Source of the DNA: a virus
DNA length: 23,052 nt
Strand: one strand, 5' to 3'
IMG/VR virus record: IMGVR_UViG_3300043639_000100
Coordinates: 1 to 23,052 of that record
The notes under the pieces: generated by a model
Databases searched by the model: none
The model's input: the letters and a program-made list of their open reading frames with translations, nothing else
What the model was told of the DNA's origin: nothing
Made by a program: the position numbers and the translations under genes
Shown here: positions 1 to 23,052 of the stretch, piece after piece
Position numbering within the stretch: the stretch's first letter is position 1
Layout of the letters: each line of letters opens with the position of its first letter

Positions 1-167
1 TTGCCCATTTTCTGAATTTCCTCGAGCGGGCCCAATTTCTCGCGGGCATGATCGGCCGGACTGAACACCTCATGCCCAGCAGCACGTAATTTTTCAGCGA
101 CGTGGTCGAACAGCGGGAAATTATAATTCCCGTGTGCCTGCATTGGGCCAGCGATATATATTTTCAT
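1..167 (-). CDS. DUF4406 family protein, cut by window edge
   Basis: The first 55 codons of a minus-strand gene that runs off the left edge. It starts at ATG 167 with a strong GGAGGAG ribosome binding site a few bases upstream. The protein opens MKIYIAGPM, followed by NYNFPLFDHVAEKLRAAGH and EVFSPAD. This is the signature of the DUF4406 / nucleoside 2-deoxyribosyltransferase-like Rossmann fold common in phages: a GPM loop after the first strand, an F-x-x-F helix, then a V-x-x-P-A-D strand end. By homology it would bind a nucleoside or nucleotide, but the substrate for DUF4406 is not established. It lies 38 bases downstream of the helicase gene on the same strand and is probably co-transcribed with it. 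The catalytic C-terminal part is outside the window. Confidence 0.85.
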   Translation of the reverse strand, partial: MKIYIAGPMQAHGNYNFPLFDHVAEKLRAAGHEVFSPADHAREKLGPLEEIQKMG

Positions 168-205
168 TTTGGCTCCTCCAAATCCGGCAATTTTTCTTGC
201 AGCTC

Positions 206-1456
206 CTACATCTTAACGACAACGAGTTGTTCGGACGCGCGCGTGATGCCAGTATAGAGCCAGTTCATGCGAGTGCCACCCTGCCAACGTCGACGAGGAT
301 CACCCCAAAGATAGCTCTCATCGAGCAAAACGACTCTTTTAAACCCTGACCCCTGCGCCCTATGGCAGGTGATAGCGTAGCCGTAGTTGAATTCTTGAGC
401 CCGGATGCGCTCGTGCCACATCCAAGCTTCATCCGGTTTTGCTTCGAGAAAAGGTCGTTTATGGGCATAACATTCAACTTTTCGTAGCTCGCCATCATCA
501 GCCAAATCATTGTCGAGTGATTCCAAACAAAGATGGAGGAAGGGATTATTTCCGAGATGATCGACCTTCAACACTCGCCAGAACGATCCGTTGAGTACGC
601 CAAGTCTGTGATCGTTGCGCCCACAAATGAGCCTATCACCCACCATTGGCAATTCGTGGGTAAACCCAAATCCGGTACGCGCGATGCCATTATATTTGAA
701 GCGGGTATCATGCTTGCCGCAAATCAACTGCAGCTCTGGGTCTAGGTACCAGCCTGTTGGAACCGCGCGAGTAAGTTGCGCGTCGGTGCCGAAATGATTG
801 TATAATTTCTGACCCATACGTACCGCCGTTGCCATTCGAATAATACCGCTATCCCAAGCCTGCCGATGGATTTCAGTGAGCATGACATCGGGAGTCTCTA
901 CTAAAAAATACGGCTCGCCTTTGATCGGCAGCAGCTGGGCTGGATCCATGACGACCAATAGCGGGATGCCGAATGATAGCAAATCCGTACCTATTTCTTC
1001 GTCTACCATGCTGGCTTCATCGATCGCGATTAAGCTGGGTGAAGTAATAGTTTCGCCATCTCTATTTTTCGTAAAAGCATCTGGATTGAGTTCGAATTTT
1101 GGTTCACTCAATATTTTTCTGATTTCCTGTATGCGAATAAAAGCATCCATCGATGCGCCGCCTTCGACCTTTCGTTTGGATTCTAAATTAGTGAGTTCCA
1201 GAAGTAAGGCTAGATCTTCGTAGCGATGGTAAATCATCGAATGAATCGTAGAGGCAGGACAGCCTTTCCTCCGCAGCACCAGAGCTGCTTTGCCAGTGTA
1301 AGCGGCAACGCGCACATTATGGCGAGCCAAATAACTTAGAATTGTCGTTTTGCCGGTGCCGGCGAATCCATACAGCGTGAATACAGGTTGAATTCCTGCT
1401 TTCAGCCATGCCAGAATTTTATAAATCGCGTTTCTTTGGTCTTGTGTCCACTGCAT
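206..1456 (-). CDS. SF1 DNA helicase, RecD/Dda-like
   Basis: A 416-residue ATP-dependent DNA helicase of superfamily 1, probably acting at the phage replication fork or in recombination. Visible motifs are Walker A GFAGTGKTT at residues 30-38, Walker B IAIDEAS around 143-149, a motif III-like VVMDPAQLLPI, then TEIHRQA. Near the C-terminus come ITCHRAQGSGFKRVVLL and LYTGITRASEQLVVV, the UvrD_C_2-type motifs V and VI. The domain order (AAA_30 then UvrD_C_2) and size match compact phage Dda/RecD2-like helicases. The start is ATG 1456, embedded in the 3' part of a 56-aa gene, so its translation is probably coupled. It sits directly after the polymerase in a replication block. The exact role (fork helicase or exonuclease partner) cannot be read from the sequence. 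Confidence 0.93.
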   Translation of the reverse strand: MQWTQDQRNAIYKILAWLKAGIQPVFTLYGFAGTGKTTILSYLARHNVRVAAYTGKAALVLRRKGCPASTIHSMIYHRYEDLALLLELTNLESKRKVEGGASMDAFIRIQEIRKILSEPKFELNPDAFTKNRDGETITSPSLIAIDEASMVDEEIGTDLLSFGIPLLVVMDPAQLLPIKGEPYFLVETPDVMLTEIHRQAWDSGIIRMATAVRMGQKLYNHFGTDAQLTRAVPTGWYLDPELQLICGKHDTRFKYNGIARTGFGFTHELPMVGDRLICGRNDHRLGVLNGSFWRVLKVDHLGNNPFLHLCLESLDNDLADDGELRKVECYAHKRPFLEAKPDEAWMWHERIRAQEFNYGYAITCHRAQGSGFKRVVLLDESYLWGDPRRRWQGGTRMNWLYTGITRASEQLVVVKM

Positions 1457-1589
1457 TTACGCCCCCAATTTCGATCATTTTTTTCCATCGCGCAATATCC
1501 GTCCGAGGCTCGAGCATTATCCATACCGATCCATCGTCGGCGAGCGCATAGAGCGTATCGTTACTGGCAGCAATTTGGATAATTCTCAT
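1419..1589 (-). CDS. Small 56-aa protein between polymerase and helicase
   Basis: A short gene starting at ATG 1589, which overlaps the polymerase stop as ATGA. It is preceded by a GGGAG ribosome binding site and ends at TAA 1421-1419, 35 bases inside the helicase gene. The product begins MRIIQIAASNDTLYALADDG and continues with SVWIMLEP and RWKKM. The L-Y-A-L-x-D-D-G-S-V-W run resembles one blade edge of a beta-propeller or WD-like strand. I recall similar short proteins in other phages, but no function can be assigned. The overlaps on both sides place it firmly in the polymerase-helicase operon and argue that it is translated. Confidence 0.75.
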   Translation of the reverse strand: MRIIQIAASNDTLYALADDGSVWIMLEPRTDIARWKKMIEIGGVNAVDTRPKKRDL

Positions 1590-3376
1590 TTGCAGCTCCC
1601 GTAATTATCGCCCTCACCGATCTCCACCGCCAGCGGCAGCCCTGGCAGCCATTTGGGCTCGCGCGTCATTTCCTCGGAAATAATTATTTTGGCAGCCGCC
1701 ACGTTATTTTCCGGGACCGAGAACAGCAGCTCGTCATGGCTTTGAAGAATCATGCGATATCCCCGCCGTGCCAACCGCACCGCTGCCTGCATGACCACGA
1801 TCCGGGCCAATGCTTGAACAATATTCTCGAATATTTTTGCCCCGTACAAATCCGGATCATTGAGGGTGTAGCGCAGGGTCATTTTGTTGGGCAGAATAAT
1901 TTCCCCGGTCCTGAATTCGAGCGGGCCTTTGACCGAATCCGGCCAGCGAACGACTTGTTTGATCGGATTATTAATGGTCCCAGCCAATAAATGGTCGAGT
2001 TCGTACCAGACGCTGCGGATGCGATGGAACAGATTGCGATAGGTCTGCACCACCTCTTCGGCGATTTTTTCATCGAATAATCCCGCCAGCGGAATTCCAT
2101 ACTGGCGGGCCGAGGTCACCACCATGTTGTGAAACCGCACATGGCCGCAGCCGTAGCCCAGGCCCAGGATTGCAGTTTTGCCGATAAACCGCTCGTTGGG
2201 CTGATTTTTCTTGGTGACAGTGCGACCGAACACAATCCCAGCAAACTGCGCGTAGACGTCATCGCCGCGGCCGAAGGCCTGCACCAGCGCCTCCTCACGA
2301 GCGAGCTTGGCCACGATGCGGGCTTCGATCTGCGCCAGATCGCCGGTGATGAGCTTCTCCCCCCGCCTGGCGGTCAATGCCGTCCGCAATTTGGATTTCT
2401 CCTTGTCGCGCGGCAGGTTCTGCATGTTCATTTTCCACTCACCGGAGAGCCGGTGGGTGTGCGCGCCGCCGTATCTCAGAGGCACCGGTAGTAGGGCCCC
2501 ATTGCCCCACGGCAGCTGGGCGATATCCAGGAACCGCTGCGCGCGCGTCTCCTCGATCGTGGACTTCTGGCTCAGGCGGGCGGCCGCTAGGGTCTGGACC
2601 TGGTAGTTGACGTCGTCATCGTAGCTGCCGTTGTACTCGAGCAGCTGGCTCATGAAGGCGTCGGTTTTGGCGAAGGCGGGTATGCTACGGCCCGTAGGCG
2701 AGGTCTTGATCTCCACCTCCACCCCCAGCGATTCCAACGCATCCTGGAAGCTCTGCTGGCTCATGAGGGCCGCTTTATCGTAGCCCGACTCCCACAACAG
2801 GGTGTTTTTGCGCTTGCGCAGCTCCGCCAGGTGCTCCCCCAGCATGGCGACGTCGGCGTGCAGCCGCGGCACCACCGCCGCGCGCAGCACCAGATCCATG
2901 ATGATGCGCTCCTCGGCCGGGAATTCGGGGTAGAGCTTCTGGTAGATGAAAAAGCACTCCCTGGCGTCGTTCATGGCGTAGCTGCACATTTCCGGCCACA
3001 GCCCCGCATTCTTGATGTCCTGGGGGCGCATCCCCATCACCTTGTGGACGGTGTCGCCCTTGGAGTCGCGGCCGAACAGCTCCTTGATCACCGCCCCCAG
3101 GCTGTTGCGCTTGTAATTCCGCAGTGCCCGTACAAGTCCCAAAGTATCCTGAAGCAATCCGGCAACCCAGGTGTACCTCCACGCCAAAATTGCCATGTCA
3201 AAAAGGGCATTGTGGCTGACACAAATTGTCTCGCTGGCGGGATATTGCTGGAGGAAGGCGGGGATTTCTTCCGGCATAATTATTTTCGGTGCCGGCCAGC
3301 GGGTATCGTAGGCCGCCATCATAATGGTCTGAAATTGCGGATCGAGAATATATTCAGGCGGGCTCATGCGCCGCAA
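1586..3376 (-). CDS. Family A DNA polymerase (5' end frameshifted)
   Basis: Replicative DNA polymerase of family A (Pol I type) with a proofreading exonuclease domain. Polymerase motif A is ITGDLAQIEARIVAKLA (Asp346, Glu351). Motif B spans Lys400 to Tyr408-Gly409 (KTAILGLGYGCG). Motif C is HDE at 547-549. In the N-terminal 3'-5' exonuclease domain, Exo II is SHNALFD (Asp60) and Exo III is Y-x3-D (Tyr133, Asp137). The expected Exo I D-x-E motif is missing from this frame, and the frame opens only with a TTG (3376) or ATG (3367) lacking a good ribosome binding site. The missing residues lie just upstream, one base out of register (see 3377-3437). Allowing one +1 shift, the full protein is about 616 residues. 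It is followed by the 56-aa gene and the helicase. Confidence 0.95.
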   Translation of the reverse strand: MRRMSPPEYILDPQFQTIMMAAYDTRWPAPKIIMPEEIPAFLQQYPASETICVSHNALFDMAILAWRYTWVAGLLQDTLGLVRALRNYKRNSLGAVIKELFGRDSKGDTVHKVMGMRPQDIKNAGLWPEMCSYAMNDARECFFIYQKLYPEFPAEERIIMDLVLRAAVVPRLHADVAMLGEHLAELRKRKNTLLWESGYDKAALMSQQSFQDALESLGVEVEIKTSPTGRSIPAFAKTDAFMSQLLEYNGSYDDDVNYQVQTLAAARLSQKSTIEETRAQRFLDIAQLPWGNGALLPVPLRYGGAHTHRLSGEWKMNMQNLPRDKEKSKLRTALTARRGEKLITGDLAQIEARIVAKLAREEALVQAFGRGDDVYAQFAGIVFGRTVTKKNQPNERFIGKTAILGLGYGCGHVRFHNMVVTSARQYGIPLAGLFDEKIAEEVVQTYRNLFHRIRSVWYELDHLLAGTINNPIKQVVRWPDSVKGPLEFRTGEIILPNKMTLRYTLNDPDLYGAKIFENIVQALARIVVMQAAVRLARRGYRMILQSHDELLFSVPENNVAAAKIIISEEMTREPKWLPGLPLAVEIGEGDNYGSCK

Positions 3377-3437
3377 CGAATATTCGCGCGACCAGTAGGT
3401 TTCGAAAATCCACGACCAGGAAATGTTTCAATGTCAC
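3377..3437 (-). other. Displaced polymerase N-terminus with Exo I motif
   Basis: Reading the minus strand from GTG 3437 (after the AGGGGGTGA ribosome binding site) gives MTLKHFLVVDF. It then leaves the polymerase frame at a four-T run (AAAA at 3405-3408 on the plus strand). Skipping one base at TTT-C gives ETYWSREYS and joins directly to LRRMSPPEYI of the polymerase. The join restores V-D-F-E-T-Y, the Exo I motif (D-x-E) of family A exonuclease domains. So the real gene starts at 3437, and either one T is an insertion (mutation or sequencing error) or a programmed +1 shift occurs at TTT-CGA. Confidence 0.85.
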
Positions 3438-3454
3438 TGGTCACCCCCTTTCTC

Positions 3455-3688
3455 TTAATTAGCTCCCTTGGGATTTCCCGTCGCCTTCGTCAGCAGGCGG
3501 GGGCGGATTTGCACTGCCGGGATTTGGGTCTGGTTCAGGTGGGCTGCCGTCATCTCCACCTTCAGGGTGTCCAGGATCACCCGCGCTATCCCGATGTGCA
3601 GCCTCACTTCCGAGGCCGAGATTTTCCCTGCGTTCACCAGCGTCCATAGTTCCAGCATCTTCATCCGGATATCGGCCGTGCTTTGCAT
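3455..3688 (-). CDS. Small helical phage protein, 77 aa
   Basis: I chose ATG 3688 because a GGAG ribosome binding site lies 7 bases upstream; the frame stays open to TTG 3721. The product begins MQSTADIRMKMLELWTLVNA and continues with SEVRLHIGIARVILDTLKVE, a compact helical pattern with well-spaced hydrophobic residues. Third codon positions in this frame are strongly G/C, as in neighbouring real genes. The gene lies entirely inside the 3' part of the ORF starting at 4325, in another frame. Of the two overlapping frames this one looks more like protein. It sits 17 bases before the polymerase start. Function unknown. Confidence 0.7.
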   Translation of the reverse strand: MQSTADIRMKMLELWTLVNAGKISASEVRLHIGIARVILDTLKVEMTAAHLNQTQIPAVQIRPRLLTKATGNPKGAN

Positions 3689-4325
3689 GATGGCGCTCCA
3701 AACGTCTTTGTATTCTCCCAAGAATAATCTGCATTGTTTTGATAGTACGCGCTTTTTCGCGTCTGGCTAGGCGCTCGATGCGAGCTTCCTCCAGCACTGC
3801 ATGCTTGTAGGTGTCGTAGGTGTCGGCACAGCCGGCACAGCGGTACTTCTCGGTGGCGGTGAGTTCGGTGCCGCATTCCATGCAACGCCGGATCTGGACA
3901 AGTCCCGGCCGGCGGTAAATTCCCCAATTGTGGTCGTTGCGGCCGATCATGCGGCACATGTGGTCGACCCAATCGATCACCAGCTGCTGAGAAATCTGCG
4001 GCACGCGGGAGAGCTGGGGCGATGGTGGTGCCATCATCAGCTCCTCCAGGCCGAAAATCATCACGTCGATACACTGATCGATGCGCTCGATCAGCCGCTG
4101 TTCAGCTCTGAGACGCGGGTCATCCGGCATGGGTTTCCCCAGGTAGCAGTGGGAGTTTTTGGCGGCATTGGCCGCCGATCCTTTGATCCCGGCCCAGGTG
4201 CGGGTGATGGGATCCGTGTGAAGAAATCTCATGGGCACCAGGCCGCGATGCAGTCTGGCATCGTAACGATAGCCGCTGCTCACTGCTCCAGAGCGAAAGC
4301 GCTTGCCGTAGTTGAGCTTGGCCAT
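3459..4325 (-). CDS. Zinc-ribbon protein of unknown function
   Basis: Starts at ATG 4325, immediately after the stop of the upstream gene. Residues 1 to about 205 look genuine: a basic N-terminus (MAKLNYGKRFRSG), a helical middle (RLRAEQRLIERIDQCIDVM), then a four-cysteine zinc ribbon, CMECG-x8-YRCAGCAD, around residue 150, followed by a charged helix. The last 80 residues are rich in Gly, Pro, Asp and Glu and overprint the 77-aa gene in another frame. They read like an out-of-frame shadow, so the true end may be earlier (one indel near 3700-3725) or this may be a genuine disordered tail. The zinc ribbon and basic residues suggest nucleic-acid binding, an inference only. It lies between a winged-helix gene and the polymerase. 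Confidence 0.72.
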   Translation of the reverse strand: MAKLNYGKRFRSGAVSSGYRYDARLHRGLVPMRFLHTDPITRTWAGIKGSAANAAKNSHCYLGKPMPDDPRLRAEQRLIERIDQCIDVMIFGLEELMMAPPSPQLSRVPQISQQLVIDWVDHMCRMIGRNDHNWGIYRRPGLVQIRRCMECGTELTATEKYRCAGCADTYDTYKHAVLEEARIERLARREKARTIKTMQIILGRIQRRLERHHAKHGRYPDEDAGTMDAGERRENLGLGSEAAHRDSAGDPGHPEGGDDGSPPEPDPNPGSANPPPPADEGDGKSQGS

Positions 4326-4604
4326 CTAGATCCGCCTGAGCGAGACCCGCCTAGCGGTCGGTTTCCAGGTATTGAAGTCGGTACGCTTGAGCAGACCGGC
4401 ACGCGAGAGCAGGTTGAGGTGGTACCAGCTTTGCGCCCAACCACCGGCCAGCTTGGCTTCCTTGTTGGTGATGGAGCCCTGCTTGCGGGCCTTGATCAGC
4501 ACCCGCTGGCGCGCGCTCTGGGTGGTCTTACGATCGCTGGCCTGCCGCCGCCGTCGCCGCTGACCGTTGCTCTTTTTGCGCTTGTGTCGCTTGAGTCGCT
4601 TCAT
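4326..4604 (-). CDS. Basic winged-helix-like DNA-binding protein, 92 aa
   Basis: Start chosen at ATG 4604, which has a near-perfect AGGAGG ribosome binding site 5-6 bases upstream; the open frame continues further without one. The N-terminus is extremely basic (MKRLKRHKRKKSNGQRRRRR). The second half, RQRVLIKARKQGSITNKEAK followed by WYHLNLLSRAGLLKRTDF, has the helix, turn, recognition-helix and L-x-R-A-G-L-L wing pattern of a winged helix-turn-helix fold. It probably binds DNA or RNA and could be one of the phage's transcription regulators. Its 5' end overlaps the previous gene by 77 bases, and its stop abuts the ATG of the zinc-ribbon gene. Target unknown. Confidence 0.75.
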   Translation of the reverse strand: MKRLKRHKRKKSNGQRRRRRQASDRKTTQSARQRVLIKARKQGSITNKEAKLAGGWAQSWYHLNLLSRAGLLKRTDFNTWKPTARRVSLRRI

Positions 4605-4827
4605 CCTTCCCTCCTGATAACAGGGTTGCGCGCGCCTGCCGCGGCATGAAATTGGCAAATCGCTCGCGCCCGATCCGGTTGATCTCCATCGCTTTACTTA
4701 GCGTTTGCCACTCTTCCAACAAGGCATGAGCGTGTTCACGGCCCATCCGGGTGATCTCGGCATCGACGTTTTCACCTTTCTCCTGGTTGTTTTCGGCCAA
4801 ACACAGGAAGATCTCGGCTTGCTTCAT
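4528..4827 (-). CDS. Hypothetical protein, 99 aa
   Basis: Starts at ATG 4827 directly after the stop of the zinc-ribbon gene at 4828 and overlaps the winged-helix gene downstream. The first 70 residues are well-formed and helical: MKQAEIFLCLAENNQEKGEN, then REHAHALLEEWQTLSKAMEI and RERFANFMPRQARATLL. The rest, within the overlap, is low-complexity Ala/Gln/Thr. I do not recognise a family. The strict end-to-start arrangement indicates one operon. Confidence 0.65.
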   Translation of the reverse strand: MKQAEIFLCLAENNQEKGENVDAEITRMGREHAHALLEEWQTLSKAMEINRIGRERFANFMPRQARATLLSGGKDEATQATQAQKEQRSAATAAAGQRS

Positions 4828-5034
4828 CTACAGCTCCTCATTCTCAGGGTCTTGTGTCTTCGCTAGGAGTTTGCCGCACTGCGGACAGTAGGAATACGCG
4901 CCGATCCCGCCTCCCGCCAGGCCATAGCCCATTTCGGCAGGCACCTTGCAGTCCGGGCATTCGTCGGGATGAACCTCAGGCAACTCAGAGTCTTGCTCCG
5001 ATAAGTCGAGGTGGAATGTTGGTTCGTCAGCCAT
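4828..5034 (-). CDS. Small zinc-ribbon protein, 68 aa
   Basis: An acidic N-terminus (MADEPTFHLDLSEQDSELPE) leads into two CxxC knuckles, CPDC and YCPQCGKLL, about 27 residues apart. That is a classical small zinc ribbon. A Gly-rich segment (GYGLAGGGIGAYSY) fills the loop. Such proteins are frequent in phages and may bridge nucleic acids or proteins; nothing here gives a specific role. The ribosome binding site is a weak GAGGT, about 11 bases from ATG 5034. Confidence 0.7.
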   Translation of the reverse strand: MADEPTFHLDLSEQDSELPEVHPDECPDCKVPAEMGYGLAGGGIGAYSYCPQCGKLLAKTQDPENEEL

Positions 5035-5048
5035 ATTGTAAATTTACC

Positions 5049-5144
5049 TCAACGCATCGGCACTTGACAACCGAATATTACAGTTAGCGCCAGCGCGGTC
5101 GCCAGAAACAAGGTCAACACCACCATGCGCTCCAACGGATACAT
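5049..5144 (-). CDS. Tiny membrane peptide or lipoprotein, 31 aa
   Basis: A 31-residue frame starting at ATG 5144, immediately after the TAG of the upstream gene (5147-5145). It reads MYPLERMVVLTLFLATALAL, then TVIFGCQVPMR. A short charged start, one hydrophobic helix and a Cys right after I-F-G fit a membrane peptide or a minimal lipoprotein with a weak lipobox. It fills an otherwise empty gap in a packed operon, which supports it. A GAGG lies about 10 bases upstream. No function assigned. Confidence 0.5.
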   Translation of the reverse strand: MYPLERMVVLTLFLATALALTVIFGCQVPMR

Positions 5145-5363
5145 CTATTTTATGCCTCGTGCTCGCAATGCCACTAACTCGTTGTGAACCCATTCAAGAT
5201 TGCGCTTGGCTTGCTCTTCCAGCGCAGCATTCTTGGGCGACAGCGGCGGCGGGTGTTCGCGATAATAGCGGGCCACGCTGGCGCTGATCTTGGCGCGCAC
5301 CTGCGGGGTCGGGTGCTCGCCCTTGGTGAACAGCCCGTCAGTCCTTTTTGGCGGTCGGGTCAT
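5145..5363 (-). CDS. Small basic protein with NUMOD3-like motif, 72 aa
   Basis: A 72-residue basic protein: MTRPPKRTDGLFTKGEHPTP, then QVRAKISASVARYYREHPPP and a C-terminal helix EEQAKRNLEWVHNELVALRA. The stretch P-x-V-R-A-K-I-S-A-S-V-x-x-Y resembles the NUMOD3 DNA-binding helix found in phage homing endonucleases and related proteins. The resemblance is by eye and short. It overlaps the upstream coiled-coil gene by 26 bases and abuts the 31-aa ORF, so it is in the same operon. Confidence 0.65.
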   Translation of the reverse strand: MTRPPKRTDGLFTKGEHPTPQVRAKISASVARYYREHPPPLSPKNAALEEQAKRNLEWVHNELVALRARGIK

Positions 5364-5598
5364 TTGGGGTGCCCCCTTGCTGCAGCTTGATTAGATTGAG
5401 CAATGTATGGCTCACATCGATTAAAAAAACGTTTAGTTCTAGCAATCGCTCGATCTCAACTTCATAAGCGGTATTGCGATCTTGCGAGCGTTGCACGTCC
5501 TTATCCATCCGCAACCGCTCGACCTCAGTCTGCAATTCCCGAAAGGCCTCACACGGTTCGGCACCGTCGGGCATCATGCAAGCTGGCAAGGTGGCCAT
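5338..5598 (-). CDS. Coiled-coil protein, 86 aa
   Basis: MATLPACMMPDGAEPCEAFR is followed by a long charged helix, RELQTEVERLRMDKDVQRSQ, and then VEIERLLELNVFLIDVSHTL. The middle has regular heptad spacing typical of a coiled coil. The C-terminus is polar. No family recognised. It overlaps the downstream gene by 26 bases and starts one base after the stop of the membrane-protein gene at 5600. Confidence 0.65.
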   Translation of the reverse strand: MATLPACMMPDGAEPCEAFRELQTEVERLRMDKDVQRSQDRNTAYEVEIERLLELNVFLIDVSHTLLNLIKLQQGGTPNDPTAKKD

Positions 5599-5599
5599 T

Positions 5600-5836
5600 T
5601 CAGTCTCCCCACAGCATCCGAAATATCATCGCGGCCATGATCATGGACAGTATCGTGGCCGGCAGCCACAGCCAGTTGTCGTACACCAGCGCTAGGACAA
5701 TCCCACCGCCAAGGGTGTAAATCGCCAGGGTCACATCGACGCTGTTGATCTCATAGTTTCCGATCTTCCCCATCGGATGCGATGGTGGGAAAATGTGGTT
5801 GGCGATCCAATCCAGCATCCGGATGAAGGCTTTCAC
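5600..5836 (-). CDS. Small two-helix membrane protein, 78 aa
   Basis: I chose GTG 5836, preceded by GGAAG about 8 bases upstream. The longer frame to ATG 5878 would run across the terminator at 5849-5877. The protein starts VKAFIRMLDWIANHIFPPSH and then has two hydrophobic segments, SVDVTLAIYTLGGGIVLALV and LWLPATILSMIMAAMIFRML, separated by YDNW. Two transmembrane helices with a short polar hairpin fit an inner-membrane protein. A holin is possible but not supported by neighbouring lysis genes. Confidence 0.68.
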   Translation of the reverse strand: MKAFIRMLDWIANHIFPPSHPMGKIGNYEINSVDVTLAIYTLGGGIVLALVYDNWLWLPATILSMIMAAMIFRMLWGD

Positions 5837-5848
5837 TGGTAAACTTCC

Positions 5849-5877
5849 AAAAAAATGGGGGGCTGTTAGGCCCCCCA
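5849..5877 (-). terminator. Rho-independent terminator after Pro/Gly-rich gene
   Basis: On the minus strand, GGGGGGC, a six-base loop, then GCCCCCC form a 7-bp all-GC stem followed by ATTTTTTT. It lies 20 bases after the stop of the Pro/Gly-rich gene and just before the ribosome binding site of the membrane-protein gene, so it ends the former's transcript. Confidence 0.9.
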
Positions 5878-5896
5878 AAGATTTCCTTCAGCTTAA

Positions 5897-6616
5897 TTAC
5901 CGCTTCGGAGCGGCACTCCCTTGCGGTGGGAAATAGCCCCAGCCGTACTCGGGATGAAAGCCCCAACCGCCTTCGGGCGGCGGCGGCTTGACTGCTCCTG
6001 CATCGGGCGGTGGCGGTAGCTCGATCGGATGGCTTGGTCCTCCAGGCAGTGGCGCACCACCCCAGAATCCAGGCGGAAGATGGATCGGATGCGACGGATA
6101 CCCCGGCGCTCCCGGCGGGATCACGATGGGATGCTCTGGGTGACCTGGTTGGGGCCAAATCTCCGGCGGGATCGGCGGCAGCACGATCGGATGCGACGGG
6201 TGAGCGCCTCCGCCTTCTGGGTGCCCATAACCCGGATCGACCGGGCGACCAGGATAGCCATAACCCGGATCAACCGGACGACCAGGCCAACCGTAACCTG
6301 GATCGACCGGCCGACCAGGATAGCCATAACCCGGATCAACCGGGCCACCAGGTCGACCAGGCAGTGGAGCGCCACCCCAGAAACCCGGCGGTCGACCAGG
6401 AAGCCCTTGGTCGGGATAACCAGGAAGCGGCCAAATGCCGGGAGGCACAGGCACACCGTAGCCGGGATCAACCGGCGGACGACCACCACCCCAGAAGCCG
6501 GGAGGCCGACCACCTGGAAGTCCCTGATCGGGATAGAGCGGTGGCGGAGCGATCGGATGTTCCGGAGTTCCCGGTGCTGAGACCGGAATGATCATAGCGA
6601 GGAAAGGTTGTCCCAT
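5897..6616 (-). CDS. Pro/Gly-rich tandem-repeat phage protein
   Basis: A 239-residue protein starting at ATG 6616 with GGAGG 9 bases upstream. It opens MGQPFLAMIIPVSAPGTPEH and is then almost entirely Pro, Gly, His and aromatic residues. Recurring units are YPDQGLPG, RPPGFWGGAPLPG, [HP]SHPIVLPP / SHPIELPP and four copies of PVDPGYGxPGR. There is no signal peptide and no folded domain. I recall proteins with SHPI and PDQGLPG repeats next to virion genes in other phages, which would suggest a virion or packaging-associated disordered protein, but this is memory, not a search. It ends at a strong terminator and forms its own short transcription unit. Confidence 0.8.
   Translation of the reverse strand: MGQPFLAMIIPVSAPGTPEHPIAPPPLYPDQGLPGGRPPGFWGGGRPPVDPGYGVPVPPGIWPLPGYPDQGLPGRPPGFWGGAPLPGRPGGPVDPGYGYPGRPVDPGYGWPGRPVDPGYGYPGRPVDPGYGHPEGGGAHPSHPIVLPPIPPEIWPQPGHPEHPIVIPPGAPGYPSHPIHLPPGFWGGAPLPGGPSHPIELPPPPDAGAVKPPPPEGGWGFHPEYGWGYFPPQGSAAPKR
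6224..6355 (-). repeat. Four 33-bp tandem repeats in Pro/Gly gene
   Basis: Four consecutive 33-bp units (6224-6256, 6257-6289, 6290-6322, 6323-6355) encode PVDPGYG[YWH]PGR-like 11-mers. The units differ by a few bases. The array is in frame, so unit number can change without disrupting the protein. Confidence 0.85.
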
Positions 6617-6710
6617 TTTGGTAGTCCTCCATCCATGAATTTGGAAATTTAGAACTTTACGCACGCACTTTACACGATTCTAGCGTCTGCAACAGGGACA
6701 ACGGTGCCCC

Positions 6711-6923
6711 TTATTTTTTATGCGAACTATCCACATGCGCGCGACGAACTTGTTTATGCCTGGGCTGCGCAACTTCATGGCCGCTGCGGAACACGACGTG
6801 GCGCAGATGGTGCGACATCGAGTGCCATAATTCTTCGTTGTTGCGATCGCGCCGCAGCGCCCGGAAGTCCTCGTGCGCGTGGCAAGCGTGCCGATGAATG
6901 GCATCGTGGTTAGTCCAGGTCAT
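6711..6923 (-). CDS. Histidine-rich small protein, 70 aa
   Basis: The start at ATG 6923 has GGGGGA 4-5 bases upstream, just at the end of the terminator at 6933-6983. The product MTWTNHDAIHRHACHAHEDF, then WHSMSHHLRHVVFRSGHEVA and RRAHVDSSHKK, has about a dozen histidines in 70 residues. That suggests possible metal binding but gives no family. Starting right behind a terminator, it needs its own promoter or read-through. Coding is plausible, not certain. Confidence 0.5.
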   Translation of the reverse strand: MTWTNHDAIHRHACHAHEDFRALRRDRNNEELWHSMSHHLRHVVFRSGHEVAQPRHKQVRRAHVDSSHKK

Positions 6924-6932
6924 TGATCCCCC

Positions 6933-6983
6933 AAAAAAGCGACCCGCCAAGGTGCGTCAGACAAACGAAAACCTTGGCGGGTC
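6933..6983 (-). terminator. Strong terminator closing the exosortase-type island
   Basis: On the minus strand, GACCCGCCAAGG (6983-6972) and CCTTGGCGGGTC (6952-6941) form a perfect 12-bp stem with a 19-base loop, followed by GCTTTTTT. It lies about 120 bases downstream of the PEP-CTERM-like gene ending at 7102. Confidence 0.88.
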
Positions 6984-7037
6984 ATCAGCTAACGGTGGGT
7001 GTCACCGTGCGAGGGCGAGAACCGTCAGCTGAACTGT

Positions 7038-7079
7038 GGCCCCACCGGCCCAGAGGTGCTGCTGAACTCCGGTGGGGCC
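7038..7079. repeat. Second perfect hairpin in the 3' region
   Basis: GGCCCCACCGG (7038-7048) pairs perfectly with CCGGTGGGGCC (7069-7079), with AGCTGA/TCAGCT partly extending the stem. No T-run follows on either strand, so it is not a standard terminator. It lies between the PEP-CTERM-like gene and the terminator and could stabilise the 3' end of that mRNA. The gap 6984-7101 holds no gene that I can support. Confidence 0.7.
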
Positions 7080-7101
7080 TGTCAGCTAGAACATCGGGTT
7101 T

Positions 7102-7767
7102 CTAGCTAACCTGCTTGCGCCGACGCCAGAACGAGAAGCCGCCCATACCGAAGGCGGCAAGCGCGCCGGGGATGCCGGCACCAACGAGCGGTCCGGGAAC
7201 TGCCACCGTCGAGATGACGATACCAAGGTTGGTATCGCCAGCAAAACCGTTGGTGGTGATGTCCCAATGCGCCGACAGATTGAACGGTGACGAGACACTC
7301 GCGAAGTCAATGAAGTCGGCACCGATAGACGTGCCACCCGTGAACGGGCCGGCCGACCGCAGCGTCACACCGTTGATGTCGGTGAAAGCTGACGACGACC
7401 ATTCCAGGGTCTGTCCGGTCACGTCGAAATGTGACAGGAACTGTTGCAGACCACTGATCCCGACGATACCGATAGCATCGACCTCAAGATGCAGGGTATG
7501 ACTCACGGTCGTCGTCGATGACACAGTGACATTTTGGGCGTTCAACAAGTCGGGTGGGGGCAGAAACCCTTGCGTCGATCCAGATACCAAAAACGAAAAG
7601 TCTGGAATCAATGCTGGGTTGATTGGGCCAACACTAGCCGATGACTGGCCGGTGTTGATCGTTGTTGCTGCACCGCCATCTTCGCTCGCAGTGAACGAGA
7701 TGGTCGCCGCCGATGCCGTTGCCATCATGGCAGCCAGCGCGACGGTCGCAAGAAGTAGTCGCTTCAT
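7102..7767 (-). CDS. Secreted protein with PEP-CTERM-like sorting tail (1)
   Basis: A 221-residue exported protein starting at ATG 7767 (GAGGT about 9 bases upstream). A classical signal peptide, MKRLLLATVALAAMMATASA, is cleaved before ATISFTA. The body is Ser/Thr/Gly-rich and beta-type with no cysteines. The C-terminus is tripartite: VPGPLVGAGIPG, a hydrophobic helix (ALAAFGMGGFSFW), then RRRKQVS. This matches the architecture of exosortase (PEP-CTERM) substrates, in the VPGP-GAG-PG variant I associate with Bradyrhizobiaceae. It would be exported by Sec, held in the inner membrane by the tail and processed by a host exosortase to reach the cell surface. It is unusual in a phage. It is the second gene of a two-gene unit closed by a strong terminator. 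No exosortase is visible in the window. Confidence 0.88.
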   Translation of the reverse strand: MKRLLLATVALAAMMATASAATISFTASEDGGAATTINTGQSSASVGPINPALIPDFSFLVSGSTQGFLPPPDLLNAQNVTVSSTTTVSHTLHLEVDAIGIVGISGLQQFLSHFDVTGQTLEWSSSAFTDINGVTLRSAGPFTGGTSIGADFIDFASVSSPFNLSAHWDITTNGFAGDTNLGIVISTVAVPGPLVGAGIPGALAAFGMGGFSFWRRRKQVS

Positions 7768-7847
7768 TTTGGGGTACCTCAATGAAAGTGAAGCTGGTGA
7801 GCCCGTGGCGCGTACGTCACGGGATGATTGTCGTTAGGCCTTACGAG

Positions 7848-8624
7848 CTACACAGGCAGGTTAGCGCCATTACGCCGACGCCGCCAGAAGTTGAGGCCAA
7901 ACATTGCGAGGGCCGCGAGGCCAGGGAGGCCGGCACCGGCGATCGGGCCGGGAACCGCTGCTGTGACAGTCGGAATCAGGAAGAATGAGTCCGGACCATC
8001 GTTCGCGCCCGAGATACGCGCGAAGAAGATCAACTTGTCACCGGCCTGGATGTCGGTGCCGAGGTTGATATTGAAACCGGACAACGTGTAGTCGGGAAAT
8101 CCGGTCCCGTTGTTGACGGATGGGATTGGCGTTCCGCCCGGATCGAACAGAGAATACTGCGCAAGCACAGTATGCTGGGTCAGGTTCAGAAGAGCAAAGC
8201 TCTCCAGAATCTGTGCTGTTCCGGTGTCATTGACGTCGACACCAACGGAGAACTTCAGGTTGATGTCTCCCAGGTTCTGCAGGAACGCCCGCAGGAACGA
8301 GCCGTCGTAGCCGATGCCCACGGTGTTTAGACCGGGGTTGGCACCACCCGATATGTTGGTCGAGAAGAAAATCGCGTCCGAGAGGTTGCCACTGTTCTTG
8401 AAGTTGGTGTAGCCGAAGGTTGCGTCTTGCTGCGGTTGGTTATCGCCGCAGATGATGCATTGGATATTTAGTGGTTGGTTGCCACCAGGCACCACCGCAT
8501 CTAGCGATAGGGTGTTACCGGTAGCAGTCCAGTTCTGACTGCCTAAGGTGACGTCCGCTTGTGCTGGCATGGTCGCGAAGGCCGTGCTTGCCAGCAGCAG
8601 GGCCGCGTAGATCGTTCTGTTCAT
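7848..8624 (-). CDS. Secreted protein with PEP-CTERM-like sorting tail (2)
   Basis: A 258-residue exported protein starting at ATG 8624 (GGAG 9 bases upstream, inside a hairpin). Signal peptide MNRTIYAALLLASTAFATMP-AQA is followed by DVTLGSQNWTATGNTLSLDA. The body is Asn/Gly/Thr-rich and probably a beta-sandwich, with one close cysteine pair (IQCIICGD). The tail is VPGPIAGAGLPGL, a hydrophobic helix (AALAMFGLNFW), then RRRRNGANLPV. The tail aligns residue for residue with that of the downstream gene, while the bodies differ, so sorting is shared but cargo is not. As with its neighbour, the likely route is Sec export, then exosortase processing by the host. Gene capture from the host is plausible. 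Confidence 0.88.
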   Translation of the reverse strand: MNRTIYAALLLASTAFATMPAQADVTLGSQNWTATGNTLSLDAVVPGGNQPLNIQCIICGDNQPQQDATFGYTNFKNSGNLSDAIFFSTNISGGANPGLNTVGIGYDGSFLRAFLQNLGDINLKFSVGVDVNDTGTAQILESFALLNLTQHTVLAQYSLFDPGGTPIPSVNNGTGFPDYTLSGFNINLGTDIQAGDKLIFFARISGANDGPDSFFLIPTVTAAVPGPIAGAGLPGLAALAMFGLNFWRRRRNGANLPV

Positions 8625-8634
8625 TCTGGAAGCT

Positions 8635-8665
8635 CCGTAGTGTGGGGTATCCACCCCTACTACGG
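8635..8665 (-). promoter_or_regulatory. Hairpin overlapping the ribosome binding site
   Basis: On the minus strand, CCGTAGT (8665-8659) pairs with ACTACGG (8641-8635), with an inner stem GGGGT/ACCCC around a GGAT loop. The last two G of the outer stem are the first two of the GGAG ribosome binding site of the gene starting at 8624. The fold could hide the site (translational control) or serve as a protein-binding operator. Confidence 0.6.
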
Positions 8666-8683
8666 TGCCGCAAAATTTACAAG

Positions 8684-8950
8684 TTAGCTAGCACTATTTT
8701 TTGGATCATCCACAGTCATCTGATCGAGTTTTTCGTAGGCGCAGGGCGCGCAAATTCTCTTCGGCCGACGCGGAGCATGCCAGCGATATTGCACTTTGGT
8801 TCCACAGCTGCAGCAGGTGCCCACGAAATTGTCGGCAAACAACATCTTGCCATCCGGCACCAGCGCACACACCAGGAAACCCACCGTTTCAGCCTCTTCG
8901 TCCGGGATAACCTCGAACGCCGGCAGGTCGGGATGTAATTTTTTCCTCAT
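8684..8950 (-). CDS. Zinc-finger phage protein, 88 aa
   Basis: MRKKLHPDLPAFEVIPDEEA is followed by ETVGFLVCALVPDGKMLFAD and a cysteine-rich half: CCSCGTKVQYRWHAPRRPKR, then ICAPCAYEKL. CxxC knuckles about 22 residues apart fit a zinc ribbon. The start overlaps the previous stop as ATGA (8950-8947), with GAGGG 7 bases upstream. It is the last gene of the small-gene operon before the PEP-CTERM-like island. Function unknown. Confidence 0.75.
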   Translation of the reverse strand: MRKKLHPDLPAFEVIPDEEAETVGFLVCALVPDGKMLFADNFVGTCCSCGTKVQYRWHAPRRPKRICAPCAYEKLDQMTVDDPKNSAS

Positions 8951-9165
8951 CCGAAGCCCTCAATCCAGCGTTTGACGCCGGCGCTATCGTGGTCCCGAGC
9001 GTACATGGCACCGGCCATAAGAAGAAAAGGATTGCATCTACATTCTGGATGTTTGTCCAGATCCGAGCCCATCGAGACCACAGCATTGATAAGGTCGTTG
9101 CGTTGCCAGTACTCGAGCGCGCGTTGTTTACACCATTCCAGATGTTTTTCTCTAGTGGTGGTCAT
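8947..9165 (-). CDS. Conserved phage protein, 72 aa
   Basis: Start chosen at ATG 9165 with GGAG 7 bases upstream. The protein begins MTTTREKHLEWCKQRALEYW and ends VKRWIEGFG. The pattern H-L-E-W-C-K-x-R-A-L-E-Y, then A-V-x-S-M-x-S-D-L-x-K-H-P, then R-x-I-E-G-F is one I recall from many small phage proteins, in which a short helical domain is conserved. No molecular function is known to me. It is coupled to the downstream zinc-finger gene by an ATGA overlap. Confidence 0.82.
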   Translation of the reverse strand: MTTTREKHLEWCKQRALEYWQRNDLINAVVSMGSDLDKHPECRCNPFLLMAGAMYARDHDSAGVKRWIEGFG

Positions 9166-9169
9166 GATT

Positions 9170-9460
9170 TTACTCCACTCCCACCTCATCCAGCCATTTG
9201 ATCGATTTATGCACCACACGATCTACAGCGGCAGGCACTTTAGGGCCGTTCACCACGATCTCAATGGCACAATCTCCGAATTCGCAATTGGGATGTACCG
9301 CGGTCAGGCTGGCGTGTCCGGTGGTTAGTTCCTCACATTCATAGCGCCCGCCAGCAGCAATGAACTGGTGGGCTAACTGCTCGATCTCTGCCGGCCGATC
9401 GATCTCGACGGTCACTCGCTGACCATTTGGGCGTAGATATTGTGTGAACGGAATGCTCAT
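9170..9460 (-). CDS. Conserved phage protein, 96 aa
   Basis: The product begins MSIPFTQYLRPNGQRVTVEI and continues DRPAEIEQLAHQFIAAGGRY, ECEELTTGHASLT, CAIEIVVNGPKVPAAVDRVV. The F-T-Q-Y-L-R-P-N-G start and the N-G-P-x-V-P-x-A-V-D-x-x-V end form a pattern I recall in phage accessory proteins, usually next to the 72-aa family found just downstream here. Function unknown. The start overlaps the previous stop as ATGA. Confidence 0.82.
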   Translation of the reverse strand: MSIPFTQYLRPNGQRVTVEIDRPAEIEQLAHQFIAAGGRYECEELTTGHASLTAVHPNCEFGDCAIEIVVNGPKVPAAVDRVVHKSIKWLDEVGVE

Positions 9461-9717
9461 TCGTCATCCTCCACTTGCTTTCGCATGCGATCAAAATACT
9501 TGCCGGCCACATCAGTAAATTCAGCGGCAGAAATATGGAACTTAATCACGGCATAGGCTGTCGTTACCCGAATGAGCAAACTCATGGTCTCGATCGCGAT
9601 ATCTTTGGGGTCCAACCCAGCACTTTCACACAGCGAGGCAAAGTCGTTTACATTGCGCGCGAGCTTTTCGCGCAAATTTATCACCAGGTCTTTCATGATG
9701 CGTTCGTCTCTGGTCAT
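9457..9717 (-). CDS. Helical hypothetical protein, 86 aa
   Basis: MTRDERIMKDLVINLREKLA, then NVNDFASLCESAGLDPKDIA, IETMSLLIRVTTAYAVIKFH and a charged C-terminus. It is all-helical by pattern, without recognisable motifs. The start at 9717 is preceded by the GAAAGGCA leader shared by several genes here. It is translationally coupled to the next gene (ATGA). Confidence 0.7.
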   Translation of the reverse strand: MTRDERIMKDLVINLREKLARNVNDFASLCESAGLDPKDIAIETMSLLIRVTTAYAVIKFHISAAEFTDVAGKYFDRMRKQVEDDE

Positions 9718-9784
9718 TGTTGTGTGCCTTTCTTTTTAGTTGGTTGCGTGAGTCGATGACCTTGAATGGCACAATGTGCACTAA

Positions 9785-9854
9785 GCACCGCTCGCCACAG
9801 GTCATCTTTCGGTATCGACCCTCACGCTGACCGACGAAAAGCACTGAGCGGTGC
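9785..9854 (-). other. Nested inverted repeat, possible structured RNA
   Basis: The 137-base gap between genes ending at 9855 and starting at 9717 contains GCACCGCTC (9785-9793) and its perfect complement GAGCGGTGC (9846-9854). Inside are a 5-bp GGTCA/TGACC pair and a small GGT-CGAT-ACC hairpin. The nested pairing suggests a structured leader or small RNA. No T-run follows, so it is not a simple terminator. Confidence 0.4.
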
Positions 9855-10085
9855 CTAGCTCAATTGCTTGATGGCGTTTGTCCACAGCTGTTTTAGATGT
9901 TGCTTGCGTCGGCTGCGGACATCGAATGAGATGGCCTTGTACATGGCCTGCCGGCTGACGCCACGCAATTCGGCGCACTCCCGCACGGTGGCCTGGCCGT
10001 CGCTCAACAGCCGCAAGGCCACCTCGAGCTTGAGGTCGGCATCATCATTATCATCATCTTCCATCGTTGTAATAAAATTACTCAT
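9855..10085 (-). CDS. Helix-turn-helix protein, 76 aa
   Basis: After an acidic start (MSNFITTMEDDDNDDADLKL), the segment EVALRLLSDGQATVRECAEL then RGVSRQAMYKAISFDVRSRR has the helix-turn-helix layout, with GVSRQAMYKA as the recognition helix (compare Hin and resolvase-type HTH). The C-terminus is basic. It is a plausible DNA-binding regulator for the phage and one candidate to bind the GGTTGAC palindromes upstream, though nothing proves this. The start overlaps the preceding gene's stop (ATGA). Confidence 0.8.
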   Translation of the reverse strand: MSNFITTMEDDDNDDADLKLEVALRLLSDGQATVRECAELRGVSRQAMYKAISFDVRSRRKQHLKQLWTNAIKQLS

Positions 10086-10273
10086 GATGCTTCCTCGTGA
10101 TAGGCGTCATTCTGCTGACGGGCGGCGCGATAGCCAGCCACGAACTCGCATTGCTCGTGCAGGCCCAGGCCCTGCTCATCAGCCCGGTTCCAAACCTCGG
10201 CCATGATCAGGTTAGGCTCGCACTCGAACAGCTCGTGACCCATTTCGAAGTAGTCGCTGGATTCATCGATCAT
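10082..10273 (-). CDS. Small acidic phage protein, 63 aa
   Basis: MIDESSDYFEMGHELFECEP is followed by NLIMAEVWNRADEQGLGLHE and FVAGYRAARQQNDAYHEEAS. It is acidic and helical. The C-terminal F-V-A-G-Y-R-A-A-R helix is a pattern I recall in short phage proteins. It starts inside the end of the 56-aa gene, with the GAAAGGCA leader 6 bases upstream. Function unknown. Confidence 0.7.
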   Translation of the reverse strand: MIDESSDYFEMGHELFECEPNLIMAEVWNRADEQGLGLHEQCEFVAGYRAARQQNDAYHEEAS

Positions 10274-10433
10274 GGTGATTGCCTTTCGGTTTCAATATTT
10301 CTCTGACCTTGCTGCCGGCCTCTTCGCTCAAGGGTCCATTGTCAGCGATAAAGCTCTGCAGGATGACCGCTTGAACATTGATATTCGGCGCGCGGTCGAG
10401 CAGTAGCAGCAGTATTTTTTCCAAGTCGGTCAT
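10263..10433 (-). CDS. Small leucine-rich helical protein, 56 aa
   Basis: A short gene from ATG 10433, overlapping the metallopeptidase stop as ATGA, to TGA 10265-10263, overlapping the next gene by 11 bases. It reads MTDLEKILLLLLDRAPNINV, QAVILQSFIADNGPLSEEAG and SKVREILKPKGNHHDR. Helical, no motif recognised. Overlaps on both sides and a complete lack of space for anything else argue that it is real. Confidence 0.72.
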   Translation of the reverse strand: MTDLEKILLLLLDRAPNINVQAVILQSFIADNGPLSEEAGSKVREILKPKGNHHDR

Positions 10434-10849
10434 CGCTTTATCACCCAGTCGAGCGGCTTGACGCCGAGATTAAAGTCGATCTTAGCCGTCTGCAGCGTGA
10501 ACATGGTGAGCAGCCGCGGCAGCTGCTCCACCCGCTCGAGCAGATCGATATACATGCCCACGAAGTTGGGGCCATGGAGATCGTCGGTCAGCGCATGCGC
10601 CAGCTCGTGCAGGATCACCCAGCCTGACACTTGCGGTGGGAGCTTGATCTCGCCATAGGTGGCCGTTGCTAATACACCACCGTTGCGCCGTGGCATGGGG
10701 GCGACCTGCGGCGGCCGCTCCCAGCCATTGGCCAGCCAGACGCCGTCAATGTAGGTCTGGCTGTTGGCGAACGGCACCACGCCGGAGCAGCGTGCCGCCA
10801 CCACGCTATCCTCCCAGCGATAGACCCGCTTGCATTGATAGTCCTTCAC
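10430..10849 (-). CDS. HExxH metallopeptidase-like (SprT-type) protein
   Basis: A 139-residue protein with the zincin signature HELAH followed by ALTDDLHGPNFVGMYIDLLE: HExxH plus a downstream H-G-x-x-F that would provide the third ligand. This is the arrangement of SprT/WLM-like and phage metallopeptidase families. The upstream strand (YGEIKLPPQVSGWVILHELA) fits the edge strand before the active-site helix. It probably cleaves host or phage proteins in the cytoplasm; the substrate is unknown. It is coupled on both sides by ATGA overlaps, in the middle of the early-type operon. Confidence 0.85.
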   Translation of the reverse strand: MKDYQCKRVYRWEDSVVAARCSGVVPFANSQTYIDGVWLANGWERPPQVAPMPRRNGGVLATATYGEIKLPPQVSGWVILHELAHALTDDLHGPNFVGMYIDLLERVEQLPRLLTMFTLQTAKIDFNLGVKPLDWVIKR

Positions 10850-11082
10850 GGCGTCATCCGATAAGTTTTATTGGTGGTGTCTGCACGCTCGCGGTTTAAA
10901 AACGTAAGGAAAGCAAAGCAAGCTTGCTCGACATCCTCGCGTTCACGCTCCTTGGCACGCTGGCCCAGCAAGATCGCGGCTTGTGCCGCCAATGCCAGCA
11001 CGTCCGAATCCGACACCGCGCGCAACAGTTTATGGACAGTCGTACTTCCCCAGCAATCGAGAATATCGCTGATAGTAATCAT
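10846..11082 (-). CDS. Hypothetical helical protein, 78 aa
   Basis: MITISDILDCWGSTTVHKLL, then RAVSDSDVLALAAQAAILLG and a strongly charged stretch AKEREREDVEQACFAFLTFL. All helical, with a coiled-coil-like middle. Not recognised. It has ATGA overlaps with both the DUF2786 gene upstream and the metallopeptidase gene downstream, so the three are probably made in fixed proportion. Confidence 0.72.
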   Translation of the reverse strand: MITISDILDCWGSTTVHKLLRAVSDSDVLALAAQAAILLGQRAKEREREDVEQACFAFLTFLNRERADTTNKTYRMTP

Positions 11083-11846
11083 GTCAGCAGCCCCTTCACG
11101 TCGTTGGCGCTATCTTTGGTGAGCGGCCGCGATAAATTCACCTTTTCGCCGGCTTGCTTGCCGGCGACGAATGCCAGCTGATCGCCTACCTTCCACTTGC
11201 CGCGGTAGTTGTTAAGCTTGACGCCGGAACGCTCGAATTCGTCATCGATCAATTGCTTTTTGAGCACTATCAGAGCGGTGCCGGTGGAGCGATAGCGTGC
11301 AAGTTCGGCATCGTTCGCTATTTTGAGCTGCACCAAGCGATGGCTGATCCGCACCGACATGCCGCGTTGAAACGACACATAGGCCGATCGGCGCGCGCCG
11401 GCATGACCGCAAGTGAAAAAACCATCGGCACTGCCGGCGAGGACATAGTCTTCGGTTTGCTTGAATTCTTCCGCCTCGTGCTCGAGCGCGGCATGGATGA
11501 CCTTGAACAGATATTCGACCAGCTCGAGGTCGTTGCATTGGCCAAAGAACGCATAGGCTGCCGGCTTGCCCCAACGCCGATGAAACCAGCAGTGTGCGCT
11601 GACCAGATTGGCCAATGCGGTTATGCACGAATCGATCGGGTGGCGTTTCTGGCGACCGACGTCCATAAACAGAGTCTTACATGGACTATTGCGAACGTCG
11701 CATTCTTCCATCTTCAAATTGTATTGCGACAGCAAGCGGCCTACGCCAACCATGGCCGACATGGCCTCTTCCTCGCTACAGCCGTTGGACACGGTCTTAG
11801 CGGCAAGCGCCTTTATCTTTAGCTTGATGCGGTCTAGCTCGTTCAC
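11079..11846 (-). CDS. DUF2786 domain protein
   Basis: A 255-residue protein starting at GTG 11846 with the GAAAGGCA leader just upstream. The N-terminus has the DUF2786 pattern: I-K-x-K-I-K-A-L-A-A-K-T, then G-C-S-E-E-E-A-x-x-A and L-L-S-Q-Y-N-L-K-M-E-E-C. After it comes a second domain (about residues 65-200) with WFHRRWGKPAAYAFFGQCND and LELVEYLFKVIHAALEHEAE, as in the DUF7168-type region usually fused to DUF2786. Such proteins are frequent in phages and integrated elements; biochemical function is not established. It is the first gene behind the palindromic operator at 11886-11904. Confidence 0.88.
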   Translation of the reverse strand: MNELDRIKLKIKALAAKTVSNGCSEEEAMSAMVGVGRLLSQYNLKMEECDVRNSPCKTLFMDVGRQKRHPIDSCITALANLVSAHCWFHRRWGKPAAYAFFGQCNDLELVEYLFKVIHAALEHEAEEFKQTEDYVLAGSADGFFTCGHAGARRSAYVSFQRGMSVRISHRLVQLKIANDAELARYRSTGTALIVLKKQLIDDEFERSGVKLNNYRGKWKVGDQLAFVAGKQAGEKVNLSRPLTKDSANDVKGLLT

Positions 11847-11885
11847 GGTTGATGCCTTTCATTGGTTGTATGTTGTGTAGCATAT

Positions 11886-11904
11886 GGTTGACATATTGTC
11901 AACC
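11886..11904 (-). promoter_or_regulatory. Operator palindrome 1 with promoter
   Basis: GGTTGAC-ATATT-GTCAACC is a perfect 7-bp inverted repeat around five A/T bases. Read on the minus strand, its TTGACA (11902-11897) is a consensus -35, and 17 bases further TACACA (11879-11874) could be the -10. The DUF2786 gene starts 40 bases downstream. Two further copies occur at 13428 and 14750. Confidence 0.75.
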
Positions 11905-12113
11905 TATCTAGTTTCCATCCAATCGTAGGCGTCTGCGGTGTAACGGCCATAACCGCCGCCGCCGGCATACAGCGATAGCAGCGCGAGCAGGACAAAGAAC
12001 GCCACTTGCATGATGTTACTTTGCGCCTTGTCGCGTTGCGCTTCCCGCTGCAGCCATGCGCGCTCTTGCGCTTCGGTCATGGTGGCTCGCAATTGCATCT
12101 CGTTCGTTACCAT
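11904..12113 (-). CDS. Small membrane-anchored protein, 69 aa
   Basis: MVTNEMQLRATMTEAQERAW is followed by a charged helix (LQREAQRDKAQSN), one transmembrane helix (IMQVAFFVLLALLSLYA), and a Gly-rich tail GGGGYGRYTADAYDWMETR. Start at ATG 12113 with GGAG 8 bases upstream. It is a single-pass inner-membrane protein with a cytoplasmic coiled N-terminus by the usual charge rule. Function unknown. Its stop codon touches the operator palindrome at 11886-11904. Confidence 0.72.
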   Translation of the reverse strand: MVTNEMQLRATMTEAQERAWLQREAQRDKAQSNIMQVAFFVLLALLSLYAGGGGYGRYTADAYDWMETR

Positions 12114-12274
12114 GATTCGACTCCATCTTGTGCCTTGGCATAGGCTTTACGCGCTTCTTCCAGCATGACGCGAAGCTCTAGCACCCGCTGATAATCGCGC
12201 GGCATGCCCATGCCGTAGTCGGCTTTATACAATTGGAATTCCAATTGACGTACGTGTTGTTCATATTTGTTCAT
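12107..12274 (-). CDS. Small helical protein, 55 aa
   Basis: A short gene from ATG 12274 to TAA 12109-12107, overlapping the membrane-protein gene by 7 bases. It reads MNKYEQHVRQLEFQLYKADY, then GMGMPRDYQRVLELRVMLEE and ARKAYAKAQDGVESW. It looks like a genuine helical protein with conserved-looking aromatic and charged positions. No family recognised. The upstream ribosome binding site is weak; translation may couple to the gene ending at 12278. Confidence 0.68.
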   Translation of the reverse strand: MNKYEQHVRQLEFQLYKADYGMGMPRDYQRVLELRVMLEEARKAYAKAQDGVESW

Positions 12275-12277
12275 GAC

Positions 12278-12556
12278 TCACTTGACCTTGATGATTACGC
12301 CATCTTTAGCGATTGCTTGCGCGTACCACCGGTGACTCGCCGGGAAATGAGGGCCCTCGAAATAGAGCACGCCGTTGCGCGGCTCATTGCCGCCAAATGG
12401 ACCGGGCTGAAAGTATGTCACCGGCCGCGGCGGGGGCGAGCAATCGGCACGATTGGTGACGGGATCACGATTCAGCGGATTGGCTTCGTAGGCGTTCCAA
12501 GCCTCTACGGCTTGCTTGAATGCCTTCTTAGTGGGGAAATTGCGAGTTGCGTACAT
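12278..12556 (-). CDS. Conserved phage protein, 92 aa
   Basis: Start set at ATG 12556, where the GAAAGGCA leader stands 5 bases upstream; the frame stays open far upstream into the GP88-like gene without such a site. The protein begins MYATRNFPTKKAFKQAVEAW and ends with VTYFQPGPFGGNEPRNGVLY, FEGPHFPASHRWYAQAIAKD, GVIIKVK. The order T-K-K-A-x-K-x-A-V, F-Q-P-G-P-F-G, E-G-P-H-x-P-x-x-H-x-W-Y-A is a pattern I recall from many phages. Function unknown. Confidence 0.82.
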   Translation of the reverse strand: MYATRNFPTKKAFKQAVEAWNAYEANPLNRDPVTNRADCSPPPRPVTYFQPGPFGGNEPRNGVLYFEGPHFPASHRWYAQAIAKDGVIIKVK

Positions 12557-12623
12557 GGTTTTGCCTTTCGCTTGTTCGGCAGGATTGCCGCTCATGCCGT
12601 CTCTGACACGGCATGCACTGCAA

Positions 12624-13385
12624 TCAATGCTTATGGTAAGAGACGTGCGCCACATCACGCGACCAGCAGGCACGGCATGATTTACACTCGTTAGCGGTCT
12701 TCGGCGCGTTGCAGGGCATGCCCTGCGGAGCCAATTGGTCGTGCACGCCAGACGTCCATAGCCATGTGCTGGTCGCGCTTCCGTCCACTTTGGTCGCACT
12801 GACTCGCACTGTCAGATTATCAGGAATAATTCCACCCGCTTTGACGTAGGCAATTAGAATTGCGGTCTCGCGCGTGGGCAGCCAATGGCGAATCTTTGGT
12901 GTTAGCTCGCAGACGCGGCAGATTGCGGCCAAGTGCGGCACGGACTGCAGGTCGCCCGCGTCCATCCATCTATGCCAGCCCTTGCTTTTCACTTTTTTCT
13001 GCCGCATGCCGCGCGGCCGCGGGGTAAATCCATGCATGGCATTGAGCATGAGCGCCATTGCTTCCGGCCAGCGCGGGTGCCTGATGCCAGCAAGACGGAT
13101 ATATTGCGCGCGTTTCACGTCGCCGTAGACGTAATTTCCTTTGAGCGCATAGCAGCCATGGCAAGTGGTGCCTTTAATCTTTGCGAGCTTGGAACCGACG
13201 TTGCACATTTCGGCAGGGATGCCATACGAAGTGCCTGGCATTTTCGAGGGGAAGCCCATGCTGCCCGCGATCAAATGCGCAAGCGGCGCATTCATCGGTA
13301 GAGCGTATGTGGTCGCGGTGTCTTCCGACCAAAATGCGAGGGCGGGAGATTGTTTGCTTAGCGCGTGGTTGATTTGAATTTGCAT
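12624..13385 (-). CDS. GP88-like phage protein
   Basis: A 253-residue protein starting at ATG 13385. Diagnostic stretches are GFPSKMPGTSYGIPAEMCNV, GSKLAKIKGTTCHGCYALKG and NYVYGDVKRAQYIRLAGI, followed by HRWMDAGDLQSVPHLAAICR and a C-terminal cysteine set (CKSCRACW). I match this to the GP88 family (mycobacteriophage gene product 88), widespread in actinobacterial and proteobacterial phages. The conserved C-x-x-C-Y and C-terminal C-x-x-C-x-x-C suggest a bound metal or Fe-S cluster, but the role is unknown. It is the first gene after the second operator palindrome. Confidence 0.85.
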   Translation of the reverse strand: MQIQINHALSKQSPALAFWSEDTATTYALPMNAPLAHLIAGSMGFPSKMPGTSYGIPAEMCNVGSKLAKIKGTTCHGCYALKGNYVYGDVKRAQYIRLAGIRHPRWPEAMALMLNAMHGFTPRPRGMRQKKVKSKGWHRWMDAGDLQSVPHLAAICRVCELTPKIRHWLPTRETAILIAYVKAGGIIPDNLTVRVSATKVDGSATSTWLWTSGVHDQLAPQGMPCNAPKTANECKSCRACWSRDVAHVSYHKH

Positions 13386-13427
13386 AATGTAGTGCCTTCT
13401 TTCGGGTATTGGTTGGTTGTTGCGTTT

Positions 13428-13446
13428 GGTTGACAATATGTCAACC
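13428..13446 (-). promoter_or_regulatory. Operator palindrome 2
   Basis: GGTTGAC-AATAT-GTCAACC, perfect 7-bp arms around five A/T bases, 43 bases upstream of the GP88-like start at 13385. The minus-strand TTGACA (13444-13439) can act as a -35, but no good -10 follows at 17-18 bases. Confidence 0.72.
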
Positions 13447-13469
13447 ATAAACGCGATGGTGTCAAGCGA

Positions 13470-13685
13470 TTATTTTTTGGACAAGCCAATAGTGACGCGG
13501 TCGCGAGCAATAAATCGCTCCGCGCCGACGTCGGCCAATATTTCGTCGCGCACGTTCCACCAAGCGAAGAGCTTATTGGGCGCATGCACGTAGTAGTGAC
13601 GCTTTTCACGGATGGTGGTGCCGTCGGGCTGATCCCAGAACATGGTGACGCGCCAAATACGAACTTTGGGGATATTTCGGGACAT
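13470..13685 (-). CDS. Hypothetical protein, 71 aa
   Basis: Start set at ATG 13685 (MSRNIPKVRIWRVTMFWDQP), followed by DGTTIREKRHYYVHAPNKLF, AWWNVRDEILADVGAERFIA and RDRVTIGLSKK. The pattern is a beta-rich small domain with several Trp and Tyr residues, then a helix. The ribosome binding site is poor. Not recognised. The 103 bases between this start and the HNH-like gene's stop hold no gene I can support. Confidence 0.68.
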   Translation of the reverse strand: MSRNIPKVRIWRVTMFWDQPDGTTIREKRHYYVHAPNKLFAWWNVRDEILADVGAERFIARDRVTIGLSKK

Positions 13686-13788
13686 TTTGTCGTTTGTCTC
13701 TAGTTTGCGAGCCCGTAGGAAGCTCACTGGTGCGATTTGAGAGGGGGGCCTTGGTGATCCTACCTAGGAAATTTAAGACGCTGTACGG

Positions 13789-14076
13789 TCACGTTTCCAA
13801 TAAGGCTACCGCTCGCATCCATACTAAACGTGCGAGATCAGCATCGGGCTTAGCCTCATATTTCAACGCCAAAAAAAGCGCGCGCTCGCGCACATCTGTA
13901 TCGGCACAGCCGCGTAAAGCCCAATTGCAATCGCGGCAGCACGGAACGGTTTTGATATGACTCAAATCCATGCCGATAGAACCAAAAGCAAGTTTAGCCG
14001 TCCGATCACCATATTTTCTAGGCTTCAAGTGATCGCGCTCATTTGCGAGCGCGCCACAATATGTGCAGAGGTTCAT
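13789..14076 (-). CDS. HNH-like zinc protein, 95 aa
   Basis: Start at ATG 14076, three bases from the preceding stop, with GGGAA 7 bases upstream. The sequence MNLCTYCGALANERDHLKPR, KYGDRT, then TVPCCRDCNWALRGCAD and VRERALFLALKYEAK has the HNH zinc-module layout: CxxC, then E-R-D-H, then CxxCN. The first catalytic His is in RDH and the N in DCN. It resembles small phage HNH nucleases, or inactive relatives, that act in packaging or DNA mobility. Residues after the module are helical. Activity cannot be judged by eye. Confidence 0.8.
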   Translation of the reverse strand: MNLCTYCGALANERDHLKPRKYGDRTAKLAFGSIGMDLSHIKTVPCCRDCNWALRGCADTDVRERALFLALKYEAKPDADLARLVWMRAVALLET

Positions 14077-14078
14077 TT

Positions 14079-14552
14079 TTAAATTCCCACTTTGCGTACG
14101 CATTCGGGCCCGAAGCCTTGGGCGACCGACTCCGGAACTGTGAGCTTGCGACCACAGCGACCGCACGCGCCCTCATGCCAAATTTCCAATTGATCCGGCA
14201 GCACGCCGCGCGCGAGCGCACGCCACGCCCAATCAAAGGCCTTGGCCGATGGCGCATCTTTGGAAATGTCGCCGGCGCGCGGCACTTTGCGACCTTGCCA
14301 GAATATGCCGCGCGCGATCCTGCCCAAGTAGGAATAGGCGGATTCGTTATCGGCACCCGTGAGTAAACCGACGAAAAATGTATCGCCGCTTTCTGCCGCA
14401 GTGATTTTATAGGTGAAGCGATTGCCGGTTTTCTGCGAGCGCAAAGTGATCGTGGCCTTGCCAGCAAGGACGAATCGGGTGGCGTCTGCAGCTGACTGCA
14501 AGCGTCCGCTCAGGTCGTCGTCAAGACCATCGAAAATGGGATCCCGGTTCAT
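14079..14552 (-). CDS. DUF6011-type zinc-binding phage protein
   Basis: A 157-residue protein. The first 105 residues form a beta-rich domain: GKATITLRSQKTGNRFTYKI, then SGDTFFVGLLTGADNESAYS, YLGRIARGIFWQGRK, AFDWAWRAL. The C-terminus is the DUF6011 motif: CGRCGRKLTVPESVAQGFGP, then ECVRKVGI. The C-x-x-C ... G-P-E-C ligands would bind one zinc ion. I recall this two-part architecture from alphaproteobacterial phages. Molecular role unknown. The start overlaps the 45-aa gene as ATGA. Confidence 0.85.
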   Translation of the reverse strand: MNRDPIFDGLDDDLSGRLQSAADATRFVLAGKATITLRSQKTGNRFTYKITAAESGDTFFVGLLTGADNESAYSYLGRIARGIFWQGRKVPRAGDISKDAPSAKAFDWAWRALARGVLPDQLEIWHEGACGRCGRKLTVPESVAQGFGPECVRKVGI

Positions 14553-14686
14553 GACTGGTGGCCCTGCGTTGCGCTTGGGAGCACCACAATTCCAAGCAAT
14601 GGGATATTGCTACGCTTGGTTGGTGATTCATCGGTAATTAGGATCAGCCGCGGGCCGTTCCATTTGTTTAGGTCATATCGGAACAT
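14549..14686 (-). CDS. First gene of the leftward array, 45 aa
   Basis: A short gene from ATG 14686 (with GAAAGGCA 7 bases upstream) to TGA 14551-14549, coupled by ATGA to the DUF6011 gene. It reads MFRYDLNKWNGPRLILITDE, SPTKRSNIPLLGIVVLPSAT and QGHQS. The ribosome binding site, the overlap and the position right behind a promoter-operator all support it. Function unknown. Confidence 0.7.
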   Translation of the reverse strand: MFRYDLNKWNGPRLILITDESPTKRSNIPLLGIVVLPSATQGHQS

Positions 14687-14749
14687 GGTTTTTTGCCTTT
14701 CAAGAGTTTTGCGTTGGACGTTTCACTATAGCGAGACAAATAGCGCATT

Positions 14750-14768
14750 GGTTGACAATTTGTCAACT
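14750..14768 (-). promoter_or_regulatory. Operator palindrome 3 with promoter
   Basis: GGTTGAC-AATTT-GTCAACT, with one mismatch at the last base. On the minus strand TTGACA (14766-14761) is followed after 18 bases by TATTTG (14742-14737), a fair -10. The first gene of the leftward array starts at 14686, giving a roughly 45-base leader. It is the third copy of the same operator. Confidence 0.75.
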
Positions 14769-14902
14769 AGAATTATAAAAATAATTTTTTATCTAATAAA
14801 TTCAATGCATTATGCAATTATTTCGGGCGATTCAAATTTTGCGCGAGAACGGCAGAGACCTAGTGAAAAAGGAAGACCTGTTGAGTATCTGGGAATCTGC
14901 CA

Positions 14903-15129
14903 TTTTGGAAGTACAGACGGCTCGGGCGGGAGGGCCTGATAATTTTTTCCGCAGTTGCGACCGTTTGTAACTAATAAATTAAAAAAATTGGCCAATAATT
15001 TATTTTCCTTTAGAATCAATTACTTACATGAAGGTATAATATTATTCCTTACAAGAATATATAATTATGAGTATTTCTGTTATTGAGCTTGCCACAATTG
15101 GGCCCGTGAGCCCGTCTGTACTTCCAAAA
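14903..15129. repeat. 18-bp inverted repeat around AT-rich core
   Basis: TTTTGGAAGTACAGACGG at 14903-14920 recurs perfectly inverted at 15112-15129. Imperfect matching continues outward (GAATC) and inward (CTCGGG / GCTCACGG). The 191 bases between are very AT-rich and include TATAAT at about 15036. I see no gene in 14769-15155. Possible readings are a replication origin, a MITE-like element or a control region. Confidence 0.7.
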
Positions 15130-15154
15130 CGATGGATTCTGAGATTGTCAACCC

Positions 15155-15293
15155 GTTAAGTCATTGAATTCATTAGGTAGTTTAGCATCTCAATTTTTTC
15201 GGGATAGAGAGTAAAATCGGCCCTTGCCGACACTACATCTTGTGCCAATATTCGAATATTGGATTTGATAATTGTTAAGTCATTGATTTCATT
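15155..15293. repeat. Direct repeats and an 18-bp palindrome
   Basis: GTTAAGTCATTGAWTTCATT occurs at 15155-15174 and 15274-15293 with one difference. A 14-base part (TCATTGATTTCATT) recurs at 16689-16702. Between the first two, 15245-15262 is the perfect palindrome CCAATATTCGAATATTGG. Iteron-like spacing supports a replication or protein-binding function. Confidence 0.65.
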
Positions 15294-15320
15294 GAGTCTA
15301 ACTGTCCGTAAAGTGGTCAT
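15156..15320 (-). CDS. Possible small protein, 54 aa
   Basis: From ATG 15320 the minus strand encodes MTTLRTVRLNEINDLTIIKS, NIRILAQDVVSARADFTLYP and EKIEMLNYLMNSMT. Composition is protein-like and helical. There is no ribosome binding site, the frame extends upstream into GC-rich DNA, and the ORF spans the direct repeats and the palindrome, so it may be chance. Confidence 0.3.
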   Translation of the reverse strand: MTTLRTVRLNEINDLTIIKSNIRILAQDVVSARADFTLYPEKIEMLNYLMNSMT

Positions 15321-15496
15321 TTTTGGGACAGTTGTGAAATGGCCGCGGCACGCACTGCAGAGCACCACCACCCCCCAGACCCCACCCGGAGGGTGGCCAG
15401 GCCGCCGGCCGCGCGCCGACTCTTTCCAGTACCTCAGAAATATCCCCACCCAAAAATACTAAAAGGTATTAAAATACTACTACCCCTATTGCCAAA

Positions 15497-15568
15497 AATT
15501 CGAAATTATGGAAAACCTGAAATTCGAAATTATGGAAAACCCAAAATTCAAAAATTCTGGAAAACCAA
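15497..15568. repeat. Three 24-bp tandem repeats
   Basis: Units at 15497-15520, 15521-15544 and 15545-15568 share AATTC-R-AAATT-TGG-AAAACC-type sequence. The first two differ in only three positions and the third is more diverged. They lie directly before the small membrane ORF and are in frame with an ATG in the first unit (15508). Confidence 0.8.
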
Positions 15569-15570
15569 TT

Positions 15571-15711
15571 ATGAAATACCGACCAAAATATTTAGGACAG
15601 CGTTACCCCTATTCCATCACCACAGATATTATTTTCATCGGTGGGTTTTGGATCGTCGCAATATTGTGGGCTCTCGCCGGTCTGAAATGGTTGTTCAAGT
15701 TGTTTTTCTGA
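15571..15711 (+). CDS. Small membrane protein, 46 aa
   Basis: From ATG 15571 the plus strand encodes MKYRPKYLGQRYPYSITTDI, then IFIGGFWIVAILWALAGLKW and LFKLFF. The basic, Tyr-rich start and one hydrophobic helix ending in K-W-L-F-K-L-F-F fit a single-pass inner-membrane peptide. A longer form from ATG 15508 would add the 24-bp repeat region as MENLKFEI/MENPKFKN units. The ribosome binding site is weak (GGAAAA). It could be a small toxin or host-modulating peptide; that is a guess. Confidence 0.5.
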   Translation: MKYRPKYLGQRYPYSITTDIIFIGGFWIVAILWALAGLKWLFKLFF

Positions 15712-15802
15712 TTCCGCAAACCTCCACCTCATAATGCAGTCGACAGATCGCCCCTGGTGTCGTAGAGAGCTGCCGGTTGTGTGATGGTTGACTTCATCCT
15801 TT

Positions 15803-15838
15803 GAGGGGCCGGCACGGCACTGCCGGCTCCTCACTTTT
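15803..15838 (+). terminator. Hairpin terminator after small membrane ORF
   Basis: GAGGGGCCGGCA (15803-15814), a six-base loop, then TGCCGGCTCCTC (15821-15832) form a 12-bp stem with one G-T pair, followed by ACTTTT. It separates the small membrane ORF from the regulator. The rest of 15712-15902 shows nothing else I can support. Confidence 0.65.
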
Positions 15839-15902
15839 CGAACGGGCGTTCGACCTACCCCAACTGTACAACCACACGGAATCACTCTATTGAAGGGTCA
15901 TC

Positions 15903-16475
15903 ATGGGATGCGGCGCAGCACAATCCCTAGACCCAACGGAAGTCATCCCCGACATCGCGATCCGCCTGGCGGACGAGGGCGTCCCCCTGCGCGCGATCGC
16001 TCGAGCGATCAAGATGTCGTCCGATCTGCTGCGTGAACGCCTGCAGATCGCTCTCGATGCCGGCGAACTGTTTGATTTACCACGAGATGATTGGTTTCCA
16101 GGGTTCTCCCGCGATCAACGCGCCTTGCACCAGCGGGCCCTGCATCAAAGAGCCCTTCATCAGCGGGCGCTGCGGTTATCTCACTTGGCCTTGCAGAACC
16201 GCTCCGCGCTCAATATTGCAATGCAACGGATACTAAGTCTAACGCCAACTCAGGCCGAGTTCCTGTTGGCGTTGCTGCAGAATTCCTCGGTGCCCAAGAC
16301 CCATTTTGATCTCGCCACCAAGACCATCGACGTGCACATGTACTGGCTGCGCCAGCGCATGCTGCGGTTCGGCATCGTGGTCGAGACGGTGTGGGGCTAC
16401 GGCTACCAGATGCGTTCGAACGATCGCCGCAAGGTGATGGATATGATTTTACAAAGGGTTAAGTCGTGTGATTGA
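15903..16475 (+). CDS. CtrA/OmpR-like winged-helix regulator
   Basis: A 190-residue DNA-binding protein starting at ATG 15903 with AAGGG 6 bases upstream. Residues 11-57 form a helix-turn-helix-like domain (VPLRAIARAIKMSSDLLRER). Residues 73-92 carry RALHQ repeats. Residues 113-170 look like an OmpR/PhoB C-terminal winged helix: LTPTQAEFLLALLQN, then KTIDVHMYWLRQRMLRFGIV and VETVWGYGYQM. The I-D-V-x-x-x-x-L-R-x-x-x and E-T-V-W-G-x-G-Y ends closely recall CtrA of alphaproteobacteria. There is no receiver domain, so it would not be controlled by phosphorylation. It probably acts as a phage transcription regulator, perhaps at CtrA-type boxes such as that at 19974-19988. Confidence 0.82.
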   Translation: MGCGAAQSLDPTEVIPDIAIRLADEGVPLRAIARAIKMSSDLLRERLQIALDAGELFDLPRDDWFPGFSRDQRALHQRALHQRALHQRALRLSHLALQNRSALNIAMQRILSLTPTQAEFLLALLQNSSVPKTHFDLATKTIDVHMYWLRQRMLRFGIVVETVWGYGYQMRSNDRRKVMDMILQRVKSCD

Positions 16476-16695
16476 AGTCGATTACACGCAGCGAACACAG
16501 CGGCAGCTGATGGAGCTGGTCTGGCAGCATGCTGACGTCTACATGCCGCTTGCGATCGCGCAGTGGAACAAATTCAACTTAAAATCGGAATGCGCTCGTC
16601 TCCGACCAGAACCACCGTCGTCCACTTCTGCTCGCCAAAACGACCCAACCCTAACCCTTTCATTTCCGCACGGTTTGCCCACCTTATCTCATTGA
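16468..16695 (+). CDS. Hypothetical protein downstream of regulator, 75 aa
   Basis: Starts at GTG 16468, eight bases inside the regulator gene, with AAAGGG 8 bases upstream. It begins MIEVDYTQRTQRQLMELVWQ and continues HADVYMPLAIAQWNKFNLKS, which look like real protein. The last 35 residues are Pro/Ser/Thr-rich and less convincing. It is probably co-translated with the regulator. Not recognised. Confidence 0.5.
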   Translation: MIEVDYTQRTQRQLMELVWQHADVYMPLAIAQWNKFNLKSECARLRPEPPSSTSARQNDPTLTLSFPHGLPTLSH

Positions 16696-16747
16696 TTTCA
16701 TTACATCTTCATTAATCTTGCAGGCGATTACGCCCTTTTCCAGCACC

Positions 16748-16918
16748 CTAGTCGTGCCAGTACCAGGCCATCCTGAACTCGCTGCGCTGCAAATGCGCCC
16801 GATGCTGCTGCATCCAGCGTTTCAACCAAGGATATTCTTCGACCGCTTGATCTGAAATCCCGACCCGCAGTGCAATAATTTGCAGGATCTCGTCCCAGCT
16901 GATGTTGCTTGGCGTCAT
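16748..16918 (-). CDS. Small Trp-rich protein, 56 aa
   Basis: A short gene from ATG 16918 to TAG 16750-16748, 12 bases after the stop of the upstream gene. It reads MTPSNISWDEILQIIALRVG, ISDQAVEEYPWLKRWMQQHR and AHLQRSEFRMAWYWHD. Helical, with five Trp residues; the layout resembles a small helical domain. Not recognised. It is the last gene of the minus-strand packaging-side operon and converges with the plus-strand regulator operon; the 52 bases between them hold only a copy of the TCATTGATTTCATT repeat. Confidence 0.7.
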   Translation of the reverse strand: MTPSNISWDEILQIIALRVGISDQAVEEYPWLKRWMQQHRAHLQRSEFRMAWYWHD

Positions 16919-16930
16919 GGCGTCATCCAG

Positions 16931-17197
16931 TTATCCCTGACAGTCCAGCTCCACCGATCGCGGGTCGTCCGGCCGCCCCGCTGTGGTGACGCCGACGCGC
17001 AAGCCGCACCGCGTGCATTCGATGATGTAGGTGCCGCAGCGCACTGCCGGGTAAGGCAACTGTGCGGTGCAGAACCTAAAACCCTCGGCACCGCGGCGCG
17101 CGGAGGGGATGTCAACGCCGTTGGGGTAGTCGGGGTTGGGTGGGACTTGCGGTTCGCGGCCGCTGTCCAGCCATTTGATTTTGAACTGTTCAGACAT
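16931..17197 (-). CDS. Conserved zinc-binding phage protein, 88 aa
   Basis: MSEQFKIKWLDSGREPQVPP, then NPDYPNGVDIPSARRGAEGF, CTAQLPYPAVRCGTYIIECT and RCGLRVGVTTAGRPDDPRSV. The cysteine arrangement (C-x-x-x-L-P-Y-P-A-x-R-C-G, C-x-x-C-G) and the T-T-A-G-R-x-D-D-P-R-S-V end are a pattern I recall in phages of alphaproteobacteria. A single zinc site is likely. Function unknown. It overlaps the methyltransferase stop by 8 bases. Confidence 0.82.
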   Translation of the reverse strand: MSEQFKIKWLDSGREPQVPPNPDYPNGVDIPSARRGAEGFRFCTAQLPYPAVRCGTYIIECTRCGLRVGVTTAGRPDDPRSVELDCQG

Positions 17198-17783
17198 GCT
17201 GCAGCACTACCAGCTGTTCGCCGGTCTCGCAGCCGCAGCGGCAGTAGGCTCGTCCGATCCCCCTGCCGGTGGGGATCGAGTTCCAGACGTAATCGCTACG
17301 CTTGGCAGTGATCGGGTTGCCGATCAGCTGCGGCTGGCAGTCCGGCTCGATGTCCTCGATCACATAGATCCCGTTGACAGCCAGATATGGTAGCAGCACT
17401 TGCGCGCTGAAAATCTGATGCGCGGGCTCGTGGCTGCCGTCGTCGACAATGAGATCGAACCCGATGAACACGCCCGTCATTTTGAGCAGATCGTAGGCGT
17501 TGTCCTGACTGCCGTGGAAACAGCGGATGCGGTCTTCTTCGAACAGGCAGTCTTTGTTCGAGTCGAGACCACAGATCAAAGCGTTGGGGAAATATTCCTT
17601 CCACATCCGTAGCGAGTGGCCGCCACTGATGCCGATCTCCAGCACGTTTTTTACATCTTCGCGACGATCTTTGAATATTTCATGGTAGTGTTCGGTGTAG
17701 CGATGGCATGTATCACCGGCTTGCAGGTGGTCGCCACCCTTGTCGGTGCCGTATTTGCGTGCGAGGTCGCAGAGATATGTCAT
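17190..17783 (-). CDS. SAM-dependent methyltransferase, CmcI-like
   Basis: A 197-residue class I methyltransferase. Motif I is NVLEIGISGGHSLRMW (Glu49, Gly51, Gly54, Gly55), followed by the acidic residue of strand 2 in ALICGLDSN (Asp74). FDLIVDDGSHEPAHQ at 110-123 supplies an Asp-Asp-Gly-Ser-His motif. YLAVNGIYVIEDIEPD is strand 5. The N-terminal L-A-x-K-Y-G-T-D-K-G and the D-D-G-S-H motif are typical of O-methyltransferases of the cephamycin CmcI / rhamnosyl type, acting on sugars and antibiotics. A glycan substrate is therefore likely, either host or virion. It lies next to the terminase genes, not with a visible modification operon. Confidence 0.88.
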   Translation of the reverse strand: MTYLCDLARKYGTDKGGDHLQAGDTCHRYTEHYHEIFKDRREDVKNVLEIGISGGHSLRMWKEYFPNALICGLDSNKDCLFEEDRIRCFHGSQDNAYDLLKMTGVFIGFDLIVDDGSHEPAHQIFSAQVLLPYLAVNGIYVIEDIEPDCQPQLIGNPITAKRSDYVWNSIPTGRGIGRAYCRCGCETGEQLVVLQHV

Positions 17784-17798
17784 CTATGTCCAGCGCCA

Positions 17799-17918
17799 TC
17801 AGTGCGGCAACACCACGTAGCTCCACCATTTGGTGGGGTAAAGATGTCCAGTCACCACCCCAATTCTACACGCCATCACGATCGGTTCGCGTTTTAGCTT
17901 GACGTATTTTATGTCCAT
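17799..17918 (-). CDS. Small ORF between terminase and methyltransferase, 39 aa
   Basis: ATG 17918 lies inside the last codons of the terminase gene and the frame ends at TGA 17801-17799. It reads MDIKYVKLKREPIVMACRIG, then VVTGHLYPTKWWSYVVLPH. It fills the 125-base gap. The ribosome binding site is poor, so translation would depend on coupling to the terminase. Coding is plausible only. Confidence 0.42.
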   Translation of the reverse strand: MDIKYVKLKREPIVMACRIGVVTGHLYPTKWWSYVVLPH

Positions 17919-19366
17919 CCTGCGGCCGTAATGCGCGGGCGTTCTGTCGGTCGGATCCGCGGTGTCAGCCGACGCGCGAACTCGCTGACCAGTCCACCGT
18001 GGACCACCAACGCGATGTATTGTAGGCAGTCGGCGACATGGGAAAAGCCTTCTTTATCGAATTTCTCCGGCACGTTGCGCAGGCCGCCATCCTTGTGCTT
18101 CTTGTAGCGGTAACCACCACTCATGGCGCGGACCAGCCAGGGACAGGCGGTGCCGTTGATGACCAGAGCCGGCCCACCATTGATCTGCTTTCCGAGCAAC
18201 GCTTCGACCGCACGCAGTCGCGGATCGATATCATTCGTTGGTGCCGGGAACGCTGGCAGACCCAGACGTTTGAGTGCTTCGAAGCAGGTCTCCTCGGCGA
18301 TCGTGCCCTTGGCAATGCCCGATGGATCGCCGACCAGGATGACTTTGGAACCCATGAACTTGTTGTTAAAAAGCTGCGGCCGTAGGCTCTGCTCGATGTG
18401 TTTCTCCAGCCCCACGTTCACCGCGGGGACTTCCTGATGGATCAGCAGCCGACCGAGATGGTCGACCTGGCCAATCACGGACCAGGGATTACGGCCGAAA
18501 TCCTGTCCCACGATCAGTGGGTAGCCTGGTATCACAAGGGTGTCGCGCACAACGTGGAAGCTTGGCTTAAAGCTTGCGCGGAAGACGGCTTCTCCCGATG
18601 GGTCGTCGCCGTACTGGGCGTAAACGTACCGCTTCACCCAGGGGTGCTCGCTCCCGTACATCTGGATAAATTGCTCATAGTACTTGCGGCCTTGGGCCAG
18701 CCGTACGGGGTGATTGAAGGGAAGGGATTTGGTCTCTTCGGTCTGCAGCAGATAATTGAGATTCTCGGCGGCCGGCGACATGCCGCTTGGCTGGATGAAT
18801 ATCTGCCAGTTCGGCGGGGGTTCGGTCATAAATTTGTGCCAGTCGCCGAGTTCGACTGGCATATTGGTGTCGGCAATGATGCCGTACCACGAGGGGACGC
18901 CGCGGTTGCCGCTTGGGTAGCGGCCAATGCGCCCAGAGACCGGCGCGAGTATGTCAAAATTCATCTCGATGGCTTCCGACAGCCAGGCTCCGGTCAGCTG
19001 CATGGACAGCAACCGGGACTGATCTTCGGCATTTTCAAGCGGCACGAAGATCCACTCTGATTTCACGTCGGCAAAGTTTAAATTGTAGGTGTTCTCCGAC
19101 ACCTTCCACTCGCCCAGGCCTACCAGCCAGGATTGCACGTCTTTCAAGACCGTGTCCTTGAGCTGCTTGAGCGTCTGTCGTACGAATGCGAAGCGGGTGT
19201 ACCTGTAGCCGTCGGGTGCTTTGGCCTGTGCCATGGCGCGGCGCAGCGCCTCCATCACACAGGCGGTGGTCTTGCCCGAGCCCACCGGGCCGGCGGCGAT
19301 GCGGCCGAACGCCTGGCTCTTCATGAAGCTGGCCAGGGTCGGCGGGGCCGTGAAAATCACCGACAT
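17909..19366 (-). CDS. terL: Terminase large subunit
   Basis: The 485-residue packaging motor that cuts and pumps phage DNA into the prohead. The N-terminal ATPase has Walker A GPVGSGKTT at 26-34, R63 in FVRQT, and a Walker B-like LTGAWLSEAIEM with Glu131. The C-terminal RNase H-fold nuclease has IVGQDFGRNPW (Asp289), VILVGDPSG (Asp347) and FSHVADCLQYIAL (Asp446) as metal ligands. Length and motif spacing are normal. The start overlaps the small-terminase stop as TGATG. Unusually, the pair is transcribed away from the portal gene. Confidence 0.95.
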   Translation of the reverse strand: MSVIFTAPPTLASFMKSQAFGRIAAGPVGSGKTTACVMEALRRAMAQAKAPDGYRYTRFAFVRQTLKQLKDTVLKDVQSWLVGLGEWKVSENTYNLNFADVKSEWIFVPLENAEDQSRLLSMQLTGAWLSEAIEMNFDILAPVSGRIGRYPSGNRGVPSWYGIIADTNMPVELGDWHKFMTEPPPNWQIFIQPSGMSPAAENLNYLLQTEETKSLPFNHPVRLAQGRKYYEQFIQMYGSEHPWVKRYVYAQYGDDPSGEAVFRASFKPSFHVVRDTLVIPGYPLIVGQDFGRNPWSVIGQVDHLGRLLIHQEVPAVNVGLEKHIEQSLRPQLFNNKFMGSKVILVGDPSGIAKGTIAEETCFEALKRLGLPAFPAPTNDIDPRLRAVEALLGKQINGGPALVINGTACPWLVRAMSGGYRYKKHKDGGLRNVPEKFDKEGFSHVADCLQYIALVVHGGLVSEFARRLTPRIRPTERPRITAAGWT

Positions 19367-19950
19367 CAGGATTTATCGTCATCTTTGGTAGGGAGAAAAT
19401 CGAGCGTTCTGGTCTTGGCTTTGGCCTTGATCTCGGCCGAGAGCTTGGCGTCTGCTGCGACTTCTTCCGCTGTCGGCGGCATATTTTTCGGTGGCACGTC
19501 GTTGGCATTGACTTCGATCGACTTGTCGTAGTGCTCGACCACCTCTTTGCCGTCGGTGTCGGCGCCCAGATTGATGGTGATGACAAAGCGTTCGGCGTTG
19601 CTCTTTTCGCTCTTGGCCTCGCCGATGCCGGCCCCCTTCATCAGCACTTTGGCGACATCGGTAGACGCCGACAGGTTGGCGTCCGGTGCCATCGCGCGCC
19701 GGGTCAGCACCGGCGAGAGCTGCTCGTAATAGGCCAGATTCTGAAAGCGGACGCGCTCTTCGGTGGAGAGGGTCGAATTCCATTCGAGCGTGAAATGCTC
19801 CTTCACTTTGCGAAAAAATTCGTTCTTTTCAATCTGTTGGTAGTCGTTCTCGTCGATCTCAAAGAGCTTGAAAGTGTCTTTGTAGTTGCGGATGTTCATC
19901 ACCAGCTCGCGCGCGAGCGCGGCCATCTGGGACTCGTTGAGGTCTGCCAT
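19366..19950 (-). CDS. Probable terminase small subunit
   Basis: A 194-residue protein ending one base inside the large terminase start. The N-terminal region MADLNESQMAALARELVMNI, then KLFEIDENDYQQIEKNEFFR and KVKEHFTLEWN resembles the DNA-binding helical domain of phage small terminases (E-x-x-Y-x-x-I-x-x-x-x-F-F-x-x-V). The C-terminal half has ERFVITINLGADT and a charged tail. Position directly before terL and size support the assignment; no sequence signature is decisive. It recognises the packaging site in such systems. The start ATG 19950 has no ribosome binding site. Confidence 0.72.
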   Translation of the reverse strand: MADLNESQMAALARELVMNIRNYKDTFKLFEIDENDYQQIEKNEFFRKVKEHFTLEWNSTLSTEERVRFQNLAYYEQLSPVLTRRAMAPDANLSASTDVAKVLMKGAGIGEAKSEKSNAERFVITINLGADTDGKEVVEHYDKSIEVNANDVPPKNMPPTAEEVAADAKLSAEIKAKAKTRTLDFLPTKDDDKS

Positions 19951-19973
19951 GATCGAGATGTAGCGGCCAAGTC

Positions 19974-19988
19974 TTAAGAATTTCTTAA
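19974..19988. promoter_or_regulatory. CtrA-type box between terminase and portal
   Basis: TTAA-GAATTTC-TTAA matches the alphaproteobacterial CtrA consensus TTAA-N7-TTAA exactly and is embedded in a longer palindrome TCTTAAG-AATTT-CTTAAGA (19972-19990). It sits in the 60-base gap between two divergent genes that both lack ribosome binding sites. I found no other full match when scanning the window by eye. Confidence 0.65.
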
Positions 19989-20010
19989 GAAACGCCTGTT
20001 AGCTGTGGTC

Positions 20011-22347
20011 ATGGCTGATAATCCCTTGGGTGCCGTGAACGTCTTGCAGGTGGTGCCGCCGGCGGTGCTGGAGGCGCAGCTGCTCAAACAGCAGCAGGAT
20101 CGGGCGGCAGCCAACGCGCCCGCCCAGCCCGCCCCGCCGCAGCTCGTGGGCTATATCCGGGGCCAGTTCGAGGTCTTTCGCAATCACCGCAATACCGCGT
20201 CGGGCTGGTCAAACCGGCTGATTGAGGCCATGCGGGCGTTCAACGGCCAGTACAATCCGACCAAGCTGCAGGATGTGAAGAAGTTCGGCGGGTCGGAGAT
20301 TTATGCCAGGCTGACCGCGCAAAAATGTCGAGCGGCCTCTTCCTTGTTGCGGGATGTCTATCTCGGCAGTGACCGGCCGTGGGCGGTGCGCGCGCCGGCG
20401 GATCCGGATGTTCCCGACGATATCATGCAGAAGGTTGATGCGCTGCTGCAGCATGAGCAGCAGATGGTGCAGCAGACGATCGGTCAGCCGCCGCCGGAGG
20501 ATGCTGCCCGTACCCGCCGCATGGCGCTGATGGAGTCGGCGCAGGAGGCGGCCAGAAAGCTGGCGCAGAAGCAGGCCAAAACGTCCGAGGACAAGATCGA
20601 GGAATTTCTCCGGAATGGGTTTTTTTATCACGCTTTGGCTGAATTTCTTGTGGATCTACCGATTTTTCCGTTCGCCTGTATCAAGGGCCCGACCGTCAAG
20701 ATCGTGCCTGAAATTCAGTGGCAGAATGGCAAACCGCTGGTCAAGCAGATCCCAACCATGATGTGGGACCGGGTGTCGCCGTTCGACATCTGGTGGACAC
20801 CTGGCGTCTCCGACATCGCCAACGCTGACGTGATCGAGAAATCCGGCCTGACGCGGGCTGAACTCAACGACATGCTGGATCTGTCGGGGTTCAATCACGA
20901 CGAGGTGCGCGCTGTTCTGACTGAGTTCGGCCGCGGCGGGCTGTACGACAATTGGGACACCACGGATGCCGAACGAGCTGTGCTCGAGAGTCGGGAGAAT
21001 CCGGCTTGGAACCGCTCTGGCTTGATCAGCCAGATGGAGTTTCACGGAAATATTCAGGGTGAAATTCTACAAGACTACGGCATGCCTGGAATTTCCGATC
21101 CGGTTCGGGACTATCACGTCGACGCCTATTGCATCGGTAGCCACATTATCAAAGCAAATCTATCACCTTCACCGCGGGCGCGGCACAATTATTTTGTCAC
21201 TTCGTTCGAGAAAGTGCCGGGAACGCCGGTCGGCAATTCGCTCACTGACCTGATTTCCGATATCCAAGACGTCGCCAATGCCACCCTGCGGGCGCTGGTC
21301 AACAATATGAGCATCGCTTCCGGACCGCAGGTGGTGGTCAATGTCGAGCGTTGCCGGCCGGAAGAGAACGTCGACGAGATATATCCGTGGAAACGCTGGC
21401 ATGTGGTCAGCGATCCCGTCGGCAACAATGCCAAGCCACCGATCGAGTTTTTTCAGCCGCAGAGCAATGCTCAGGAGCTGCTCACGGTGTTCAAGGCATT
21501 TGTCGACCTGAGCGACGACGTCAGTGCCATTCCAAAATATATCGGCGGGCAAGCTTCCGGTGGGGCGGGACGCACGGCGTCCGGCCTTGCTATGCTGATG
21601 GGCAACGCCAGCAAGATCCTGCAGACAGTCGCTGCCAATATCGACCGCGATATTTTCGAGGTGGCGCTGCAGCAGTTGTCGGATCTGGTGCTGCTGACGG
21701 ATACGACCGGCGCACTGACTGGGGAAGAGGATATTTATGTCCAGGGCGTGAACGTGGCGGTCCAGCGTGAGACCCAGCGGCAACGTCAGCTCGAGTTCCT
21801 GCAGCACACCAACAATCCGGTCGACCTCGAAATCATGGGGATGAAGGGCCGCGGGACGGTGCTGCGCAGTGTGTCGCAGACCATCGGGCTCGACGGCGAG
21901 GAGGTGGTGCCGTCGGATGAAGAACTCGCCAAGAAGCAGGAGAAGCAGGAGAAGAACAAGCAGGTCCAGGCGATCAACGAGCAGGTCGACAAGGGTGTTC
22001 AGGCCGGTGTCGAGCAGGGCGTTCAGAAGATCGCTTCGGAACTCACCGCCGGGTTCCTAGCCTCGCACGCCGCAATGCCAGGCGAGGAAGCGCCGGGTGG
22101 CTCGCCAGGGATGGGTGCTCCTCCTAGCGGACCAGGAGCGGGTCCACCTGGTGCCCCACCCGGACCGCCTGGGATCGGTGGGCCACCGCGGCCGGCCAAT
22201 ATCGGTGAAGCGGCGAACCAGGCGCGCGGCAGCCAGCCGACACCGATGTCGAACGCGCCGGCGTTACCGGGAAACGTGGTCGGGCTGCAGCGTAAGCCGA
22301 TGGGTCCAGGAATGCGGCCACCGCCGATCGGTGGCGGACCGGGATGA
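20011..22347 (+). CDS. Portal protein
   Basis: A 778-residue portal protein (780 if GTG 20005 is used), forming the ring at the prohead vertex through which DNA enters and to which the tail attaches. Portal-like features are the N-terminal helix FEVFRNHRNTASGWSNRLIE, the segment FDIWWTPGVSDIANADVIEK, and the C-terminal ASGGAGRTASGLAMLMGNAS followed by KILQTVAANIDRDIFEVALQ, a stretch typical of podovirus-like portals. After a charged coiled coil (KKQEKQEKNKQVQAINEQVD) the last 100 residues are Gly/Pro-rich (PGGSPGMGAPPSGPGAGPPG) and likely disordered. The length is at the upper end for portals. The promoter region is the CtrA-type box; ATG 20011 has no ribosome binding site, so leaderless translation is possible. 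Confidence 0.9.
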   Translation: MADNPLGAVNVLQVVPPAVLEAQLLKQQQDRAAANAPAQPAPPQLVGYIRGQFEVFRNHRNTASGWSNRLIEAMRAFNGQYNPTKLQDVKKFGGSEIYARLTAQKCRAASSLLRDVYLGSDRPWAVRAPADPDVPDDIMQKVDALLQHEQQMVQQTIGQPPPEDAARTRRMALMESAQEAARKLAQKQAKTSEDKIEEFLRNGFFYHALAEFLVDLPIFPFACIKGPTVKIVPEIQWQNGKPLVKQIPTMMWDRVSPFDIWWTPGVSDIANADVIEKSGLTRAELNDMLDLSGFNHDEVRAVLTEFGRGGLYDNWDTTDAERAVLESRENPAWNRSGLISQMEFHGNIQGEILQDYGMPGISDPVRDYHVDAYCIGSHIIKANLSPSPRARHNYFVTSFEKVPGTPVGNSLTDLISDIQDVANATLRALVNNMSIASGPQVVVNVERCRPEENVDEIYPWKRWHVVSDPVGNNAKPPIEFFQPQSNAQELLTVFKAFVDLSDDVSAIPKYIGGQASGGAGRTASGLAMLMGNASKILQTVAANIDRDIFEVALQQLSDLVLLTDTTGALTGEEDIYVQGVNVAVQRETQRQRQLEFLQHTNNPVDLEIMGMKGRGTVLRSVSQTIGLDGEEVVPSDEELAKKQEKQEKNKQVQAINEQVDKGVQAGVEQGVQKIASELTAGFLASHAAMPGEEAPGGSPGMGAPPSGPGAGPPGAPPGPPGIGGPPRPANIGEAANQARGSQPTPMSNAPALPGNVVGLQRKPMGPGMRPPPIGGGPG

Positions 22348-22374
22348 GGTTCAACCAAGAGGGAGTGAACGACC

Positions 22375-22614
22375 ATGCCTGAATATCATCTCAAAGTTCG
22401 CAAGACCCTGGCGGATGTGATCGAGATCGTCACTGCGCCAACCCGCGAGGAAGCCATTATCCAGGTGATCGACGCGGCAGGTCCGGACAATTCAGTCGAG
22501 GTCTTCACCATTCAGGAGGCGTCGACGATCGCGGGTGCTGGTACCACCGGCACCACCGGCACCACCGGCACCACCGGCACCACCGGCGGATCCGGACCTA
22601 CAGGAACTTCATAA
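22375..22614 (+). CDS. Small protein with collagen-like tail (1)
   Basis: A 79-residue protein with GAGGGAG upstream of ATG 22375. A compact N-terminal domain of about 50 residues (MPEYHLKVRKTLADVIEIVT, then APTREEAIIQVIDAAGP) is followed by GTTGTTGTTGTTGTTGG, a Gly-x-y collagen-like tail. It is a paralogue of the next gene: both have a T-R-E-A-A/E-A-I helix in the same place and a G-x-y tail. It sits 27 bases after the portal. A virion-decoration role is a guess. Confidence 0.75.
   Translation: MPEYHLKVRKTLADVIEIVTAPTREEAIIQVIDAAGPDNSVEVFTIQEASTIAGAGTTGTTGTTGTTGTTGGSGPTGTS
22543..22587 (+). repeat. Five 9-bp tandem repeats
   Basis: ACCACCGGC is repeated five times without change (22543-22587), encoding TTG units of the collagen-like tail. 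Perfect repeats point to recent slippage. Confidence 0.9.
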
Positions 22615-22626
22615 AGGAGGACGGCC

Positions 22627-22896
22627 ATGGCGACGTTTTACATCAGGCAGCGGTTGAAGGGTCCGATCGGGATCGTAACGGTCCAAGCCAATACCCGCGA
22701 AGCAGCGATTGCTATTCTCGCGCAATCAGCTGCTCCAGGGACAGAGTACGACGTGCTGGATGCTTCGACTGTTTTGGCTACCACAGGAACGACAGGTCCG
22801 ACGGCTCCATCAGGCATGACGGGTTTCGCTATGGCTGTTGATCCGACAGGTCCGACGGGTCTGACAGGTCCATCAGGTCCGACTGGTCCAGCATGA
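22627..22896 (+). CDS. Small protein with collagen-like tail (2)
   Basis: An 89-residue protein with a perfect AAAGGAGG ribosome binding site before ATG 22627. The N-terminal domain (MATFYIRQRLKGPIGIVTVQ, ANTREAAIAILAQSAAPGTE) parallels that of the preceding gene. The tail is TTGTTGPTAPSGMTG, then DPTGPTGLTGPSGPTGPA, Gly-x-y collagen-like. The DNA of this tail is not perfectly repetitive, unlike the upstream copy, so the duplication is older than the slippage there. The stop overlaps the glycosyltransferase start (ATGA), so the pair is probably co-translated with it. Confidence 0.75.
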   Translation: MATFYIRQRLKGPIGIVTVQANTREAAIAILAQSAAPGTEYDVLDASTVLATTGTTGPTAPSGMTGFAMAVDPTGPTGLTGPSGPTGPA

Positions 22897-23052
22897 AACT
22901 CGCCTGGAATGCGATCGTCAAAAATGAAGAGGCACGGATTGAACGCTGCATAAAAAGTCTGTTGCCTCACATCGACTATGCGGTGGTGGTTGACACCGGG
23001 TCGGAGGATCGCACTCCAGAGAAGATATCACGGTTGTTCGCACAGGCGCGCA
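22893..23052 (+). CDS. Family 2 glycosyltransferase, cut by window edge
   Basis: The first 53 codons of a plus-strand gene running off the right edge: MKLAWNAIVKNEEARIERCI, KSLLPHIDYAVVVDTGSEDR, then TPEKISRLF. W-N-A-I-V-K-N-E-E, I-x-R-C-I-x-S-L and V-V-V-D-T-G-S-x-D-x-T are the nucleotide-sugar binding start of a GT-A fold, family 2 glycosyltransferase. It would transfer a sugar to a phage or host acceptor; donor and acceptor are unknown. Coupling to the collagen-like gene (ATGA) makes that tail a possible acceptor. Confidence 0.85.
   Translation, partial: MKLAWNAIVKNEEARIERCIKSLLPHIDYAVVVDTGSEDRTPEKISRLFAQAR

Follow-up and report, generated by a model that had tools for sequence, protein, structure and literature searches.

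Introduction

The T5 protein Llp is a phage-encoded surface lipoprotein for superinfection exclusion, and SasX and similar prophage-encoded LPXTG proteins are phage-encoded substrates of a host sorting transpeptidase, as the proteins described here appear to be. Bacterial proteins with diverse bodies are sorted by the PEP-CTERM/exosortase system (EpsH, Xrt), in which the substrates have a signal peptide and, at the other end, a proline-containing motif, a hydrophobic helix and a basic end, and in which the enzyme, marked by the Cys, NxxR and HxxxG triad of EpsH, is encoded beside an exopolysaccharide gene (Haft 2006, PMC1569441).

The window, by which is meant the whole stretch of 23,052 bases that was analyzed, is an IMG/VR virus record, and its minus strand carries two adjacent genes for exported proteins that end in such a tail. 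A preliminary description, made from the sequence alone, had taken the two proteins for PEP-CTERM-type exosortase substrates that rely on the enzyme of the host. The core of that reading is now strongly supported, while the label of canonical PEP-CTERM is not, and the identity of both proteins as exosortase substrates, with sorting signals at their C-termini, is well supported.

Results

The window and its two genes

The genes of the window include those for a family-A DNA polymerase, a Dda-like helicase, a large terminase subunit and an SU10-type portal protein, so that it is not a contig of bacterial origin. In L037, which is closely related, synteny with the window extends over most of the region at 76-95% DNA identity, which excludes an assembly chimera for the region and contradicts the possibility, raised in the preliminary description, that the contig is chimeric at the pair. 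Chimerism or contamination was dropped as a reading since L037 keeps the region with phage flanks and the relatives have phage gene neighborhoods. Elsewhere in the window, a methyltransferase-like gene (17190-17783, minus strand; phrog_21658, with Methyltransf_24 just under the cut-off) adjoins the terminase gene, a repetitive Pro/Gly-rich ORF of 255 aa with PVDPGYGYPGR repeats (5897-6664, minus strand) has no Pfam family, and two successive ORFs (22375-22896, plus strand) have related N-termini and collagen-like Gly-rich repeat ends (TGTTGTTG and GPTGLTGPSGPTGP).

On the minus strand the gene of protein 2 (7848..8624; 258 aa from ATG) comes first, running from 8624 to 7848, and is followed by that of protein 1 (7102..7767; 221 aa from ATG), running from 7767 to 7102. 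Protein 2, a phage-restricted exported protein, has a signal peptide (residues 1-23; 8556..8624, minus strand), a beta-rich body (7974..8555, minus strand) in which alignments show an invariant CxxC (C56, C59) and conserved NGTGFPD and DGPDSFF, and a sorting tail of the form VPGPIAGAGLPG-helix-RRRR (7851..7955, minus strand), a type that also occurs in host proteins. Protein 1 has a signal peptide (residues 1-20; 7708..7767, minus strand), a body unrelated to that of protein 2, and the same type of sorting tail, VPGPLVGAGIPG-helix-RRR (7105..7200, minus strand). Both N-termini are, by eye, classical signal peptides (MKRLLLATVALAAMMATASA and MNRTIYAALLLASTAFATMPAQA), and both C-termini read VPGP(L/I)(V/A)GAG(I/L)PG, then a hydrophobic helix, then RRR(R). 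The only significant match between the two proteins is in their last 40 residues (55% identity, E 2.3e-9), and hence the tails are shared by unrelated bodies. The signal peptides noted in the preliminary description are borne out by the sequence and, for protein 2, by an N-terminal helix (residues 3-16) in the AlphaFold2 model (pLDDT 83.6), which also shows a body rich in beta structure and, near the C-terminus, a helix over residues 233-251. Its statement that the bodies are unrelated stands as well, and "nearly identical" was slightly generous for tails with 55% identity. In fold searches the body of protein 2 had no match at E<0.001; a partial resemblance to carbohydrate-binding modules was weak, lay above this limit and was set aside. 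Relatives of protein 1 were found in L035, L036 and L037 only, and in L035 and L037 they adjoin another tail-bearing gene.

The pair, described before as an island with its own hairpin and terminator, is flanked by hairpins. One is just upstream of protein 2, in its 5' leader (8632..8668, minus strand), within a stretch of 81 nt whose folding energy is -29.7 kcal/mol (z -4.9), and the other is downstream of protein 1 (7038..7079, minus strand), with 11-bp perfect arms in a 115-nt stretch that folds with z -3.3. The terminator that had been assigned to this island is unproven, because neither hairpin is followed by a T-run and a terminator scan called neither of them. The 5' hairpin was rejected as a conserved regulator, there being no general excess of folding among relatives (median z -0.1), and no sigma-54 site like that of Haft 2006 (PMC1569441) was seen by eye upstream of protein 2. 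At 6941-6983, downstream of both genes, lie the two 13-bp arms of a perfect inverted repeat (GACCCGCCAAGGT), 17 nt apart.

The tails fit the plan of an exosortase substrate, which is a motif (VPGPxxGAGxPG), a transmembrane helix (residues 233-251 in protein 2) and a basic cluster (RRRR). When compared with NCBIfam, the protein 1 tail gave 9.5 bits with the PEP_CTERM model TIGR02595, which is below the cut-off of 16, and protein 2 had no sorting signal over its cut-off, while Pfam and PHROGs gave nothing over cut-off for either protein. As the curated cut-offs are missed, the window tails are not classed as canonical PEP-CTERM. The curated models alone would sink the idea of an exosortase, and the tail was therefore tested by its distribution.

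The tail and its partner exosortase in bacteria

The DNA pattern for VPGPI[VA]GAG[LI]PG was found in seven stretches of genome_contigs, each at the end of an open frame, and all seven are in Bradyrhizobium or soil Alphaproteobacteria MAGs only. The host proteins that carry it are exported and their bodies are mostly unrelated. A divergent exosortase is encoded in two of these tail-bearing genomes. It escapes PF09721 and is only just detected by the broad signature TIGR04178, which alone touches the class; there is no specific NCBIfam model for it. Examples from Bradyrhizobium and other Hyphomicrobiales are L118:113-1093 (plus strand), L119:1471-2424 (minus strand), L131-L140 and L171-L179. In L118, which is a MAG, a small gene and then an exopolysaccharide-transport gene come after the exosortase gene.

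The tail and this enzyme occur together. Among 147 Bradyrhizobium-group genomes, an exosortase profile built from two sequences (A3) matched 20 and the tail profile (A4) matched 19, with both present in 18 genomes, the exosortase only in two and the tail only in one (Fisher p 6.6e-20). Another exosortase class, of which one example is named XrtD, is present in 19 Bradyrhizobium-group genomes, none of which has the tail (0/19). In 397 genomes of the order, the seven that bear the tail are exactly those with the seven best exosortase matches (p 3e-15, or 2e-13 once the training genome is left out), so that the divergent exosortase is encoded by 18/19 tail-positive genomes in the first sample and by 7/7 in the second. 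The residues of the triad (C, NxxR and HxxxG) are present in 20 of the 21 profile-matched host exosortases. The exosortase that the preliminary description had proposed to look for in plausible hosts is thus found in Bradyrhizobium-group and Hyphomicrobiales genomes, where it co-occurs with the tail.

Many of the Bradyrhizobium tail matches are short proteins that end in APGPIAGAGLP. The best scores of the phage tails are with the longer VPGP...LPG type, which occurs alongside the enzymes closest to A3. Phage and host tails have up to 79% DNA identity over the whole tail. Judged by its sequence and where it occurs, the VPGPxxGAGxPG tail is a real bacterial sorting signal, and that of the window is an unmodelled signal paired with a divergent exosortase rather than canonical PEP-CTERM. 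Its type suggests that the phage of the window has a Hyphomicrobiales-type host.

As a separate observation, many Bradyrhizobium genomes with a second exosortase subgroup (L145-L168) have short proteins of about 80-130 aa that end in APGPIAGAGLPxLAxGYGVYWL(V/I/M)RRRR and that are encoded, in several genomes, within a few hundred bases of the exosortase gene.

The protein 2 family

Protein 2 has relatives at 193 viral loci, the top 80 of which were retrieved, and several of their contigs have clear phage genes (terminase, tail fiber, internal virion protein, primase). A scan of genome_contigs with two motif patterns found none, a profile of the body had no match in 398 Pseudomonadota genomes (a sample without a positive control genome), and the phage isolate genomes gave no genuine relative. 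In the alignment the conserved body passes directly into differing tails, which at 69 loci were assigned to five classes of our own definition: VPGPxxGAGxPG (49), VPLPA-like (7), PEPxxWA-like (6), VPLPAVGxG (4) and PEPxSL (3). Several of these homologues are over curated cut-offs, namely that of PEPxxWA-CTERM in L062 (38.8) and L090 (41.5; cut-off 35), that of VPLPA-CTERM in L057 (28.1) and L069 (26.5; cut-off 25.35), and that of PEP-CTERM in L062, L072, L090 and L104 (for L104, TIGR02595 gives 20.1 with a cut-off of 16). The comparison with PEP-CTERM models that had been recommended therefore has two outcomes, negative for the window tails and positive for homologues of protein 2.

On a maximum-likelihood tree of the body, the tail class has to change about 14 times, and for the VPGP class well-supported branches make no fewer than 11 of these changes unavoidable. 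Such switching, as read from the sequences, would have no easy explanation if the tail had no function or were not selected apart from the body, and that it takes place among known exosortase-type signals suggests that these soil phages use the machinery of the host to place proteins on its surface. The tails might instead be plain C-terminal membrane anchors of proteins that stay in the inner membrane, for example in immunity or as lysis accessories, with no action of an exosortase. A signal peptide with a C-terminal hydrophobic helix and a basic end does also fit a simple single-pass membrane protein, and the window proteins miss the NCBIfam sorting cut-offs, but a plain anchor does not need the specific residues that the tail keeps (PGP, GAG, PG), nor does it account for a tail whose occurrence follows that of one exosortase class in two sets of genomes and whose place is taken by curated exosortase signals in homologues. 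Anchoring alone is therefore considered unlikely.

The body can be exchanged as well. In L037 the gene at the same locus, upstream of protein 1, keeps the leader and signal peptide of protein 2 (92% DNA identity, to window position 8551) and keeps the tail from window position 7958 on (77% DNA identity), and the body between them is unrelated to that of protein 2. A second tail-bearing gene is present in L035, L037, L053 and L064 (contigs or contig pairs), and its tail class is that of its neighbor; those of L053 (10759-11472, minus strand) and L064 (10096-11361, plus strand) encode further exported proteins beside a protein 2 relative.

Absence of a phage exosortase and position of the gene

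A search with PF09721 found no exosortase in 30 related virus records. This family was dropped as the test for an exosortase as it misses the divergent host class, and the absence from phages was therefore rechecked with class-specific profiles. Those of the divergent and other classes found no exosortase in 2.13 Mb of related viral sequence, a total that counts overlapping loci, takes in most or all of 16 larger contigs and comes from records that may be incomplete. This agrees with the preliminary description, in which the phage was said to carry the pair without an exosortase.

The position of the gene varies among phages, and it is found in the replication region, in the head operon, and beside lysis or integrase genes. 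In one VPGP clade it starts 15-28 nt after the large terminase gene and is upstream of a protease/capsid gene (both named from sequence), and elsewhere relatives of protein 2 are near amidase-type genes. An integrase was over cut-off in 9/50 contigs, and most relatives are without a detectable one; of the 10 contigs with an integrase match of any strength, 8 have the gene no more than 3.5 kb from the integrase (simulated p 0.0003). Given its varied position and the integrase data, the gene behaves as a mobile accessory gene of temperate and apparently lytic phages, and with such variation it cannot be assigned one time of expression. The earlier proposal of an altered lysogen or infected cell surface is kept in its wider form, as the lysogen-only picture is too narrow for a family in which most relatives lack an integrase and one clade has the gene in its head operon.

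The head-operon position of that clade and the amidase-type neighbors elsewhere would also be expected if the proteins were virion components or lysis factors and did not modify the surface of the living cell. However, heads are assembled in the cytoplasm, and a protein with a signal peptide and an exosortase tail is routed away from it. The integrase-proximal copies fit expression in a lysogen, and a gene dedicated to virion structure or lysis would not be expected in so many different positions, all of which makes a virion or lysis role improbable.

Discussion

Both genes probably encode phage-made, modular envelope proteins that are sorted by an exosortase of the host, with cleavage and surface location as predicted steps. 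Reliance on the host enzyme is supported by the co-occurrence of tail and exosortase in host genomes, by the curated tails of the relatives and by the absence of a phage exosortase. It is very improbable that these are bacterial genes brought into viral contigs through a chimeric assembly or a recent transduction event. The tails are of a bacterial type and are similar to host tails in their DNA, but the body family, with its 193 viral loci, was absent from all the bacterial genomes that were searched, one clade has the gene 15-28 nt past the large terminase gene and upstream of protease/capsid genes, and L037 keeps the region with phage flanks.

Sorting by the host enzyme would begin with the signal peptide, which would send each protein through the host Sec pathway, and the VPGPxxGAGxPG-helix-Arg tail would then hold it in the inner membrane. 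The divergent exosortase of the host (Cys, NxxR and HxxxG type) would cut off the tail, and the processed protein would be passed to the outer envelope or to the exopolysaccharide layer; in at least one host genome the exosortase gene adjoins an exopolysaccharide chain-length gene. The phage would contribute the substrate only. A phage-restricted body could be fitted with one of at least four exosortase-type tails, presumably one that suits the host, and conversely one frame of signal peptide and tail could hold unrelated bodies. On balance, a somewhat broader proposal is also favored, in which the genes form a modular surface-display cassette of soil phages with phage-only bodies, where tails would be swapped to match the exosortases of the different host lineages and bodies would be swapped within the frame.

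As to purpose, our guess would be a remodelled surface of the infected or lysogenic cell, most likely one that serves superinfection exclusion or blocks adsorption of competing phages or wasteful re-adsorption of progeny, and this is drawn from a comparison with phage surface lipoproteins, of which Ltp is an example (PMC3952083). If the modular cassette is real, exosortases are a general route by which phages remodel Gram-negative surfaces, and it reveals an undescribed pair of exosortase and VPGPxxGAGxPG signal in Hyphomicrobiales. The results point to an exosortase class and a sorting signal in Bradyrhizobium and its relatives that are unnamed in the curated libraries searched. If confirmed, phage-encoded sorting substrates would give phages a route to alter Gram-negative surfaces, a conserved viral body with interchangeable tails would be a natural experiment on exosortase specificity, and a hint of the host lineage could be read from a phage genome. 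No earlier report of phage-encoded exosortase substrates was found in the literature searched, with preprints and most subscription papers lying outside it.

Among the closest known parallels, proteins of the SasX type depend on sortase in Gram-positive bacteria, while those of the window type would depend on exosortase in Gram-negative bacteria, and we know of no repeated switching of tail class among SasX-type LPXTG proteins. Ltp of TP-J34, a surface lipoprotein for superinfection exclusion (PMC3952083), is, as is predicted for the window proteins, a small phage-encoded exported protein that the anchoring machinery of the host puts on the host surface. Ltp and Llp use the lipoprotein pathway where the window proteins have exosortase-type tails, and the exclusion role suggested here is a guess. 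With the PEP-CTERM/exosortase system itself the window proteins share the arrangement of signal peptide, proline-containing motif, hydrophobic helix and basic end on diverse bodies, together with a Cys, NxxR and HxxxG enzyme that is encoded beside an exopolysaccharide gene (PMC1569441). They differ from that system in that the substrates are encoded by phages that are without the enzyme, and in that their VPGPxxGAGxPG motif, which has no curated model, is paired with a divergent exosortase.
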